Origin: Sphaerisporangium corydalis
GTDB taxonomy: Bacteria > Actinomycetota > Actinomycetes > Streptosporangiales > Streptosporangiaceae
Assembly (NCBI RefSeq): GCF_025506355.1
Contig: NZ_JANZYP010000008.1
Span: forward strand, 62,001 to 126,000
Direction: 5' to 3'
Length of the DNA: 64,000 nucleotides
Shown piece by piece: positions 1 through 64,000 of the stretch. How positions within the stretch are numbered: the first letter of the stretch is position 1; each line of letters starts with the position of its first letter. Position numbers and translations under genes: made by a program. The notes beneath the pieces are model-generated. The model made no database searches. It was not told where the DNA came from and saw only the letters and a list, made by a program, of their open reading frames with translations.

Positions 1-1867
1 CCAGGCCCTTCAGCCCATGGAACGTGGAGACCCGTACGCGCACCTCGGCGGTCGCCAGCGCCGCCTTGGCCTCCTTGACCAGTTCGCCCGTGCGGGCCGC
101 GACGGCGATCTCCTCGGCGGGCACCCCTTCGTCCAGCCATCCCCTGACCTGGCCGGCCAGACCGGTCATCTCGGTCTCCCGTGAGGTGTACTCCCGTACG
201 GCCGGGCGGGTGCCCGGGTGGGTGGCGCGGAAGCCGACGAGCTCGGTGATGCCGTCGACCAGGCCGTCCGCCGGGCCGCCGCCGCGCAGCCGCACGCCCC
301 AGGAGAGGATCTCCTGCGGCACGCGGTGGGAGATGGTCAGCCGGTGCGGCTCGGCGGTGATCCCGAGGGTGCTGAGCGGCACGCGGGTGTCGAAGACCCG
401 CTGGTGGGGGTCGCCGACGATGAACAGGTCGTCGGGCGAGGGCGGCACGGCCGCGCGCAGCAGCCGCCACTGCGCGGGGTGCAGGTCCTGCGCCTCGTCC
501 ACCACGATGTGCCGGTACGGCTCGCGTCCGGGAGCGTCGTCGCCCAGCAGGTCGCCGGTGGTGCGGCCGAGGAGCGTGGAGGCCTCGGAGGCGAGCTGGA
601 GCAGTGTGCGCCTGCCGGAGGCGCGCAGCCGCCCGGTGACGTGCTCGATGGCCTTCCAGACCGCGGTGCGGTCCTCGTAGTCGAGCTCGACGCTGCGGCC
701 GGGACGCTTGGCGGCGAGGTACTCCTGGGCGGTGCACAGGTTCTGCGCGAGGATCACCTGCTCCCACTCGCGGAGCAGGAACGCCGGGCTGTGCAGGTCG
801 CCGGAGATCTCCGAGGCTTCCTGCCACAGCGTGGCCAGCCCGGGACCGCCGACCAGCAGCGGCGGCCGGCCCTCGGCCTCGGCCACGATGCGGTGGGCCA
901 GGCGCTCCACGTTGCCGACCTCGATGCGCCCGCGCACGTCCTCGTCGTCGATCAGCAGGTCGAGCTTGGCCGAGGCGTCGGCGGCGACGCCCTGGGAGAA
1001 GGTCACCAGAAGCACCCGGCCGGTGCCGGCCCTGGCCAGATGGGCGGCGCGGTGCAGCGCCACCAGCGTCTTGCCGGTCCCGGCGCCGCCGGTCACGAGC
1101 ACCGGTCCCTCGTACCCGTGGCGGTGGGCGAGGCGGTGCTGGGTGGGGTAGAGGAACGTGCACCAGTGCGGGGTGTTGAGTATCTGGTCCAGGACGCTCG
1201 GGTCGGGCACGAACGCGGCCCGGTCGGGCGTGCGCTCCAGGGCGGTGGACAGGTCGGTGACGTCGACCTCGCCCGCCGGGACGGCCACGTGGGAGTCCAG
1301 GGCCCGCCACGCCTCGGCCACCGTGCCGCCCTGGCCGAGCACCGACAGCGGGGTGAACTGGGTCTCGGGTAACAGCGGTTCCAGCGCGTCGAGGTTGGCG
1401 TCGGTGGTGATCAGCCGGACGAGGGGGATGAGCCGGGCGTCGATGCCGAGCCCGAGCAGTTCGGCGTCGGAGACGTGCGCGAACAGCCGCCAGCCCGTCG
1501 AGTCCGCCGACCGGCGCAGCGCGGGCTCCACGCGTTCCAGGGCCTCGGCGTTCCAGATCTCCGCGACCCCGATGGCGGTGTTCACGGCGAAGCGGTGCCG
1601 CTGGGCGTAGGACCAGGCCTCGCTGTCGGGCAGCACGCCGAGCATCCAGAAGACGTCCTTCTGGCGGACCACCACCGCGCGGTACTGGTCGGCGAGCCGC
1701 AGCGTGGCGACCCTCGGGTCCCGGGTGTTGCGCACCCGCTCGGGGTGGGGCGCGGAGGTGGTGTTCTGCAGGAACCGGCGCATGGCGATCACCGCGTCCC
1801 GGCGCACTGGCCTGGCCAGTGCGTCGAGGTCGCGGGGGACCTCGGGGGCGATCGCGAGCCGGGGCAC
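1..1867 (-). CDS. UvrD/Rep-type superfamily I helicase with RelE-like N-terminal domain (3' end outside window)
   Basis: The reading frame stays open from a GTG at 1867 to the left edge, giving about 622 residues without a stop. Residues 1-90 look like a RelE/ParE-type fold (RDPRVATLRLADQYRAVVV, then a WMLGVL strand). The helicase core follows: Walker A GGAGTGKT near residue 263 and Walker B VVDEAQD near 458, so it should be an ATP-driven DNA translocase of the UvrD class. The GTG lies 11 bases after the stop of the upstream gene with GGGAG before it, so the two are an operon. RelE-like N-termini occur in actinobacterial UvrD-like proteins. Whether this one keeps RNase activity is not shown. 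The C-terminal helicase motifs are outside the window. Confidence 0.85.
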   Translation of the reverse strand, partial: MPRLAIAPEVPRDLDALARPVRRDAVIAMRRFLQNTTSAPHPERVRNTRDPRVATLRLADQYRAVVVRQKDVFWMLGVLPDSEAWSYAQRHRFAVNTAIGVAEIWNAEALERVEPALRRSADSTGWRLFAHVSDAELLGLGIDARLIPLVRLITTDANLDALEPLLPETQFTPLSVLGQGGTVAEAWRALDSHVAVPAGEVDVTDLSTALERTPDRAAFVPDPSVLDQILNTPHWCTFLYPTQHRLAHRHGYEGPVLVTGGAGTGKTLVALHRAAHLARAGTGRVLLVTFSQGVAADASAKLDLLIDDEDVRGRIEVGNVERLAHRIVAEAEGRPPLLVGGPGLATLWQEASEISGDLHSPAFLLREWEQVILAQNLCTAQEYLAAKRPGRSVELDYEDRTAVWKAIEHVTGRLRASGRRTLLQLASEASTLLGRTTGDLLGDDAPGREPYRHIVVDEAQDLHPAQWRLLRAAVPPSPDDLFIVGDPHQRVFDTRVPLSTLGITAEPHRLTISHRVPQEILSWGVRLRGGGPADGLVDGITELVGFRATHPGTRPAVREYTSRETEMTGLAGQVRGWLDEGVPAEEIAVAARTGELVKEAKAALATAEVRVRVSTFHGLKGL

Positions 1868-1878
1868 CGCGGCTCCCG

Positions 1879-4383
1879 TCAGACCATCAGGGACAGCAGG
1901 TCGCGGTCCCCGCGCTCGCGCAGCCGGTTCATCAGGTCGGGCAGCCCCACGGGTCCGGTCATGCCTATGCGGGTCGCCAGCACCCTGATCGTCTCTTCGA
2001 GCGACTCGGGGTCGCCCTTGGCGGTGTGCCCGGAGAGGCGCAGCGCCGTGGTCCCCTTGTCCAGGTCGCCGGTCGCGGCGGGCACCAGCCTGGCCCGCAG
2101 GACCTTGTCCTCCTCGGCGACGGTCAGGAAGAGGTGGCCCCCTGGTTGCGCTCCCATGTCGTGCAGGAGCGGCCCCAGCGACTCGACGACCGGGCGGGCC
2201 TGCCAGCTCAGCGTGACCTCACCGGCGGCGCTCATCACCGTGTGGCTGTCGCCGGGCGAGAGCCCGAGATAGGAGGCGAACCCGCTCGGCAGCGGGCACT
2301 CCCCGCCGGTGAGCTGCTCGGGGGCGATGTCGACGCGCAGCCACCACAGCCCGTCGGGGTGCCGGAAGCACTTGCGGGTCATCGAGACGTCCTTGAGCTG
2401 GCCGGTCGGCACCGAGCGCGGCCCGTCGGCGTCGCCGGGCTCCTCGGCCGCGTCGACCTTGGCCGTCTTGCCCTTGCCCTTCTTGGTGCTCTGGATGCGG
2501 AGCTGGGGGACGTCCTCCAGCCACTCCTTGGCGACCTCAGGGTGGATGCCCAGGGTCGACACCAGTTCCAGGGCCCTCGCCACCGTCGGCGGGCGGTCGG
2601 CGTTCAGGATCAGGGCGCAGGTCCGCTCGCGCAGCTCGGCGATGTCCCCGGCGACCAGCCAGTCCTCCTGGACGCTGTACCCCGGCAGCGTGGCCAGGAC
2701 GAACTGCCAGGCCGGGACGTCCAGGGAGCGCAGCTCCCGGGTGTGCCACTCGGCGGCGGTCATCAGGCGCGCCTTGGGCGCGGCGACGCCGAGCGTCCCG
2801 GGCAGCTTCTCCAGGTGCTCGGTGTACGGCGCGGCGTCGGCGCTCTCCAGCCAGGCGGCGAGCCGGGCGCGCAGCCCCTCCTCAAGGGACACGATGTCCT
2901 CGGGGGTGACGGCGAACAGCTTGGCCAGTTCCTCGGGGGCGGCGGGCGCGTCGGCGAAGACGTGGTTCTGGGCCACGGCCCAGGTCTTGTCGTCCAGGTC
3001 GGCGAAGGCCGCGTCGATGAGCGCCGGTACGTCTCCCTCGGCGGGCCCTGGGTCGCCGGAGCCCGCCGGGGGCTCCTCGCCGCGCGCCTCGGGACCGTCC
3101 TGCTCCCGTGCCTGCTCGCCGTCGTCCTCGCCGTCCGGCGCCGGACGGTCCTCGCGGGACGCGTGGCGGTTCGGGGCGGTCACCGGGCCGCGCGTCGTGT
3201 CGGTGGGTTCCCGCGCCTCGTCGGCGCCCGGGGTCTCGGCGTCGGGGGAGGGACCGGCCGCGGCCTCCGGCTCGGCCGGGCCGCTCTGCGGGTCGTTCGG
3301 GGCGGGCTTCTCGTCAGACCCGGACGGAGCGGACGGGCCAGGCTTGCCCGACGAGTCGGGCGCTTCGGGCTTCACGGGCGGTCCGCCCGGGGTGAACGGC
3401 CGGGGGCCGGTGCCGTACGCGGCGAAGTCTGGCGTGAACGGGGCAGGGGGGTCGAACGACTCCGGCTCGGGGACGAACGGGCGCGGGGCGACCCCGAAGC
3501 CCGGCGCGTCGGTGCCGAACGAGGGGGAACGCGTGCCGAAGGGCGGCGCGTCGGGGGAGGAGAGGGACCGCTCCGCGCGCGGCGGCGGTGTGAACATCGA
3601 GGTGCGGGACGGGGCGCCGTCGCCCGCCCGGGTGGCGCCCGGCTGGCGCTTGGGGACGTGCTGCTCCAGCGCCGCCTCCGCCATGCGCGCCGCGGCGAGG
3701 CCGAGCGGGTCTCCGGGGTCGATCGAGGAGGCCCGCTGGCGCTTCGGCAGCGCGGGGGCGGCGGGCCGTACGGGGAGCGGGTCCGCCTTCTGGGGCGGCC
3801 CGGAGGGCCGGCGGCCCTGTCCGGGGGCCGCCGAGGGCCGTGAGGCCGCCACAGGAGCCTCAGGGGCCGCTGTGGGCCGTCCACCGCCCGTCCGGCGCCC
3901 GTCCCGCCCTCCGGCGGCGGCAGGGCGCTCCTCGGCGGCGGAGGGCCGCGAGGCGTCCTCCTCGCCGCTCTGGTCCCCGGTCGGCGTCAGCCGGACGAAG
4001 ACCGCGGTGAACAGGGCGCTCACGAGCGGCCGTGCGCGGATGAAGGGCTGGTCGGTGAGCTCGCGGCCGGTCAGCGACAGCAGGCCGAACCAGGAGCCCA
4101 CCCGGTCAAGGGCGATGGAGACCTGCGGCTCGTCGGCCTCGTCGGGGTCCATCACGTGCAGCGCGGGCAGGATGTCGCCCACGGCGGCGGCCGGCCAGTG
4201 TTCCATCGCCAGCTCGGTGAGCAGCTCGCCGAGCGCCTCGGCGCCGAGCACGGCGAACACCCGGCTGACGGGTACCGACCGCCACCAGGCGTCCGGCAGG
4301 CCGGGGACGTCGCGGAGCTGCGCGAACCCGGTCGCGTCACTCCAGCGAAGCGGAGGGACGAGATCACTCAGGCAGAAGTTCAT
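1879..4383 (-). CDS. Large hypothetical protein with sigma-region-4-like segment, partner of the helicase
   Basis: 834 residues; I do not recognise a named family. It has three parts. A globular N-terminus (about 1-165) is rich in Trp and Leu. A Pro/Ala/Gly-rich linker, probably disordered, spans about 165-400. The C-terminal half contains a helical stretch (LFAVTPEDIVSLEEGLRARL) resembling a sigma region 4 or related helix-turn-helix. The last 150 residues have strand-rich repeats reading like 'LSPGD...VTLSW'. ATG at 4383 has GAGAGG upstream. The helicase gene follows 11 bases after its stop, so the two products probably act together in DNA processing or defence. That role is inference from context only. 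Confidence 0.7.
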   Translation of the reverse strand: MNFCLSDLVPPLRWSDATGFAQLRDVPGLPDAWWRSVPVSRVFAVLGAEALGELLTELAMEHWPAAAVGDILPALHVMDPDEADEPQVSIALDRVGSWFGLLSLTGRELTDQPFIRARPLVSALFTAVFVRLTPTGDQSGEEDASRPSAAEERPAAAGGRDGRRTGGGRPTAAPEAPVAASRPSAAPGQGRRPSGPPQKADPLPVRPAAPALPKRQRASSIDPGDPLGLAAARMAEAALEQHVPKRQPGATRAGDGAPSRTSMFTPPPRAERSLSSPDAPPFGTRSPSFGTDAPGFGVAPRPFVPEPESFDPPAPFTPDFAAYGTGPRPFTPGGPPVKPEAPDSSGKPGPSAPSGSDEKPAPNDPQSGPAEPEAAAGPSPDAETPGADEAREPTDTTRGPVTAPNRHASREDRPAPDGEDDGEQAREQDGPEARGEEPPAGSGDPGPAEGDVPALIDAAFADLDDKTWAVAQNHVFADAPAAPEELAKLFAVTPEDIVSLEEGLRARLAAWLESADAAPYTEHLEKLPGTLGVAAPKARLMTAAEWHTRELRSLDVPAWQFVLATLPGYSVQEDWLVAGDIAELRERTCALILNADRPPTVARALELVSTLGIHPEVAKEWLEDVPQLRIQSTKKGKGKTAKVDAAEEPGDADGPRSVPTGQLKDVSMTRKCFRHPDGLWWLRVDIAPEQLTGGECPLPSGFASYLGLSPGDSHTVMSAAGEVTLSWQARPVVESLGPLLHDMGAQPGGHLFLTVAEEDKVLRARLVPAATGDLDKGTTALRLSGHTAKGDPESLEETIRVLATRIGMTGPVGLPDLMNRLRERGDRDLLSLMV

Positions 4384-4452
4384 CCCGTTTCCTCTCCGGT
4401 GATTCCGTTGACCAGACCATAGTGTGGCAAATCGCTCGATCGTAGGCGGCGC

Positions 4453-5235
4453 TCAGGCCAGCACGGCGGCGAATCGCAGCCGCACGTAATCGGCGACCCA
4501 TCCCGACTCGCGGCGCAGGGCGGGCGCCGCCAGCTCGTTGACCCTTCTCAGCAGCGGCTCCACCGTGGCGGGCGGCACCCCTTCGAGCAGGGAACCCGCG
4601 AACACCCTCACCCAGTCGGCGGCCCCGTTGGGACACTCGTCCAGGGGCGTGGGCCGGTCGAAGTATTCGAGCAGCCGCACGGTGAACCCGCACCGCTCCA
4701 GGCGGACGGCGTACTCGGCGGGGCTCGGGAAGTACCACGGCAGCTCCGGCTCGGGCAGCCCGTACTCCCGCCAGGCGGTGAGCATCGCCGAGGTCAGCGC
4801 CGCGCAGTTGCCGGCGCCGCCCATCTCGGCGACGAACCGCCCTCCCGGGGTCAGCGCCGAGCGCACGCAGCGGATCACCGAGTCGGGGTCGCGGCCCATC
4901 CAGTGCAGCGCCGCGTTGGAGAACACCGCGTCGTACGGGATGCTGACGCCGAAGTTGGCGCCCTCGCCCACCATGAAGTCCAGCCCAGGGTGCTGGGAGA
5001 TGGCCACCTCGATCATCGCCGCCGAGCCGTCCATGCCCATTACGGTGGTCCCCCTGGCCGCGATGTCGGCGGTGAGGACGCCGGTGCCGCATCCGAGGTC
5101 GAGGATGCGCTCGCCGGGTCGCGGGTCCAGCAGCTCGATCAGGGGCGCTCCGTGCGCCGAGACGTAGCCGAACGAGCTGTCATAGGCGCGAGCGTTCCAC
5201 CGCATCAAGCTCGGCGTGTCGTATCGCAAGGCCAT
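4453..5235 (-). CDS. Class I SAM-dependent methyltransferase, trans-aconitate methyltransferase type
   Basis: 260 residues. The SAM-binding motif I is visible as ILDLGCGTGVL (about 44-54), followed by the acidic post-I residue in GMDGSAAMI. SNAALHW (about 106) and LTPGGRFVAEMGG (about 128) are the usual later motifs of the trans-aconitate/UbiE-like group. Expected to be a cytosolic small-molecule O-methyltransferase; the substrate cannot be read from sequence. It is a single gene, 137 bases downstream of a solute-binding protein on the same strand, with an inverted repeat in the leader. Confidence 0.85.
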   Translation of the reverse strand: MALRYDTPSLMRWNARAYDSSFGYVSAHGAPLIELLDPRPGERILDLGCGTGVLTADIAARGTTVMGMDGSAAMIEVAISQHPGLDFMVGEGANFGVSIPYDAVFSNAALHWMGRDPDSVIRCVRSALTPGGRFVAEMGGAGNCAALTSAMLTAWREYGLPEPELPWYFPSPAEYAVRLERCGFTVRLLEYFDRPTPLDECPNGAADWVRVFAGSLLEGVPPATVEPLLRRVNELAAPALRRESGWVADYVRLRFAAVLA

Positions 5236-5262
5236 CAGCTCGCATTCTCAGACATCGCTTCC

Positions 5263-5282
5263 CGTGTCCGTAAGTACAGACA
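5263..5282. promoter_or_regulatory. Inverted repeat upstream of the methyltransferase
   Basis: GTGTC and GACAC arms are separated by 10 bases, 27-47 bases upstream of the methyltransferase start. The position suits an operator, but the arms are short and no adjacent regulator gene exists. Confidence 0.25.
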
Positions 5283-5372
5283 CTTTAGAGCCTTGATGTC
5301 CGCGCGACACATCTGTCCGAAGGCTTGCCCCCACTCGCTTCGGCACCGGCGGTGACGGGGGGAGCGCCGGGG

Positions 5373-6482
5373 TCAGCTCATGGAGCGCGGCCAGTTGGCC
5401 TTCAGGTAGGTCTTGGCCTCGTCGGCCTGCGGGACCGTGAGCAGCACCGGCGTGCCGGTCACGGCGGGCAGTTTGGCCGCGGCGTCCTTGTCGAGCGTGC
5501 CCTTCATCTCCAGCGCCTCCATGCGCGCCGGGCGGGCGAAACCTTTCAGGAAGAGGTTCTGGACCTCGTCACCGTAGAGGAACTCCTGCCACAGCCGGGC
5601 GGCGGCGGGGTGCGGCGCCTTCTTGTTGATCGCCTGGACGAAGTACGACGCGAGCGCCGCGTCCGCCGGCACCACGACCTTCCAGGCGGGCTTGTCCTCG
5701 CCGGCGGTCTGCGCGGCCTTGGCGGCGTTGACGTAGTCCCAGTCGACCAGGGTGTTGGCCCGGGAGGGCAGGCTCAGGCCGCCCGACTTCTTGAGCTTGC
5801 TGAAGAACTCCACGCCCCGCCGCGCCTCCGGCCTGCCCGCCTGGAGCGAGGCCGCCATGACGCCGTTGAAGGCCGCCGCGGTCTGCAGCGGGTCGCCCGG
5901 CAGCGCCACGGCGTACCCGGGCTTGAGCAGGTCGGAGAAGCTCTTGGGCGCGGCCACCTTGCGCGGGTCGTAACCGATCGACATGTACCCGCCGTAGCCC
6001 GCGTACCAGTGCCCCTTGAGGTCCTTGACGCCGTCGGGGATGTCCTGCCAGGCGGCCACCTTGTACGGGGCGAACCGCTGCGCGTGGGCGATGGCGACGT
6101 CCATGCCGAGGTCGAACACGTCGGGGGCCTGGGCGGGCGCCGACGTCTTGGCCGCCTCGATCTCGCGTTGGCTGCTCGCGCCGGGTTCGGTGAGGTTGAC
6201 GCGCAGCCCGTACTCGCCGGTGAAGCGGTCCACGATGGCGCCGTAGTTCACCCATTCGCGCGGGACCCCGATGAGGTTCAGGGATCCCTCCTTGCGGGCG
6301 GCCTCGACGAGCCGGTCCATCGTGCCGAACCCCTCGGCGAGGCCGGCGGCGTGCGGATTGACAGGGGGGAGCTTCTTCTCGGTGGTGGTCGCGGATGAGC
6401 ACCCGGCCACTGCGGTGGCGAGGAGCACGATGGCGGCGGCGGCACGTGTGGTCACGAGACGAATACTCGACGTGATGATCAT
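5373..6482 (-). CDS. Extracellular solute-binding lipoprotein (spermidine/putrescine or iron ABC type), orphan
   Basis: 369 residues. A signal peptide ends in a lipobox (LLATAVAGC, Cys at about 28), so the protein should be lipid-anchored outside the membrane. The mature part has the periplasmic-binding-protein type 2 layout: LIGVPREWVNYGAIVDRF near the N-terminus, then DVFDLGMDVAI and YGGYMSIGYDP in the first lobe. It resembles PotD/AfuA-type receptors. No permease or ATPase gene lies beside it, so it either serves a remote transporter or is a relic. It is on the same strand as the SH3-like gene, with a repeat cluster between them. Confidence 0.82.
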   Translation of the reverse strand: MIITSSIRLVTTRAAAAIVLLATAVAGCSSATTTEKKLPPVNPHAAGLAEGFGTMDRLVEAARKEGSLNLIGVPREWVNYGAIVDRFTGEYGLRVNLTEPGASSQREIEAAKTSAPAQAPDVFDLGMDVAIAHAQRFAPYKVAAWQDIPDGVKDLKGHWYAGYGGYMSIGYDPRKVAAPKSFSDLLKPGYAVALPGDPLQTAAAFNGVMAASLQAGRPEARRGVEFFSKLKKSGGLSLPSRANTLVDWDYVNAAKAAQTAGEDKPAWKVVVPADAALASYFVQAINKKAPHPAAARLWQEFLYGDEVQNLFLKGFARPARMEALEMKGTLDKDAAAKLPAVTGTPVLLTVPQADEAKTYLKANWPRSMS

Positions 6483-6539
6483 GCGGGTCGAGCAGGCACG
6501 CTGAGGTTTTGGACGGTGTTGGGCACCAGTTGGGCTTGC

Positions 6540-6598
6540 CGCGCGAAAAGGCGCTCGCGCGAAAAGCGCTAGCGAAGGGTGCTCGCGCGAAAAGGCGC
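6540..6598. repeat. Three near-identical GC-rich repeats with A4 core
   Basis: CGCGCGAAAAGGCGC occurs at 6540-6554 and 6584-6598, with a one-base-shorter copy CGCGCGAAAAGCGC at 6556-6569. They lie directly after the 3' end of the SH3-like gene and 58 bases upstream of the lipoprotein start on the minus strand. Function unknown. Confidence 0.7.
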
Positions 6599-6599
6599 C

Positions 6600-6821
6600 T
6601 CAGCGCTCGGGGACGACCTTGGCCGCGACGACCGCCTGCTCGCGGACGGCCACGAGCGTGCCGTCGCGCTTGCGCACCGTCAGGAGCCCGTCCTGCCAGG
6701 ATTCGAGGACGCCCACCGTGTCGCGGAAGCCGTCGGGGTCCCTGCGCCGGACGGTGACCTTGCGGCCCACGTCGGAGGGGGAGAGCGTGATGGCCAGTCT
6801 TCCGCCAAAGTGCGGTGTCAT
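6600..6821 (-). CDS. SH3-like small protein, isolated N-terminal domain of an acetyltransferase family
   Basis: 73 residues. The pattern VGRKVTVRRRDPDGFRDTVG, then SWQDGLLTVRKRDGTLVAV and a basic VVAAKVVP end, matches the short SH3-like barrel at the N-terminus of actinobacterial GNAT proteins (Rv0428c type) often found next to the ferredoxin and dapC genes. Here the frame stops after that barrel and no acetyltransferase domain follows, only GC-rich repeats. It is divergent from fdxA with a 105-base shared promoter region. It may be a natural small form or the remnant of a longer gene. Confidence 0.65.
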   Translation of the reverse strand: MTPHFGGRLAITLSPSDVGRKVTVRRRDPDGFRDTVGVLESWQDGLLTVRKRDGTLVAVREQAVVAAKVVPER

Positions 6822-6926
6822 CTGCTTTGCCCCCCTCCCGTTTCAGACATCAGGCCAGCACGGCAATACTAGGTCTAGCAACCCGCGGTCGAGTCGTGCG
6901 AAGGCGCGGAGAAGAAGGAGTCCGAG

Positions 6927-7253
6927 GTGACCTACGTCATCGCGCAGCCTTGCGTGGATGTCCTGGACAAGGCGTGCATCGAAGAATGCCCCGTCGATTG
7001 CATCTACGAGGGCAACCGCATGCTGTACATCCACCCAGACGAGTGTGTGGACTGCGGCGCGTGCGAGCCTGTGTGCCCGGTCGAGGCGATCTTCTACGAG
7101 GACGACACCCCCGATCAGTGGAAGGACTTCTACAAGGCCAACGTGGAGTTCTTCGACGAGCTGGGCTCGCCGGGCGGCGCGTCCAAGGTGGGCAAGATCA
7201 CCCGGGACCACCCGATCGTGGCGGCGCTGCCGCCGCAGGCCGAGGAGCACTGA
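6927..7253 (+). CDS. fdxA: Ferredoxin, 7Fe-8S type (FdxA)
   Basis: 108 residues. Two cluster-binding motifs are seen: CVDVLDKACIEECPVDC near the N-terminus (the [3Fe-4S] side, Cys spacing widened) and CVDCGACEPVCPVEAI at about 38-53 (the [4Fe-4S] side). Small soluble electron carrier in the cytosol, likely partner of cytochrome P450 or oxidoreductase systems. GTG start with AAGGAG 9 bases upstream. Conserved neighbour of dapC in actinobacteria, which starts 119 bases downstream on the same strand. Confidence 0.95.
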   Translation: MTYVIAQPCVDVLDKACIEECPVDCIYEGNRMLYIHPDECVDCGACEPVCPVEAIFYEDDTPDQWKDFYKANVEFFDELGSPGGASKVGKITRDHPIVAALPPQAEEH

Positions 7254-7372
7254 CCCGGTCCCTCGGTGATCAAGAAGCGCCGCCGGGTACCGTGACCATC
7301 GGGTCGCGGTACCGGCCGGTGTCACCTCCGGGCACCGGCGGAGACGACCGCGTCGAGCTCTGGGGGTAATCG

Positions 7373-8452
7373 GTGATCGGGCTGCCTGACTTTCCGTGGG
7401 ACCGTCTCGTGCCGGCCAAGGAGCGGGCCCTGGCGCATCCGGACGGCATCGTCGACCTGTCGGTGGGCACTCCGGTCGACTCGGTGCCCGCCGTCGCGCG
7501 TGAGGCGCTCGCCGCCGCGGCCGACAGCCCGGGCTACCCGCTCACCCACGGCACCGACCGGTTGCGCGTGGCCGCCGCGGGCTGGCTCGCGCGCCGCCAC
7601 GGCGTCACCGTCGAGCCCGGCGCCGTCCTGCCGACGATCGGGTCCAAGGAACTGGTCGCCTGGCTCCCCACCCTGCTCGGCGTGGGCGCGGGCGACCGTG
7701 TGGTCATCCCGGCCCTCGCGTACCCCACCTACGACGTCGGCGCGCGCATCGCGGGGGCGACCCCGTACGCGACCGACGGGTTGCTCGGGGTCGGTCCCGA
7801 GCGGGTGCCGCTGGTGTGGGTGAACTCCCCCTCGAACCCGACCGGCCGCGTGCTGCCCGCCGAGCACCTCCGCAAGGTCGTCGCCTGGGCGCGCGAGCGC
7901 GGCGCGATCGTGGCCTCCGACGAGTGCTACATCGAGCTGGGCTGGGAGGAGCGGCCGATCTCGATCCTGCACCCCGACGTGTGCGGCGGCTCCCACGAGG
8001 GCCTGCTCGCGGTGCACTCCCTGTCCAAGCGGTCCAACCTCGCCGGTTACCGCGCGGCGTTCGTCGCGGGGGACCCCAAGCTCGTGGCGCGGCTGCTGGA
8101 GGTGCGCAAGCACGCCGGCATGATCATGCCGGCGCCGGTCCAGGCCGCCATGGCCGCCGTGCTCGACGACGACCGGCACGCCGACGAGCAGCGCGAACGG
8201 TACGCCGCGCGACGCGCCCTGCTGCGGCCCGCGCTGGAAAAATCCGGATGGCGTGTGGAGCACTCCACGGCGGGCCTGTATTTGTGGGCGACCGATGACC
8301 GTAACTGCTGGGAGCAGGTCCGGGCCCTGGCCGAGATCGGGATTTTGGTTGCGCCGGGCGACTTTTACGGACATGAAGGTTTTTCATATATCCGCATCGC
8401 CGTAACCGCGACCGACGAACGGGTCAATGCGGCGGTGCTCCGCCTCCAGTAG
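7373..8452 (+). CDS. dapC: N-succinyldiaminopimelate aminotransferase (DapC)
   Basis: 359 residues, PLP-dependent fold type I. It transfers an amino group from glutamate to N-succinyl-2-amino-6-oxopimelate in the succinylase branch of lysine/diaminopimelate synthesis. Visible motifs: PGYPLTHGTDRLR (substrate region), WVNSPSNPTG (about 144-153), SDECYIELGWE, and the PLP lysine in HSLSKRSN (about 212). GTG start with GGGGG upstream. dapD and dapE lie 1.5 kb downstream, separated by a DUF4178 gene and a convergent lysozyme-like gene. Confidence 0.93.
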   Translation: MIGLPDFPWDRLVPAKERALAHPDGIVDLSVGTPVDSVPAVAREALAAAADSPGYPLTHGTDRLRVAAAGWLARRHGVTVEPGAVLPTIGSKELVAWLPTLLGVGAGDRVVIPALAYPTYDVGARIAGATPYATDGLLGVGPERVPLVWVNSPSNPTGRVLPAEHLRKVVAWARERGAIVASDECYIELGWEERPISILHPDVCGGSHEGLLAVHSLSKRSNLAGYRAAFVAGDPKLVARLLEVRKHAGMIMPAPVQAAMAAVLDDDRHADEQRERYAARRALLRPALEKSGWRVEHSTAGLYLWATDDRNCWEQVRALAEIGILVAPGDFYGHEGFSYIRIAVTATDERVNAAVLRLQ

Positions 8453-8463
8453 GATCCCGCGGC

Positions 8464-9120
8464 ATGACCGTTGCGGTCGTGCTCGCAGTGAGCGCAGCCA
8501 TATTCGTCGTCGTGCTGGGCGCTTTCCTCGGTACGCGGCGGCCCGAAAGAACGGCTCGACCGGCTCCCCGACCCCCCGAGCCGGCACCCGAGCCGATGTC
8601 GTCGCACCCTGCGCTGGCCCGGCCCGTCATCCTGGACCCCGACTACCTCGACCCAAGGACGATCAAGGTCGGGGACGTCATCGACCGCCAGGGGGTCAGG
8701 TCGCGCGTGCTCGGCGCGCTCCACCTGTCCTGGCAGGGTGACCAGCGCATCGAATACCTGCTTTCGGAGGGTTCGAGCCACTACCAGTGGCTCTCGGTGC
8801 AGGAGCGCGAGGGGACCATGGGCGAGCCGTCCCACCTCGAGGTCTTCCTGTGGACCCCGGTGCCGACCCAGGGCATGGTCCCGGCCAAGAGCATGCTGAT
8901 CATGGAGGGCGTCGAGTTCTCCCCGATCGAGCGCGGCACCGCCGCCTTCCGCTCCGAGGGCACCACGGGCTACCCCGAGCGGGGCCTGGTCGACTTCGCC
9001 GACTACCGCGCCTCGGACGGGCGCCTGCTGAGCTTCAACCGCGTGCAGGGCCAGGCATGGACCGCCGCGTACGCCCAGCCGCTCTCGCCCGGCTCGATCA
9101 ACGTCGAGCGCATGCTCTAG
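8464..9120 (+). CDS. DUF4178 membrane-anchored protein
   Basis: 218 residues. An N-terminal membrane segment (AVVLAVSAAIFVVVLGAFLG, about 4-23) is followed by a Pro-rich linker and a single DUF4178 domain: VGDVIDRQGVRSRVLGALHL, then IEYLLSEGSSHYQWLSVQ. The DUF4178 domain is probably cytoplasmic. Function unknown. In other actinobacteria such proteins lie beside membrane and spermidine-synthase genes, but not here. The gene starts 11 bases after dapC, so it is probably cotranscribed. Its TAG stop overlaps the stop of the opposite-strand gene. Confidence 0.85.
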   Translation: MTVAVVLAVSAAIFVVVLGAFLGTRRPERTARPAPRPPEPAPEPMSSHPALARPVILDPDYLDPRTIKVGDVIDRQGVRSRVLGALHLSWQGDQRIEYLLSEGSSHYQWLSVQEREGTMGEPSHLEVFLWTPVPTQGMVPAKSMLIMEGVEFSPIERGTAAFRSEGTTGYPERGLVDFADYRASDGRLLSFNRVQGQAWTAAYAQPLSPGSINVERML

Positions 9121-9950
9121 GCGATCTCCACTTCGCCGTTGGAGGACTTGGCGTCGGTCAGCCAGCCGTCGTGGCCGGTCGCCGACTTCCACGCCACCCC
9201 GGCGTACCGCACCTGGCGGAGGCTGTACTTCTGGGCGTGGGCGACCGACCAGGACGCGATCAGCCAGCCCCGGCGCCGCGTCGCGGCGCTGATCTGGTCG
9301 CTTTGCGTGGCCTCGCCCAGGGCGCGGGTCAGCTCCTTGCGCGCCTTGGCCGTCTGGGCGGGGGCGGGCTTCTCGGCGGGCGGGTACCAGCAGTGGACGG
9401 CCTTCGGTACGCGGCCGGTGAACGCGCCGGCCAGGATCTCGGCGTCCTCCTCGTGCTGGGCGTACGCCGAGCCGTCGGCGGACCGCTGGACGGCCTGGGC
9501 CGCCTCGTGCAGCGGGAGCTTCTGGTAGCGCTTGACCTTGACGAGCGCGGCGAAGAACTTGTGGGTCGCGTAGACCGGGTCCTGGAGCTGCTTGACGGTG
9601 CCCCAGCCCTGCGAGGGGCGCTGCTGGAAGACCCCGACCGAGTCGCGGTCGCCGAACGGGAGGTTCAGCAGCTTGGACTCCTGGATCGCGGTGACGTAGG
9701 CGATCTCCACGGCCCGCTCGGGGAGCTTGCGGCGCGTCGCGACGGCGGCGATGGTCGCGGCCACCTGGGCCTGCTCGATCTCCATGTCGAGGGTGCCCAC
9801 CGGGGTCTTCACCTGGCAGTGCTCGCCGAGAGCGAAAGGCTTGGCCCGGTTCAAAAGGTGATAAATCCCGAAAAAGATGGCTACGCCGATGACCACGACG
9901 ATGACGAGGATCGTCAGGACCGCCCTAGAGAATCGCCGTGCCACGCACAT
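9117..9950 (-). CDS. Membrane-anchored lysozyme-like protein (putative lytic transglycosylase fold)
   Basis: 277 residues from ATG 9950, chosen because a longer frame would run into dapD. A basic start is followed by a membrane segment (AVLTILVIVVVIGVAIFFGI, about 9-28). The exported part contains the actinobacterial lysozyme-superfamily pattern: VEIAYVTAIQESKLLNLP (with the probable catalytic Glu), GDRDSVGVFQQRPSQGWG, and a repeat of YATHKFF. Likely acts on peptidoglycan at the outer membrane face. It is divergent from dapD with 50 bases between them. The stop codon overlaps that of the DUF4178 gene. Confidence 0.8.
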   Translation of the reverse strand: MCVARRFSRAVLTILVIVVVIGVAIFFGIYHLLNRAKPFALGEHCQVKTPVGTLDMEIEQAQVAATIAAVATRRKLPERAVEIAYVTAIQESKLLNLPFGDRDSVGVFQQRPSQGWGTVKQLQDPVYATHKFFAALVKVKRYQKLPLHEAAQAVQRSADGSAYAQHEEDAEILAGAFTGRVPKAVHCWYPPAEKPAPAQTAKARKELTRALGEATQSDQISAATRRRGWLIASWSVAHAQKYSLRQVRYAGVAWKSATGHDGWLTDAKSSNGEVEIA

Positions 9951-10000
9951 GAACCTACCGGCCCCGCCGTGTCCCCCGTGCGGCACTAAGCTCGCCATCC

Positions 10001-10829
<829 letters not shown>

Positions 10830-10837
<8 letters not shown>

Positions 10838-11903
10838 GACGGCGCCGCTCGACCTCGCAGGGGACGTGGGGGAGCTGACGGCGGCGCTCGTCGACATCGA
10901 GTCGGTCAGCGGCGGGGAGCGGGCCCTGGCCGACGCCGTCGAGGCGGCCCTGGCGCCGCTCGCGCACCTCGCCGTCGTCCGTGACGGCGAGGCCGTCGTG
11001 GCGCGCACCGCACTCGGGCGCGCTGAGCGGGTGGTCATCGCCGGCCACCTCGACACCGTCCCGCTCGCCGGGAACCTGCCGTCCCGCGCCGAGGACGGCC
11101 TGCTGTACGGGTGCGGCACCTCCGACATGAAGAGCGGCGTCGCCGTGGCGCTGAAGCTGGCCGCCGGGCTGCCCGCCCCCACCCGGGACGTCACGTACGT
11201 GTTCTACGACTGCGAGGAGATCGAGGTCGCGCGCAACGGGCTGGCTCGGCTCGGCCGCACGCGCCCCGAGCTCCTGGCGGGCGACTTCGCCGTGCTCATG
11301 GAGCCCACGGGCGGCGAGATCGAGGGCGGCTGCCAGGGCACCCTGCGGGCCCAGGTGCTCACCACGGGCAAGCGGGCCCACAGCGCCCGCTCGTGGTTCG
11401 GCGAGAACGCCATCCACGCCGTGGCGCCCCTCCTGGCCCGGCTGAACGCCTACGAGGCCCGCGAGCCGGTCGTGGACGGCCTGACCTACCACGAAGGGCT
11501 GAACGCCGTCGGCATCGCCGGCGGGGTGGCGGGCAACGTCATCCCCGACGAGTGCGTGGTGACGGTGAACTACCGCTTCGCGCCCGACCGCTCGCTCGAC
11601 CAGGCGCGCGACCACGTGCGCGAGGTCTTCGCCGGCCATGAGGTGCGGTTCACCGACGGCGCCCCCGGCGCGCGCCCCGGGCTGACCCACCCGGTGGCCT
11701 CGGCGTTCACGCGGGCCGTCGGCGGGACGCCCAGGGCCAAGCTCGGGTGGACCGACGTCGCGCTCTTCTCGGCGCTCGGCGTCCCGGCGGTCAACTACGG
11801 CCCCGGAGACCCGAACCTGGCCCATCAGCGGGACGAGTACGTGTCGCTGGCGACGATCGCCGACTGTGAACGCAGGATGTTCGCCTGGCTCGGCGCGCCC
11901 TGA
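10830..11903 (+). CDS. dapE: Succinyl-diaminopimelate desuccinylase (DapE)
   Basis: 357 residues, M20 metallopeptidase family. It hydrolyses N-succinyl-LL-diaminopimelate to LL-diaminopimelate and succinate. Metal-site motifs: IAGHLDTVP (about 69-77), [13 protein letters not shown] (about 94-106) and the catalytic pair CEEIE (about 129). HSARSW marks the dimerisation lid and [19 protein letters not shown] the C-terminal His ligand. Its start lies inside the last codons of dapD (8-base overlap). A strong hairpin 120 bases downstream may end the transcript. Confidence 0.93.
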
Positions 11904-12220
11904 TCCCGCACGGTCTCCGGACGGGTGCGCCGCGCGTGACCGGCTCGGGAACGGCGTTCCGGGGGCCTGGCACGGGCTGCCGCATGATCGCTTCGCGGGC
12001 CCGCTGACCTGGTGGCACAAAAGAAAGTGGCTTTCCTCGCCGGCCATTTGGCGGGGAAAGCCACTTTCAGTCCCGAGCAGCACCCTCGGCTCTTAGACGT
12101 GGCCTCGAGAACAAACGGTTCCGCTGCTCCAGGCAGATTTTCCAAGAATCTTTGGGGCATGTCCGGGACCTCCAGTTCCGGTAGGGCTTGTACGGTCCGC
12201 CGGGCGGTTAGCGTGACCGC
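11904..12220. other. Intergenic region after dapE
   Basis: 317 bases without a gene. The only structure I see is the long hairpin at 12023-12068. The remainder is ordinary-composition sequence leading to the LOG gene start at 12221. Confidence 0.6.
12023..12068. terminator. 19-bp-stem hairpin downstream of dapE
   Basis: The outer arms GAAAGTGGCTTTCC (12023-12036) and GGAAAGCCACTTTC (12055-12068) pair perfectly. Inner TCGCC/GGCGG extends the stem to 19 pairs with one G-T pair and an 8-base loop. There is no U-tract on the plus strand, so it may end transcription intrinsically as many actinobacterial hairpins do, or protect the 3' end. Confidence 0.6.
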
Positions 12221-12982
12221 ATGACCAAAGCACCACGTGAGGAACGCCGCCAGGGACCGTCGCTGGTACGGGGGAAGTTCCTGCCCGACACGACCTATGA
12301 CGAGAGGCTCCTCGACCAGCGAGGTTCGACCGAGTGGCTGCACATGGACCCCTGGCGGGTCCTGCGCATCCAGGCGGAGTTCGTCGAGGGCTTCGGGCAG
12401 CTCGCCGACCTGCCCCCCGCCGTCACCGTCTTCGGGTCGGCCCGCACCCCCGTCGAGAGCCCCGACTACGCCCTCGGCGAGCTGCTCGGCAAGGCACTGT
12501 CCGAGGCCGGATACGCCGTGATCACCGGCGGCGGTCCCGGCTGCATGGAGGCGGCCAACAAGGGGGCGCGCGCGGCCGGCGGGGTGTCGGTGGGGCTCGG
12601 CATCGAGCTGCCCTTCGAGCAGAAGCTGAACGACTACGTCGACCTCGGCATCGAGTTCCGCTACTTCTTCGTCCGCAAGACGATGTTCGTGAAGTACTCC
12701 TGCGGGTTCGTCGCCCTGCCGGGCGGCTTCGGCACGCTGGACGAGCTTTTCGAGGCCCTGACGCTGGTGCAGACCCGGAAGGTGACCTCGTTCCCGGTGA
12801 TCCTGCTCGGCACCGCGTTCTGGGGCGGCCTGATCGACTGGGTCCGCGAGACGCTGCTGTCCACCGGCAAGATCTCCGAGAAGGACCTCGACCTGATCCG
12901 GGTGACCGACGACGTGGACGAGGCGGTACGGGTGATCGTGCAGGCCGACCAGGAGCGCAAGGTCGTCCCGCATGACGTGTGA
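12221..12982 (+). CDS. LOG-family protein (TIGR00730), cytokinin riboside 5'-monophosphate phosphoribohydrolase type
   Basis: 253 residues. Rossmann-like lysine-decarboxylase-fold family that hydrolyses nucleotide 5'-monophosphates to free base and ribose 5-phosphate. The family motifs are complete: TGGGPGCMEAANKGA (about 103-117) and LPGGFGTLDELFEAL (about 165-179), with Arg in YFFVRKTMF. An extended N-terminus of about 65 residues precedes the fold. A second, shorter LOG paralogue starts 39 bases after its stop, so both are likely in one transcript. Cellular substrate unproven. Confidence 0.88.
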   Translation: MTKAPREERRQGPSLVRGKFLPDTTYDERLLDQRGSTEWLHMDPWRVLRIQAEFVEGFGQLADLPPAVTVFGSARTPVESPDYALGELLGKALSEAGYAVITGGGPGCMEAANKGARAAGGVSVGLGIELPFEQKLNDYVDLGIEFRYFFVRKTMFVKYSCGFVALPGGFGTLDELFEALTLVQTRKVTSFPVILLGTAFWGGLIDWVRETLLSTGKISEKDLDLIRVTDDVDEAVRVIVQADQERKVVPHDV

Positions 12983-13021
12983 CCACCGGGCCCGTCCGGC
13001 GGCCTGTGTAGGGTTACGCGG

Positions 13022-13615
13022 GTGACAATGGCGATTTGCGTGTTCTGCGCCTCCAGCCAGAAGATCGACAAGAGGTACCTCGATCTGGCCACCGAAGTGG
13101 GCACCGAGCTGGGGCGGCGCGGTCACACGCTGGTCACCGGCGGTGCCGTGGTGTCCTGCATGGGCGCGGTGACCCGGGCCGCGCGGCGGGCCGGCGGGCG
13201 CACGGTCGGGGTGATGCCCCAGGTCCTGGTGGACCTGGAGATCGCGGACGCCGACTCGGACGAGCTGATCATCACGGACGGCATGCGGGAACGCAAAGGG
13301 ATCATGGACGCCCGGTCCGACGCGTTCCTGGTGCTGCCCGGCGGCATCGGCACGCTGGAGGAGCTGTTCGAGATCTGGACCTCGCGGGTGCTGGGCATCC
13401 ACGACAAGCCCCTGGTGATCCTGGACCCCTGGGGACTGTACGACCCGCTGCGGGCGCTGGTGGACGGCATGTACGAGCAGGGCTTCACCCGCCCCGACGT
13501 CTTCGACGCCATCTCCTGGACCGCCACCCTCGACGAGGCCCTGACCCACCTGGAACGCCCCTCCCACCCCCTGACCCCCACCCCCGGCGAACTCGGCGAA
13601 TCCACCCCGGGCTAG
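13022..13615 (+). CDS. Second LOG-family protein (Rv1205-like)
   Basis: 197 residues, GTG start. The N-terminus MAICVFCASSQKID is the typical beginning of short LOG proteins. The phosphate loop reads TGGAVVSCMGAVT, a variant of the usual GGG(S)xGLMG. The second motif LPGGIGTLEELFE (about 102-114) with RKGIMD is intact. It probably cleaves a purine riboside monophosphate; M. tuberculosis Rv1205 of this family releases cytokinins. The C-terminal 20 residues are Pro/Thr-rich. Position next to the DivIVA-like gene and tag matches the Rv1205-Rv1211 order. Confidence 0.88.
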   Translation: MTMAICVFCASSQKIDKRYLDLATEVGTELGRRGHTLVTGGAVVSCMGAVTRAARRAGGRTVGVMPQVLVDLEIADADSDELIITDGMRERKGIMDARSDAFLVLPGGIGTLEELFEIWTSRVLGIHDKPLVILDPWGLYDPLRALVDGMYEQGFTRPDVFDAISWTATLDEALTHLERPSHPLTPTPGELGESTPG

Positions 13616-13651
13616 GCCGCACCGAGCCCACCCGGTCCTAACCGCGCCGGG

Positions 13652-13936
13652 CTAGGCGAGGCCGCGCCGGGCCAGGGCCGGGGGGCGCCGGCCGGCGAGC
13701 GACTCGGTCATGTCGAGGGCCATCCGCACCTGGTCCTGGCAGTCCGTCCTGAAGACGCGCGCGCCCAGCCAGGCGAACACGGCCGCCGCCGCCACCTGCG
13801 CGGTCTCTTCGCCGGACAGGGTCACCGCGACCGTACGGCCCGCGCGGGCGTGCCGCTCGGCCTCGGCAGGGGTGCGGGCCTCGGCCCAGGACGGGTCGAG
13901 GGGATGATCGGGGCCGGTCACCAGCACGGGCGTCAT
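13652..13936 (-). CDS. Small protein at the usual folP2 position
   Basis: 94 residues from ATG 13936. I do not recognise a named family. The middle (EETAQVAAAAVFAWLGARVF) and the end (DQVRMALDMTESLAG) faintly recall the last helix-strand-helix of dihydropteroate synthase, where a catalytic Arg precedes a similar helix. In mycobacteria this spot, between the LOG gene and the DivIVA-like gene, holds folP2 and gpgS; neither is here. It lies antisense to its neighbours and shares a 56-base divergent region with the DivIVA-like gene. Either an unrelated small protein or a folP-derived domain. Confidence 0.6.
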   Translation of the reverse strand: MTPVLVTGPDHPLDPSWAEARTPAEAERHARAGRTVAVTLSGEETAQVAAAAVFAWLGARVFRTDCQDQVRMALDMTESLAGRRPPALARRGLA

Positions 13937-13992
13937 GTGGCCGATCGTGTCATGCCGGGAGCGAGGGCAAGCGGGCGCGCTCAAAGGCACCC

Positions 13993-15009
13993 ATGTGGCA
14001 CGATTCGTATGTGCTGGTCCTACTCGTCGTCGCCGCGCTCGCCGTGCTTCTTTGCGTGGTGATGGTCTCGCAGGGGCGCGGTGGCGAACTCACCGAGTTC
14101 GCCCCGGACGTGCCCCCGCTGGAGCTTCCCGACCCAGGGCAGCTGACAGCGGTCGACTTCATGTCGCTGCAACTGCCGGTGAGCCTGGTGGGCTACCACA
14201 CCCAGAGCGTCGACGAGACGCTCATGCGGGCGGCGACGGCCATCGGTGAGCGTGACACCCACATCGCCGTGCTGGAGCAGCGCGTCGCCGAGCTGCTGGC
14301 GGGCCGCCTCCAGGCGCGGCAGGAGTCGTACACGCGGCCGTCCTGGGCACCGGACGGCGAGCCGGGGAACGGCCAGGAGACCGCCACGGGGCCGTTCCAG
14401 CCCGGCGGCAACCTGTTCGACCCCACGGTGCCGAGCCCGGGTTCACCCGGCGTCGCGGCCCCCGAGCGTGCCGCCACCGAGGACCCCCTCGGCCCCCCGT
14501 CCACGACGGCCACCACCGCCGGGCCGTCTCGCGATGGCGCGTCAGCGGTACCGCCGGGAACGGCCGGGATCACCCACGCGGAGCCGCGGGCCCCGGCCAC
14601 GGGCGGGATCGGTCTCGACCGGCCGCAGGCCCCGGCCGGGCTCACCGACCAGGAGCCCCGGCTTTCTCCGCAGGACGCGCACAGCGCCTTCATGCCGCCC
14701 GTCATGGAGCGCGAACCCATCCCGGCTCCGGAGCCGATCAAGGACGCGGACCCCGCCCCCCTGGTGGCGGCGGGTGAGGGCCGTGGCCTCCTCGGGGCCC
14801 CGGTCGGCGAGCCTGAGCCCGCCGACGCTCCGGACACCGGACCTGATCTCCCGGCCGCCGGCCCGGTGGCTGCGGGCGACGGCATCGACGCGTCCAAGGG
14901 GCCGGGCGCGGGGTCGAAGGAGGGGGCGGGCAAGCACGAAGGGGAGGCCGTCGAGGACCGCCCGTCCGGCGAACGCGGCGTGGTCAGCCCCCGGCACCGG
15001 AGCTTGTAA
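13993..15009 (+). CDS. DivIVA-like membrane protein (Rv1209-like)
   Basis: 338 residues. One N-terminal membrane segment (VLVLLVVAALAVLLCVVMV, about 7-25). A DivIVA-type short element follows: FMSLQLPVSLVGYHTQSVDETLMR, continuing into a coiled coil (TAIGERDTHIAVLEQRVAELL). The last 230 residues are Pro/Ala/Gly-rich and probably disordered. It is expected to sit at curved membrane or polar sites and scaffold cell-wall or division proteins. tag starts 11 bases after the stop, so the two are likely cotranscribed, as in mycobacteria. Confidence 0.82.
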   Translation: MWHDSYVLVLLVVAALAVLLCVVMVSQGRGGELTEFAPDVPPLELPDPGQLTAVDFMSLQLPVSLVGYHTQSVDETLMRAATAIGERDTHIAVLEQRVAELLAGRLQARQESYTRPSWAPDGEPGNGQETATGPFQPGGNLFDPTVPSPGSPGVAAPERAATEDPLGPPSTTATTAGPSRDGASAVPPGTAGITHAEPRAPATGGIGLDRPQAPAGLTDQEPRLSPQDAHSAFMPPVMEREPIPAPEPIKDADPAPLVAAGEGRGLLGAPVGEPEPADAPDTGPDLPAAGPVAAGDGIDASKGPGAGSKEGAGKHEGEAVEDRPSGERGVVSPRHRSL

Positions 15010-15020
15010 CCTCGGGACTT

Positions 15021-15578
15021 GTGACCCCTGAGCCTGTTCGATGCGGGTGGGCGACCAGCGCCCCCGACTACGTCCTGTACCACGACGAGGAGTGGGGCCG
15101 GCCCGTCCGGGGCGACGACCTGGTGTTCGAGCGGCTGGCCCTTGAGGCGTTCCAGTCCGGCCTGTCCTGGCTGACGATCCTGCGCAAGCGCGAGAACTTC
15201 CGCAAGGCGTTCGCCGGCTTCTCCATCCCCGCCGTCGCCGCGTTCGGCGACGCCGACGTCGAACGGCTGATGGCCGACGCCGGCATCGTGCGCAACCGCG
15301 CCAAGGTGGAGGCGGTCATCGCCAACGCCCGGGCCGCCATGGAGCTGCCCGGCGGCCTCTCCGAGCTGGTCTGGCGCTTCGCCGACCCCGGCCTGCCCGC
15401 GCCGGCGTCGCTCGCCGAGGTCCCGGCGACGACCGCCACGTCCAAGGCGCTGGCCAAGGAGCTCAAGCGCCACGGCTTCCGCTTCGTCGGCCCGACGACC
15501 GCCTACGCCCTCATGCAGGCGATCGGCCTGGTGAACGACCACATCGCCACCTGCTGGGTACGCGACGCCGGCGCCTGA
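15021..15578 (+). CDS. tag: DNA-3-methyladenine glycosylase I
   Basis: 185 residues, GTG start. Excises 3-methyladenine from alkylated DNA in base-excision repair. Family marks: CGWATSAPDYVLYHDEEWG near the start (Cys and His are zinc ligands), FERLALEAFQSGLSW (with the conserved Glu), RNRAKVEAVIANARA, and the C-terminal zinc ligands in NDHIATC. Length is normal. It overlaps nothing and follows the DivIVA-like gene closely. Confidence 0.94.
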   Translation: MTPEPVRCGWATSAPDYVLYHDEEWGRPVRGDDLVFERLALEAFQSGLSWLTILRKRENFRKAFAGFSIPAVAAFGDADVERLMADAGIVRNRAKVEAVIANARAAMELPGGLSELVWRFADPGLPAPASLAEVPATTATSKALAKELKRHGFRFVGPTTAYALMQAIGLVNDHIATCWVRDAGA

Positions 15579-15580
15579 CC

Positions 15581-15645
15581 GGCCCCCGGGCGGCGCGTTT
15601 CCGCGCCTCTGAGCCCGCCGGGGCCGATGCCACGCGAGCCCGCCG
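15581..15645. terminator. GC-rich hairpins between tag and the enoyl-CoA hydratase
   Basis: Between the two convergent genes lies GGCGCG-TTTC-CGCGCC (15592-15607), inside a larger imperfect pairing of GGCCCC with GGGGCC. Probably serves both genes. Confidence 0.45.
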
Positions 15646-15648
15646 AGG

Positions 15649-16470
15649 TCAGTGGCCCTCGAAGACCGGGATCTGCTTGGCGAGGAAGGCGCGGGTGGCG
15701 TTGTGGTGGTCGTCGGTCTTGGCGCAGGCGTCCTGGAGGTCGGCCTCGACGTCCAGGGAGTCCTCCAGCGTGTGGGCGGCGGAGAAGTCGAGCGCCTGCT
15801 TGATCGCCCCGTACGCCAGCGTCGGCCCCTGGGCGAGCCGCACGGCCAGCTCGCGGGCGCTCGCGGACAGCTCCGCGTCGGGCACCACGGAGGTCACCAT
15901 CCCCAGCCGCAGCGCCTCGGCCGCCCCCACCGGCGCCCCGAGCAGCAGCAGCTCGCGCGCCTTGGCGGGCCCGACCAGGCGGGGGAGCGTCCAGGACGCG
16001 CCGGAGTCGGGGGCCAGGCCGATGCCGCTGAAGGCCATCGCGAACTTCGCGCCCTCGGCGGCGACCCGGAAGTCGCAGGCGAAGGCCAGCGAGGCCCCTG
16101 CGCCCGCGGCGATGCCGTTCACGGCGGCCACCACCGGCTTGCCCATGCCCGTGATCGCCATGATGATCGGGTTGTAGTGGGCGCGGACGGTGCCGTCAAG
16201 ACCCGCGCCCGCGTCCAGGTTGGCGGCATGTTCGCGCAGGTCCTGCCCGGCGCAGAACCCCCTCCCCGCGCCCGTGAGCAGCACCGAGCGGGCCTTGGGG
16301 TCCTCCCCGGCCCTTTCCAGCGCCTCCAGCAGGGCGGCCTTGGTGACGAGGGTCAGGGCGTTCATGGCGGCCGGCCGGTTCAGCGTGATGGTGGCGACGC
16401 CGTCGTCCACGGAGTACAGGACGTGCTCGCCGGCCGCCTCGGCCGTGCTGGGGTCAGGTCGCTGATCCAT
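15649..16470 (-). CDS. Enoyl-CoA hydratase/isomerase, PaaG-like
   Basis: 273 residues, crotonase fold. The oxyanion-hole strands are seen in GRGFCAGQDLREH (about 67-79) and VNGIAAGAGASLAFACD (about 117-133). The acidic residue after the second hole lies in GIGLAPDSGASWTLPR, and the C-terminal trimerisation region is intact. The GFCAGQDL and GLAPDSG patterns fit 2-(1,2-epoxy-1,2-dihydrophenyl)acetyl-CoA isomerase (PaaG). It starts in TGATG with the PaaX stop, so it is coupled to a phenylacetate-type regulator. Other paa genes are not in the window, so the substrate is unproven. Confidence 0.87.
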   Translation of the reverse strand: MDQRPDPSTAEAAGEHVLYSVDDGVATITLNRPAAMNALTLVTKAALLEALERAGEDPKARSVLLTGAGRGFCAGQDLREHAANLDAGAGLDGTVRAHYNPIIMAITGMGKPVVAAVNGIAAGAGASLAFACDFRVAAEGAKFAMAFSGIGLAPDSGASWTLPRLVGPAKARELLLLGAPVGAAEALRLGMVTSVVPDAELSASARELAVRLAQGPTLAYGAIKQALDFSAAHTLEDSLDVEADLQDACAKTDDHHNATRAFLAKQIPVFEGH

Positions 16471-17258
16471 CAATGGACTCCTTTGTCCAGGTTGCGGTCG
16501 ACGAAGGCGGCCGCCGCGGGCAGCAGCCGGGCGGCCTCCTGCTCGAAGTAGGCGCGTGCCTTGTCACCCGGCCAGGCCGGGGGCAGGAGCTCCGGCGGGA
16601 GGCCGGGGTCGCGGAACAGGAAGTTGCGCCACCCGTGGACCAGTCTGCTACGGGCGGCGAAGATCTGGTCGTCAGGGGCGTCGCAGGCCAGCGCGCCCAC
16701 CAGGTCGACGGCCCGGCCCGTCCACTCCTCGTAGGCGCGGGCGATGGCGCACAGGTCCCAGGCGCGGGCGACCATCTCCTGCGGGTCGCCGTCCAGGGTG
16801 CTCTCGAACCGGTCCGCCGGCACCCCCTGGTCGTCCAGCAGGGCCTCCAGCTCGGGCGAGGGGCGCGGACCGATCCACGTCGTCTCCGACAGGGGCGCGT
16901 ACCCGAGGAACGACAGGTCGGCGCGCAGCCGCTCGCGCTTCGCGCGCTCACGTACCGGCTGGAACACCAGCACGTGCCAGCGTCCGGGCCAGGGGGCCGA
17001 GCCGGTCCTGTAGATCCGCACGGCGGTCTCGTCCAGGCGCCTGACCCCCTTGGGCGTCAGCGCGTACCCGGGTCCCTGAGGGAGCCGCACCGGGGCGAGC
17101 CAGTCCTGCCGGACCATCCTGGAGATCGCGGTGCGGACGGCGGGCGCGGCGATGTCGAGGGGGGCGAGCAGGCGGACCAGAGCCGCCACGGACGCACGTC
17201 CGGAACGGATGCGCAGGTGGTCTCCGTAAAGGTCGAAAAGTGCGGCACGGGCGTTCAC
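16470..17258 (-). CDS. paaX: PaaX-family transcriptional regulator
   Basis: 262 residues from GTG 17258, chosen because family members begin just before ALFDLYGDHLR. An upstream TTG would add 12 residues. N-terminal winged helix (ASVAALVRLLAPLDIAAPAV, then TAISRMVRQDWL), middle SWHVLVFQPV-type domain (here RWHVLVFQPVRERAKRERLR), and C-terminal PaaX domain (WTGRAVDLVGAL, LVHGWRNFLFRDPGLPPELL). PaaX represses phenylacetate catabolism and is released by phenylacetyl-CoA. It shares a 1-base overlap with the hydratase gene that it probably controls. Confidence 0.88.
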   Translation of the reverse strand: MNARAALFDLYGDHLRIRSGRASVAALVRLLAPLDIAAPAVRTAISRMVRQDWLAPVRLPQGPGYALTPKGVRRLDETAVRIYRTGSAPWPGRWHVLVFQPVRERAKRERLRADLSFLGYAPLSETTWIGPRPSPELEALLDDQGVPADRFESTLDGDPQEMVARAWDLCAIARAYEEWTGRAVDLVGALACDAPDDQIFAARSRLVHGWRNFLFRDPGLPPELLPPAWPGDKARAYFEQEAARLLPAAAAFVDRNLDKGVH

Positions 17259-17439
17259 ATAGACCAGTTTGATCGGCGCAAGGGCCCCGGACAACGCATT
17301 CTGGGAGGAGATCGTTACCCATGCGCGCTCGCGAGGCGGGATAATGGGACGTCACAGAAGACATGAAAGCGGCGGGCGGCCGGGGCGCGGACAGGCGCGT
17401 GCCGGCAGAGCACAGGCCGAGGCAGGAAGGGAAACACGC

Positions 17440-17607
17440 ATGGCGGCGATGAAGCCGCGGACTGGCGACGGTCCGCTGGAGGTCACCAAGGAAGGACGGG
17501 GCATTGTCATGCGGGTCCCTCTGGAGGGTGGCGGCCGGCTCGTCGTCGAGCTCTCACCGGATGAGGCCAGAGCCCTTGGCGACGCGCTGAAGAACGTCGT
17601 CGGCTGA
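17440..17607 (+). CDS. DUF3117 small protein (Rv1211-like)
   Basis: 55 residues. The whole sequence is typical of DUF3117: MAAMKPRTGDGPLEVTKEGR, a basic-acidic strand pair, and ELSPDEARALGDALKNV at the end. ATG 17440 has GGAAGGGA upstream. Function unknown. It is very strongly conserved in actinobacteria and follows tag in mycobacteria. Here the paaX/hydratase pair is inserted between them on the other strand. Confidence 0.93.
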   Translation: MAAMKPRTGDGPLEVTKEGRGIVMRVPLEGGGRLVVELSPDEARALGDALKNVVG

Positions 17608-17712
17608 CATACCCCTGACACAACCCACCGACACAGGCGACTTGACGGCCCCGGCGGCCGGGACGCGCCCCCACGCCGGGGCTGTCGCACATCCATGCAG
17701 GGGAGGACCTCC

Positions 17713-19140
17713 ATGCCCATCGAGACCGTGCTGAGATTCACCGATCCGGCGCGTGACGCGGACCTGCTCGCCGTGCCCTTCGGGAGCGATCTCACCGCGG
17801 ACGTGGAGCTTCCCGTGCCGGTGGCCGCCCTGCTGGCGCACCACGAGTCCAAGGGCGAGCCGGGCGAGATCGTCGAGATCCCGGTGGCCCAGGGCGAGGG
17901 GGTGCGGCGGGTGCTGCTGTACGGCATCGGCGACGGATCCCCGCGCGCCCTGCGCAAGGCGGGGAGCACGGTCGCGCGCCGGGTCAGGGGCCGGCGGTCG
18001 GTCGACGTGGTCCTCCCGGCCGGCGCGGGGCCCGCTGGCTGGTCGGCCCTGGCCGAGGGCGCGCTGCTCGCCTCCTACACGATGCGCATCGGCAAGACCC
18101 GCGCCAAGGCCGTCGAGGAGATCCGCCTGTCCGGGCCGGCCGAGGCACGGCAGGCGGTGGAGCGGGCCGAGGTGATCGCCCGCGCGACGGCCCTGGCGCG
18201 CGACCTGTCCAACACCCCCTCCTCGGAGAAGGACCCCGCGTGGCTCGCGGCCCGCGCCGTCGAGGTCGCCGAGCGGTCGGGGGTCTCGGCCAGGATCTGG
18301 GCGCCCGACGAGCTGGCGTCGGGCGGGTTCGGCGGCATCCTGGCCGTCGGTCAGGGGTCGGCCAGCCCGCCGCGGCTGATCGAGCTGTCCTACGAGCCGG
18401 AGGACCCTGACGGCATCCACGTCGTGCTGGTCGGCAAGGGCATCACCTTCGACAGCGGCGGCCTCTCGCTCAAGCCCACCGAGAGCATGAAGTTCATGAA
18501 GACCGACATGGCGGGCGGCGCGGTGGTGATCTCCGTGCTCGGCGCGCTGCGCGACCTCGGCGTGCGCACCCGCGTCACCGGCCTGGTCGCCGCGGCCGAG
18601 AACATGCCGTCCGGCTCGGCGCAGCGGCCCGGCGACGTGATCACGCACTACGGCGGGCGCACGGTCGAGGTGCTGAACACCGACGCGGAGGGCAGGCTGG
18701 TGCTCGCCGACGCCCTGGCCTACGCCGACGCCGTCCTCGACCCCGACACGGTGGTCGACCTCGCCACTTTGACCGGGGCGATCAGCGTCGCACTCGGGCG
18801 CGACCTCGGCGCGGTCTTCTCGACCAGCGACGACCTGGCCCAGGAGCTGATCGCGGCCGGCGCGTCGGCGGGGGACCCCCTGTGGCGGATGCCGCTGATC
18901 GACGACTACCGGCCGGCGCTCGACTCCCCGGTCGCCGACCTGGCCAACATCGACGGGGAAGGCAGGTTCGGGGGCGGCTCCATCACCGCGGCGCTGTTCC
19001 TGCGCGAGTTCGCCGGCGGGCGGCGCTGGGCCCACCTGGACATCGCGGGGGTGGCCCGCAGCACCGCCGACGACGGCGTGCTGACCAAGGGCGCGACCGG
19101 GTTCGGCACCCGCCTGCTGCTGGAGTGGCTCACGTCCTGA
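17713..19140 (+). CDS. pepA: Leucyl aminopeptidase, M17 family
   Basis: 475 residues. Two-metal cytosolic aminopeptidase. Catalytic-site motifs: VGKGITFDSGGLSLKP (about 243-258, Lys and Asp ligands), MKTDMAGGAVV (about 263-273) and NTDAEGRLVLADAL (about 321-334). ATG 17713 is chosen because GGGGAGG precedes it by 6 bases; an ATG 18 bases upstream lies before that site. The N-terminal domain is divergent, as usual. The gene is convergent with the O-methyltransferase, with a 21-bp tandem repeat between them. Confidence 0.94.
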   Translation: MPIETVLRFTDPARDADLLAVPFGSDLTADVELPVPVAALLAHHESKGEPGEIVEIPVAQGEGVRRVLLYGIGDGSPRALRKAGSTVARRVRGRRSVDVVLPAGAGPAGWSALAEGALLASYTMRIGKTRAKAVEEIRLSGPAEARQAVERAEVIARATALARDLSNTPSSEKDPAWLAARAVEVAERSGVSARIWAPDELASGGFGGILAVGQGSASPPRLIELSYEPEDPDGIHVVLVGKGITFDSGGLSLKPTESMKFMKTDMAGGAVVISVLGALRDLGVRTRVTGLVAAAENMPSGSAQRPGDVITHYGGRTVEVLNTDAEGRLVLADALAYADAVLDPDTVVDLATLTGAISVALGRDLGAVFSTSDDLAQELIAAGASAGDPLWRMPLIDDYRPALDSPVADLANIDGEGRFGGGSITAALFLREFAGGRRWAHLDIAGVARSTADDGVLTKGATGFGTRLLLEWLTS

Positions 19141-19176
19141 CCAGGACGTCCGCGCGCCGCCCGTCACGGACGGGCC

Positions 19177-19260
19177 CGGTCGGTTCCGGACGGGCGCCGT
19201 CGCTACCGGGGCGGGCGCCGTCGGTTCCAGGGCGGGTGCCGTCGGTTCCAGGGCGGGTGC
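19177..19260. repeat. Four 21-bp tandem repeats between pepA and the O-methyltransferase
   Basis: Units at 19177, 19198, 19219 and 19240; the last two are identical (CGTCGGTTCC core followed by a GGGCGGGTGC-type end). They sit between two convergent stop codons and lack an obvious hairpin. Likely variable in copy number by slippage. Confidence 0.75.
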
Positions 19261-19284
19261 CGGTGCGGGTGGGTGCCGGCCGCG

Positions 19285-19935
19285 TCAGTTGGCGATCTTG
19301 ATGGCGGCCAGGAGGCCGTCGCCCAGGGGCATCATCAGGGCGCGGAGCCGGTCGTCTCCCTTGATCAGTTTGCCGAGCTCGCGGATCGCGACGGTCTCGG
19401 GGTCGCGCTGCGCCGGGTCGGCCACCCGGTTGTGCCACAGGGCGTTGTCGAAGGCGACGATTCCGCCGAGCCGCAGCAGGCGCACCGCCTCGGCCAGGTA
19501 GTCGCCGTACTCCTGCTTGGCGGCGTCACAGAACACCAGGTCGTAGCCGCCGTCGGCCAGGCGCGGCAGCACGTCCAGGGCCCGCCCGCCGATCAGGCGG
19601 ATCTTGCTGCCGGAGAACCCGGCCTCGGCGAAGGCGTGACGGGCGAGCCGCTGGTGCTCGGGCTCGACGTCGACGCTGGTCAGCGTGCCGTCCTGGCGCA
19701 TGCCGCGCAGCAGCCACAACCCGGACACACCGCATCCGGTGCCGACCTCGACCACGGACCTGGCGCTGATGGCGGTGGCGAGGAAGCACAGGGCGGCGCC
19801 GCCGCCGGGCAGGATGGGAACGGCACCCGCCTCGACACCGCGCCGTCTGGCGGCGTGGAGCACCTCGTCCTCGGGATGGAACTCCTCCGCGTAGGCCAGC
19901 GTGGCCTCCACCGGATTCGTCGGCGTCGGGGCCAT
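19285..19935 (-). CDS. O-methyltransferase, Rv1220c-like
   Basis: 216 residues from ATG 19935, which has GGAGGAGAGG upstream. Family 3 (caffeoyl-CoA type) methyltransferase. SAM motif [16 protein letters not shown] (about 60-75), [14 protein letters not shown] with the acidic ribose-binding residue, metal-site [17 protein letters not shown] (about 131-147) and [10 protein letters not shown]. Substrate unknown. In mycobacteria it is the divergent neighbour of sigE, as here. Confidence 0.9.
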
Positions 19936-20003
19936 CGGCCTCTCCTCCCCCGCTTTCGCCGTACGCACGTATTGGTCGCAGCCTAGGGGAGTCGGGGCCG
20001 AAC

Positions 20004-20030
20004 GGGAACTCACGCCACAACGGGTACGTT
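20004..20030 (+). promoter_or_regulatory. Predicted SigE-type promoter upstream of sigE
   Basis: GGGAACT (20004-20010), 16 bases, then CGTT (20027-20030) fits the mycobacterial SigE consensus (GGGAACY, 15-16 bases, CGTT) as I remember it. It points toward sigE, whose start is 85 bases downstream, which implies autoregulation. Confidence 0.6.
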
Positions 20031-20114
20031 GCACGCTTTGAACGACCTTTGTTCAAGGACACGGTCCGGCCTCGTTGGTTCATGGGTACGCAGGAAGGGA
20101 CGAAAGCAGGCACT

Positions 20115-20774
20115 ATGGCTGTAGCGGTGGTCCCGGAGAGAGGAGTGCTGGTGGACGACTACCACCAGGCTGATACTCCCGACAGTGCGTTTCCGGGGGG
20201 AGACCCCCGGCTGCCCGATGAAGGTTGGACACCTCCAACCTGGGAGGAGGTGGTCCGCGCCCACTCGGCGCGTGTCTACCGCCTGGCCTACAGGCTGACC
20301 GGCAACGTCCACGACGCCGAGGACCTCACTCAGGAGGTCTTCGTCCGGGTGTTCCGTTCGCTGTCCAGCTACACGCCCGGCACCTTCGAAGGCTGGCTGC
20401 ACCGCATCACCACCAACCTCTTCCTGGACATGGCGCGCCGCAGGCAGCGCATCCGGTTCGAGGGCCTCGGCGAGGATGCCGGGGAGCGCCTGCGCGGGCG
20501 CGAGCCGTCACCGGCCCAGGTGTTCGACGACTCCCAGATGGAGCCGGACATCCAGGCCGCGCTCGACGCGCTCCAGCCCGAGTTCCGCGCCGCGGTCGTG
20601 CTGTGTGACATCGAGGGCCTGTCCTACGAGGAGATAGCGGCGACGCTCGGCGTGAAGCTGGGCACGGTCCGCAGCCGAATCCATCGCGGTCGCAGCCAGT
20701 TGCGTGAGGCGCTCGAACACCGGGCGCCCCGTCGCGACGGACTCCCCCCGACCGTAAGCAGGGAGGGAGCATGA
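20115..20774 (+). CDS. sigE: ECF RNA polymerase sigma factor SigE
   Basis: 219 residues from ATG 20115 (an ATG at 20082 is possible). Region 2 is clear: [30 protein letters not shown], then [19 protein letters not shown]. Region 4: [10 protein letters not shown]-type helix (here [20 protein letters not shown]), [20 protein letters not shown]. It directs transcription in response to envelope stress and is held inactive by the next gene's product. Its stop overlaps the anti-sigma start (ATGA). A matching promoter lies upstream. The block sigE, anti-sigma, htrA, tatB equals Rv1221-Rv1224. Confidence 0.93.
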
Positions 20775-21286
20775 GCCATCTCGGAGAGCGCGCGTCCGCG
20801 CTCATGGACGGTGAGCTTGGTCACACCGAGCGCGAACGCGCCCTGGCGCATCTGACGCTCTGCGCGGACTGCCGTGCCGAGCTGGACGCGATCCGGGCGC
20901 TCAAGAGCCGTCTTCGATCACTCGACCCGCCCGCCGTCCCGGCGGACCTCACGATGTCCCTGTTGCGGATGTCGGAGCCTGGCGGGCCGCTCCCGCCCAG
21001 GGTGCGTCCCTTTCCAAGTCCGTCTTACTCGCTGACCAGCGCTCCGATCGACAACCGGCCGCGCAGGAGCGGCGGATTCGCAGGGCCCGGGCGCGGCGGC
21101 GGCAACCGCCGGGCGGGCTACGTCGCGGTCGGCGTCGCCTCGGCCGCCGTCGCGCTGGGCACGCTGTTCATGGTCGGCGGACCGGACAGCAGGCCGTCGT
21201 CTCCGTCGGTGGAGATGTTCGCCAACCAGCACCGCACCCCTGCCGGGCAGTTCGTGCCTGGACAGGTGGGCCGGCCCTCGCCGTAG
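20771..21286 (+). CDS. rseA: Anti-sigma factor (RseA-like, zinc-binding zf-HC2)
   Basis: 171 residues. N-terminal zinc-anti-sigma motif: [17 protein letters not shown], then HLTLCADC (H-x3-C-x2-C, about 27-34), which binds SigE region 2. After a Gly/Arg-rich linker there is one membrane segment ([20 protein letters not shown], about 118-137) and a short outer tail. Coupled to sigE by a 4-base overlap. The HtrA-like protease gene follows 170 bases downstream and is the expected partner in releasing SigE. Confidence 0.88.
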
Positions 21287-21458
21287 CCCTGAACGGGGTC
21301 GCGGACCCAGGCGCCTCTCACCCCCTGCCCGTGCGGTCCGCGCCGACGCGGGCATACGATCGGATGGACCCCGGCGGACGGGACTTATGCCGCACGTATG
21401 GGGTCGGAGCGAGAATCTGGCGTAGCCCACGTTGACTGGCCTCGGGAGTGAGCGTTCG

Positions 21459-23183
21459 ATGACCGACGAGACACGTGCCTTCGAGTCCGGGGACGTGGCC
21501 ACTCCCGCCGGCCGCTCCTGGGAAGGTCCGGCGTCGGGATCCACGGGCACCGGCCCGATGCGCGTGCGGCCGGAGTTCCTCCCCGCCGGGCAGGGATGGC
21601 CGCAGGCCGCGCCGGTCTCGGGCCCCGACGCCTTCACCGGGCCGAACCCGTTCGCGGCGAGCGGCCCGGCACAAGACCCATTCGCGCCGGGCGGCCCGGG
21701 ACGTGACCCGTTCGCGCCGGGCGGCCCGGGACGTGACCCGTTCGCGCCGGGCGGCCCGGGACGTGACCCGTTCGCGCCGGGCGGCCCCGGGCGCGACCCG
21801 TTCGCCCCCGCCGCCGACGCGGGGCGCGACCCCTACGGCACCGAGAACACCGGTCCCATCCCGTTCGCCCCCGATCCGCAGCGGCCGGCGGGCGACGACG
21901 TCTCGGGGTGGGGCAACCCGTCCGGCGGGCCGCTTCCGCCGACACCGGCGCCCGGCGGTCCGTACGGGCCGCCGCCCCCGCGCAACCCCTTCGGCATGGG
22001 CCCCGGCTGGGCCCCGCCCCCGGCCCCTCCCCAGTCGGAGTACACGGCGGCCCCCTCGGGCCGGCCGCCGAGGACCGGCACGCTGGCCGTGCTCGCCGTC
22101 GTGATCGCCCTGGTCGCCTCGACGGCAGGCAGCCTCGGCACCTACCTGCTGACCAGGTCGGGCGGCGGCGGCGTCGACCCGACGTACTCCCTCGGCACGC
22201 CCACCGGCGCGATCGTCAACCGCGCCCCCGACTCGGTGGCCGGCGTGGCGGCGCGGGTCCTGCCGAGCGTGGTCTCCCTGGACGTCAAGGGCAACAGCGA
22301 GGCGGGCACCGGCTCCGGCTTCGTGATCAAGGGCGGTTACATCGTCACCAACAACCACGTGGTGGCCGCGGCGGCGTCGACCGGCGAGATCAAGGTCACG
22401 TTCAGCAACAAGAAATCCAGCTCCGCCAAGATCGTCGGACGTGATCCCAGCTCGGACATCGCCGTCGTCAAGCCCGACGACACCTACGGCGCCCCCGAGA
22501 TCACCATCGGCAACTCCGACCGCGTCGTCGTGGGCGACCCCGTCATCGCCATCGGCTCGCCCCTCGGCCTCACCGGCACCGTGACCACGGGCATCGTCAG
22601 CTCGCTCAACCGTCCCGTCACGGCGGGCGGCGAGAGCGGGTCGGAGTCGTCGTTCATCAACGCCATCCAGACCGACGCGGCGATCAACCCCGGCAACTCG
22701 GGGGGCCCGCTGGTCAACGCGGCCGGCGAGGTGATCGGCGTGAACTCCGCGATCGCCACGCTCGGCAACTCCTCCTTCGGCGGCCAGAGCGGCAGCATCG
22801 GGCTCGGGTTCTCCATCCCGGTCAACCACGTCCGGCGGATCGCCGAGGAGCTCGTCACCACCGGCACCGCCAAGAAGTCCCGCATCGGCGTCCACCTCGA
22901 CGAGAACTACCAGGGCGAGGGCGTGCGCATCGCCACCGCCCCGCAGGACGGGCAGGAGCCGGTGATCTCCGGCGGCCCGGCCGACAAGGCGGGCCTGAAG
23001 GCGGGTGACGTCATCCTGGAGGTCGACGGGACCCCGGTGACCCAGCCCTCGGAACTGATCGTCACGATCCGGAGCAAGGCGCCGGGCGACAAGGTCACCG
23101 TCAAGTACCAGCGCGGCGGCCAGGAGAAGACCGTGACCATGGTCATCGACGCCGTGCCGGTCCCGACGCCCCAGCCGTCCTGA
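21459..23183 (+). CDS. htrA: HtrA/DegP-type membrane serine protease with PDZ domain
   Basis: 574 residues from ATG 21459 (GGGAG 10 bases upstream). A Pro/Gly-rich cytoplasmic N-terminus of about 200 residues contains 10-residue repeats (DPFAPGGPGR). One membrane segment follows (LAVLAVVIALVASTAGSLGT). The trypsin-like domain has His in YIVTNNHVV, Asp in SSDIAVVKP and Ser in NPGNSGGPL. A PDZ domain follows (GGPADKAGLKAGDVILEVDG). Extracytoplasmic quality control and probable processing of the SigE anti-sigma factor. Family and context match Rv1223. Confidence 0.93.
   Translation: MTDETRAFESGDVATPAGRSWEGPASGSTGTGPMRVRPEFLPAGQGWPQAAPVSGPDAFTGPNPFAASGPAQDPFAPGGPGRDPFAPGGPGRDPFAPGGPGRDPFAPGGPGRDPFAPAADAGRDPYGTENTGPIPFAPDPQRPAGDDVSGWGNPSGGPLPPTPAPGGPYGPPPPRNPFGMGPGWAPPPAPPQSEYTAAPSGRPPRTGTLAVLAVVIALVASTAGSLGTYLLTRSGGGGVDPTYSLGTPTGAIVNRAPDSVAGVAARVLPSVVSLDVKGNSEAGTGSGFVIKGGYIVTNNHVVAAAASTGEIKVTFSNKKSSSAKIVGRDPSSDIAVVKPDDTYGAPEITIGNSDRVVVGDPVIAIGSPLGLTGTVTTGIVSSLNRPVTAGGESGSESSFINAIQTDAAINPGNSGGPLVNAAGEVIGVNSAIATLGNSSFGGQSGSIGLGFSIPVNHVRRIAEELVTTGTAKKSRIGVHLDENYQGEGVRIATAPQDGQEPVISGGPADKAGLKAGDVILEVDGTPVTQPSELIVTIRSKAPGDKVTVKYQRGGQEKTVTMVIDAVPVPTPQPS
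21691..21780 (+). repeat. Three identical 30-bp repeats inside htrA
   Basis: Units 21691-21720, 21721-21750 and 21751-21780 are identical, with diverged copies before (21661) and after (21781). Each encodes the ten residues GPGRDPFAPG in register, so copy changes would keep the frame and alter only linker length. Confidence 0.9.
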
Positions 23184-23303
23184 TCGCGTGTTCCCGGTGG
23201 TGCCCCTCGGCGGAACGGGGCATTAGTCTGGGGAGAGCCAGGTCGCCGTTGGACGGTCCCGGTCAACGGCAGGCGTCGGCACAGGAGAGCCAAGGAGATC
23301 ACC

Positions 23304-23690
23304 GTGTTCGGACTCGGCTGGCCTGAGGTCTTGGCACTAGTGGTCGTCGCCCTGCTGGTCTTCGGCCCTGACAAGCTCCCGCAGGCGGCGTCACAGGCGG
23401 GCCGCACGCTGCGGCAGCTCCGCCAGATGGCCAACAACGCCAAGAGCGACCTCCAGGAGAACCTCGGCCCGGAGTTCGCGAACTTCGACCCGACCGACCT
23501 GCACCCCAAGAACTTCGTCAGGAAGCATCTCCTCCAGGACCTGGAGGACGACTGGAACCGGCCCGCCGCCGACCGCTCCTCGCCCGCCGACGAGACCGAG
23601 ACCCCGCTGTACAACGACTCCTACGCGGCCGCGGCCGCCGGTGAGCTGTCGTACGGCGAGATCCCTCCGTACGACTCCGAGGCCACCTGA
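23304..23690 (+). CDS. tatB: Sec-independent translocase protein TatB
   Basis: 128 residues, GTG start with AAGGAG upstream. The short N-terminal membrane helix and hinge are typical: FGLGWPEVLALVVVALLVFG (2-21), then PDKLPQAASQAGRTLRQLR amphipathic helix. Partner of TatA/TatC in exporting folded twin-arginine proteins. The acidic C-terminus is variable. Position after htrA equals Rv1224. A hairpin just after the stop probably ends the transcript. Confidence 0.93.
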   Translation: MFGLGWPEVLALVVVALLVFGPDKLPQAASQAGRTLRQLRQMANNAKSDLQENLGPEFANFDPTDLHPKNFVRKHLLQDLEDDWNRPAADRSSPADETETPLYNDSYAAAAAGELSYGEIPPYDSEAT

Positions 23691-23707
23691 GGCCGTGTAC
23701 GCGTGAC

Positions 23708-23740
23708 GGAGGGGCCGGCCCGGTAAGGGACGGCCCCTCC
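23708..23740. terminator. Terminator hairpin between tatB and mrp
   Basis: GGAGGGGCCG (23708-23717) pairs with CGGCCCCTCC (23731-23740), 13-base loop, followed by CTTCGTT. Lies between two convergent genes and can act for both. Confidence 0.75.
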
Positions 23741-23775
23741 CTTCGTTCACGCGCCCTGGCGGCCCTGAGGGGCCC

Positions 23776-24915
23776 TCAGCGGCCCGACGGGGACAGGCCG
23801 AGCTGCAGGCCCTTGATGCTGCCGGACTTCTTGCTCAGGCCCTCGGCGATGCGCCGCAGCTCGACCGAGGCCGGGGCGTCGGGGTCGGTCAGCACCAGAG
23901 GCTTGCCGTTGTCGCCGCCCTCGCGCAGCCGCAGGTCGATCGGGACCTGGCCGAGCAGCGGGACCCGGGAGCCCAGCGTGCGGGTCAGGCCGTCGGCGAC
24001 GCTCTGGCCGCCGCCCTCGCCGAAGACCGCGATGCGCTCGTCGCAGTGCGGGCAGGGCAGCCACGCCATGTTCTCGATCACGCCGGCGATCTGCTGGTGG
24101 GTCTGGGTGGCGATGGACCCGGCCCGCTCCGCGACCTCGGCCGCGGCCTGCTGCGGGGTGGTGACGACCAGGATCTCCGCGCCCGGCATGCGCTGTGCCA
24201 CCGAGATCGCGATGTCGCCGGTGCCCGGGGGCAGGTCCATGAGCAGGACGTCCAGGTCGCCCCAGTAGACGTCGGCGAGGAACTGGTGGAGCGCCCGGTC
24301 GAGCATCGGCCCGCGCCACACCACCGGGGTGTTGCCCGGCGGCTTGAACATGCCGACCGAGATCACCTTGATGTCATGCGCCACCGGCGGCATGATCATG
24401 TCCTCGACCTTGGTCGGGCGCTCGCTCGTCCCCAGCATGCGGGGGATGGAGTGCCCGTAGATGTCGGCGTCCAGTACCCCGACCTTGAGGCCCGACACCG
24501 CCATCGCCGCCGCGAGGTTGACGGTGACCGACGACTTTCCGACGCCGCCCTTCCCGCTGGCGACCGCGAAGACCCGCGTGAGCGAGCCGGGCTTGGCGAA
24601 GGGGATCTCCTTCTCCGGCCCGCGGTTGCCGCGCAGCTTGGTCTGCAGCGTCTTGCGCTGCTCGGTGCTCATGACGTCGAGTTCGACGTGGACGCCGGTG
24701 ACACCGCCGACCTTGGACACGGCGGCGGTGACTTCGCGGGTGATGGTGTCGCGCATGGGGCAGCCCGCGACGGTCAGGAAGACGCCGACCCGCACCACCC
24801 CGTCGGGGGAGATATCGACGCTCTTGACCATGTCAAGGTCGGTGATCGGCCGGCGGATCTCGGGGTCGTTGACCGTTGCCAGCGCAGCCATCACCAGATC
24901 TGGGGTTGGTGCCAT
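23776..24915 (-). CDS. mrp: Mrp/NBP35-family P-loop ATPase, iron-sulfur carrier
   Basis: 379 residues. An N-terminal MIP18/DUF59 domain (VNDPEIRRPITDLDMVKSV, then VAGCPMRDTI with a Cys) precedes the P-loop domain. Deviant Walker A VASGKGGVGKSSVTVNLA (about 118-135), DADIYGHSIPRML, DLPPGTGDIAISV. The CxxC near the C-terminus is seen as LPCPHC. Expected to carry and transfer Fe-S clusters in the cytosol. Convergent with tatB; matches Rv1229c. Confidence 0.93.
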   Translation of the reverse strand: MAPTPDLVMAALATVNDPEIRRPITDLDMVKSVDISPDGVVRVGVFLTVAGCPMRDTITREVTAAVSKVGGVTGVHVELDVMSTEQRKTLQTKLRGNRGPEKEIPFAKPGSLTRVFAVASGKGGVGKSSVTVNLAAAMAVSGLKVGVLDADIYGHSIPRMLGTSERPTKVEDMIMPPVAHDIKVISVGMFKPPGNTPVVWRGPMLDRALHQFLADVYWGDLDVLLMDLPPGTGDIAISVAQRMPGAEILVVTTPQQAAAEVAERAGSIATQTHQQIAGVIENMAWLPCPHCDERIAVFGEGGGQSVADGLTRTLGSRVPLLGQVPIDLRLREGGDNGKPLVLTDPDAPASVELRRIAEGLSKKSGSIKGLQLGLSPSGR

Positions 24916-25029
24916 GGATCCATGCTACGAACCCGGGACCGATCCGACGAACTCCGGCTCCTCCGGTAGGGGCCAAGAGAGGCCTAGCGGGAGGGTGTAT
25001 GTGCTTATGCAACCTTCTAGGATGACCGC

Positions 25030-25482
25030 GTGACGTCCATGACGGCGGAGATCACCCCCCAGCAGCTCATCGTCTGGCGCATGTTGCAGCGGGCGCAGGT
25101 CGGGATCACCCGGAGCCTGGAGACCGAGCTGCTGAGCCGGCACGACCTGGCGCCGGCCGCGTACGAGGTGCTGCACCAGCTCTCGGAGGCCCCCGGGCGG
25201 CGGCTGCGCATGAACGACCTGGCCGAAAGGGTGCTGCTGTCGCGCAGCGGGCTCACCCGGCTCATCGACCGCCTCCAGCGGGACGGCCTGGTCGAGCGCG
25301 AGGCCTGCACGAGCGACGCGCGGGGGCTGTACGCCGTGCTCACCGAAGGGGGTGAGCGACGTCTCACCGAGGCGACCCCCACCTACCTGCGGGCCGTCAG
25401 GGAGCGGTTCCTCGACCTGCTGTCCGAGGAGGAGCTGCGGCAGTGCGCCGCCATGCTCACCAAACTCTTCACGGGCGCCTGA
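25030..25482 (+). CDS. MarR-family transcriptional regulator
   Basis: 150 residues. Winged-helix core: QVGITRSLETELLSRHDLAP, YEVLHQLSEAPGRRLRMNDL, recognition helix LLSRSGLTRLIDRLQRDGLV and wing EACTSDARGLYAVLT. GTG 25030 start; ATG 25039 is an alternative. It stands alone between mrp (divergent) and the DUF1003 gene (convergent), so its target is not obvious. Ligand unknown. Confidence 0.88.
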   Translation: MTSMTAEITPQQLIVWRMLQRAQVGITRSLETELLSRHDLAPAAYEVLHQLSEAPGRRLRMNDLAERVLLSRSGLTRLIDRLQRDGLVEREACTSDARGLYAVLTEGGERRLTEATPTYLRAVRERFLDLLSEEELRQCAAMLTKLFTGA

Positions 25483-25524
25483 CACCGAGCGCCGTACGTG
25501 CGCCTCTGCCGCCCGCCGCGCGCC

Positions 25525-26019
25525 TCACTGTGAGCCGGTGCCGCCGCGATCCGCGCCGGTGTCGCGGAGGTCCTCCACCAGGCGTTCGAGCTCGCCCCTG
25601 ATGTAGTCGCGGGTGGCCAGCTCGCCCAGGGCGATGCGCAGCCCGGCGATCTCCCGGGTGAGGTACTCCACCTCGGCCTGGTTGCGCTCGGTGGTCATCC
25701 GGTCCTGCTCGCTCTGCACGCGGTCCCGGTCGGCCTGCCGGTTCTGCGCGAGCAGGATCAGCGGCGCGGCGTACGACGCCTGGAGCGAGAGGATCAGCGT
25801 GAGGAAGATGAACGGGTAGGGGTCGAAGGTCAGGTGCCGGGGCGCCACGGCGTTCCACAGCACCCAGACCGCGATGAACACGGTCATGTAGACGAGGAAG
25901 CGGGCCGTGCCGAGGAAGCGGGCGATCCGTTCGGACAGCCGCCCGAACGCCTCGGGGTCGTAGTGCGGGCGGATGGTGCGGCGGAGCTCGCGTGGCTGGT
26001 CCAGCCGGTTGACGGTCAC
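25525..26019 (-). CDS. DUF1003 membrane protein
   Basis: 164 residues. Two membrane segments (LVYMTVFIAVWVLWNAV and FIFLTLILSLQASYAAPLIL) with the DUF1003 signature around FDPYPFIFL and LILLAQNRQADRDR, then a coiled-coil C-terminus. Function unknown. Starts with GTGA overlapping the stop of the MgtE-N/CBS gene, so translation is coupled. This pairing is conserved (as near Rv1231c-Rv1232c) and suggests a joint role in ion handling, which is inference. Confidence 0.88.
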   Translation of the reverse strand: MTVNRLDQPRELRRTIRPHYDPEAFGRLSERIARFLGTARFLVYMTVFIAVWVLWNAVAPRHLTFDPYPFIFLTLILSLQASYAAPLILLAQNRQADRDRVQSEQDRMTTERNQAEVEYLTREIAGLRIALGELATRDYIRGELERLVEDLRDTGADRGGTGSQ

Positions 26020-27284
26020 CGATCACCCTCCGGTGGCGTGGCGGCCCCGTTGCCGGGCGAGTGCTCGTCGCGCTCGCGCCAGCCGGGGGGCAGCAGGTGG
26101 TCGAGGACGTCGTCCACGGTGACCGCGCCCACGAGCCGCCCGAGCTCGTCCACCACCGGTGCCGCGACCAGGTTGTAGGTGGCCAGGAACGAGGTGATGC
26201 CGTGCAGGGGCAGGCCGGGACGTATCGGGTCGATGCTGTTGTCGATCGCGGCGCCCAGCAGCGTGGACGGCGGTTCCCGCAGCAGCCGCTGGAAGTGGGC
26301 GATGCCCAGGTACTTGCCGGTGGGGGTGGCGATCGGCGGCCGGGTGACGTACACCTGCGCGGCGACGGCCGGGGTGATGTCCTGGCGGCGGATCTCGGCG
26401 AGCGCCTCGGCGATGGTCGCGTGGGGCGGCAGCACGACGGGTTCGCTGGTCATGATGCCGCCGGCGGTGTTCTCGGGGTAGGTCAGCAGGCGGCGCACCG
26501 GCGCGGCCTCGCGGGGCTCCATGAGCGCCAGCAGCGCCTCGGCCTGCGCGGGCGGCAGGTCCTGGAGCAGGTCGGCGGCGTCGTCTGGGTCCATGGCCGC
26601 CAGCACGTCGGCCGCGCGCTCGGCGTCCAGGCGGCTCAGGATGCCGATCTGGTCGCGTTCGGGCATCTCCTCCAGTACGTCGGCGAGCCGCTCGTCGTCC
26701 AGCGCGGCGGCCACCTCCGCCCTGCGCTTGTCCGGCAGGTGCCGCAGGGCGTTGGCGAGGTCGGCGGGGCGGGTCTCCTCGAAGGCGGCCAGGAGGCTGG
26801 CCGCCCCCTGGTCGGTCTGCACCGAGCCGAACCCGACGACCTCCGGCCAGTCCACGACGAGCGTCTCGCCTCGGCGGCGGCGCAGGCCACGGCCGGTGCC
26901 GCCGCGGAGCACGGCCACCTTGGTGACGAGCCAGTCGCCGGTCCTGGTCCGCTCCATGGCGAGGTCGTACACAGTGACCTTCTCGCCGCCGACCTCGACG
27001 GTGAGGTCGAGCAGCTCACCGATCGCCAGGGACTCGGTGGAGTGCTTCTCGAAGCGGCGCAGGTTGATGCTGCCGGTGAAGATGACGGCGTCGCCCTCGA
27101 TGTTGCGCACCCGCGTGATGGGGAGGAACACCCGGCGGCGCGGCTGGACCTCCAGGACCAGGCCGTGCACGCGGGGCGGGTCCTGGGGCCGCATGGCCAC
27201 CACCACGTCCCGGACGCGGCCGATCTGGTCGCCCGCAGGGTCGAACACCGGGGTGCCGGCCAGCCGGGCGACGAAGATCCTCAC
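26016..27284 (-). CDS. MgtE N-terminal/CBS-domain protein without transporter domain (Rv1232c-like)
   Basis: 422 residues. Order: PRC-barrel-like start (FVARLAGTPVFDPAGDQIGR, about 4-23), a second similar segment around 90-150, MgtE-N superhelix with repeated LPxxxRAEV/ADVLEEM patterns (about 165-275), and two CBS domains (TAGGIMTSEPVVLP to DDVLDHLLP). The membrane channel of true MgtE is absent, so it is probably a cytosolic Mg2+- or nucleotide-sensing regulator. Coupled to DUF1003 by a 4-base overlap. Confidence 0.87.
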   Translation of the reverse strand: MRIFVARLAGTPVFDPAGDQIGRVRDVVVAMRPQDPPRVHGLVLEVQPRRRVFLPITRVRNIEGDAVIFTGSINLRRFEKHSTESLAIGELLDLTVEVGGEKVTVYDLAMERTRTGDWLVTKVAVLRGGTGRGLRRRRGETLVVDWPEVVGFGSVQTDQGAASLLAAFEETRPADLANALRHLPDKRRAEVAAALDDERLADVLEEMPERDQIGILSRLDAERAADVLAAMDPDDAADLLQDLPPAQAEALLALMEPREAAPVRRLLTYPENTAGGIMTSEPVVLPPHATIAEALAEIRRQDITPAVAAQVYVTRPPIATPTGKYLGIAHFQRLLREPPSTLLGAAIDNSIDPIRPGLPLHGITSFLATYNLVAAPVVDELGRLVGAVTVDDVLDHLLPPGWRERDEHSPGNGAATPPEGDR

Positions 27285-27427
27285 TACCGCAGCGTACGAG
27301 GTGGCGTTGGATCCGCCGCGTCGGCCCCCCGTAAAAGCCGTCTCAACCTACGACCTCTCCTTGATCTCACCAAAGCCGACATGACAGTATCAAAACCATC
27401 TAACGGTCATTACTTGGATGGTGGCAT

Positions 27428-28390
27428 ATGAAGGGCGCGGCGCTGGCGGTAGCCGTCCTCTCGGCGTGGTGCTTTGGGTTCTCCGGGTCCATGGCGAAAT
27501 TCGTCGGCGCGGGCGGCCTCACCCCTTTGCAGGCGGTCTGGGTGCGGATGGCGGGCGCCGCCGTGCTGCTCCTGGTGATCCTTGCCCTGTTCCGGCCGAA
27601 GGCCCTGCGCGTCCCGCCCGGCCGGCGCCGCTTCTTCACCGCGTACGCGCTGATCGCCGTGGCCGGGGTGCAGGCGCTGTTCTTCCTGGCCATCACGCGG
27701 CTGCCCGTCGGGGTGGTCCTGCTGCTTGAGTACACGGCGCCGGTGCTCGTGGTGTTCTGGGTCCGGTTCGTGCGTCGCGTACGGCTGCCGCGCTCGGCGT
27801 GGGCCGGGGCGGTCATCGTCCTTGTCGGCCTCGCGGTCGTCGTCGAGATCTGGCACGGGATGGTCCTGGACGGCCTCGGCCTGGTCCTCTGCCTCATCGC
27901 GGCGGCGTGCTGCGCGGGCTACTTCCTCATGAGCGACTCCTACGGGGCCGACGTCGACCCGCTCGGGCTGATCGCCTGGGGTCTGGCGGGCGCCGCCGTC
28001 GTCCTGTTCCCGATCTCCCAGGCGTGGGACATCCCCTGGGGGGCCTTCGGGACCACGGTCACCATCGGCGGCCACACGCTGCCCGTGCTCGCCGCCGCCC
28101 TGTGGCTGATCGCGGTCGCGACCGTTCTTGCGTACATCACAGGGGTAATCGCGGTCCGCCGCCTGTCGGCCGCCGTCGGCGCCACCGTGGCGTCCCTGGA
28201 GGTCGTCACGGGGGCGATCGTCGCCTGGTTCCTGCTCGGCGAACACCTCGGCGCCGCCCAGATCACCGGCGGCGTCATCGTCCTCGCCGGCGCCCTCCTA
28301 GCCCAAACCGCCACCTCCACCGCCCCCCAAACCCCCGACCCCATCCCCCACGCCCTCACCCCCACCCCCGAAACCACCTCGAAGGCATGA
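27428..28390 (+). CDS. EamA/DMT-superfamily transporter
   Basis: 320 residues, ten hydrophobic segments in two EamA halves (start AALAVAVLSAWCFGFSGSMA; second half from LDGLGLVLCLIAAACCAGYF). Pattern SLEVVTGAIVAWFLLGE marks the end of the second half. Inner-membrane exporter or importer of a small metabolite (amino acids, nucleobases or similar). Single gene. An inverted repeat CCATC/GATGG (27396-27421) lies just before the start and could be an operator. The C-terminal 30 residues are Pro/Thr-rich with C-rich codons unlike the rest. Confidence 0.85.
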   Translation: MKGAALAVAVLSAWCFGFSGSMAKFVGAGGLTPLQAVWVRMAGAAVLLLVILALFRPKALRVPPGRRRFFTAYALIAVAGVQALFFLAITRLPVGVVLLLEYTAPVLVVFWVRFVRRVRLPRSAWAGAVIVLVGLAVVVEIWHGMVLDGLGLVLCLIAAACCAGYFLMSDSYGADVDPLGLIAWGLAGAAVVLFPISQAWDIPWGAFGTTVTIGGHTLPVLAAALWLIAVATVLAYITGVIAVRRLSAAVGATVASLEVVTGAIVAWFLLGEHLGAAQITGGVIVLAGALLAQTATSTAPQTPDPIPHALTPTPETTSKA

Positions 28391-28405
28391 TCCCCGCCTC
28401 CGGCT

Positions 28406-28429
28406 AAGGTCCTCGCCTTTGGCTCGGGC
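28406..28429 (-). repeat. 24-bp dispersed repeat, copy 1
   Basis: Minus-strand copy of a 24-bp element beginning GCCCGAGCC and ending GCGAGGACCTT. Copies 2 and 3 (34841 and 37292, plus strand) differ from it at one and two positions. This copy follows the EamA gene and marks the left side of the accessory island. Confidence 0.75.
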
Positions 28430-28440
28430 TGTGTCTCCCA

Positions 28441-28457
28441 GGGGGTCTACGACCCCC
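28441..28457. terminator. Short G/C hairpin after the EamA gene
   Basis: GGGGGTC-TAC-GACCCCC, 7-bp stem with a 3-base loop, 50 bases after the EamA stop. Possible terminator. The 192 bases between EamA and the next gene hold no frame I trust. Confidence 0.4.
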
Positions 28458-28582
28458 CTTCGACCCCCCGGCGCTTCGCCGATCGGTCGGGCCGGGGGCT
28501 GCGAAGGGACGTGGCCAGCGGATCGCTTTGAAGTCGGCAGTGCGGGGGGCTCGACCGGTCGCTTCTGTGCTGAATTGGCTCC

Positions 28583-28864
28583 TCAGCCGAGGAGGCTGGG
28601 GGTCTCCTGCTGGGCGAAGGTGATCACTATGTACCTGCCGTTGGAGTAGCTGACCACTGGGCGTCCGAGCATGTCGCCCACGCGGCGGGCGACCGCCTGG
28701 AACATCTCCACCATCTCCGGCGTATCGGCGCTCACCCTGAACCGCCCGCTGGTGACGAGTTGCTGGGCCACGAGGGACGCGAAGTTCTCCTCCCCACGGG
28801 CCTTCTCCTCCCCACTGAGAGGGGTACGCCGAAGCGCGGGTCGCGTGTCAAGAGGGTGGTCCAT
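28583..28864 (-). CDS. Hypothetical 93-residue protein
   Basis: 93 residues from ATG 28864, chosen because AAGGAG lies 8 bases upstream. Not recognised. A basic start is followed by a helical middle (EENFASLVAQQLVTSGRF, TPEMVEMFQAVARRVGDML) and strands (RPVVSYSNGRYIVITF). It contains no Cys and no membrane segment, so it is probably cytosolic. It is divergent from the RiPP-like locus across a 347-base AT-richer gap. It could be a regulator, but no clear helix-turn-helix is visible. Confidence 0.65.
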   Translation of the reverse strand: MDHPLDTRPALRRTPLSGEEKARGEENFASLVAQQLVTSGRFRVSADTPEMVEMFQAVARRVGDMLGRPVVSYSNGRYIVITFAQQETPSLLG

Positions 28865-29211
28865 CACTGATCTCCTTATGTTCACCGGGCTTCCAGGATG
28901 TCATCCGGGCATCCCTCCTGGTCTGCTTTTGGGTAGTTGATGGCTACATGGGGGCTGCTGACAGAGGCGACCAGAATCTGATTAATGGGAGTAGCCGGGA
29001 AAGACTTCCGGATGGTTGTAGGTTGGTATTAGTTGGTGTGCTCTTATTCTAGTAGGCGAGGCGAGCGCGTAAGCATTTATGTCATGACAAGGCCGAATCT
29101 CGTCATATCCGGGGTTTTGAATTTGCCTCGCCAATTCATATCGGTCGCGTTACTATCGAGCTGCTGACCGGCAGGGAAAGAGGGATTCGCGGAACCGAAC
29201 GGGAGCTGCCA
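28865..29211. other. AT-richer intergenic region upstream of the peptide locus
   Basis: 347 bases with no coding frame I can support. The stretch around 28980-29160 is clearly richer in A/T than the rest of the window. It probably holds divergent promoters for the 93-residue gene and the peptide/methyltransferase operon; I could not fix a -35/-10 pair with confidence. Confidence 0.55.
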
Positions 29212-29346
29212 ATGGGCAAGGATGACGGTAAGGGTGGCGGGGGACATGAGGGTGATCCGAAGAGGGACAAGCCGTTCGTGCCGAAACCCCCGCGGAAGCA
29301 GGACGGGGACGGCCAGGTGACGGGCGGCGGGAAACGCGGCAAGTGA
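29212..29346 (+). CDS. Candidate imiditide-type RiPP precursor peptide
   Basis: 44 residues, ATG 29212 with GGGAG 7-8 bases upstream. Composition is extreme: Gly, Lys, Asp and Pro make up most of it, with 11 basic and 7 acidic residues and no Cys, Ser, Leu, Ile, Trp or Tyr. It contains Asp-Gly steps at residues 5-6, 31-32 and 33-34 (QDGDGQ), the classic context for aspartimide. The TGA stop overlaps the GTG of the next gene (GTGA), so it is translationally coupled to a protein-isoaspartate methyltransferase homologue. By family knowledge (NmaA of Nonomuraea maritima) such a charged linear peptide is methylated on one Asp, which then cyclises to an aspartimide. Precursor role is inference. Confidence 0.72.
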   Translation: MGKDDGKGGGGHEGDPKRDKPFVPKPPRKQDGDGQVTGGGKRGK

Positions 29347-30449
29347 ACCCGTGGCGGCGTGTCGAGGCCCTAGCGGACGAGCTGGCCGGCAATGGTGAAC
29401 TGACCGACAAGGTGTGGCGCGAGGCGCTGCACGCTGTGCCGCGTCATCTTTTCGTCCCGGCTGTGGCCTGGGTCAATCCCTACGAGGCTCCGGGTTACCG
29501 GATCGATCGGGAGCGGGATCCGGACTCCTGGTGGACCGCCGCCTACGCCGATCTTTCGATCATCACACAGCTCGACGACGGAATGACCGAACTCGGAGGG
29601 GGGAGTAGCGGGGACTACACGTCCTCGCTGTCCGCGCCAGGAGCGGTCGTGGAATTCCTCGAACTCCTGGACCCCTACGACGGCGACCGGGTACTGGAAA
29701 TCGGTACGGGCACGGGATGGACCGCCGGATTGCTGTCTCACCGGGTCGGGGACACGAACGTGACCAGCGTCGAGATAGACCAAGCCGTTCTCGCGGTGGC
29801 GGCGACGAATCTGAAGGAAGCCGGTTACGCTCCCCGGCTCGTCCACGGGGACGGAGAGAAAGGCCGCCCCGAGGCGGCGCCCTTCGACCGGGTACATGTC
29901 ACGTGCGGTGTGGTCACGGTCCCTTACGCGTGGGTGGAGCAAACCCGCCCTGGCGGGACGATCGCGTTTCCGTGGATGCCCGAATTCGAGCCGGGTCACA
30001 AGGTCTCGCTCACCGTGGGGCGCGATGGCACCGCTACCGGAAGATTCTCGGGAGGCGCCCGATACATGATGCTCAGAGGCCAGCGGACTCCCGATTCGCC
30101 GACGTACGAAGGCGCTTATCGGAAACGCGAGGCGACGCTCGACCCGCGCCGGATCTTCCGGTCCGGCTACGGCTTCGACGTGGCCATGGCCGGATGCCTT
30201 CCAGACGTCTCGGTGGCCACGAACGACGGCGGACCGTTCGAAGTCTGGCTTTGGGCCGGGGGATCCGGCGCTCATCTGAGCGGCTCGGACGTCCGGCAGT
30301 TCGGGGATCGGAGCCTCTGGGACGAGGTGGAGGGCGTGTTCTTCCGATGGGTCGGGTGGGGACACCCCGAACGCAGCAGATTCGGAATGACCGTCACCGC
30401 CGAGGGCCAACATATCTGGCTCGACCTTCCGGACAACCCGATCGCCTAG
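29343..30449 (+). CDS. Protein-L-isoaspartate O-methyltransferase homologue, RiPP-tailoring type (NmaM-like)
   Basis: 368 residues, far longer than housekeeping PIMT (about 210-230). PIMT hallmarks: VPRHLFVPA (about 32-40), TSSLSAPGAV (about 93-102) and the SAM motif VLEIGTGTGWTAGLLS (about 117-132), then TSVEIDQAVLAVA. A C-terminal extension of about 130 residues ends HIWLDLPDNPIA; RiPP-associated PIMTs carry such an extension with a conserved tail. Starts at GTG overlapping the stop of the 44-residue peptide. Expected to methylate an Asp side chain of that peptide with SAM, after which an aspartimide forms spontaneously. No ATP-grasp, lanthipeptide or lasso gene is nearby, which favours the imiditide class. 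Confidence 0.85.
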   Translation: MNPWRRVEALADELAGNGELTDKVWREALHAVPRHLFVPAVAWVNPYEAPGYRIDRERDPDSWWTAAYADLSIITQLDDGMTELGGGSSGDYTSSLSAPGAVVEFLELLDPYDGDRVLEIGTGTGWTAGLLSHRVGDTNVTSVEIDQAVLAVAATNLKEAGYAPRLVHGDGEKGRPEAAPFDRVHVTCGVVTVPYAWVEQTRPGGTIAFPWMPEFEPGHKVSLTVGRDGTATGRFSGGARYMMLRGQRTPDSPTYEGAYRKREATLDPRRIFRSGYGFDVAMAGCLPDVSVATNDGGPFEVWLWAGGSGAHLSGSDVRQFGDRSLWDEVEGVFFRWVGWGHPERSRFGMTVTAEGQHIWLDLPDNPIA

Positions 30450-30451
30450 GC

Positions 30452-30469
30452 CGGGCAACGGTCTGCCCG
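30452..30469 (+). terminator. Small hairpin after the methyltransferase
   Basis: CGGGCA-ACGGTC-TGCCCG, 6-bp stem, three bases after the stop region. Possible terminator of the peptide/methyltransferase operon. Confidence 0.4.
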
Positions 30470-30526
30470 CGTACGGCTTGGTCGGTGGGGTGAGGGGGGC
30501 CGGTCGTAGGTGTGGCGGTGTTGTGT

Positions 30527-30904
30527 TCAGTCGGGTGGGGTGGGGGTGAGGCGGATGATCGCGGAGGTGGTCGACCAACGGGAGGTGAGTTCGGGGGAGT
30601 TGACGGCGTTGAGGCGGTCCTTGGCCAGGAGGGCTATGACCGGCGCCTCCGCCTCGGCTGATTGGTCGACCACCGTGACGGCGGCGGTGAAGGAGATCAG
30701 TTCGGCGCCGTTGTCCTTGCTGCGGAGCGTCACCCGCACGCTGGAGGCGTCGGCGAGGCCGGGCAGGGACTGCTCCTCGCCTCCGGTGACGAGGTAGATC
30801 GCACCGTCGTGCCAGACGTGCCAGGCCAGCCGGTCGCGCCCGGACAGCGAGACCCACAGGACGCTCGACTTCTTGGCACCCTCTTCGATCAGCGAAAGGC
30901 TCAC
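30527..30904 (-). CDS. Pyridoxamine-phosphate-oxidase-like (FMN split-barrel) small protein
   Basis: 125 residues from GTG 30904. The strand pattern SSVLWVSLSGRDRLAWHVW, AIYLVTGGEEQSLPGL, SVRVTLRSKDNGAELISFTA suggests the flavin-binding split barrel family, though no FMN-contact motif is certain. Cytosolic. It is convergent with the PIMT-like gene with 77 bases between, so it is probably not part of the RiPP operon. Function unknown. Confidence 0.65.
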   Translation of the reverse strand: MSLSLIEEGAKKSSVLWVSLSGRDRLAWHVWHDGAIYLVTGGEEQSLPGLADASSVRVTLRSKDNGAELISFTAAVTVVDQSAEAEAPVIALLAKDRLNAVNSPELTSRWSTTSAIIRLTPTPPD

Positions 30905-31366
30905 ACCGAGCAATCTACGACGCGTCCCCGCCGCAATCTACGGACGCGGTCACCGTCGCAGACTCCGGCGATGCCTTCGGAAGGACGGCCGACTCGATGG
31001 TCATCGAATTCGGACAGGCTTGTGCCCATGGATATCCAAGGCGCCGGGCCGGTGGAGCTGGGTTCTCCGGATGCCGGGCCGGTAGACGTGAGCGTTCCGG
31101 ATGCCGGGCCAGGAGACGTGAGCGTTCTTATAGGTATCGAGTCCGCCTGCGGCGGTCGCGGGCGGCGGTCTGGGCGGATCGATCGGTCGGGCGTGCGACT
31201 CTTCAGCCGGTCCCGGCCGCTCGCCCACCCGGCCCGCCGCCACCGACCGCCGTGCGGGGGTCGGTGGCACCCGAGGCCCCCCTCGGACCACTAGGCGCCG
31301 GCTGCCTTTCGTCGTCCACCGGCGAGCTGCGACTGGTGCGACGGAACATCAATCCGCTGGCACCCC
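30905..31366. other. Intergenic region with short tandem duplication
   Basis: 462 bases. Contains the 30-bp tandem pair at 31067-31126. A plus-strand frame from ATG 31028 would encode PDAGPVDVSV-type repeats followed by Arg/Pro-rich sequence, but it lacks a ribosome site and looks non-coding after 31160. Confidence 0.5.
31067..31126. repeat. 30-bp tandem duplication
   Basis: Units 31067-31096 and 31097-31126 differ at two positions (shared core GACGTGAGCGTT). A degenerate third unit precedes them from 31041. Confidence 0.75.
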
Positions 31367-31603
31367 TCAGGAATCATGCTGTTCTCCCGCCTCGATCGAA
31401 CTTTTGTTCGTATTACTGTGGTCATCGCTGATCGCGCGAGCGTCCCGCCGGGAACCGGCTTGGCGGACCGCGACGATCGCCGCCACCACGGCGCTCAGCG
31501 TCCCCACGGCCGCGGCCACGCCGGGGAGCAGGGCGCCCGTGATGATGAACGCGATGCCGGCCGCTACGAGTAGGGCACGGCGGAAGGGGCGGCTTTTGGG
31601 CAT
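31367..31603 (-). CDS. Small two-helix membrane protein
   Basis: 78 residues from ATG 31603 (GGAGA 8 bases upstream). A basic start is followed by ALLVAAGIAFIITGALLPGV and VGTLSAVVAAIVAV, two adjacent membrane helices, then a polar, charged tail. No family recognised. It is divergent from the coiled-coil gene across 317 bases. Possibly a holin-like or stress membrane peptide; no evidence for either. Confidence 0.6.
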   Translation of the reverse strand: MPKSRPFRRALLVAAGIAFIITGALLPGVAAAVGTLSAVVAAIVAVRQAGSRRDARAISDDHSNTNKSSIEAGEQHDS

Positions 31604-31920
31604 GACGGGATTCTCCGTTTGGTCGATGGTTGTTTTGGTTCCGCTCGGCCAGGCGAGGTGCCCGACCAGTACTGGTACCAGCCAATCCAACGCCACGGTG
31701 ACCTTGCTACCTCGGGGACAAATCGGGTCGGGTGCCAGGGAAAAAAGGACAGGCCCGGACGGCGGCCTGGCTGTATGGACATCGGCGGACGCGCCCTGAC
31801 CGTACGATCAGCGAATGGACTGCCACCCATATACGGGTGGTCGGCGTCATGGCGGACCGGGGGCGTCGGAGCGAGCGCATCGATATGTGATCTCACAGCA
31901 CTTTGGAAAGGGTGCTTGCC
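31604..31920. promoter_or_regulatory. Divergent intergenic region with palindromes
   Basis: 317 bases without a gene. Two overlapping perfect palindromes, CCAGTACTGG (31666-31675) and CTGGTACCAG (31672-31681), lie near the middle. CCACCC/GGGTGG arms lie at 31823-31840. These may be operators for the small membrane protein or the HTH coiled-coil gene. Confidence 0.4.
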
Positions 31921-33135
31921 ATGCCTGAAGAGGCAGACAACACGCCCGAATGGGCAGGCGAGATAGGTACGGTGGCCTCGTGGGAGGCCCTGCGAGTCCT
32001 GCTGGGGCGCATGCACGTGAAAGCCGGCAAGCCCTCGCTGCGCCTCATGGCCGACAGGACCGAGAAACTGACCGGGGAGCTGAAGGTATACAGGACCACG
32101 AAAACCACTATCGGCGACGTCCTCAAGGGCACCAAGAAGCCCAAGATGAATGCTCTGCTTGGCCTCGTGTGTGCGCTCGGCGTCAAAGAGCAGCATTGGC
32201 CGCTATGGCGCGAGGTCTGGGCTCGCCTGGAGTCGTCAGAGATGCGAAGCGTCGGCGACGACGCCATCGATGCCGAGCTGGCGGAGGCCAGGCAGGAGGT
32301 GGAGCGCCTGCGGGCCGCGAATGAGGAGTTTCGCGCCAAGCTGCTCCGTGTCCAGGACGATCACGGACGCGAGTTGAGGGAGCTGGAACACCATTACGCG
32401 CAGGTGGAGCGCGGGATGCGCGGGAAAATCGAGATGCTCGACCTCCTCCGCGTCGCTCAGGCGCAGGAGATGGAGCGCTTGCGTGTCGTGAATGAGACGT
32501 TGCAGGCCAAGCTGTCCTGTGTCGAGGACAATCACGGACGCGAGTTGCTCGGTGTCCAGGACGATCACGGACACGAGTTGCTCCGTGTCCAGGGTGATCA
32601 CGTACGCGAGTTGCTCCGTGTCCAGGACGATCACGGACGCGAGTTGAGGGAGCTGGAACACGGTTACGCGCAGGTGGCAAACGGGCTGCGCCAGGAAATC
32701 AAGATGCTCGAACGGGAAGCTCTCCGCTGCACCGGGCAAACGTTCCGCCTCATGCGGGTAGCCGCTGATGCCCAGGCAAAATCCGATGACCTTGCCGCCA
32801 AGAACACCCTCATGTGGGAGAAGACGCTTGTCGCCCAGCAATCCCACCACTATGCCGAGCGCCGCGTGGAGTCCCTTGAAGAGGAGATCACTGAACTGAA
32901 CTCTGAAATCAGGCGACTTAATGCCGAGCTCGTGGAAGCGGTGCGCGCAGATCGCGACTGGGCCGAAGCACGGGCAGACTTCGCCGAGAAGCAGAGCGGC
33001 GACGTCGAAACGACGTTGGAGGCGCCCTGCGCCTATTTTGAGACGACGTCGTCGTTGCCTAAGTTGCCGGAGTTGGTGGAGACCCGCCTTATGCACCCAA
33101 TCTACCCGCCCAAGCGCTGGCCGCCCCTCCGCTGA
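31921..33135 (+). CDS. HTH protein with long hendecad coiled coil
   Basis: 404 residues from ATG 31921 (a TTG 18 bases upstream is possible). The N-terminus (about 15-100) resembles the XRE-like domain of actinobacterial regulators: WEALRVLLGRMHVKAGKPSL, TTKTTIGDVLKGTKKPKM, LLGLVCALGV. From about 115 to 345 it is almost entirely coiled coil, with 11-residue repeats of the type LLRVQDDHGRE, four of them in direct tandem (32512-32643) and another at 32341. A second heptad-type coil follows (VESLEEEITELNSEIRRLNA). Likely a dimeric DNA-binding or scaffold protein. Codon use is less GC-rich than neighbours, which suits transfer. Confidence 0.7.
   Translation: MPEEADNTPEWAGEIGTVASWEALRVLLGRMHVKAGKPSLRLMADRTEKLTGELKVYRTTKTTIGDVLKGTKKPKMNALLGLVCALGVKEQHWPLWREVWARLESSEMRSVGDDAIDAELAEARQEVERLRAANEEFRAKLLRVQDDHGRELRELEHHYAQVERGMRGKIEMLDLLRVAQAQEMERLRVVNETLQAKLSCVEDNHGRELLGVQDDHGHELLRVQGDHVRELLRVQDDHGRELRELEHGYAQVANGLRQEIKMLEREALRCTGQTFRLMRVAADAQAKSDDLAAKNTLMWEKTLVAQQSHHYAERRVESLEEEITELNSEIRRLNAELVEAVRADRDWAEARADFAEKQSGDVETTLEAPCAYFETTSSLPKLPELVETRLMHPIYPPKRWPPLR
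32512..32643 (+). repeat. Four tandem 33-bp repeats encoding 11-residue coiled-coil units
   Basis: Units start at 32512, 32545, 32578 and 32611; a fifth unit lies separately at 32341-32373. Each encodes an 11-residue unit with consensus LLRVQDDHGRE. High DNA identity between units indicates recent duplication. Confidence 0.85.
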
Positions 33136-33290
33136 GTTCGCATCGGTGCGGACATTCACGGACAGGGCTTTTACGTCCTGGCGCAAGCGCGAGCGCCAGG
33201 ACGACGTCGAGGGCTGAGACGGCCCCCTCCGCCGGTCACGGCCCCTGGTTGCTGAACTTCAGCCGACCATGCCTCGATAGGTCCACAGCG

Positions 33291-33447
33291 TTAGGTCCAC
33301 CAGATGTCGGGATCGGTGTCCGGCTCGTAGACTGCCCGCGAGGCCTCGCCGGGCACGACCTGTAAGTGCCCCGTCTCCCTCGTGCTCGGGGTCGACCGTC
33401 ATCCCGTCCAGCGGGCCGCTCGTCAACGTCACCCGGCGCTGTGTCAT
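33291..33447 (-). pseudogene. Frameshifted small conserved protein
   Basis: The frame begins MTQRRVTLTSGPLDGMTVDP at 33447. After about residue 25 the conserved continuation (HLQVVPGEASRAVYEPD, then DPDIWWT and a stop at 33291) is only in another frame, with the break near the GGGAGACGGGG run. Together they look like the short actinobacterial 'GGPxDG...' proteins. A true decay or a sequencing error. Confidence 0.55.
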
Positions 33448-33486
33448 GCCGCCATCCTCGCGCCTGGCTGAACGAACGCCGTACCT

Positions 33487-34225
33487 CTAGATATGGATCG
33501 CGCACCCGAGCACCACGGTGGTGGCGTCGTCCCGCTCGCCGTCGCGGCTCTCGCGGGCGGGGGCGGCCAGGGCCTGCGGCTCGCGCGTGTGCCAGAGTGC
33601 CAGCGTTTCCACAACCTCGTGCGTCACCTGGTCGTGTAACGCCGTCGGAGGTGAGCAGCATCAGCGCCGGGGTGTCGGCCCACGCCTCGGCGACCGTGGC
33701 CACCGCCGCCGTGGTCACGATGGTGCGCACCCATTGGGCCGCACGCCGGGTGACCTCGCCGGTACGCCCGCACATCGCCCGCTGCTCGGCGAGGTTGTGG
33801 TCGACCGTGAGGGGCCGGAGCTGGCCGCCGTCCAGGGCGTAGGTGGGCGGTCCCCCACCCAGGCGATGCGGACCAGGTTGTCCTCTGCGGTGGCCACCAC
33901 GGCGACGGCGTCCAGCTCGGGCTCGCCCCGGCGCCGGATCGGCGACCAGTTCGGTGGCGGTCAGCACGCCGGCCAGGGGCCCCGCCGGGTGGCGATGCGG
34001 GCGGCCGCCTCGGCGAGCAGCGCGGCGACCGACAAGACGAGCTCGGTGTGACCGATGCCGTCGATCACGGCGGCGGCCGTGGTGCCATCGGCCAGGACGC
34101 GCACCACGGCGGCGTCGCCGCTGGGGCCAGCGGCGCCCGGTCTGGCTCGCCACGCCGGTAGTAATGCTGATGCGGTCGGTCGTGGTCTTGATGGCGCCAG
34201 AGCCTACGGAGGTGGCCGCGGCAAC
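33487..34225 (-). pseudogene. Decayed PP2C-type protein phosphatase gene with several frameshifts
   Basis: No single frame is open, but joining frames gives a PP2C order: TTTDRISITTG, GDAAVVRVLADGTTAAAVID then GIGHTELV (metal-site DG.GH), GPLAGVLTATELVADP, PELDAVAVVATAEDNLVRIA then WVGD, YALDGGQLRPLTVDHNLAEQ, LLTSDGV, then HDQVTHEVVETLALWH and RDDATTVVLGCAIHI ending with TAG at 33487. At least five frame changes are needed, most in G/C runs, and no in-frame start is left. Either a relic or a poorly sequenced region. Confidence 0.65.
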
Positions 34226-34357
34226 CCTTACGTTCGGCTAACGCCCGTGTGGCTACCGGTTGGTAACGGGACAAAGCCACGCTCTGTCCGCACCCTGAGC
34301 AGCGCTACGAGGACGGGGGACGGCTTTGAACAGAGTGCCGAAGGCTCGGCGAGCAGG

Positions 34358-34648
34358 TCATGCAGCCTGAAAAAGGGCAGGCTCACGCCGCAGAACGGGA
34401 CGGCTTTCCTTTTTGAGGGCATCACCCCGCAGGGGTGGGGAGCTGCCCCGGGCGCCTACAGCCCGGCCGGCAAGCCACGCGGTTAGTCCCGCGGAGACGG
34501 TCAGGCTGGCGATTTGGAAGAGCGTCGGCTCGTAATCCCAGCCGGAGGTGGCCGACAGTACCGATGCCACGGTCGTGAGGAAGGACGTGATGAGCGGCCA
34601 CACCCGGCTCTGTCGCCTGCCTCGGCGACGGCGTGAACGACCACCCAT
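34358..34648 (-). CDS. Possible small membrane protein
   Basis: 96 residues, ATG 34648 with GGAG close upstream. A strongly basic start (MGGRSRRRRGRRQSR) is followed by two hydrophobic stretches (VWPLITSFLTTVASVLSA and LFQIASLTVSAGLTAWLAG), then a polar tail. No family recognised. The gene lies in a degraded area, so it could be spurious. Confidence 0.4.
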   Translation of the reverse strand: MGGRSRRRRGRRQSRVWPLITSFLTTVASVLSATSGWDYEPTLFQIASLTVSAGLTAWLAGRAVGARGSSPPLRGDALKKESRPVLRREPALFQAA

Positions 34649-35167
34649 AGCTCCAAAAATACCCGATGACCATCCGATCCGCTCAGCACTTGGGAAAGGA
34701 CATCACGACGATGAAGCGGATACAGCCTGGGGCTGAATAGAGCCGGGGCGACGAGGGCAGGGAGCCAGGGGCAGCGGCGGCGACGGGGGCCGGGAGCGAT
34801 GGTGGCGGGGGCGGAAGGGCCGGGAGGCCTTGGAAAAACTGCCCGAGCCGAAGGCGAGGACCTTCATTTCAGTGCTCGCATGGTCCCGGATCCTCTCGCC
34901 AAGCATTACGTCGCGTTGCCGAAAGAATCGGAGCGCCTGCCGGCGCGCGCTTTCCAGGAGGCGACCCTCACCGCTGATGATCCCCGCCGACCCGCGCGCC
35001 GGCCCTCTCGCGACTTCCGCGAGTATGTGCCGAAAGGGTCGGCTGCTTTGTTGCGCTGCGGGAAATGTGCGAGCACGGTTGCTCAACCGCAGGCCAGGAC
35101 TAAAGGACTTATGAGTCCTTAATTCGTCCCCTTGGAGAGCGGCAGCAAGGGATAGGAAGTACTGCCC
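34649..35167. other. Region without supported genes
   Basis: 519 bases. Frames exist on both strands but none has family-like sequence or a good start. It holds copy 2 of the 24-bp dispersed repeat and, at 35103-35120, a small hairpin AAGGACT-TATG-AGTCCTT. Confidence 0.5.
34841..34864 (+). repeat. 24-bp dispersed repeat, copy 2
   Basis: Differs from copy 1 at one position and from copy 3 (37292) at one. As in copy 3, the base pair AACT-like sequence precedes it and a T-rich end follows. Confidence 0.75.
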
Positions 35168-35203
35168 CTAGGTCTTTCTAGGGGCATTCACCTTGCTGCC
35201 GCT
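35138..35203. terminator. Nested hairpins at the 3' end of the ATPase gene
   Basis: Inner stem TGCCCCTAG (35163-35171)/CTAGGGGCA (35178-35186) with a 6-base loop spans the stop codon of the minus-strand gene. Outer arms AGCGGCAGCAAGG (35138-35150) and CCTTGCTGCCGCT (35191-35203) also pair perfectly. Likely terminator or a switch between two structures. Confidence 0.55.
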
Positions 35204-35848
35204 TCCGTCGGGTGGCGCCACATCGCCATCGGGGATCGGTTCGACGCCCAGCGACTGAGCCGCTTTGCTGAGCCCCTCGCCATCCAGTCCCCAACGGTGG
35301 ATGGGGCGCCACACCTCGTGCTGCCCACGGTCGTGTTCGACACTTGCCGTGACCGTCTGGGCAGCGAGTCTCGCGGTCCTGCGCAGGCCGCTTTCCCGGC
35401 CGGTGGGCTCGGATGACGCCCCTTGTCCTGGGCATGTGACGCCCTGTCCGGGAGTCTTCGGTTCGTATGCCACCTGAAACCAAACGGTGCGCCCTGCGTC
35501 GTCTTCGTACACGCCCCACTCACACGAGATCGTCTCCACGAGCATCAGGCCCCGGCCGCCTTCGGCGAGTAGGTCCCCATGGATGGGAGGAGCCATCTCA
35601 CCACCCATGTCGACCACGTCAACGTGGATGCGATCGAAGCAATCCGCGATAGCGAGTGTGACTCGTCCACCATGTCGAGAGTTGGAGTGAACTATGGCAT
35701 TTGCCACGACCTCAGAAGCCAGCAGGGTGACGTCGTCCAGGGCGGGATGATCCTTGCCGAGTTTCTCTCTCACGTACTCGCGTGCGAGAGAAACCGACTC
35801 GGGTGTACCGACTAGATCTTTGACGCCTAGCAGGCTTCCTGTCGTCAT
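35168..35848 (-). CDS. RsbW-like ATP-binding protein (HATPase_c), anti-sigma kinase type
   Basis: 226 residues. N-terminal GHKL domain of the actinobacterial regulatory type: LLASEVVANAIVHSNSRHGG (N-box, about 42-61), VDVVDMGGEMAPPI (G1-like), GGRGLMLVETISCEWGV (G2-like, about 97-113). The C-terminal 90 residues are unlike known domains and may be disordered. Such ATPases beside HTH-DUF5753 and DUF397 genes are a recurring regulatory set in actinobacteria (WhiJ-like loci). It is divergent from the HTH gene with a 176-base shared region. Confidence 0.85.
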   Translation of the reverse strand: MTTGSLLGVKDLVGTPESVSLAREYVREKLGKDHPALDDVTLLASEVVANAIVHSNSRHGGRVTLAIADCFDRIHVDVVDMGGEMAPPIHGDLLAEGGRGLMLVETISCEWGVYEDDAGRTVWFQVAYEPKTPGQGVTCPGQGASSEPTGRESGLRRTARLAAQTVTASVEHDRGQHEVWRPIHRWGLDGEGLSKAAQSLGVEPIPDGDVAPPDGSGSKVNAPRKT

Positions 35849-36024
35849 ACGCTGGCCTTTTCGTTTCGCCGGATATGGGTCCGCGCGTTGTTCAGACTTC
35901 GCTTTACCAGAGTGGCAACAGGGAGCTACGATCGGTAGCGGATTCAGTCGACATCCTGACTACAGTTCTTGTCAGCAAGTCTGTCGGTTGACCAAATGCC
36001 CGCTTTCGGACAGGTAGGTGAAAT

Positions 36025-36849
36025 TTGTCTCCCGGTAGGGATATCGATCCCCACGAGTCCCCGCGCGCCCTGTTCGCTTTCGAGCTGCGCCACCACCGGA
36101 AGACGGCAAAGCTGACACAAAGACAGCTCGCTGAACGCCTGGGGTTCTCCGACTCCATGGTCAACCTCGTCGAGTTGACCAAGCGGCCTCCATCGCGCCG
36201 GTTCGCGGAACTTTGTGATCGCGCTTTAGGGCTCGACGGCACCATGACCAGGCTCTATACCGCTACAACGTGGACGCAAGCGCCAGAGCATTTCCGGCCA
36301 TGGCTGGAGGAGGAAGAGGACGCCACGGGCCTGCGGAGCTGGGAACCCGCCATCGTCCCGGGTCTTTTGCAGACTGAGGCCTACGCGCGCCACATCCTTG
36401 CCGCTTCACCCGGCATAACCAGCGAAGAACTGGAGGAACGGCTCGCGGGCAGGATGCAACGCCGCTCGATCCTCAACCGCGTCAAGCCACCTGCCATCGG
36501 TGTCGTCATTGATGAGGCCGTCATACGTCGGATTGTCGGCAGCGCGGCTGTCATGGACGAACAGTTGAGGTTCTTGCTTGAGATCGCTCAGCATCCGCAG
36601 GTGACCATTCAGGTCGTGCCCTGGACGACAGACGTCCACTGCGGGCTCGTAGGCGGGTTCATAATCGCAGAACGGAACGGATCCGCCTACGCGGCATACG
36701 CGGAGGCTCAACCTTACGGGCGCACCGTAGACGATCACACGACGATCGCCCGGCTCATCCGCCGATATGACGCGATCAGAGCTGAGGCCGTACCGTTCAA
36801 ACAGTCACTCAGGCTCATAGAGGAAGTGGTGAACAAACGTGGCTCCTAG
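36025..36849 (+). CDS. XRE-family regulator with DUF5753 domain (WhiJ-like)
   Basis: 274 residues. TTG start at 36025 with AGGTAGGTG upstream. Helix-turn-helix: LRHHRKTAKLTQRQLAERLG, SDSMVNLVELTKRPPSRRFA (about 20-60). DUF5753 follows: FRPWLEEEEDATGLRSWEPA, IVPGLLQTEAYAR, then LRFLLEIAQHPQVTIQVVPW and VDDHTTIARLI. Homologues of WhiJ act in development or antibiotic control together with a small DUF397 protein; here that gene overlaps its last 11 bases. Confidence 0.9.
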   Translation: MSPGRDIDPHESPRALFAFELRHHRKTAKLTQRQLAERLGFSDSMVNLVELTKRPPSRRFAELCDRALGLDGTMTRLYTATTWTQAPEHFRPWLEEEEDATGLRSWEPAIVPGLLQTEAYARHILAASPGITSEELEERLAGRMQRRSILNRVKPPAIGVVIDEAVIRRIVGSAAVMDEQLRFLLEIAQHPQVTIQVVPWTTDVHCGLVGGFIIAERNGSAYAAYAEAQPYGRTVDDHTTIARLIRRYDAIRAEAVPFKQSLRLIEEVVNKRGS

Positions 36850-37045
36850 CCCCTGGGGCGCACACTGGCGCAAGAGCACCTTCAGCGGAGATGAGGGCGG
36901 CAATTGCGTTGAGGTCGCCTCGAATCTGCCTGGCCTCGTCGCAGTCCGTGACAGCAAGAACCCGACCGGTCCGTCCCTGGCCTTCGCGCCTGGTGCCTGG
37001 GCCGCGTTCGTGAGTGGAGTCAAGGTCGGCGCGTTGGACGCTTGA
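36839..37045 (+). CDS. DUF397 protein
   Basis: 68 residues, GTG start inside the end of the HTH gene (11-base overlap). DUF397 signature: WRKSTFSGDEGGNCVEVA (about 10-27), VAVRDSKNPTGPSLAF and WAAFVSGVKVG at the end. Acts with the DUF5753 regulator, probably by direct binding, as in other WhiJ-like pairs. Confidence 0.92.
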   Translation: MAPSPWGAHWRKSTFSGDEGGNCVEVASNLPGLVAVRDSKNPTGPSLAFAPGAWAAFVSGVKVGALDA

Positions 37046-37063
37046 TCCCTCGGTCGTTGATGG

Positions 37064-37099
37064 GAGAGCCCTCGCTGCGTGGTGTCGGCGGGGGCTCTC
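37064..37099 (+). terminator. Hairpin after the DUF397 gene
   Basis: GAGAGCCC (37064-37071) pairs with GGGCTCTC (37092-37099), followed by GCGTTTC. Probable terminator of the HTH/DUF397 operon. Confidence 0.6.
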
Positions 37100-37291
37100 G
37101 CGTTTCGGATCGCTCGCAGTACGACCAGGCCCGGCGGGCCGGTTCTGAGAGGGATGTGCGGGACCTCCGATTCCTGACATGTACGTAGACCGGGCCTCCG
37201 ATCGTTCCCGACCTGTAGTGGACCGGACCTCCGATCGTCCCGGCCTGCAGGTGGATCAGGGGCCGGCCAGGCCGGTAGGCCCTAGATAACT

Positions 37292-37315
37292 GCCCGAGCC
37301 GGAGGCGAGGACCTT
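37292..37315 (+). repeat. 24-bp dispersed repeat, copy 3
   Basis: Plus-strand copy followed by TTCGT. Marks the right side of the accessory island, in the orientation opposite to copy 1. Confidence 0.75.
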
Positions 37316-37361
37316 TTCGTGGTCGGGGGCGGCAGTGATTCGTGGTCGGGGGCGGCAGTGA
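37316..37361. repeat. Perfect 23-bp tandem duplication
   Basis: Units 37316-37338 and 37339-37361 are identical (TTCGTGGTCGGGGG start, GGCAGTGA end), directly after copy 3 of the 24-bp repeat and upstream of the serine hydrolase. Confidence 0.85.
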
Positions 37362-37420
37362 GTTCTGGGGGTTGGGGGAGTCTTAGGTTTGTTCTGATGG
37401 TTGAGGAAGGGTGGTTGACG

Positions 37421-38566
37421 GTGGGGCTCGTCGATTTTCTGGAGACGCACGTCGGTAAGGGGCCGGTGCCGGGGGCGGTGGGATTGATCGCCCGGGGGGA
37501 TCGGGTCGAGGTGGCGGTGGTCGGGTCCGTCGACACCGAGGGCATTGCGCCGATGGCGCGGGACTCGATCTTCCGGATCGCGTCGACCACCAAGCCGATC
37601 ATCGCCGCCGCGGCCATGATGCTGGTCGAGGACGGCCTGATGGCGCTGGACGACCCGGTCGCGCGGTGGCTGCCCGAGCTCGCGGAACCGGTCGTCGTCC
37701 GCACGCCGTCCGGCCCGGTCGAGGACGTGGTCCCGGCCGAGCGGGCGATCACCGTGGAGGACCTGCTCACCTTCCGCTCCGGCTACGGCCTCGCGTCCGA
37801 CTTCTCGCTGCCGGCGCTCCAGCTTCTGATGGCCGGTCCGCAGCGGCACATACTGGCGCCGCGGCTCGTCGAGGCGCCGGACGAGTGGATGGCGTCCCTG
37901 GCCCGTGTTCCGCTGCTCTACCAGCCGGGCGAGGCCTGGCTGTACAACACCTCCTCCGACATCCTGGGCGTGCTGATCGCCAGGGTCTCGGGCCGTACGC
38001 TGCCCGAATTCCTGGACGAGCGGCTGTTCGAGCCGCTCGGCATGCCCGACACCGGGTTCTACGTGCCGGACGGGAAGCGCGATCGGTTCACGAGCATGTA
38101 CCGGCCCGACGCCTCGGGCGGTGTCGAACTGGCCGACGCCCCCGGCGGGCAGTGGAGTTCCCCGCCGGCGTTCCCGTCCGGCGGCGGCGGGCTGGTCTCG
38201 ACCGCGGACGACTGGCTCGCCTTCGGCCGGATGCTGCTCGCGGGCGGGGCCGTGGACGGCCGCCACCTGCTGTCGCCGGAGTCGGTGCGGCTGATGACCA
38301 CCGACCACCTGACCCCGGCCCAGCGTGAGGCCGCCAGGTTGTTCCTGGAGGGGAAGGGCTGGGGGTTCGGCGGCGGGGTCGACGTCGAGGGACCGGATCC
38401 GTGGAACGCGCCGGGCCGTTACGGCTGGATCGGCGGCAGTGGGACGGCGGCGCACGTCATCCCGTCCACCGGTACGGTCACCATCCTGCTCACCCAGGTC
38501 CAGATGGCCGGGGCGGCCGCGCCCGACCTGATGGTGGACTTCTGGCGGTACGCCGCCGGCGCCTGA
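37421..38566 (+). CDS. Serine hydrolase, beta-lactamase class C/DD-peptidase family
   Basis: 381 residues from GTG 37421 (GAGGAAGG 10 bases upstream; an in-frame ATG at 37397 is the alternative). Active-site motifs: S-x-x-K in RIASTTKPI (about 48-56), Y-x-N in WLYNTSSDI (about 169-177) and a GG-S-G motif in GWIGGSGTAAH near the end. No signal peptide, so probably cytosolic. Could be an esterase, peptidase or lactamase-like hydrolase; class C folds are too diverse to assign a substrate. Single gene. Confidence 0.87.
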   Translation: MGLVDFLETHVGKGPVPGAVGLIARGDRVEVAVVGSVDTEGIAPMARDSIFRIASTTKPIIAAAAMMLVEDGLMALDDPVARWLPELAEPVVVRTPSGPVEDVVPAERAITVEDLLTFRSGYGLASDFSLPALQLLMAGPQRHILAPRLVEAPDEWMASLARVPLLYQPGEAWLYNTSSDILGVLIARVSGRTLPEFLDERLFEPLGMPDTGFYVPDGKRDRFTSMYRPDASGGVELADAPGGQWSSPPAFPSGGGGLVSTADDWLAFGRMLLAGGAVDGRHLLSPESVRLMTTDHLTPAQREAARLFLEGKGWGFGGGVDVEGPDPWNAPGRYGWIGGSGTAAHVIPSTGTVTILLTQVQMAGAAAPDLMVDFWRYAAGA

Positions 38567-38677
38567 GACCGGGTTGCGGTACCCGGCGTGTGACGACCCG
38601 CCGTACAGGGTCGCGCCGCCGGGCAAGGTCCCGCGCGTGAGGGCCCGCCCGCCAGGGCCCCGTGCGTGAGTGTGGGC

Positions 38678-39379
38678 TCAGCCGGCGAGCTGGGGGTAGA
38701 GGGCGGGGATGCCGGCGGAGAGGCCGGCGTGGACGTTGCGGGTGAGGTCGTCGGCGAGCACCTCGAAGGCGTCGGACTCGATGCCGTCGAGGGCCTGGTC
38801 GGCGACGCTCTCCGGCGACGACTTCGGCGCGTCGACGCGGGCTGCCATGTCGGTGTCGATGTAGCCGACGTACAGCCCGGTGACCCCGATGCCGCGATCC
38901 CGCAGGTCCAGCCGCAGGGAGTTGGTCTGGGACCACAGGGCCGCCTTGGACGCGCTGTAGGAGCCGGAGAGCGCCGCCCACGAGAGCACCGAGGCGACGT
39001 TAAGGATGTGCCCGCCGCCGTTGCGCTCGATGATCGGGACGAACGCGCGCGCGGTGTTGAGCGGCCCGTAGAAGTTGGTCTCGAACTCGCGGCGGACGTC
39101 CTCCACCGGCGCGTCCAGGAACGACGCCCCCACGAACGCGCCGGCGTTGTTGATCAGGATCGTGACGTCCTGGGCGCGTTCGGCGGCCGCCGCGACCGAG
39201 GCGGGGTCGCCGACCTCCAGGGCCAGCGGGACGGCGTCGGGGTGCGTGACGGTGCGAGGGTCGCGGGCGGTGGCGTAGACGGTCTTCGCGCCCCGGGCGT
39301 ACAGGGACGCCACCAGCGCCTTGCCGAGGCCGCGGTTGCCTCCGGTGACAAGGACGGTCGAGCCTTTGATCGCGGTCAT
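38678..39379 (-). CDS. Short-chain dehydrogenase/reductase
   Basis: 233 residues. Cofactor motif VLVTGGNRGLGKALV (about 9-23), ILINNAGAFVG, catalytic Ser in LNVASVLSW and Y-x-x-x-K in SGSYSASKAALW. Arg in TARDPR suggests NADP preference. Divergent from a TetR gene with two palindromic operators between, so expression is probably released by that regulator's ligand. Substrate unknown. Confidence 0.92.
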   Translation of the reverse strand: MTAIKGSTVLVTGGNRGLGKALVASLYARGAKTVYATARDPRTVTHPDAVPLALEVGDPASVAAAAERAQDVTILINNAGAFVGASFLDAPVEDVRREFETNFYGPLNTARAFVPIIERNGGGHILNVASVLSWAALSGSYSASKAALWSQTNSLRLDLRDRGIGVTGLYVGYIDTDMAARVDAPKSSPESVADQALDGIESDAFEVLADDLTRNVHAGLSAGIPALYPQLAG

Positions 39380-39397
39380 GGGATTCTCCCTCAGGAA

Positions 39398-39439
39398 GGA
39401 AACCGATCGGTTTCCCGGTCACTGTAAACCGATCGGTTT
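39398..39439. promoter_or_regulatory. Twin TetR-type operators between SDR and TetR genes
   Basis: GGAAACCGATCGGTTTCC (39398-39415) is a perfect 18-bp palindrome. A second copy with core AAACCGATCGGTTT (39426-39439) lies with its centre 26 bp away. Both are in the 92-base divergent gap, consistent with control of both genes by the adjacent TetR protein. Confidence 0.85.
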
Positions 39440-39471
39440 CCATCTGGCAAGCCCGGCGGTAACCTGGGGAT

Positions 39472-40041
39472 ATGACCTCGACAGAGAAGGCGTCGTCGCG
39501 CGAGCGGCTGCTGGACGCCGCGGCCGGGCTCTTCTACCGCGAGGGCGTCGGCGTCGGCGTCGAGGCGCTGTGCCAGGCGGCCGGGGTGTCCAAGCGCTCC
39601 ATGTACCAGATGTTCGGCAGCAAGGACGAGGTCCTGGCCGCGAGCCTGGAACGAAGCGCGTCCGGGTTCCACATGCTGGTGTTCCCCGAGCCCGACGACG
39701 ACCGGCCCCCCCGCGAGCGGATCATGCACGTCTTCGAGCGGCTGGAGGAGGTGGTGCGGTCGCCGGAGTACGTCGGCTGCCCGTTCGTGGCCACCGCCGT
39801 CGAGCTGAAGGACGCCGCACACCCCGCGAGCGTGGTCGCCCGCGCGGCCAAGCGGGAGATGACCGCCTTCTTCCGCGGCGAGGCCGAGCGCTGCGGCGCC
39901 CGCGACCCCGAGACGCTGGCGCGGCAGCTCACCATGGTGTTCGACGGCGCGAGCACGCGGGTCGTCGTGCATGACGAGCCCCTGGACGGCCTGTCCACGA
40001 TCACGGCCGCCGCCCTGCTGGACGCGGCGGGCGTGAGCTGA
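39472..40041 (+). CDS. TetR-family repressor
   Basis: 189 residues. N-terminal HTH: RERLLDAAAGLFYREGVG, CQAAGVSKRSMYQMFGSKDE (about 33-52). The C-terminal domain has YVGCPFVATAVELKD, typical of TetR proteins next to oxidoreductases. It should repress itself and the divergent SDR gene through the operators at 39398-39439. The last codons lie in the first unit of a 14-bp tandem repeat. Confidence 0.92.
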   Translation: MTSTEKASSRERLLDAAAGLFYREGVGVGVEALCQAAGVSKRSMYQMFGSKDEVLAASLERSASGFHMLVFPEPDDDRPPRERIMHVFERLEEVVRSPEYVGCPFVATAVELKDAAHPASVVARAAKREMTAFFRGEAERCGARDPETLARQLTMVFDGASTRVVVHDEPLDGLSTITAAALLDAAGVS

Positions 40042-40143
40042 CACCCGCGAACTGACGGGCGTGAACTGGCGGGCGTGAGCTGACACCCGCGAACTGACAC
40101 CCGTGAACTGACACCCGTGAGCTGACACCCGTGAGCTGACGGC
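40032..40143. repeat. Eight 14-bp tandem repeats
   Basis: Eight consecutive units of the form CGTGARCTGACACC or CGxGAACTGRCGGG run from 40032 to 40143. The first overlaps the stop codon of the TetR gene. No family of CRISPR or integron type fits; units are in direct contact. Confidence 0.9.
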
Positions 40144-40178
40144 GCGCCGCTGAACGCTCAGGGGACTACCGTGATCGC

Positions 40179-41126
40179 ATGCGTTCGCGTCGTTCCTGTC
40201 TCGCCGTGCCCGGCAGCAATCCGCGTTTCCTGGAGAAGGCCCAGGGGCTCCCCGCCGACGAGGTCTTCTTCGACCTGGAGGACTCGGTCGCCCCGCAGGC
40301 CAAGGAGGGGGCCAGGAAGAACATCGTCCAGGCGCTGCGCACCGGCGACTGGACCGGCAGGACGCGCGTCGTCCGGGTCAACGACCTGTCGACCGCGTGG
40401 ACGTACCGCGACGTGATCGAGGTCGTCGAGGGGGCCGGGGACGCGCTCGACTGCCTGATGCTGCCCAAGGCCGAGGACGCCGGCCACGTCGCCTGGCTGG
40501 ACACGCTGCTCACCCAGATCGAGAAGGCGGTCGGCCTGCCGGTCGGGCGCATCGGCATAGAAGCGCAGATCGAGAGCGCCAGGGGCCTGGTCAACGTGGA
40601 CGCCATCGCCGCCGCGTCGCCGCGCCTGGAGGCGCTGGTCTTCGGGCCCGCCGACTTCATGGCCTCGATCAACATGCGGACGCTGGTCGTCGGCCGGCAG
40701 CCGCCCGGGTACACCGAGGGCGACGCCTACCACTACATCCTGATGCGGATCCTGATGGCCGCCAGGATGCACGACCTCCAGGCCATCGACGGCCCGTATC
40801 TGCAGATCAAGGACCTGGACGGGTTCACCATGGTCGCGCGCAGGGCGGCGGCGCTGGGGTTCGACGGCAAGTGGGTGCTCCACCCGACGCAGATCGAGGC
40901 GGCCAACGAGGTGTTCTCGCCCGCCCAGGAGGACTTCGACCACGCCGAGCGGATCCTGGAGGCGTACGAGCACGCCACGACGGTGGACCGTCGTGGCGCG
41001 GTGATGCTGGGCGACGAGATGATCGACGAGGCCTCCCGGAAGATGGCGCTGGTCGTCGCCGCCAAGGGCCGGGCGGCGGGGATGTCGCGGACGAAGCACC
41101 CCGAGCCGCCCGCCCAGAACGCCTAG
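40179..41126 (+). CDS. HpcH/HpaI aldolase/citrate lyase beta subunit family (CitE-like, malyl-CoA lyase type)
   Basis: 315 residues, TIM barrel. Motifs: RSCLAVPGSNPRFLEKA at the start, FFDLEDSVAP (about 30-39, metal-binding Glu/Asp), RVVRVND, MLPKAEDA, IEAQIESARGLVNVDAIA (about 128-145), LVFGPADFMASI and WVLHPTQI near the end. Cleaves or forms a C-C bond of a CoA thioester (malyl-CoA, methylmalyl-CoA or citramalyl-CoA). Without neighbours of a pathway the exact substrate is open. Confidence 0.88.
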   Translation: MRSRRSCLAVPGSNPRFLEKAQGLPADEVFFDLEDSVAPQAKEGARKNIVQALRTGDWTGRTRVVRVNDLSTAWTYRDVIEVVEGAGDALDCLMLPKAEDAGHVAWLDTLLTQIEKAVGLPVGRIGIEAQIESARGLVNVDAIAAASPRLEALVFGPADFMASINMRTLVVGRQPPGYTEGDAYHYILMRILMAARMHDLQAIDGPYLQIKDLDGFTMVARRAAALGFDGKWVLHPTQIEAANEVFSPAQEDFDHAERILEAYEHATTVDRRGAVMLGDEMIDEASRKMALVVAAKGRAAGMSRTKHPEPPAQNA

Positions 41127-41182
41127 AGCATAGAACGCCTAGAACGCCCTGGAAACGTCCTGGAAAACCGTCCCTGACCGGC

Positions 41183-41740
41183 CTAGAACGTCACACCGAA
41201 CGTGGTGAAGAACCAGAAGGACGACGTCAGCCACAGCCCGGTGAGCGCGGTGAAGGCGAGCCCGCCGAGCACGGGCAGCGCCCACCCCGGCAGGTCCCGC
41301 TTGGGAAGCGAGAGCATCTTGGCGACGAACACGCCGTAGAAGAAGGTGCCGAGCAGCGAGTGCACGAGCACGCGGGTGGTGTCGAACTGCGCGCCGAGCG
41401 CGTACAGGCAGTGGAAGGCCACGGGCACCGACAGCAGGAACGCCACGCGTCCCGACCAGCGGTGCAGGGTGCCGGTCCACGAGGGCGCCTGGACGCCGGG
41501 GAGCTTGCCGTACATGGCCAGCGCGGAGAAGATCTGGACGAGCGCGAGCACGAAGGACCCGGTGGCGAGCCAGGCCTTCATGGCCAGGGTCCCGGAGAAC
41601 CCCGACAGGCCCACCGCGTAACCGGTGGGGGTGTGCGCGCGGCCGTACACGCCGAGGGCGACGGCGACCAGGCCGCCCACGAGGAGGGGCACGAGGTAGG
41701 GCGCGAAGCTCTGCTTGCGCACAGGCTGGGGGATGGTCAT
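41183..41740 (-). CDS. DUF6529 membrane protein
   Basis: 185 residues with about five membrane helices (LVPLLVGGLVAVALGVYG, WLATGSFVLALVQIFSAL, VAFLLSVPVAFHCLYAL, LLGTFFYGVFVAKML, LGGLAFTALTGLWLTSSFWF). Several His in helices (LHRWSGR, FHCLYAL, VHSLLG) are spaced as in b-type-haem membrane proteins, which is suggestive only. It follows the exported protein gene by 21 bases on the same strand, so they form an operon. Confidence 0.82.
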   Translation of the reverse strand: MTIPQPVRKQSFAPYLVPLLVGGLVAVALGVYGRAHTPTGYAVGLSGFSGTLAMKAWLATGSFVLALVQIFSALAMYGKLPGVQAPSWTGTLHRWSGRVAFLLSVPVAFHCLYALGAQFDTTRVLVHSLLGTFFYGVFVAKMLSLPKRDLPGWALPVLGGLAFTALTGLWLTSSFWFFTTFGVTF

Positions 41741-41761
41741 GGGAGCGGTCCTTGTCAGAGG

Positions 41762-42448
41762 TCAGAGGTCGTCGAAGAAGGCGTCGGTGTCCTCGGGCCG
41801 GAGCTCGGCCCCGTCGACGGTCACCGGGGAGCCGGGGGTGAGCTTCGGAGCCGGGTACGGGGCCTCGTCGACGCCCAGGAGCCCTACCTGGCGCCCGCCC
41901 GGCAGGATGATCCAGCCGCCGACGACCTTGGCGCCGCGTACGGTGGCGGTCGCGCGGTACAGGCCGGAGGGCTTCTTGACGAGCGGCGCCGAGAAGCGCC
42001 ACTTGGCCTTGCCCACCTGGAGCCTGCCCTGCGCCTTGCCGTTCCCGAGGGCCGCGGTGATCAGCGAGCCCTTTCCGGCGAGGGTGACCGTGTTGTTCTC
42101 GGCGGTGCCCTTGAGCCAGGACTCGATACGCCCGTCGCAGAAGTACGCGATCGCCTTGCCGTTCTTGATCGAGAGCGCGACCAGCCCGCCGTTGCCCTGG
42201 GCGACGCCCGCGTAGTCGGCGCGCTTGGGGGTCGGGTCGGCCGGTTCGGCGGCGTCGGTCGGCGCGGCCGACGGCGTCGCCTGGCCCGGCGGCGCGGACT
42301 CGGGGGACACCGAGGTGGTGACCTTGGCGGCCGGCGCGCTGGAGGCGGCCGTGTCGGTGCGCGGTGCGGTCGTGACGCTCAGCACGCCCAGCCCGACGAC
42401 GAGGACCGCTCCCGCGCCCAGCGTGTGAAAGGGCCCTAGCCGTTTCAT
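41762..42448 (-). CDS. Exported hypothetical protein, partner of DUF6529
   Basis: 228 residues, ATG 42448 with AGGAGAG upstream. N-terminal signal or anchor (TLGAGAVLVVGLGVLSVTTA), a 50-residue Ala/Pro/Thr linker, then a beta-rich domain with repeating short strands (DYAGVAQGNGGLVALSIKNG, AIAYFCDGRIESWLKGT). Not recognised by name. Likely outside the membrane and anchored. First gene of a two-gene operon with the DUF6529 protein, so a joint membrane function is probable. Confidence 0.75.
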   Translation of the reverse strand: MKRLGPFHTLGAGAVLVVGLGVLSVTTAPRTDTAASSAPAAKVTTSVSPESAPPGQATPSAAPTDAAEPADPTPKRADYAGVAQGNGGLVALSIKNGKAIAYFCDGRIESWLKGTAENNTVTLAGKGSLITAALGNGKAQGRLQVGKAKWRFSAPLVKKPSGLYRATATVRGAKVVGGWIILPGGRQVGLLGVDEAPYPAPKLTPGSPVTVDGAELRPEDTDAFFDDL

Positions 42449-42609
42449 GATCTCTCCTGAGATTTCGGTTGCTCGTTGAAGGTTGGGGCCTGCGGTCGCG
42501 GCTGTCTATGAAGAAAGACACACACCAGGGCCCGGGCCCAGGAAGGGTGGAGCGCCTACACAGGCATCCGACCGCCGGGACATGTGACCGGGTGAGGAGA
42601 ATGACGGTC

Positions 42610-43641
42610 ATGCACGATCCGTCACAGGACCGCCAGCCGCCGCAGGAGCCGGGGCCCTCGGGACCGGGGCGGTCGCCGGTGTATCCCTACTATCCGGGCG
42701 CGCAGCCCTGGCAGGGGCCGCCCGCGCCCGCGCCCCGGGTCGTGCCGGCGCCGCCCGGCACGCGGTACGACCATCTGGCCCGCACGCCCGAGTACCGCCG
42801 GTGGCGCACGGTCGTCGGCACGGTGGTCGTCGCCGTGGCGTTCGTCGGCTCGGCCTACGTCGTGCTCCTCGCCGCCTGGATCGTCGCGCTGATCCTCGGC
42901 GTCAGGATCATCGCCGATGGGGGCGAGCGGCTGTTCGGCGACCCGGTGTTCGAGGTGGCGGTGCTGCTGCTGTCGATCGCCGTGGTCCTGCCGGCGGTCT
43001 ACCTGACCGCGTGGCTGGTCCAGCGGCGCCCGCCCGGCACCCTGTCGTCGGTGCTCGGGCGGCTGCGCTGGCGGTGGCTGCTGACCTGCGTGGGGGTGGC
43101 CCTGGTGGCGCTGGTCCTCGGCCAGACCGCGATGGTGGGGACCTACGCGGTGACGGGCGAGGACCTCGGCGGGCTGTTCGGCTGGGTGGGCTGGGGGCGG
43201 TTCCTGTCCGGCGCGGTGGTGATCGTGCTGCTGGTGCCGTTCCAGGCCGCCGCGGAGGAGTACGTGTTCCGCGGCTGGCTGCTCCAGGCGTTCGGCGCCT
43301 TCTTCACGACCCCGTGGCCGGGCATCCTGCTGGGCGCGGCGGCGTTCACCTCGCTGCACGCCTACACCGACTGGGGCATCATCGACGTGTTCTCCTTCGG
43401 CGCGCTGATGGGCTGGCTCGCGGTCCGCACGGGCGGCCTTGAGGCGCCCATCGCGCTGCACACGGTCAACAATCTGGTGAGCTTCCTGCCGTCCGCCGCC
43501 GCCGGTGAGCTCGGCGACGCGCTGCGTCAGGGCGCGGTGCCGTGGCAGGCGCTCTCGGGGACCGTGGTCCAGTTGGGGTTCTTCGCCGTTGTGGTCGTGA
43601 TAATCGCCCAGAAGCGGGCAATTCCGACCGTCTCTAGATAA
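42610..43641 (+). CDS. CPBP intramembrane glutamic protease
   Basis: 343 residues from ATG 42610 (AGGAG 10 bases upstream; ATG 42601 is too close to it). A Pro-rich cytoplasmic start of about 65 residues is followed by eight or so membrane helices. CPBP motifs: EEYVFRGWLLQAFG (EExxxR, about 217-230), FTSLHAYTDWG (FxxxH) and the third motif around LHTVNNLVSF. Expected to cleave membrane-embedded substrates, such as prenylated or bacteriocin-related peptides. Confidence 0.9.
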   Translation: MHDPSQDRQPPQEPGPSGPGRSPVYPYYPGAQPWQGPPAPAPRVVPAPPGTRYDHLARTPEYRRWRTVVGTVVVAVAFVGSAYVVLLAAWIVALILGVRIIADGGERLFGDPVFEVAVLLLSIAVVLPAVYLTAWLVQRRPPGTLSSVLGRLRWRWLLTCVGVALVALVLGQTAMVGTYAVTGEDLGGLFGWVGWGRFLSGAVVIVLLVPFQAAAEEYVFRGWLLQAFGAFFTTPWPGILLGAAAFTSLHAYTDWGIIDVFSFGALMGWLAVRTGGLEAPIALHTVNNLVSFLPSAAAGELGDALRQGAVPWQALSGTVVQLGFFAVVVVIIAQKRAIPTVSR

Positions 43642-43658
43642 ATCTGACTAGAGAGGTC
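43626..43658 (+). terminator. Hairpin overlapping the end of the CPBP gene
   Basis: GACC-G-TCTCTAG (from 43626) pairs with CTAGAGA-GGTC (to 43658), 10-base loop containing the TAA stop. The 270 bases after it hold no gene and lead to the surface-protein start. Confidence 0.5.
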
Positions 43659-43912
43659 TCGCCAGAAGGGGCCTCGGCGTGTTGCCCTGGAAGCGTGCGG
43701 GCCGGCAGTCGGTCCCCAGGGAGGTGCGCGCTGGCGGCGAGGGCGAGAGCGGCCATCATCCCACCCGGTTGTGTGATCACTGGGCATGGGTTGGGTATCG
43801 GTACGATCGCAGGTGATCTGTGGTCAATGAAACCGATGCACTGGATTCGGTGGAACGGTCCTGGATCACCGCCTTCAGACTGGGTTAGGCTGCCGACAAG
43901 GAGGTGCTGAGC

Positions 43913-46900
43913 GTGGCCTCGGGCCCCCACGACCCGCGCTCGTCATGGTGGTCGGCGGACGACGATGCCGACCACGCGGGCACGTCACGCCCATCCGGGT
44001 CCCAGCAGGCCCACACACCCCCTCCGACCCTGCACCACTCCCCGCCGGACCCCTCGGCCCCGCGCTCCAGCGGCCTGCCGCTCGACTCGCCGTGGGCCCT
44101 GCCGCCCTTCGGGGCGCCGACCCCCGGCGAGGAACCCCCGGTCCCCGAGGAACCCGAGCCGCCGAGGCAGCCGTCCGCCGGACGCCACCCCTACGCGCGG
44201 CCGTACGGCGGCGAACCCCGGCACAGCGCGGGCCACGCGTCCCCTGAGACCTTCTCTGAGCCCTCCCCGGCCTGGGAGCCCCACCGAGACCAGGGGGCGG
44301 CCCCGGCGGGCCACCAGGACCCCTCAGAGGGCGGCGGCCCCGATCCTGACGAGCCGGCCTGGCCGCCGCGCCGGCTGGTGAACCGCCCGGATCGGCTGGT
44401 CGCCTCCGGCCCCCCGCGCAAGCCTTCCCGCCCTGCGGAACCCGCCCATCGCCCTCCCGAGCCCGCCCCCCGCGCACCCGAGCCCGCCCCCCGCTCTCCC
44501 GAGCCCGTATCGCGTCCTCCCGAGCCCGCCAGGGAGCGCCCGGGGATCAGGTTCGGCCCCGGCATCCCGGCCGAGCCGGAGAACACGGCGGAGCCCGGCG
44601 ACCCGGACGAGGAGCACATCGGCAGGCCGCCGGAGGGACGCCCACCCCGTCCCGACATCCTGGTGGCGTCCGGCCCTGCCCGGCCGCGCGCCGCCGCGCG
44701 GGGCCGCCACCACCGCGACCAGACCGCGCCCAAGCCCCAGCGCCCGCCCCGGCGGCGCGGCCCCGGGCGCGGGCTGCTCACCCCGATCTTCGTGGTCGTC
44801 GTCCTGCTCGCGACCGCCGGACTCGGGCTGGTGATCGTCAACTGGGTGAACTCCCCGACGAGCTCGGGCCTGCGCCTGGCCGCCGGCGACGGCGGATCGG
44901 GAGACCAGGCGTTCGTGGCGCCCCCCGGCATCAGCGGCAACGGCTCCAGCCAGGTGCTCAACGCGGTCACCTCCGTCGGCTCGACCGTCGTCGCCGTCGG
45001 CAGCGACACCACCAGCCCGGTGCCGCGCCCGCTCTTCCTGGTCTCGCCGGACGGCGGGAAGTCCTGGCAGCTCGGCAGGGTGACCGGCCCGGCCGGCTAC
45101 CAGCCCGCCGGGTCGGCCGGGCGCGTCGCCGGCGGCGACGGCCGCTGGCTGGCCGCGGGCACCGAGGCCCCCGGCGCGTCCGGGGCCGCCGCGCGCGGCA
45201 TGTGGACCAGCACCGACGGCCGTGCCTGGACGGCGGTCGACCCCTCGCGGCTGTCGGTCTTCTGGGCCGGTGACCGGATCACCGACCTGGCGCGCACGGC
45301 CGGCGGCTTCGTCGCCGTCGGCTCCACGACCCTCCAGGACGGCGGGAACGGCCCAGTGGCCTGGGTGTCCCCGGACGGGCAGAGCTGGAGCCGCGTGGAC
45401 ACCGGGCAGATCGGCGCCACCGACAAGGTGCGGGCCATCCGCGCCGTGGTGGCCAAGGGCGACGCCGTCGTGGCGCTGGCCGACCCGGGCAAGGGCGACA
45501 CGACCTCGGTCATCCTGCGCTCCCCTGACGGCGGCAGGACCTGGCTCCGCACGGCCGCCGCCCTGCCCGGCGTGCGGCCCGAGCCCGGCGCGCTCGCCGT
45601 GGCGAGCAAGGGGTTCCTGCTCGTGCCCACCCTGCAGAAGTCGGACGCGGGCGAGGTCCGGGTGTATTGCTCCCAGCTCGGCGACGAGTGGCGGCAGTGC
45701 GGGGTGATCGGCGGGCTCGGGCGCGAGGCGACCGGCGTGCGCGGCCTGGCCAGCTCCGCCGCGGGGGTCGCGGCGGTCGCCGAGTCGGGCTGGGAGCGCT
45801 ACGGCGTCTTCACCAGCGAGGACGGCAAGAACTGGACCGAGAGCAACAACCTCGGCCAGATCCCCGGCACGCTCCGCGGCCTGGCGATCACCGACGCGGG
45901 CACCCTGGTGGCCGCCGGCGATCAGCGGGCGGGCGGCCTGGACAACCTGCCGGTGCTGATGACGGCGGCCAAGGGCAAGGGCGCCGCCCCGGTGCCGCTC
46001 TCGGAGATCAGCGGGCTGACCCGCTCGGCCCGCGAGACCACCTCCCTGGTCGCGGCCGGCGACTCGTTCGTCGCCGTCGGCTCGGTCAAGGGGGACGCGG
46101 GCATCTGGACCAGCGCGACCGGCCAGAACTGGAAGGCCGTGAGCTCGCCCGCGCTCGGCGGCGCGGGCAGGCAGTCGCTCAACGACGTCGCGCACGGCCC
46201 GCAGGGGTGGCTCGCGGTGGGCAGCACCACGGCCGACTCGGCGTTCGTCAGGCCGCTGCTCGCCACCTCCGCCGACGGCCGTTCCTGGCGCGCGGCCCCG
46301 GAGTCCCCGGCGCTCGGCGCCTCGGGACGGTACGCCGTGGTGCCGCGCGTGGTCGCGGCCGGCCCCAAGGGGTACGTGCTCGCGGGCGACGACAGCGGCC
46401 CCGGCGGGGTCGTCGCGGCGCTGTGGTTCTCCGCCGACCTGCGCCGCTACTCGCGGTCCGCGCCCGAGAGCCTCCCGGCGGGCGGCGCCGACGTGCGCAT
46501 CCAGGACGTCGTGGCCACCTCGGGCGGGTACCTCGCGGTCGGCGGTTCGGGGACGACGGGCCGTACCTCCGGCGTGGTCTGGGTGTCCGACGACGGGCTG
46601 AACTGGACGGCGCGCAAGCGCGTGATCCCCGAAGGGGCCCGCTCGGCGAGCCTGCGCCGGGCCGTCCTGCGGGGCGACGACGTGGTGGCCGTGGGCAGCG
46701 CGCAGAACGAGAAGGGCGTCGAGCAGCCGTTCGCGGCGGTCTCGGGCGATGACGGGGTCACCTGGGAGTACTCCTGGCTGCCCGCCGACGCCCAGGCGGA
46801 CGTGCTGGACCTGACGTCCTCGGAGTCCGGCCTGGTCGCGGTGGGCTCCTACGGGCCGCCCGCGACCGGCGACAGCGCGGTGTGGACGTCCCAGGACGGC

Positions 46901-47065
46901 CACGACTGGCAGCGCCACGCCCTGACGGGGGACGGCATGACCGGCGACGGCGCGCAGTGGCTCAGCGCGATCGCCGTGATCGAGGACAGGGTCGTCGCAC
47001 TCGGCCGCTCCACCACCTACACCTCCGACCACCTCACCCTGTGGCGGACGTCCTTCAGTCGCTGA
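43913..47065 (+). CDS. Large single-pass membrane protein with extracellular beta-propeller (Asp-box) domain
   Basis: 1050 residues from GTG 43913, 8 bases after AAGGAGG. Residues 1-285 are Pro/Arg/Glu-rich and disordered (PEPAPR-type repeats). One membrane segment follows (LLTPIFVVVVLLATAGLGLVIVNWV without its first residues). The outer 740 residues carry more than ten repeats of the FVAVGS/LVAVGS strand and WTSxDGxxW Asp-box type (SPDGGKSW, TSTDGRAW, TSEDGKNW, TSQDGHDW), as in sialidase-like propellers. No catalytic set for sialidase is evident; it may bind glycans or sense the wall. Its 3' end overlaps the Nudix gene by 11 bases. Confidence 0.8.
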   Translation: MASGPHDPRSSWWSADDDADHAGTSRPSGSQQAHTPPPTLHHSPPDPSAPRSSGLPLDSPWALPPFGAPTPGEEPPVPEEPEPPRQPSAGRHPYARPYGGEPRHSAGHASPETFSEPSPAWEPHRDQGAAPAGHQDPSEGGGPDPDEPAWPPRRLVNRPDRLVASGPPRKPSRPAEPAHRPPEPAPRAPEPAPRSPEPVSRPPEPARERPGIRFGPGIPAEPENTAEPGDPDEEHIGRPPEGRPPRPDILVASGPARPRAAARGRHHRDQTAPKPQRPPRRRGPGRGLLTPIFVVVVLLATAGLGLVIVNWVNSPTSSGLRLAAGDGGSGDQAFVAPPGISGNGSSQVLNAVTSVGSTVVAVGSDTTSPVPRPLFLVSPDGGKSWQLGRVTGPAGYQPAGSAGRVAGGDGRWLAAGTEAPGASGAAARGMWTSTDGRAWTAVDPSRLSVFWAGDRITDLARTAGGFVAVGSTTLQDGGNGPVAWVSPDGQSWSRVDTGQIGATDKVRAIRAVVAKGDAVVALADPGKGDTTSVILRSPDGGRTWLRTAAALPGVRPEPGALAVASKGFLLVPTLQKSDAGEVRVYCSQLGDEWRQCGVIGGLGREATGVRGLASSAAGVAAVAESGWERYGVFTSEDGKNWTESNNLGQIPGTLRGLAITDAGTLVAAGDQRAGGLDNLPVLMTAAKGKGAAPVPLSEISGLTRSARETTSLVAAGDSFVAVGSVKGDAGIWTSATGQNWKAVSSPALGGAGRQSLNDVAHGPQGWLAVGSTTADSAFVRPLLATSADGRSWRAAPESPALGASGRYAVVPRVVAAGPKGYVLAGDDSGPGGVVAALWFSADLRRYSRSAPESLPAGGADVRIQDVVATSGGYLAVGGSGTTGRTSGVVWVSDDGLNWTARKRVIPEGARSASLRRAVLRGDDVVAVGSAQNEKGVEQPFAAVSGDDGVTWEYSWLPADAQADVLDLTSSESGLVAVGSYGPPATGDSAVWTSQDGHDWQRHALTGDGMTGDGAQWLSAIAVIEDRVVALGRSTTYTSDHLTLWRTSFSR

Positions 47066-47468
47066 CCCGCCCGTCCGAGGGCGTGACGACGCGCCAGTCG
47101 GTCAGGGCGGCAAGGAGGCCGGAGGTGAGCGGGAGGCGGTCAAGGCCGGCGAGGGGGAACCAGCCCACGCCGGCCGCGTCGTCGCCCGCACGGGGCGTGC
47201 CGCCGGTGGGCACCGCGTAGTAGTCGTGGATCTCGTACACCACGCCGCCGGGGCCGGGACGCTCCACGCTGCCCGCCCACGCGCCGACCGTGACCGAAAG
47301 GCCCGTCTCCTCCAGCATCTCGCGTTCCAGAGCCGCGACGTCGGATTCGCCGGGCTCCACCCGGCCGCCAGGGAGCGACCACAGGCCCTCGCCGGGCGGG
47401 TGCCCGCGCAGGACCAGCAGCAGCCGTTCCTCGCCGAGGACGATCCCTCCCACGCATCTCACGCGCAT
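47055..47468 (-). CDS. Nudix hydrolase
   Basis: 137 residues. Complete Nudix box: GGRVEPGESDVAALE then REMLEETGL (G-x5-E-x7-REUxEExGU, about 34-56). Start RVRCVGGIVLGEERLLLVLR is of the MutT group. Hydrolyses a nucleoside diphosphate linked to X, possibly an oxidised nucleotide. Convergent with the large surface protein (11-base overlap) and divergent from the DUF6758 gene. Confidence 0.92.
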   Translation of the reverse strand: MRVRCVGGIVLGEERLLLVLRGHPPGEGLWSLPGGRVEPGESDVAALEREMLEETGLSVTVGAWAGSVERPGPGGVVYEIHDYYAVPTGGTPRAGDDAAGVGWFPLAGLDRLPLTSGLLAALTDWRVVTPSDGRVSD

Positions 47469-47540
47469 GAGCCAAGATTACGCCGGGATAACGGGATGCC
47501 CCTTGACTTACCCGCGTCGGCGGAAGCACCGTGGGTAACT

Positions 47541-48176
47541 GTGAGAGCCGCGCCCACCTGCCCTCGGTGTTTCGGCACGCTCCGCCCACCTGGCGCGTGG
47601 TCGAGCGCCTGGCGTTGCGGCGTGCACGGCGATGTCCTGCCCTTCACCGCCAGGAGACCGTCCACCGAGGCCCTTGACGTGGTACGCAAGGACTCCCGCG
47701 TCCCCTTCTGGGTCCCGTGGCCGCTGCCGCCGGGCTGGCTGGTGACCGGGTTCGGCGACGCCGGCGACGAGCGCGACGGCACCCGCGCGGGTGTGGTGGC
47801 CCTTTCGGGGCCGTCGGTCACCCTCGGGCCCGCCGACCTGGTGGTCGTGGCCGAGGAGCCCGGCATGGGCCTCGGGGCCGCCTTCGCGGGCCTCGACGCC
47901 CCCGATCCGGGGCCGGGTTTCGACGTCGGCCCGCCGAACGCCAAGGTCGACACCGTCGGGCACCCCACGTCCCTGTGGTGGGTGGAGAGCCTGTCCGACC
48001 GCGCCGCGTACGTCGGCGAGGCCATGGGCAACTGGTTGTGGGTGATCGGCTGGCCCGCCGAGGCGGGGTGCATGGTCGAGCTCGCCCAGCTCTCCCTGCG
48101 CGACCTGAGAGAGCAGGACCAGGAGCTGGACCTGCCCTTCGGCGCCTATTCCCCCCGCCTCGGAGACGAGCCCTGA
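47541..48176 (+). CDS. DUF6758 zinc-ribbon protein
   Basis: 211 residues from GTG 47541, chosen because the family starts a few residues before the CPRC motif. An upstream ATG at 47494 is possible. Zinc-ribbon Cys pairs PTCPRCFG and WRCGVHGD, then WVPWPLPPGWLVTGFGDAGD, VVVAEEPGMGLGAAFAGLD and WLWVIGWPAEAG, all typical of DUF6758. Function unknown. The MBL-fold gene is 102 bases downstream on the same strand. Confidence 0.85.
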   Translation: MRAAPTCPRCFGTLRPPGAWSSAWRCGVHGDVLPFTARRPSTEALDVVRKDSRVPFWVPWPLPPGWLVTGFGDAGDERDGTRAGVVALSGPSVTLGPADLVVVAEEPGMGLGAAFAGLDAPDPGPGFDVGPPNAKVDTVGHPTSLWWVESLSDRAAYVGEAMGNWLWVIGWPAEAGCMVELAQLSLRDLREQDQELDLPFGAYSPRLGDEP

Positions 48177-48278
48177 GGCCCGCGCCGACCCCCTGGGCGG
48201 GCGCCCCGCGAGGTTCCCCGGACGAAGTCGCCCGTTTGCTTATCCAGACGGGCTCAAGTGTTCGGTAAGGTCGTGGCC

Positions 48279-48998
48279 GTGACAGCGCGTATCGAGCGAG
48301 TGGTGACCGAGGGCGTCGTGACTATCGACGGCGCCGATTACAAGGTCGAGAACAACACGTGGATCGTGGGCGACGACGAGGAGGTCATCGTCATCGACCC
48401 CGCGCGCGACGCGGAGGCGATCCTCTCCAGCGTGGGCGAGCGCGAGATCCTCGCCATCGTCTGCACCGCCGGCCTGCCCGACCACGTCGGCGGGGCCATC
48501 GAGGTGGCCGCGCGCGACGAGGCGGTCATCGCCCTCAACCGCAAGGACCGCCAGCTCTGGCGGGAGACCTGGCAGGAGACCTACCCCGACATCGACATGG
48601 AGGACGAGGGCATCTTCGGCGTCGCCGACGTCGAGCTCGAGGTCATCTCCACCCCCGGCGTCACCCCGGGCGGCGTCTCGCTCTACGTCGAGGCGCTGGG
48701 CGCCGTCTTCACGGGCAAGACGCTGCTGGCCGACGGCCCCGGCAAGCTCGCCGGGGAGTACCCGGCGCTGGCCGACCAGCTCACGGCGATCGGCGAGCGG
48801 CTCTTCACGCTGCCCGCCGACACCCGCGTGCTGCCGGCCCACGGCGAGGAGACCACGATCGGGGACCAGGAGCCGCACTTCGACGACTGGCTCGCCGGGT
48901 CGCTCACCGGCGGCGGCGCCGACACCACCGCGGCCGAGGGCCCCCTGTCCGACGGCACCCGCGTCTCGGGGATCAAGCTCAACCTCGACGACGAGTGA
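48279..48998 (+). CDS. Metallo-beta-lactamase-fold protein lacking most metal ligands
   Basis: 239 residues from GTG 48279. The fold is clear (NTWIVGDDEEVIVIDPARDA, LEVISTPGVTPGGVSLY, AVFTGKTLLADGPG, LPAHGEETTIGDQEPHFDDW). However, the HxHxDH metal motif is CTAGLPDH (about 62-69), so both first His are gone. TPGH has become TPGV, and the Asp of GDT has become Lys. Only DH and the last His (PAHG) remain. Active relatives (glyoxalase II type) need these ligands, so this is probably a pseudoenzyme with a binding or regulatory role. Confidence 0.88.
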   Translation: MTARIERVVTEGVVTIDGADYKVENNTWIVGDDEEVIVIDPARDAEAILSSVGEREILAIVCTAGLPDHVGGAIEVAARDEAVIALNRKDRQLWRETWQETYPDIDMEDEGIFGVADVELEVISTPGVTPGGVSLYVEALGAVFTGKTLLADGPGKLAGEYPALADQLTAIGERLFTLPADTRVLPAHGEETTIGDQEPHFDDWLAGSLTGGGADTTAAEGPLSDGTRVSGIKLNLDDE

Positions 48999-49140
48999 CC
49001 CGGGCCGGGCCCGCCTTTCCGGCGTCGCTCGGCCCAGGGAGTGAGATCCGACGACCGGGCCGCCGGCAGCGGCGCGTCCGGCGCATCCGCCGCCCGCAGG
49101 GGCGGCCTGTGCCTCGCGGGGCGATGGGAGTGGGCTCACT

Positions 49141-50055
49141 GTGGGGCAACTCGGCCTGGAAGGCATGCCCAGGCGGCTCTATTCATGCACGCCGTCCCGG
49201 TTGAACGCCTGGCTCGACTGCCCTCGGCGTTACCGGTTCACCTACCTCGACCGCCCGGCGCCTCAGAAGGGTCCGCCGTGGGCGCACAACAGCGTGGGCG
49301 CCTCGGTGCACAACGCGCTGGCCGGCTGGTGGCGCGAGCCGTACGAGCGCAGGACCACCGCCGTGGCGGGCCTCCTGCTCACCAAAGGGTGGATCACCGA
49401 AGGCTTCCGCGACCAGGAGCAGTCCACCGAGTGGCGCGACCGGGCCCGTGCCATGGTCTCGGGGTACACGAGCACGCTGGACCCCTCGGACGAGCCGGTG
49501 GGCGTCGAGCGGACCGTCGCCACCCGCACGCACGTCATCGCGGTCTCCGGGCGCCTCGACCGGCTCGACCGGCGCGGCGAGGAGCTGGTGGTGGTCGACT
49601 ACAAGACCGGCAGGCGCCCGCTGACCGAGGACGACGCCCGCTCCTCGCTCGCCCTGGCGATCTACGCCGTGGCGTCGTCGCGCGTCATGCACCGCCCGTG
49701 CCACAAGGTGGAGCTCCACCACGTCCCGACCGGGTCGGTCGCCGCGTGGGAGCACACCGACGAGACCCTCGCCCGGCACATCGGCCGGGCCGAGGAGATC
49801 GCGATGGAGGCGTCGGAGGCCGACGAGCGGTACCGCTCGTGGCGGGGGGACGCGGCCCCGGCGCGCGGCGCCCGCGGCGCCCGCCAGGCGGCGCCCGAGA
49901 GTGGTCCCGCGACCGTGCCCGCCGAGATCGACGCCGTGTTCGCGCCGAGGACCGGGCCGATCTGCTCGTGGTGCGACTTCCGTCGCCGCTGCCCGGAGGG
50001 CCAGGCGATCGGCACCGCGCACCAACCCTGGGACGGCCTGGCCGACCCGGCCTGA
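49141..50055 (+). CDS. RecB-family PD-(D/E)XK nuclease with Fe-S-type cysteines
   Basis: 304 residues, GTG start; ATG 49165 is possible. CTPSRLNAWLDCPRRYRFTY at the start contains the first cluster Cys. Nuclease core VSGRLDRLD then LVVVDYKTGRRP (Asp and Lys of D-x-K, about 155-162). C-terminal CSWCDFRRRCPEG gives the other three Cys, as in AddB/Cas4 4Fe-4S nucleases. Expected single-strand exonuclease in recombination or repair. Follows the MBL-fold gene on the same strand. No cas genes are near. Confidence 0.88.
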   Translation: MGQLGLEGMPRRLYSCTPSRLNAWLDCPRRYRFTYLDRPAPQKGPPWAHNSVGASVHNALAGWWREPYERRTTAVAGLLLTKGWITEGFRDQEQSTEWRDRARAMVSGYTSTLDPSDEPVGVERTVATRTHVIAVSGRLDRLDRRGEELVVVDYKTGRRPLTEDDARSSLALAIYAVASSRVMHRPCHKVELHHVPTGSVAAWEHTDETLARHIGRAEEIAMEASEADERYRSWRGDAAPARGARGARQAAPESGPATVPAEIDAVFAPRTGPICSWCDFRRRCPEGQAIGTAHQPWDGLADPA

Positions 50056-50094
50056 GGCCGGGAGCCCGGTGGTCGCGGCCCGGGGGACGCGGGG

Positions 50095-50976
50095 TCAGGC
50101 GGTGGTGTGCAGGAGGCGCTGTTCGGCCTGGTTCCAGAAACGGGTGAGCGCGTGCGCCGTCGTCTCGGGGGCCTCGACCGCCGGGGAGTGCAGCGCGCCG
50201 GGCACCACCACGCAGTCGGCGTCCAGGCGGTGGGCCATCTCCGCCTGGATCGTCGGCGACCAGCCGTCGTCGTGCTCCCCGTACAGGACCAGGGTGGCCA
50301 CGTCGACCTCGTTCAGGTCGTCCAGCCGGTCGGCGGCGCCCAGCACCTGCTCGGCCATCGCGACAAGGGCGGTGGCGGAGTTGGCGAACAGCCGCTTGCG
50401 CAGGAAGGCCAGGATGTCGTCGGGGACCCCGGCGACGATGGCCTCGGGCTCCAGGCGGTGGGCCCAGAGGTGCGCCAGCCCGACCTCGGGCAGCTCGCGC
50501 AGCATGACGCGGCACGCCTTCTCCCGGGGGCCGGAGATCCCTGCGGGGCCCGAGCTCATCAGCGTGTACGACGCGAGCTTGGTCGCCCCGCCGATCACCG
50601 CCTCGCGGGTCACCAGGCCGCCGAAGGAGTGGCCGAGGAGGTGGACCGGCTCGCCCTCGCCGACGACGGCGGCCACGCTGTCGACGTCCTCGCCCAGGGC
50701 CTCACAGGTGTAGGCCGAGGGGTCGTCGGGGCCCTCGGTCTCGTACTGGCCGCGCATGTCGATCGCGACGACCCGGCGCCCCGCCTCGGCCAGCGTCTGG
50801 AAGATCGCGAGGAAGTCCTCCTTGCTGCCGGTGTACCCGGGGACCAGCAGCGCGGGCCAGCGCTCGGGAACGCCCCGGACGGGCAGCGCCTCCAGGGCCG
50901 CGAAGGTGCCCAGGGGCGTCTCGATCTGCTGCGCACGGACACCGGGAGGCAGGGTTAGGAAGCGCGGCGTGCTCAC
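50095..50976 (-). CDS. Alpha/beta hydrolase
   Basis: 293 residues. Catalytic Ser in LLGHSFGGLV (about 119-128), Asp likely in YGEHDDGWSP, and His in GALHSPAVEAPE near the end. LVPGYTGSKEDFLAIFQTLA holds the oxyanion turn and AIDMRGQYETEG the second strand. No signal peptide. Substrate unknown. Convergent with the RecB-type nuclease. Confidence 0.9.
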   Translation of the reverse strand: MSTPRFLTLPPGVRAQQIETPLGTFAALEALPVRGVPERWPALLVPGYTGSKEDFLAIFQTLAEAGRRVVAIDMRGQYETEGPDDPSAYTCEALGEDVDSVAAVVGEGEPVHLLGHSFGGLVTREAVIGGATKLASYTLMSSGPAGISGPREKACRVMLRELPEVGLAHLWAHRLEPEAIVAGVPDDILAFLRKRLFANSATALVAMAEQVLGAADRLDDLNEVDVATLVLYGEHDDGWSPTIQAEMAHRLDADCVVVPGALHSPAVEAPETTAHALTRFWNQAEQRLLHTTA

Positions 50977-51184
50977 GCGGCACCACGATACTGAGGATTC
51001 ATCCCGGCAACACCGTCAAACGCTCTACGCAGGTCGCGTGATGGACTTTCAAATCTCTCACCTGATCGGATGGCGCTTCACCGCCGCCGGAGCGCGTTCG
51101 AAACGGCGGGCCGCCCGCGAGGGCTTCCCGCCGTTCACACCGCTCAGGCCGCTCGGACCCGCGGTCGTTCATGCTTCGGCCCGT

Positions 51185-53158
51185 TCAGCTCCTCCGGGGG
51201 CGCGGGTAGGTCGGCCGGCGGCGCTGCTTCAGCTCGGAGGCCGCGGAGGGTGCCACGTCGTCATCGTCCTCGATCACCAGACCGGGTGACTGGAAGATGA
51301 TGGAGAAGGGAGTGGGCGGGATGATCCGCTCCGGCTCCTTGCGGGCGACGGGCGCCTCGGACACGACGGGTGCGAACCGCTCCGTCGTTTCGAACTGCTC
51401 GGTTTCGATGAACGCCTCCTGGATGGGCGGCTCGGTCGAGCCGTCGTCGGTCGCCGTGGGCGTGACCTCGGCGAGAGCCTCGGTCAGCGCCGTCCTGTTC
51501 GCGCCCCGGCGGGAACGGCGGGGGGCCGGCACCTCGGCGAGGGCGGGCTCCGGCGTCTCCGCCGCGACGGTCACGGACGGTTCGGGCGTGCGGATCGGCT
51601 CGGGCGCGAGGATGTCGCCCTCCACGATGTCGGCGGCGGAGATCAGCGCGGGCTGCTCCACGGTGGTGCCGCCGTCCACGGTCACCTCCGGCTCCTGCCC
51701 GCCGCGGGTGCGGCGGCGCTGCCGGTTGCGTGCCGGGCGTTCGCGCCGCTCAGGGCGCTCGGCGCGTTCGGTGCGCTCCGGACGCTCGTCGCGGCGGGAG
51801 CGGTGCCGGCCGGTCTCGCCGATGTCCTCGATCTGCTCGGCGTCCAGCCCCGCCCGCGACCGCTGGGCGCGCGGGAGCACGCCCTTGGTCCCTGCGGGGA
51901 TGCCGAGGTCGGTGTAGACGTGCGGCGAGGTCGAGTACGTCTCTGCGGGCTCGGCGAAGTCCAGGCCGAGGGCGTTGTTGATGACCTTCCAGCGGGTGAG
52001 CTCCTCCCACTCGACGAAGGTCACCGCGACGCCCGTGCGCCCGGCCCGGCCGGTGCGGCCGATGCGGTGGACGTAGGTCTTCTCGTCCTGCGGGCAGTCG
52101 TAGTTGACGACGTGGGTGACGTCGTCGATGTCGATGCCGCGCGCGGCCACGTCGGTGGCCACCAGGACGTCGATCTTGCCGCTGCGGAACGCGCGGAGGG
52201 CCTGCTCGCGCTGGCCCTGCCCGAGGTCGCCGTGCACGGCCGCGGCCGCGAAGCCGCGCTCCTTGAGCTGCTCGGACACCATGTCGCAGGCGCGCTTGGT
52301 CTCGCAGAACACCATCGTGAGCCCGTGGCCCTCGCTCTGCAGCATGCGACCGACGATCTCGATCTTGTCCATGCGGTGCGTGCGCCAGACGAACTGGGTC
52401 GTCTTCGACAGGTCCTGGTCGCCGGCGTCGGCGTTCTCGGCGCGGACGTGCGTCGGCCGGGACAGGTAGCGGCGCGACAGGGTGACGATCTCGCCCGGCA
52501 TCGTGGCCGAGAAGAGCATGGTCTGCCGCTCGGCCGGGATCAGCTTCATGATCCGCTCGATGTCGGGCAGGAAGCCCAGGTCGAGCATGCGGTCGGCCTC
52601 GTCCAGGACCAGCATCGAGACCTGGGTCAGGTCGAGGTGCTTCTGGTTCACCAGGTCGAGGAGGCGGCCGGGCGTGCCGACGATGACGTCCACACCCTGC
52701 TTGAGCGCCTCGATCTGCGGCTCGTACGCGCGCCCGCCGTAGACGGTGAGGATGCGCGACCCGAGCTTGCCCCCGGCGACGACGAGATCCTCGGTCACCT
52801 GGAGCGCCAGCTCGCGCGTCGGGACGACGACGAGGCCGCGGGGCTTCTTGCGGTTCTTGCGGGGCTTGCCGACGCGCTGCAGCATCGCCACGCCGAAGGC
52901 GTAGGTCTTGCCGGTGCCGGTGCGCGCCTGGCCGATGACGTCCTGTCCGCTGATCGCGAGGGGAAGGGCCATCTCTTGAATGGGAAAGGGTGAGGTGATG
53001 CCCTCTGTCTCGAGGGCATCAGCGATCTCGGGTATGACTCCAAGGTCTCGGAACGTGGTCAGCTCGGCCTGCCTAAGTCTCCTGCGAAGGCGGGCTTCCG
53101 GGACCGCTGGCGCCGAAGGGATCTCGTGCCGGGTCCGCGCGGAAAAGCCAACCCTCAT
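51185..53158 (-). CDS. DEAD-box RNA helicase
   Basis: 657 residues. Q motif SPFPIQEMALPL, Walker A ARTGTGKTY (about 78-86), PTRELALQ, TPGRLLDL, VLDEADRML, SATMP, then domain 2 (DVLVATDVAARGIDIDDV, HRIGRTGRAG). After about residue 440 the protein is Arg/Glu-rich (ERPERTERAERPERR) and then disordered. ATP-dependent remodelling of RNA in ribosome assembly or decay; related proteins of this order act in the cold response. Divergent from the ferritin-like gene. Confidence 0.93.
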   Translation of the reverse strand: MRVGFSARTRHEIPSAPAVPEARLRRRLRQAELTTFRDLGVIPEIADALETEGITSPFPIQEMALPLAISGQDVIGQARTGTGKTYAFGVAMLQRVGKPRKNRKKPRGLVVVPTRELALQVTEDLVVAGGKLGSRILTVYGGRAYEPQIEALKQGVDVIVGTPGRLLDLVNQKHLDLTQVSMLVLDEADRMLDLGFLPDIERIMKLIPAERQTMLFSATMPGEIVTLSRRYLSRPTHVRAENADAGDQDLSKTTQFVWRTHRMDKIEIVGRMLQSEGHGLTMVFCETKRACDMVSEQLKERGFAAAAVHGDLGQGQREQALRAFRSGKIDVLVATDVAARGIDIDDVTHVVNYDCPQDEKTYVHRIGRTGRAGRTGVAVTFVEWEELTRWKVINNALGLDFAEPAETYSTSPHVYTDLGIPAGTKGVLPRAQRSRAGLDAEQIEDIGETGRHRSRRDERPERTERAERPERRERPARNRQRRRTRGGQEPEVTVDGGTTVEQPALISAADIVEGDILAPEPIRTPEPSVTVAAETPEPALAEVPAPRRSRRGANRTALTEALAEVTPTATDDGSTEPPIQEAFIETEQFETTERFAPVVSEAPVARKEPERIIPPTPFSIIFQSPGLVIEDDDDVAPSAASELKQRRRPTYPRPRRS

Positions 53159-53357
53159 CTCGTCTCGGCGACCGCCGCGGCATAGCTCGCGTGGGGGCTA
53201 TCAGGTGATGATCTCCCTGAATACATGACTGCGGCCGCACTCTTACAGGGCAGTGTACTCGATACCACAAGAGCGAGCCGATTTCTTCGTGTTCCGTATG
53301 GTGAATCACCGTGTCGGGCTGGTCCTGGGCGTGTCCCGGGGCTCGTAGTCTGCACCC

Positions 53358-54071
53358 ATGAGTGATTCCCCTGCCGGTGTCGTCGACCTGCTCGGCGTGC
53401 TGGCCTACGCCGAGCTGACCGCGTTCCTCAGACTCGCCGATGACGCGGCCACTCTCGCGCCCACACTGACCGACCGGGCGGCCCTGAGCGGGGTCGCCGC
53501 GGCCGAGTACGCCCACTTCCGCCTCCTGCGCGACCGGCTGTCCTGGCTCGGCGTGGACCCCGAGCAGGCCATGGAGCCGTTCGTGGCCTCGCTGGACGAC
53601 TGGCACGCGCAGACGCGGCCGGGGAACTGGCTGGAGGCCCTGGTCAAGGCCTACGTCGGCACGGGCATCGCGGGCGACTTCTACCGCGAGGCGGCGCGCC
53701 GTGTGGACCCCGACACCCGCAAGCTCGTCAACGAGGTGCTGGCCGAGGAGGTCAGGTCGGAGTTCGTGGTGGAGCGGGTGCGCGCGGCGCTGGCCGAGAA
53801 CCCGAGGCTCACCGGCAAGCTCGCGCTGTGGGCGCGGCGCATGGTGGGCGAGGCGCTGAGCCAGGGCCACCGGCTCGCCGCCGCCCGCCCCGACCTGGCG
53901 CTCCTGCTGGTTTCCACCGCGCCGGCCGCCGACGCCGCGTTCGCCGACGAGGAGGACCAGGACGGCCGGGACGCGGCCGCGGACCTCGTCGAGATCGGCC
54001 GGCTGTTCGCCCGCCTAACCGAGCAGCACGGCAGGCGCATGGCGGCACTCGGGCTGGTGCCGGGGCCCTGA
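53358..54071 (+). CDS. Ferritin-like fold protein (MiaE-like group)
   Basis: 237 residues, all-helical. LLGVLAYAELTAFLRLADDA, then GVAAAEYAHFRLLRDRL (E-x2-H type) and a second VNEVLAEEVRSEFVVERVR place Glu and His as a possible di-iron site. The family is annotated as tRNA-hydroxylase-like or ferritin-like in actinobacteria and lies next to the DEAD-box gene. Reaction unproven. Confidence 0.8.
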   Translation: MSDSPAGVVDLLGVLAYAELTAFLRLADDAATLAPTLTDRAALSGVAAAEYAHFRLLRDRLSWLGVDPEQAMEPFVASLDDWHAQTRPGNWLEALVKAYVGTGIAGDFYREAARRVDPDTRKLVNEVLAEEVRSEFVVERVRAALAENPRLTGKLALWARRMVGEALSQGHRLAAARPDLALLLVSTAPAADAAFADEEDQDGRDAAADLVEIGRLFARLTEQHGRRMAALGLVPGP

Positions 54072-54471
54072 CGCGGGCTGGGTCCGGTGCCGGGGCCCTG
54101 ATGCGGGCGGGGTTTCGCCGAACCCGTGCGGGGATCGACGGGCGAGAATCGCCGAGCGGTTGTAGCGTTCGAGACATGAGGGCCTCGCGCCGCTACGGCA
54201 GTTCCTTGAGATGTGGACCCAATCGCTGGACCTCCCGGCCCGTGTTACGAAGGGGGGGCGCGGACTGCCCGGTCATCAGCCACAGGCGTGATGACGTCCG
54301 GCGGTTCCATCGCCCCTGTGGATGCTCGCTCGCCTCACGCGACGCCTGCGAAGGCGTCTGAGGCCGCCTGCAGGGCTCCGAGCCCTGACCACCCGGAGAT
54401 CAGGGGCCTGAACGCGGGCCTCGCCTCACGGCCGGGCGCTTTGGGGAGCGGGGCCCCCCAAAGCGCCGGGC
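54072..54471. other. Intergenic region between the ferritin-like and DUF3107 genes
   Basis: 400 bases. A 61-codon plus-strand frame from ATG 54177 lacks a ribosome site and looks like random GC-rich sequence, so I do not call it. The strong terminator at 54435-54467 is the only clear element. Confidence 0.6.
54435..54467. terminator. Perfect 12-bp-stem terminator between convergent genes
   Basis: GGCGCTTTGGGG (54435-54446) pairs with CCCCAAAGCGCC (54456-54467), 9-base loop, directly after the DUF3107 stop on the minus strand. Can serve both convergent genes. Confidence 0.8.
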
Positions 54472-54702
54472 TCAGAGAGTGCCGCCGAAACCGACCGGAC
54501 GCGACTGGTCCTCGCCGATCTCGATGAACCCGAGCGCGGCGACGGGCACGATGACGCGCCGCCCCTTGACGTCGGTTATGGAGAAGACGCCGCGATCCGC
54601 CGCGAGCGAGTTGCGCAGCTCCTGCTCCACCTCGTCGGTGGACAGGTCGGTCTCGACGATGATCTCTCGGTGCACGGAGCGTACGGCGATCTTTACTTCC
54701 AT
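54472..54702 (-). CDS. DUF3107 protein
   Basis: 76 residues from ATG 54702 (GGGAG upstream). MEVKIAVRSVHREIIVETDL, STDEVEQEL and a Gly-rich end (RPVGFGG) are the hallmarks of DUF3107. Function unknown; ATP-binding protein in older annotation. Conserved neighbour of the ferritin-like, DEAD-box and TetR genes in Streptomyces and relatives. Confidence 0.93.
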   Translation of the reverse strand: MEVKIAVRSVHREIIVETDLSTDEVEQELRNSLAADRGVFSITDVKGRRVIVPVAALGFIEIGEDQSRPVGFGGTL

Positions 54703-54814
54703 CGGGCTCCCTTTCGACGTCGGCGAGATGTGTTCGCCTCCCATCGTGGCCCCTCGGGGGCCCGATCAGCCGTTTGATCGCGTCAAGCGAACAGCGGCGA
54801 CGCCGGGGGACGGG

Positions 54815-55435
54815 CTAGGTGGTGCGCGGGAAGCCGCCGATGCCCCGCCAGGCGAGCCGCGCCATGAGCTGGGTCGCGACGTCCTTGGGAATGGTGCCGT
54901 GGCTGGCGAGCCAGTAGCGGGCGCTGACCTCGGCCATGCCGACCAGGCCGACGCCGAGGAGGTGCGCCTCGTCGCTGGAGCAGCCGGTGTCCTCCTGGAT
55001 CACCATGCTGATCATCTCGGCGCTCTCGCGCAGCGAGCGCTCCATGCGCTGGCGCACGGGGGCCACGTTGCGCAGGTCGGACTCGAAGACCAGGCGGAAC
55101 GCCTCGCCCTGGCTGGAGACGAAGTCGAAGAAGGCGCCGATGGCGGCCTGGACGCGCTGCTTGTTGTCGGTCGTGGAGGCCAGGGCGTCGCGGCACCGGT
55201 TGGCCATGTCGTCGACGTGCAGGTCGAGCAGGGCCAGGTAGAGCTCCAGCTTGCCCGGGAAGTGCTGGTAGAGCACCGGCTTGCTCACTCCGGCCCGCTC
55301 GGCGATCTCGTCCATGGCGGCCGCGTGGTAGCCGTTCTCCACGAAGACCTCCTGCGCCGCGTTCAGCAACTGTCGGCGACGGGCCAGCCGGGGCAGCCGG
55401 GTGCCCCGGGGCTTGGCATCCGGGGTAGCGGTCAC
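54815..55435 (-). CDS. TetR-family regulator
   Basis: 206 residues from GTG 55435 (AAGGAGAG upstream). HTH: RRQLLNAAQEVFVENGYHAA, AMDEIAERAGVSKPVLYQHF (about 38-57). The C-terminal helices (FFDFVSSQGEAFRLVFESDL) resemble fatty-acid or envelope-related TetR groups. Close to the DUF3107 gene on the same strand, as in Streptomyces. No operator seen. Confidence 0.9.
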   Translation of the reverse strand: MTATPDAKPRGTRLPRLARRRQLLNAAQEVFVENGYHAAAMDEIAERAGVSKPVLYQHFPGKLELYLALLDLHVDDMANRCRDALASTTDNKQRVQAAIGAFFDFVSSQGEAFRLVFESDLRNVAPVRQRMERSLRESAEMISMVIQEDTGCSSDEAHLLGVGLVGMAEVSARYWLASHGTIPKDVATQLMARLAWRGIGGFPRTT

Positions 55436-55595
55436 GGAAACTCTCCTTGGTGACGGTTCGCGCGGGGCGCGGTCGGTGACCGTGCCGCTGGTCTCGCTTG
55501 TCGAGTCGGGGCGGATCCGTGGCCGGCGGGCGTCCGCCTGCCCTCGCTCCCGTGGATCCGGTTCGGCGTTCACATCCTACGCGCGGGTAACCAGG

Positions 55596-55826
55596 TCAGC
55601 GATAGTCGTCGTCGCCGAGGTCCACCGTGCGTCCCTGGTCGGCGGCGTCTGCGGGGTCCACGTCGTAGGGGATCTCCTTGGGCCATTCACGGCGGTCCTC
55701 GCGGACGGTGAGGTGCTGCTCGATGGCGTCGGCCTCGGGGACCTCGGTCTCCAGGGTGTCCGCGGCGTCCAGGGGTTCGAGCGCGTCCAGCGTGGTCTCG
55801 TCGCCGCCCACGTCCATCTCCGACAT
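55596..55826 (-). CDS. Small acidic conserved protein
   Basis: 76 residues from ATG 55826, with GGAGGG about 12 bases upstream. Very acidic, with motif TLETEVPEADAIEQHLTVRE and end YDVDPADAADQGRTVDLGDD. I recall similar short proteins in related genera but no function. Same strand as ligD, starting 60 bases after its stop. Confidence 0.75.
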   Translation of the reverse strand: MSEMDVGGDETTLDALEPLDAADTLETEVPEADAIEQHLTVREDRREWPKEIPYDVDPADAADQGRTVDLGDDDYR

Positions 55827-55886
55827 GTTCCCGTCCCTCCGCCGCGGTGTGCTCTGGCCCACCGCTCCTACCCCGACGCGTCCAGC

Positions 55887-56804
55887 CTAAGGCCCCTCGC
55901 CGGTCGCGCTCCGTTCCGGCGGCACCATGAGATCGCCGAATCGCCCGATCCGCTCGAGCACGTCCCCTGCCGTGAAGACCAGGTCCTCGGGCCGCTCGCA
56001 GCCCTCCAGCTCCTCCCAGGTGATCGGGGCGGACACGGTCGGCATCGGGTTGGCGCGCAGCGAGTAGGGCGCGACGGTGGTCTTGGCGGGGTTGTTCTGG
56101 CTCCAGTCGATGAGGACCTTGCCCGGCCGCAGCTTCCTGGCCATCTGGCTGACGATCTCCTCGGGCCGTTCCCGCGCCAGCCGCTGGGCCAGGGCCTTGG
56201 CGTAGTCGGAGGGCACCTCTTCCCGGTGGGCCCACGGGACGTAGACCTGCATCCCCTTGTTGCCGCTGGTCTTCGGGAGGCCGTCCAGGCCGTCCTCGCG
56301 CAGGACCTCGCGCAGCCGGAGCGCCACCCGGCGGCACTCCATGATCGTCGCGGGCGCGCCGGGGTCCAGGTCGAACACCATGAGGTCGGGATTCTGCGCC
56401 CGGCCGTCCTCGTCGACGCGCCACATGGGCGCGTGGAACTCCAGCGCGGCCAGGTTCGCCAGGTACACCAGCGTGGGGAGGTCGTCGACGACGGCGAAGT
56501 CGATGGTCTCGCGGTCCTTGGTGCTCCCGGGCACGGGCAGGCGGGCCGTGCGCACCCATTCGGGGGTGTGCGCCGGGCGGTTCTTCTCGAAGAAGGACGG
56601 CCCCTCCACGCCGCTGGGAAAACGTTTCACGGTCATCGGCCGGCCCCGCAGGTGCCGCAGCATGATCTCCGAGACGCGGCTGTAGTAGTCGATCACCTCG
56701 GCCTTGGTGAAGCCGGCCTGCGGATACAGCACCTTGGTCAGGTTGGTCAGCGTCAGTTCCCGGTCGCCGACCCTGACCCGCACCTTCTCCGCCACGCGCA
56801 CCAC
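55887..56804 (-). CDS. ligD: LigD-type NHEJ polymerase domain protein
   Basis: 305 residues: the stand-alone AEP-type polymerase/primase of bacterial end joining. Motifs: LTNLTKVLYPQAGFTKAEV, VKRFPSGVEGPSFFEKN, PDLMVFDLDPG (catalytic Asp pair, about 140-150), KTSGNKGMQVYVPW and VLIDWSQNNPAKTT. The ligase and phosphoesterase domains of full LigD are not in this frame, so a separate ligase must exist. Divergent from ku with 170 bases between, so both are likely co-regulated. Confidence 0.92.
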   Translation of the reverse strand: MVRVAEKVRVRVGDRELTLTNLTKVLYPQAGFTKAEVIDYYSRVSEIMLRHLRGRPMTVKRFPSGVEGPSFFEKNRPAHTPEWVRTARLPVPGSTKDRETIDFAVVDDLPTLVYLANLAALEFHAPMWRVDEDGRAQNPDLMVFDLDPGAPATIMECRRVALRLREVLREDGLDGLPKTSGNKGMQVYVPWAHREEVPSDYAKALAQRLARERPEEIVSQMARKLRPGKVLIDWSQNNPAKTTVAPYSLRANPMPTVSAPITWEELEGCERPEDLVFTAGDVLERIGRFGDLMVPPERSATGEGP

Positions 56805-56974
56805 TTCCTCTGGAGGTTTCTCTTCACGTGCTCAGGTGGGGCGCCGATCCCACGATGCGATGACTGGACCGGATACGGCATTCCACACTGGGTATCTGCC
56901 CATTTAGATATTGCTTTGCGCTCTTGCCGCCAGCGAACATCAGTTCGACAGCGGGGCCGAGGTGAGGAGAAGCC

Positions 56975-57895
56975 ATGCGTAGCATCTGGAAGGGTGCCAT
57001 CTCTTTCGGGCTCGTCACGATCCCCGTGAAGCTCTACTCGGCCACCGAGCAGAAGGACGTGACGTTCCACCAGGTGCACCGGGAGGACGCCGGCCGCATC
57101 AAGTACAAGCGGGTGTGCAGCGTCGACGGCGCGGAGGTGCCGTACGCCGAGATCGCCAAGGGGTACGAGCTCCCGGGCGGCGAGGTGGTCGTGCTGACCG
57201 ACGAGGACTTCGCCGACCTGCCGCTGAGCACCTCGCGGCGCATCGACGTGCTCCAGTTCACCCCCTCCGACCAGCTCGACCCGATCCTGTTCAACAAGTC
57301 CTACTACCTGGAGCCCGAGGCCGCGGGGGTCAAGCCGTACATCCTGCTGCGCGACGCGCTGGAGCGCACGGGGCAGGTGGCGATCGTGAAGGTCGCGCTG
57401 CGGCAGCGGGAGTCGCTCGCCACCCTGCGGATCCGCGAGGGCGTGTTCGTGCTGGAGACCATGCTCTGGCCGGACGAGGTCCGCGAGCCCGGCTTCGCGT
57501 TCATGGACGAGGAGGTCGAGGTCCGGCCGCAGGAGCTCCAGATGGCCGAGTCGCTCATCGAGACCATGGCGGGGGAGTTCGACCCCTCGGAGTACCACGA
57601 CGCCTACCGCGAGGCGCTCCAGCAGGTCATCGAGGCGAAGGTGGCGGGCAAGGAGCTCGTGCGGCCCGAGGAGACCGAGCAGGCCGGGCCCGCGGTGGAC
57701 CTGATGGCGGCGCTCAGGGCCAGTGTCGACGCGGCCAAGAAGGAACGTGAGGGAACGGGCGCCAAGCCGTCGGCGGCCGCGGCGAAGAAGAAGACCGCGG
57801 GGAAGGCCGCCAAGGCCGATGAGGCCACCGAGAAGAAGGATGAGAAGGACGGAAAGCAGGCCGCGCCCAAGCGCCGCACCCGGAAGTCGGCGTGA
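56975..57895 (+). CDS. ku: Ku, NHEJ end-binding protein
   Basis: 306 residues. MRSIWKGAISFGLVTIPVKL at the start and HQVHREDAGRIKYKRVCSVD are the Ku core. It binds DNA ends as a homodimer and recruits LigD. The C-terminus (from about 250) is a Lys/Ala-rich tail (AAKKKTAGKAAKADE) like the basic tail of actinobacterial Ku that aids DNA contact. GAGGAG upstream. A 12-bp-stem terminator lies 144 bases after the stop. Confidence 0.95.
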   Translation: MRSIWKGAISFGLVTIPVKLYSATEQKDVTFHQVHREDAGRIKYKRVCSVDGAEVPYAEIAKGYELPGGEVVVLTDEDFADLPLSTSRRIDVLQFTPSDQLDPILFNKSYYLEPEAAGVKPYILLRDALERTGQVAIVKVALRQRESLATLRIREGVFVLETMLWPDEVREPGFAFMDEEVEVRPQELQMAESLIETMAGEFDPSEYHDAYREALQQVIEAKVAGKELVRPEETEQAGPAVDLMAALRASVDAAKKEREGTGAKPSAAAAKKKTAGKAAKADEATEKKDEKDGKQAAPKRRTRKSA

Positions 57896-58038
57896 CCGGG
57901 AACGCGTAAAAGCGGGGCCGGTCCAAGAAATGGCAATGGGTGTTCATCGGACCGGCTCCCCGAAGAGGCTCACGAAAGCGAATTCCCCGGCCGGAATCGG
58001 TGTCGCGGCGCGGGGATATCCCGGTTACGGGTGGCGGA

Positions 58039-58070
58039 AGGCCCCGGAGCGGGATTCTGCTCCGGGGCCT
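58039..58070. terminator. Terminator after ku
   Basis: AGGCCCCGGAGC (58039-58050) pairs with GCTCCGGGGCCT (58059-58070), 8-base loop. Between two convergent genes, ku and the Gly/His-rich protein gene. Confidence 0.8.
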
Positions 58071-58141
58071 CCCGTGTCTCACTGTCGGGTGGCCGTCACC
58101 GGGCCGATCGTGGTCCGGTCAGGCCGCGTTGATTCGTTGGA

Positions 58142-58642
58142 TCACCTGTCGTGGTGGTGGTGGTGACCGTGGTGGCGCGGGAGCCAGCGCTTGTCGTCGC
58201 GGAAGTAGTCCCTGCCGCCGCCGCCGTGGTCGTTGTGACCGATGATGGCCCGGAAGAAGCGGGCTTCCACGATCTTGAAGTAGCAGTTGCGGTGGTGGCC
58301 GCCGTGGCGGTTGAAGTGACGGTGGCGGCGGTAGTTGCGGCCGCCCCAGCCCCCGTCGTCGTCGCCGTCGCCGTAGCCGTGCTCGCCGCCGTATCCTCCG
58401 TGGTGGCCGCCGTAGCCGCCGCCGTCGTGGTGGCAGTGGCCGCCACCTCCGTAGCCGCCACCCCCACCGTAGCCGCCGCCTCCACCGAAGCCGCCGCCGA
58501 AGTCATCTCCGAAACCCCCGAAGGAGCTGACTGCTGCGGAAGCGTTGGCGCTTGTGGCCGTGGTGGCGCCGAGACCGGCGAGACCACCAGTGAGTGCCGC
58601 GGTAACGGTCAGCATTGCGGCGTATTTCTTGACGTCGGGCAT
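58142..58642 (-). CDS. Secreted Gly/His-rich protein
   Basis: 166 residues with a Sec signal peptide (AAMLTVTAALTGGLAGLGAT, cleavage near SANASA). The mature part is Gly- and His-rich: FGGGFGGGGGYGGGGGYGGG, then HCHHDGGG, GGHHGGYGGEHGYG and an end HHGHHHHHDR. RBS AAGGGGG. His clusters and the two Cys suggest metal binding outside the cell; Gly/Tyr repeats resemble structural surface proteins. No family recognised. An imperfect 11-bp hairpin lies 40-67 bases before the start. Confidence 0.8.
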   Translation of the reverse strand: MPDVKKYAAMLTVTAALTGGLAGLGATTATSANASAAVSSFGGFGDDFGGGFGGGGGYGGGGGYGGGGHCHHDGGGYGGHHGGYGGEHGYGDGDDDGGWGGRNYRRHRHFNRHGGHHRNCYFKIVEARFFRAIIGHNDHGGGGRDYFRDDKRWLPRHHGHHHHHDR

Positions 58643-58965
58643 TGCGTTTTCCCCCTTGACGCATCGGGTTGCCCAGCGGATGCATTTTCCTCATTTTCGA
58701 GGAGAATGCCCGGGTGACTCGTTCATGAGTCTTCCCACTTGTGTTGTTTTCCTAGTGACGCATATGACAAACGGGGATCACTGCCTTTTGGCAGCTACTT
58801 AACCTCCCCTTATGTCTTTCAGTTCGATATTTCCCGATTTGCCCGATATTTCCCCCGATCTCTGGCTCCGCGGTCCCAGGGGGTCCCCCTGCCGCGGCGC
58901 CTACGGGGAAGCGAGCTGTACGGTGCCGGGTTATCGTCGGAACGGACGGTTAACAGGAGGCGAAG
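58643..58965. other. Divergent intergenic region with strong hairpins
   Basis: 323 bases without a gene. Holds the inverted repeat at 58682-58709 and a GC-rich palindrome at 58868-58897 (CCGCGG arms around CAGGGGG/CCCCCTG). The region around 58740-58850 is AT-richer. Confidence 0.6.
58682..58709. promoter_or_regulatory. Inverted repeat in the leader of the Gly/His-rich gene
   Basis: GCATTTTCCTC (58682-58692) and GAGGAGAATGC (58699-58709) pair at 10 of 11 positions. Possible operator or 5' UTR hairpin. Confidence 0.45.
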
Positions 58966-59907
58966 ATGCTGGAGGACCCGATCCCGCACTGGCCGGGGGA
59001 GCCGCTCGACCTCGGAGGACTGAGCCTCTACGTGCGGTCGACGCCCGCCGGGCCCGCGGAGAAGGCCGTGTTCGTGCATGGGCTCGCCGGATCGGCGACC
59101 AACTGGACCGACCTGATGGCCGAGCTGTCGGGCCAGGTCAGGGGATACGCCCTCGACCTGCCCGGAGCGGGCTACTCTCCCGCGCCGCCCGGCGGCGACT
59201 ACTCCATCGCGGCGCACGCCACCGCCGTCACGCGGCTGATCGAGCACGCCGGGGGCCCGGTCCACCTGCTCGGCAACTCCCTCGGCGGCGCCGTCGCGGT
59301 GCGCGTCGCGGCCATCCGCCCCGACCTGGTGCGCACGCTCACGCTCGTCTCGCCCGCCCTGCCCGACCTGCTTCCCCGGTACGGCCCGGCCCGCGTGGCG
59401 GTGTCGGCGGCCCCCCGGTTCGGCGAGTGGGCGGTCTCCCGGCTCCGCACGCTGGCGCCCGAGCGCCGCATCGCGGCGACCATGGCCATGTGCTACGCCG
59501 ACAGCGGCCGGGTCCACCCCATCCGGCTGGAGGACGCCGTGGCCGAGCTGCGCCGCCGCGACGACCTCCCGTACGCGGGGCCGGCGCTGGTCAGTTCCGC
59601 CCGCGCCCTGGTCAACGAGTACTTCCGGCGCGGGGAGGACAACCTGTGGCGGCTGGCGGCGCGGGTGACCGCGCCCACCCTCGTCGTGCACGGCCGGCAC
59701 GACCGGCTCGTGGACCCCCGCATGGCGTTGCGGGCCGGGCGCACCTTCCCTGACGTGCGGCTGGTGCTCCTTCCCCACGCGGGTCACGTCGCGCAGATGG
59801 AGTGCCCCTCGCTCGTCGCCCGCCACGTCCGCGTCCTGATGCAGGACGCCGCCCGGCGGGACGCCGGGAACGCGGAGAACGCGGAGAATGCTGCCTCTGT
59901 CGGCTAA
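58966..59907 (+). CDS. Alpha/beta hydrolase
   Basis: 313 residues, AGGAGG upstream. Nucleophile Ser in LLGNSLGGAVAV (about 103-114), oxyanion turn FVHGLAGSATNWTDL, Asp in VVHGRHDRLVDPR and His in LPHAGHVAQME. Related to esterases and epoxide hydrolases. It lies 117 bases before moeZ on the same strand, a neighbourhood also found in Streptomyces. The C-terminus has an ENAENAA repeat. Confidence 0.9.
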   Translation: MLEDPIPHWPGEPLDLGGLSLYVRSTPAGPAEKAVFVHGLAGSATNWTDLMAELSGQVRGYALDLPGAGYSPAPPGGDYSIAAHATAVTRLIEHAGGPVHLLGNSLGGAVAVRVAAIRPDLVRTLTLVSPALPDLLPRYGPARVAVSAAPRFGEWAVSRLRTLAPERRIAATMAMCYADSGRVHPIRLEDAVAELRRRDDLPYAGPALVSSARALVNEYFRRGEDNLWRLAARVTAPTLVVHGRHDRLVDPRMALRAGRTFPDVRLVLLPHAGHVAQMECPSLVARHVRVLMQDAARRDAGNAENAENAASVG

Positions 59908-60024
59908 GATCGCCGATTCGGGAATGCGAGGGCAACCGGGTTAGGTTGTGACAGACGGCTGGGCGCGTAGCCTGACGGGCAAGCCGCCATTTGGGAAGAT
60001 CCCCTGAAACGGGAGCGTAGAACT

Positions 60025-61203
60025 GTGTCGTTGCCACCGCTGGTAGAGCCGGCCGACGAGCTGACCGTTGACGAGGTGCGCCGCTACTCTCGCCACCTGA
60101 TCATCCCCGACGTGGGGATGGCCGGGCAGAAGCGGCTGAAGAACGCCAAGGTGCTCTGTGTGGGCGCGGGCGGCCTCGGTTCCCCGGCGCTGATGTACCT
60201 CGCCGCGGCCGGCGTCGGCACGCTCGGCGTCGTCGACTTCGATGTCGTCGACGAGTCGAACCTTCAGCGTCAGATCATCCACGGGCAGTCGGACGTCGGC
60301 CGTCTGAAGGCCGAGAGCGCCGCCGCGACCGTGCGCGAGATCAACCCCCTCGTCAACGTCGTGATCCACAACGTGGCCCTCACGACCGACAACGTGATGG
60401 ACATCTTCGCCGCCTACGACCTCATCGTCGACGGCACCGACAACTTCGCGACGCGGTACATGGTCAACGACGCGGCGGTCCTGTTGGGCAAGCCCTATAT
60501 CTGGGGCTCCATCTACCGCTTCGACGGGCAGGCGAGCGTGTTCTGGTCCGAGTACGGGCCCTGCTACCGCTGCCTCTACCCTGAGCCGCCGCCGCCGGGC
60601 ATGGTGCCCTCGTGCGCCGAGGGCGGCGTACTCGGCGTGCTGTGCGCCTCCATCGGCTCGATCCAGGTGAACGAGGCGATCAAGGTGCTCACGGGCATCG
60701 GCGAGCCGCTCGTCGGGCGCCTGATGATCTACGACGCCCTGGAGATGAAGTACCGCGACGTCAAGGTCCGCAAGGACCCCGAGTGCCCGCTGTGCGGCAA
60801 GAACCCGACGATCACCGAGCTGATCGACTACGAGGCCTTCTGCGGAACGATCTCCGACGAGGCCGCGCAGGCGGCCACCGGCTCCACGATCACCGCCAGG
60901 GAGCTCAAGGACATGCAGGACCGGGGGGACGACATCTTCCTGGTCGACGTCCGCGAGCAGAACGAGTACGAGATCGTCAACATCCCGGGCGCGGTGCTGA
61001 TCCCGAAGGGCGACTTCCTGAAGGGCACGGCGCTGGAGCTGCTGCCGCACGACAAGAAGATCGTGCTGCACTGCAAGTCCGGCGCCCGGTCCGCCGAGGC
61101 GCTGGCGGTGCTGAAGAGCGCCGGCTTCTCCGACGCCGTCCACGTCGGCGGGGGCGTGCTGAGCTGGGTCAAGACCGTCGACCCCTCGCTGCCCACCTAC
61201 TGA
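60025..61203 (+). CDS. moeZ: Adenylyltransferase/sulfurtransferase MoeZ
   Basis: 392 residues, GTG start. MoeB/ThiF domain: RYSRHLIIPDVGMAGQKRL, then VGAGGLGSPALMYLAAAGVG (nucleotide loop), VDFDVVDESNLQRQIIHG, CxxC zinc pairs YRCLYP and CPLCG. C-terminal rhodanese domain with active Cys in LHCKSGARSAEAL (about 350-362). It adenylates and thiolates sulfur-carrier proteins (MoaD, ThiS, CysO-like) for molybdopterin, thiamine, cysteine and thio-natural products. Confidence 0.95.
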   Translation: MSLPPLVEPADELTVDEVRRYSRHLIIPDVGMAGQKRLKNAKVLCVGAGGLGSPALMYLAAAGVGTLGVVDFDVVDESNLQRQIIHGQSDVGRLKAESAAATVREINPLVNVVIHNVALTTDNVMDIFAAYDLIVDGTDNFATRYMVNDAAVLLGKPYIWGSIYRFDGQASVFWSEYGPCYRCLYPEPPPPGMVPSCAEGGVLGVLCASIGSIQVNEAIKVLTGIGEPLVGRLMIYDALEMKYRDVKVRKDPECPLCGKNPTITELIDYEAFCGTISDEAAQAATGSTITARELKDMQDRGDDIFLVDVREQNEYEIVNIPGAVLIPKGDFLKGTALELLPHDKKIVLHCKSGARSAEALAVLKSAGFSDAVHVGGGVLSWVKTVDPSLPTY

Positions 61204-61238
61204 TCAGGCTCATCTCACGATCCCGCGGCCGGCGGCGC

Positions 61239-61544
61239 TCAGTCGCCGGCCAGCGTCAGTCCCGACTGGGCGACGATGGCGCCGAGGGCCGCGACGTGGG
61301 CCGTGTAGGCGTCCCTGCCCGCCGGTGAGAGCCGGAGCCAGGTCCGGGGGCGCTTGCCCACATGGCCCTTGCGTATCACCACGTACCCGGCGCTCTCCAG
61401 AGTGGCGGCGTGCTTGGACAGGACCGAGTCGCTGACCCCGACCTCGTCGCGGACGAAGGCGAACTCGGCCTCCTCCATGGCCGCCAGCAGCGACATGACC
61501 CGCAGCCTGGCCGGAGGGTGGATGACCGGATCCAGTGCCGCCAT
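61239..61544 (-). CDS. Winged-helix transcriptional regulator
   Basis: 101 residues from ATG 61544, which overlaps the stop of the upstream gene (TGATG). HTH: RLRVMSLLAAMEEAEFAFVR, DEVGVSDSVLSKHAATLESA (about 33-52), wing GYVVIRKGHVGKRPRTWLRL. Fits the small DUF24/ArsR-like 'transcriptional regulator' group that controls an adjacent membrane gene. The operator is probably the palindrome in the shared promoter at 62061. Confidence 0.88.
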   Translation of the reverse strand: MAALDPVIHPPARLRVMSLLAAMEEAEFAFVRDEVGVSDSVLSKHAATLESAGYVVIRKGHVGKRPRTWLRLSPAGRDAYTAHVAALGAIVAQSGLTLAGD

Positions 61545-62038
61545 CAGCCCGCCTCGATCTTCGCCGCCATGCGCCGGGTGATCCAGCGGCCGAGCACCGG
61601 CCCGGTGGACGCCATGAGGACCGTCATGGCCAGGCCCGCGTACGTGCGGGCGTAGGGGACCCCGGCGCCGGCCAGCGCGACCGCGGCCACCAGGCAGACG
61701 CCCACCGACGTCCACACCCACACCAAGAAGACGAACAGCGCCTTCACGGTGACCAGGCTCCGGTGCGGGCGCTGCCGGTTGCCGAACACCATCGCGGCGA
61801 CCAGGCCGAGCAGGACCAGCACCAGCGTGGTCAGCCCCGCCACCGCCACCGCCCCTGAGGTGCCGGGCTCGGTGAAGAACTGGACGCCGGTGACGACCAG
61901 GGCCACGCCCGTCGTGTACCAGTTCGGGAACCAGGGCCGCGCCCGGACCACCCGCGCCTGCGAGGCGCGGATCTCACGGAGGCTGCGGGCGGCCTCCTCG
62001 GGCGTGACGTACGCCGTGTCCTCGGGGGTGGCGTCCAT
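61544..62038 (-). CDS. Four-helix membrane protein, partner of the winged-helix regulator
   Basis: 164 residues from ATG 62038 (AGGAGG 5 bases upstream). A charged start (TPEEAARSLREIRASQARVV) precedes four membrane helices (WYTTGVALVVTGVQFF, TTLVLVLLGLVAAMVF, ALFVFLVWVWTSVGVCLVAA, TYAGLAMTVLMASTGPVLG). Function unknown. The wHTH regulator is translated from the same message by a 1-base overlap. Confidence 0.85.
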   Translation of the reverse strand: MDATPEDTAYVTPEEAARSLREIRASQARVVRARPWFPNWYTTGVALVVTGVQFFTEPGTSGAVAVAGLTTLVLVLLGLVAAMVFGNRQRPHRSLVTVKALFVFLVWVWTSVGVCLVAAVALAGAGVPYARTYAGLAMTVLMASTGPVLGRWITRRMAAKIEAG

Positions 62039-62060
62039 GAAACCTCCTAGTTTCCAATTA

Positions 62061-62091
62061 GGAAAGTACTTTCCACTTTCCATCCTGTCAA
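62061..62091 (-). promoter_or_regulatory. Promoter with embedded palindrome before the membrane/wHTH operon
   Basis: Minus strand: -35 TTGACA (62086-62091), 17 bases, -10 TACTTT (62063-62068). The -10 lies in the perfect palindrome GGAAAGTACTTTCC (62061-62074). A half copy AGTACTTTCC lies at 62091-62100 and TTTCC is repeated between. Points to autorepression by the wHTH protein. Confidence 0.75.
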
Positions 62092-62162
62092 GTACTTTCC
62101 AAAGGGATGGATCCGGACAGAACGGCCGATGCCCCACCGTTGGGGGCGTTAAGGTCAGGCAC

Positions 62163-62882
62163 GTGAGTGAGTCGCGTACCTGGCCGTCCCTGGTGGTGGC
62201 GTCCGCGCTCACGCTGGTCTGCGCGATCGCGGCCGGGGTCGCGGGGGGCGCGGCCGGCGCCGAACTGACCCGGGGCCCCAGCCCCGCCGAGATCCGGCAG
62301 GCGTCGGCGGAGGAGACCGCACGCCGCTGGCAGGTCTGGCCGGCCGGCAAGATCTTCCCCGCCTCCATCCCCTACGTGGCCGAGCAGGGCGGCAAGGAGA
62401 ACGCCCGCAGGGTGGGCATCTCCACCCGCGTCGAATGCTCGGCGGCCGTGGACGCCGCGCTCAGGACGGCGTTGAAGGCCGCCGGCTGCAGGGCCGTGCT
62501 CCGGGCGACCTACCTGGACGCGCTCCAGGGCGTCGTGGTGACCATCGGGGTAGCGGCCTTCCCCGACCAGGCGTCCGCGCTCGCGGCCAGGGCGGCGTTC
62601 CCGCCGGGCGGCGCGCCCTCGCCCGGCCTCCGGGCCCTGGCGTTCCCGCAGACCGTCGCCGACCGGTTCACCGCCGCCGCCCGGCAGGCGTCGTCGCTGG
62701 ACCAGGCCGGGCCCTACCTCGTGCTCACCACGGCGGGCCAGGTCGACGGCCGTCCCGCCCGCTCGGTCGGCCACCAGCGTTCCACGATCTTCGCGTTCGC
62801 CTCCGACCTGGAGGACCGCGTCCTGACCACCCTGGCGACCCCGGCCCGTCCCGACTGCTCGGGCAAGGACTGGCAGTGCTGA
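62163..62882 (+). CDS. Membrane-anchored hypothetical protein, partner of the S8 protease
   Basis: 239 residues from GTG 62163. N-terminal membrane segment (SLVVASALTLVCAIAAGVAG), then an exported alpha/beta domain (VECSAAVDAALRTALKAAGC, VVVTIGVAAFPDQASA). No family name recognised. Its TGA is within GTGCTGA, so the S8 protease starts 7 bases inside it. This pairing suggests an inhibitor, chaperone or membrane partner of the protease. Confidence 0.8.
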   Translation: MSESRTWPSLVVASALTLVCAIAAGVAGGAAGAELTRGPSPAEIRQASAEETARRWQVWPAGKIFPASIPYVAEQGGKENARRVGISTRVECSAAVDAALRTALKAAGCRAVLRATYLDALQGVVVTIGVAAFPDQASALAARAAFPPGGAPSPGLRALAFPQTVADRFTAAARQASSLDQAGPYLVLTTAGQVDGRPARSVGHQRSTIFAFASDLEDRVLTTLATPARPDCSGKDWQC

Positions 62883-64000
62883 GCCCGCGTGCCCGTCCGG
62901 CCGGCCGGGTGCCGGTGGTCCGTGCGCTGCTCGCCCTGCTGCCGCTCCTGCTGCTCGTCGCGCCCCTCCCCGCGCGGGCGGACCAGGTGCGCGGCAGCCA
63001 GCGGCAGGTGCTGCGCACCCTGAACGTGCACGACGCGTGGCGGATCACCCGGGGCGCCGGGGCCAGGGTCGCCGTCCTGGACTCGGGGGTCGACCCGCGC
63101 CACCACGACCTCGCGGGCTCGGTGGTGACCGGCCCGGACCTCACCAGGGGCGCCAACCCGCGCGGCGTCGCCCCCAGCCGCCTGCACGGCACGTACATGG
63201 CCTCGCTGATCGCCGGGCACGGGCACGGGCCCGGCCGCTCCGACGGGGTGATCGGGGTCGCGCCGGCCGCCAAGGTGCTGTCGGTGCGGGTCATCCTGGA
63301 GGACGACGAGCCGGGTTTCCGGGTCTTCAACTCCCAGGCGCGCTACGAGAACGTGGTCGCGCGCGGCATCCGGTACGCCGTCGACCACGGCGCGGACGTG
63401 ATCAACATGTCGATCTCCAAGGACCAGCCGACCCGGCAGGAGCGGTCGGCGATCCGCTACGCGATCTCCAAGGGCGTCGTGCTGGTGGCGGCGGCCGGCA
63501 ACGACGGGGCGGGCCGCAAGGACGGCCCGTACTCCTACCCGGCCTCGCTCCCCGGCGTGATCTCGGTCGCCGCCGCTGACAGGGGGATGCACAAGGCGTC
63601 CTTCTCCAACCGGAACTCGCTGGTCCTGCTGGCGGCGCCGGGAGTGGACATCTTCGGGGCCGGTCCCGGTGACCAGTACTGGGTCGGGCGGGGCACGTCG
63701 CAGGCCACGGCGCTCGTGTCCGGAGTCGCCGCACTGATAAAAGCGAAATATCCGCGAATGTCGCCTGCGCTGGTCGCCCAGGCCCTCACCACCGGCACCA
63801 CCCGCCGCCCGGCCCTGGGCTACGACCCCGGGACGGGCTTCGGCGTCGTGAACGCCGGACGCGCCCTGGCCGAGGCCGCGAGGCTCTCGCGCCACCGGCA
63901 CACCGCTTTCGGGGCCGGGGTCCAGGACGCCGACCTGCCGATGGCCGACGGCACCGGCGCCGAACCCGGCCCGCTCCAGCCGGTGCAGGTCGTCAGGCGG
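62876..64000 (+). CDS. S8 (subtilisin/mycosin-like) serine protease, 3' end outside window
   Basis: 375 codons seen, open to the right edge. GTG 62876 overlaps the previous gene. Signal peptide (ALLALLPLLLLVAPLPARA). Catalytic Asp in VAVLDSGVDPRHHDL, His in LHGTYMASLIAGHG, oxyanion Asn in AAAGNDGAG and Ser in GTSQATALVSGVAAL. This order and spacing match the mycosin-like group that often carries a C-terminal membrane anchor (outside this window). No ESX genes are in the window, so a type VII link is unproven. Confidence 0.92.
   Translation, partial: MLSPRARPAGRVPVVRALLALLPLLLLVAPLPARADQVRGSQRQVLRTLNVHDAWRITRGAGARVAVLDSGVDPRHHDLAGSVVTGPDLTRGANPRGVAPSRLHGTYMASLIAGHGHGPGRSDGVIGVAPAAKVLSVRVILEDDEPGFRVFNSQARYENVVARGIRYAVDHGADVINMSISKDQPTRQERSAIRYAISKGVVLVAAAGNDGAGRKDGPYSYPASLPGVISVAAADRGMHKASFSNRNSLVLLAAPGVDIFGAGPGDQYWVGRGTSQATALVSGVAALIKAKYPRMSPALVAQALTTGTTRRPALGYDPGTGFGVVNAGRALAEAARLSRHRHTAFGAGVQDADLPMADGTGAEPGPLQPVQVVRR

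Follow-up and report, generated by a model that had tools for sequence, protein, structure and literature searches.

Does the short reading frame that overlaps a gene for a PIMT-like protein in Sphaerisporangium corydalis encode the precursor of an imiditide, and if so, which of its residues is modified? The imiditide class was described in 2023, and a sequence-only reading of the locus had proposed that the two genes form a new member of it. We followed up this proposal in the whole 64,000-nucleotide stretch of DNA analysed (the window; GC content 71%), which comes from a genome of 9.48 Mb in 162 contigs. With a probability of roughly 0.9, the two genes would make a type I pamtide (imiditide), one encoding its precursor peptide and the other a C-terminally extended PIMT homologue (peptide aspartyl methyltransferase, PAMT). 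The features referred to in the text are the following, in the numbering of the window.

29201..29205, + strand: GGGAG, probable ribosome-binding site for the peptide gene, with 6 bases between it and the ATG (also picked up as GGAG at spacing 6)
29212..29346, + strand: precursor peptide, ATG start, 44 aa, MGKDDGKGGGGHEGDPKRDKPFVPKPPRKQDGDGQVTGGGKRGK, conserved in relatives
29308..29310, + strand: GAC codon of Asp33, proposed methylation and aspartimide site (Asp33-Gly34); the Asp is kept in the register D-x6-G-[KT]-[RH], and the chemistry is predicted
29323..29343, + strand: codons for residues 38-44, the basic tail GGGKRGK, which is proposed to serve in recognition
29343..29346, + strand: GTGA overlap, with the enzyme start codon inside the end of the peptide gene
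29343..30449, + strand: PAMT gene, GTG start, 368 aa, matching Pfam PCMT and TIGR04188
29622..29642, + strand: SSLSAPG, PAMT residues 94-100; Ser94, Ser95 and Ser97 are invariant in 64 aligned PAMTs
29697..29717, + strand: EIGTGTG, SAM-binding motif, PAMT residues 119-125
30348..30368, + strand: WVGWGHP, PAMT residues 336-342, corresponding to the WXXXGXP motif of PMC13001092 (excerpt)

Both reading frames are indeed present and share the four bases GTGA, through which the translation of peptide and PAMT would be coupled. The peptide has the 11 basic (8 Lys, 3 Arg) and 7 acidic (6 Asp, 1 Glu) residues counted in the sequence-only reading, together with 13 Gly and 5 Pro, and QDGDGQ occupies residues 30-35, containing Asp31 and Asp33. 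Its fraction of Gly, Pro, Asp and Lys (0.73) was the highest among 379 window ORFs of 30-60 aa (mean 0.24, SD 0.085; runner-up 0.56), so that by composition it is not a chance reading frame. Precursors of the class are about 45 aa long, rich in Gly/Pro/Asp(/Lys) and charged at their ends; the window peptide has 44 aa, 73% G/P/D/K, acidic residues near its start and the GGG[KT]R tail at its end. It thereby resembles NmaA from Nonomuraea maritima and SpaA from Streptomyces sparsogenes, linear Gly/Pro/Asp/Lys-rich precursors with a length of about 45 aa and a basic C-terminus, and the layout of two genes is that of NmaA-NmaM and SpaA-SpaM (PMC13001092 and PMC10787088, both in excerpt).

The absence of other RiPP enzymes, the further point on which the first interpretation had rested, held up as well: a Pfam scan of 27 window ORFs (pair included) turned up no ATP-grasp, lanthipeptide or lasso enzyme, which leaves a precursor and a PAMT without the primary enzyme of another RiPP class in these ORFs. 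The PAMT is also the sole modifying enzyme in the type II pamtides or cysimiditides (FcaA-FcaM, TceA, NalA); unlike these, with their two CXXCXGXG motifs, the window peptide has neither such a motif nor any Cys. With 1414 type I members already reported (PMC13001092, excerpt), the pair is one more member and no surprise; of the claim of a new member of a recent class, the membership stands and the novelty is small. The locus may already be contained in published pamtide data sets.

The peptide frame is conserved in relatives, and its changes fall mostly at third codon positions. The nearest precursors are those of Actinomadura terrae (MGKHEGDPKQDKPFEPKPPKKEDGDGQVPGGGKRGK) and A. hibisca, which differ from each other in one residue; 14 of their 36 codons differ, 13 of them silently (0, 1 and 13 changes at codon positions 1, 2 and 3). 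Between the window peptide and that of A. terrae we counted 19 silent and 6 non-silent changes over 36 aligned codons. Four other peptide pairs were less lopsided, with silent/non-silent counts of 5/5 (L010 vs L011), 4/2, 9/9 and 8/6. An upstream G/P/D/K-rich ORF with a Shine-Dalgarno-like site accompanied 47 of 68 PAMT rows above 200 bits (two of these rows, L016 and L041, are identical). In a larger, strand-corrected set of 122 PAMTs scoring 150 bits or more, an upstream peptide was present for 84, of which 8 were judged doubtful, and a recognisable adjacent peptide was missing from the other 38. The doubtful precursors (L113, L121, L123, L126, L160, L165, L167 and L076) were left out of the counts, as was L183 with its apparent frameshift, which nevertheless is a row in the Asn/Asp enzyme tree discussed below. 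In 60 of 76 pairs, the peptide gene ended close to the estimated start of the enzyme gene, in the range from 10 bases ahead of it to 4 bases past it. The 77 precursors counted (the window's included) contain 18.4% G, 14.1% P and 10.4% D at a median length of 42 aa; the published values are 17.3% G, 16.8% P, 10.2% D and about 45 aa (PMC10787088, excerpt).

We infer that the peptide is the substrate and that its tail has a role in recognition, and we predict the chemistry by homology to NmaA/NmaM and SpaA/SpaM. The PAMT would bind the linear Gly/Pro/Lys-rich 44-aa peptide, with its conserved basic tail GGGKRGK as part of the contact, and with SAM as methyl donor it would methylate Asp33 at the side-chain carboxylate. 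The backbone amide of Gly34 would displace methanol, closing the aspartimide (succinimide), which may later open with water to isoaspartate or aspartate and could then be remethylated. Of the 9 nearest rows that carry the Asp, 8 have a tail of the form GGG[KT]R[GER]K, the exception being L013. In a set of 47 pairs, the last 12 precursor residues were net positive in 44 and the whole precursor in only 35; all 47 enzymes in one PAMT set were net acidic. Changing the last five residues of SpaA to Ala abolished modification, and the loss of the last five residues of NmaA mattered little (PMC13001092, excerpt). Replacement of the acidic DEDGD loop lowered modification in NmaM, for which enzyme, and not class-wide, the role of the loop is demonstrated (PMC13001092, excerpt). 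The loop is present in the enzyme of L125, through which we made the comparison with NmaM, and aligns there with a shorter and barely acidic TNDGG in the window PAMT. Because the window PAMT thus differs from NmaM in lacking the one loop shown to matter there, recognition must rest elsewhere, and charge pairing may take place at another part of the enzyme.

Asp31 and Asp33 had both been named as possible sites. In the 13-row group of the enzyme tree to which the window PAMT belongs, the Asp33 position holds Asp in 10 rows (GDG, GDA or GDT) and Asn in 3. Asp31 was rejected, since just 3 of the 13 rows (the window, A. terrae and A. hibisca) have Asp there; Asp33 is favoured by its conserved register. 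Of the 77 precursors, 60 contain the register D-x5-7-G-x-[RH], compared with 6.3 on average and at most 15 when the sequences were shuffled 1000 times, and 26 contain its strict form D-x6-G-[KT]-[RH], which is the window's at Asp33 (shuffled 0.50, maximum 4). These figures are descriptive and no test, because the shuffling takes no account of kinship and the pattern came from the very sequences in which it was counted (S was admitted post hoc, and the position was later opened to any residue). The L127 precursor likewise carries an Asp, in SKDQQGGGRH. The precursor of L125, which from its fit to the published description of NmaA would be NmaA itself or a near relative, carries the Asp of an Asp-His pair in exactly the Asp33 register. 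The window peptide differs from NmaA in the residue after the target (n+1), which is Gly here and His in NmaA, and from both NmaA and SpaA in following the pattern GD[GAT]...GGG[KT]R of the Actinomadura group, NmaA/M and SpaA/M having been compared by their published descriptions.

These observations suggest that Asp33 is probably the modified residue. Considerably less probable is an imiditide pair modified at Asp19 (RDKP), in which the C-terminal Asp/Asn region would be only a recognition segment. The Asp19 position (DKP or DVP) does hold Asp in 13 of 13 rows of the clade, including the 3 without Asp33, compared with 10 of 13 for Asp33. However, D-x-P within residues 7-26 is missing from 24 of the 77 precursors by a crude positional test that wrongly fails L014 and L048, and in L032 and L066 the only Asp sits in the Asp33 register (in L066 with Pro next to it). 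Furthermore, Asp19 is followed by Lys or Val, and Asp-Lys and Asp-Val are known to form aspartimides less readily than Asp-Gly. Finally, in NmaA the first 20 residues are dispensable and the last 10 are not (PMC13001092, excerpt); that NmaA is still modified without its first 20 residues places the site further on, and these findings agree with a site in the C-terminal half. With Asp33 as the probable target, its distance to G-[KT]-[RH] would give a site-prediction rule for untested members of the class.

The precursor of L066 (G043:C102), MGRHEGQPKPGQPYEPPPTNPDPQSPGGGTREKPQPP, is a case of its own. Its sole Asp is followed by Pro, and because Pro has no backbone NH, this Asp cannot close an aspartimide; either the product would stop at the methyl ester, or the locus would do something else.

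The enzyme retains the SAM site of PIMTs (EIGTGTG) and carries a C-terminal extension that ends in HIWLDLPDNPIA, just as first described. The extension reaches about 136-157 residues past the PIMT part, where more than 100 aa are characteristic of the class. Like NmaM and SpaM, the window PAMT combines such an extension with the WXXXGXP motif, which a 2026 review gives as the motif of RiPP-associated PIMTs (PMC13001092, excerpt). In the SSLSAPG segment, Ser94, Ser95 and Ser97 were also invariant in a 23-row PAMT alignment. The SAM-binding domain is shared with housekeeping PIMTs and with the Thermotoga maritima PIMT (PDB 1DL5), the best solved relative by profile. The match of a 23-PAMT profile to 1DL5 stops at profile position 232 of 365, and unlike the SAM domain, the window-type C-terminal part is unmatched past this point; kinship of the C-terminal domain therefore has no sequence support. 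A structure prediction from four sequences (window, L039, L040 and L041) reached a pLDDT of 33.8, so that this domain was judged by its sequence.

The best NCBIfam model by far for the window PAMT was TIGR04188 (300 bits, residues 10-357), which all 23 PAMTs of one alignment matched at E <= 1e-10. This is the family of the graspetide-associated PAMTs, including those of fuscimiditide and amycolimiditide, and the match is nearly full length. As the model is named for ATP-grasp peptide systems, the window PAMT might be a tailoring enzyme detached from its cluster (graspetide, lanthipeptide or lasso) and act on a peptide first cyclised by an enzyme encoded elsewhere. We consider this very unlikely: unlike the graspetide-associated enzymes, the window PAMT scores under the cut-off (300 vs 380 bits), the 27 window ORFs scanned include no ATP-grasp, lanthipeptide or lasso enzyme, the peptide is conserved in relatives while the neighbourhood is not, and it has no Cys. 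Even less credible, and largely refuted by model scores, tree and peptide conservation, is a housekeeping or general repair PIMT beside a peptide ORF that is incidental or has another role: the Pfam PCMT domain (97 bits), the PIMT-like SAM domain, the profile relative 1DL5 and the fact that no gene of the source genome reaches the TIGR00080 cut-off would fit it, but the PAMT scored 81 bits with TIGR00080 (cut-off 159) and 98 with NF001453 (cut-off 188), five other places in the same genome outscored it on TIGR00080 (best 141 bits), it is placed apart from PIMT homologues of the same genome, and the coupled peptide is conserved. The type I pamtide assignment, which had been made without database searches, thus gained support from the fit to TIGR04188, the WXXXGXP motif, the tree and the conserved peptide.

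In a tree of 72 enzyme rows, the window PAMT fell inside the 13-row group with a support of 94/76, and a precursor lay upstream in 13 of 13; in the next larger group, it was present in 26 of 31. On a branch of length 2.23 (support 100/100), apart from the PAMTs, stood three PIMT homologues encoded in the window's genome, so the grouping with housekeeping PIMTs that would have spoken against the proposal was not seen with respect to these three; the PIMTs compared here were homologues from the window's genome, with no external surE-linked housekeeping PIMT among the rows. The branch of a fourth homologue of this genome, L086, is very long (3.64), and its placement is unsure. A clade of twelve rows in this tree comprises PAMTs without a recognisable adjacent precursor.

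PAMT matches at E <= 1e-40 were present in 150 of 250 genomes of the window's family. A class-wide draw gave matches at E <= 1e-60 in 31 of 394 genomes, 21 of the 31 from the window's family; PAMTs this close belong mainly to the window's own family. A plasmid search with the window PAMT returned 78 records, all below 60% identity. The enzymes and precursors of A. terrae, A. hibisca and Thermomonospora catenispora are identical, in the compared parts, to those of members of the window's family, which places the window's genome among this group of actinomycetes.

Further arrangements were observed on the way. The source genome contains a second type I pamtide pair (G000:C130:90651-91745; L083, L114), whose precursor MGKHDGDKPSDKPVEKPKPNSDGARPDRPGQHEKPGKK has a TTG start; its enzyme is about 60% identical to the window PAMT. 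Also in this genome, G000:C119:74996-76084 (L085, L110) encodes a PAMT of the same family and has no adjacent ORF recognisable as a precursor. At G066:C37:238833-241065 (L022, L054), two PAMT genes stand in tandem, with a recognisable precursor only before the first. Two pairs look decayed, namely L020 (G020:C28), with two in-frame stops in the match, and L183 (G677:C34), with the apparently frameshifted precursor. A DUF397-like gene was considered as the partner of peptide-less PAMTs and dropped after one case in 21 loci.

Pfam gave no family for the two directly flanking ORFs of the window pair (28583-28885 and 30527-30913, both on the minus strand). Further neighbours in the window are of ordinary kinds and include an EamA transporter, an MgtE-like protein, DUF1003, an Mrp/NUBPL-type ATPase, a sigma factor with a zinc-finger partner and a beta-lactamase-family protein, among others. 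Across nine near-relative loci (window, L039, L040, L041 and L043-L047), for which genes were called crudely (at least 70 aa, GC3 > 0.75), the PAMT was the sole gene common to all, and no exporter, protease or immunity gene recurred beside the pair. A tenth locus, L050, was counted neither way because the crude calls missed the PAMT itself. Flanks were common to L043 and L044, which are a close pair, and a few weak matches (30-35% identity) joined unrelated places. L046 has a second, distant PAMT relative (L046:1199-2401, minus strand; 33-35% identical) about 5 kb from the G139 pamtide pair. The GC3 of the window PAMT gene is 0.78, compared with 0.94-0.97 in called genes at 25.0-28.4 kb, and some crude calls downstream of the pair have a GC3 of 0.77-0.90, similar to the PAMT gene. 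Horizontal arrival of the pair is therefore possible, as the GC3 lies below that of the upstream genes, yet is like that of some downstream calls.

The Asn found in place of the target Asp deserves separate treatment. Asn-Gly occupies the target position in 7 of the 77 precursors (L014, L015, L048, L099, L100, L024 and L185), on three branches of the enzyme tree; as far as could be assigned by eye, no residue other than Asp or Asn occurs there in the set. Five of these loci (L014, L015, L048, L099 and L100, from four genomes) form the sister clade of the window's subgroup and share [KW]NGKGG[GK]R[HS], with AAC as the Asn codon in all five. No further member of this clade was found at E <= 1e-135 when the L015 enzyme was searched against 341 genomes of the family with five candidates scored per genome. 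On the second branch is L024 from the window's own genus, with SQNGSSPKPPGQH where its relative encoded on C130, a contig of the window's genome, has NSDGARPDRPGQH; on the third is L185, with SKNGDRPDKGGKH versus SPDGDRPDKGGAH in L023. In L185, a second Asp two residues on could be the target instead. The apparently frameshifted L183 would be an eighth Asn case and was not counted. The enzyme tree, in which L183 is also a row, needs three changes between Asp and Asn, counted without an assigned direction and each required by branches with good support.

Among dipeptides, Asn-Gly is the most prone to deamidation, which runs via a succinimide, and it can reach the same succinimide as the imiditides without the enzyme. 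It is conceivable, and we propose it tentatively at somewhat less than even odds, that these loci make "asparagine imiditides", in which Asn-Gly would deamidate spontaneously to the succinimide and the linked PAMT would re-methylate the resulting isoAsp, that is, work in the old PIMT direction. A functional Asn-Gly is favoured by its retention in 5 of 5 sister-clade loci, whose enzymes have drifted apart (69-89% identity to that of L015) and whose frames are free of stops, and by the occurrence of the same residue pair on each of the three branches. Several observations argue against it. GAC to AAC is one common transition, and Gly is the commonest residue after the target anyway (20 of 60). 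The spacing to the tail is shorter in the Asn clade (the Asp-bearing L127 has the same spacing), and the equivalent of Asp19 is intact in this clade. Moreover, the motif WXXXGXP reads WTEWQRP, without its Gly, in the L015 enzyme, and silent and non-silent changes in the clade peptides show no strong skew (6/8, 9/6, 6/4, 9/9 and 10/12). No mention of Asn at an imiditide target was found in the literature searched, which covered parts of article texts exclusive of supplements and figure sequences; the nearest published case in it is the graspetide SsfA, whose Asn83 formed isoAsp spontaneously (PMC10787088, excerpt).

To summarize, the window pair adds a clean, testable example of an imiditide from the Actinomadura group, with Asp33 as the predicted site. 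The relatives with Asn-Gly are the part most worth an experiment. If they are indeed asparagine imiditides, selection in the class would keep the succinimide or isoAsp state itself, and not the methylation of Asp; these relatives would make it testable, class-wide, whether the modification exists for the sake of the aspartimide/isoAsp state.
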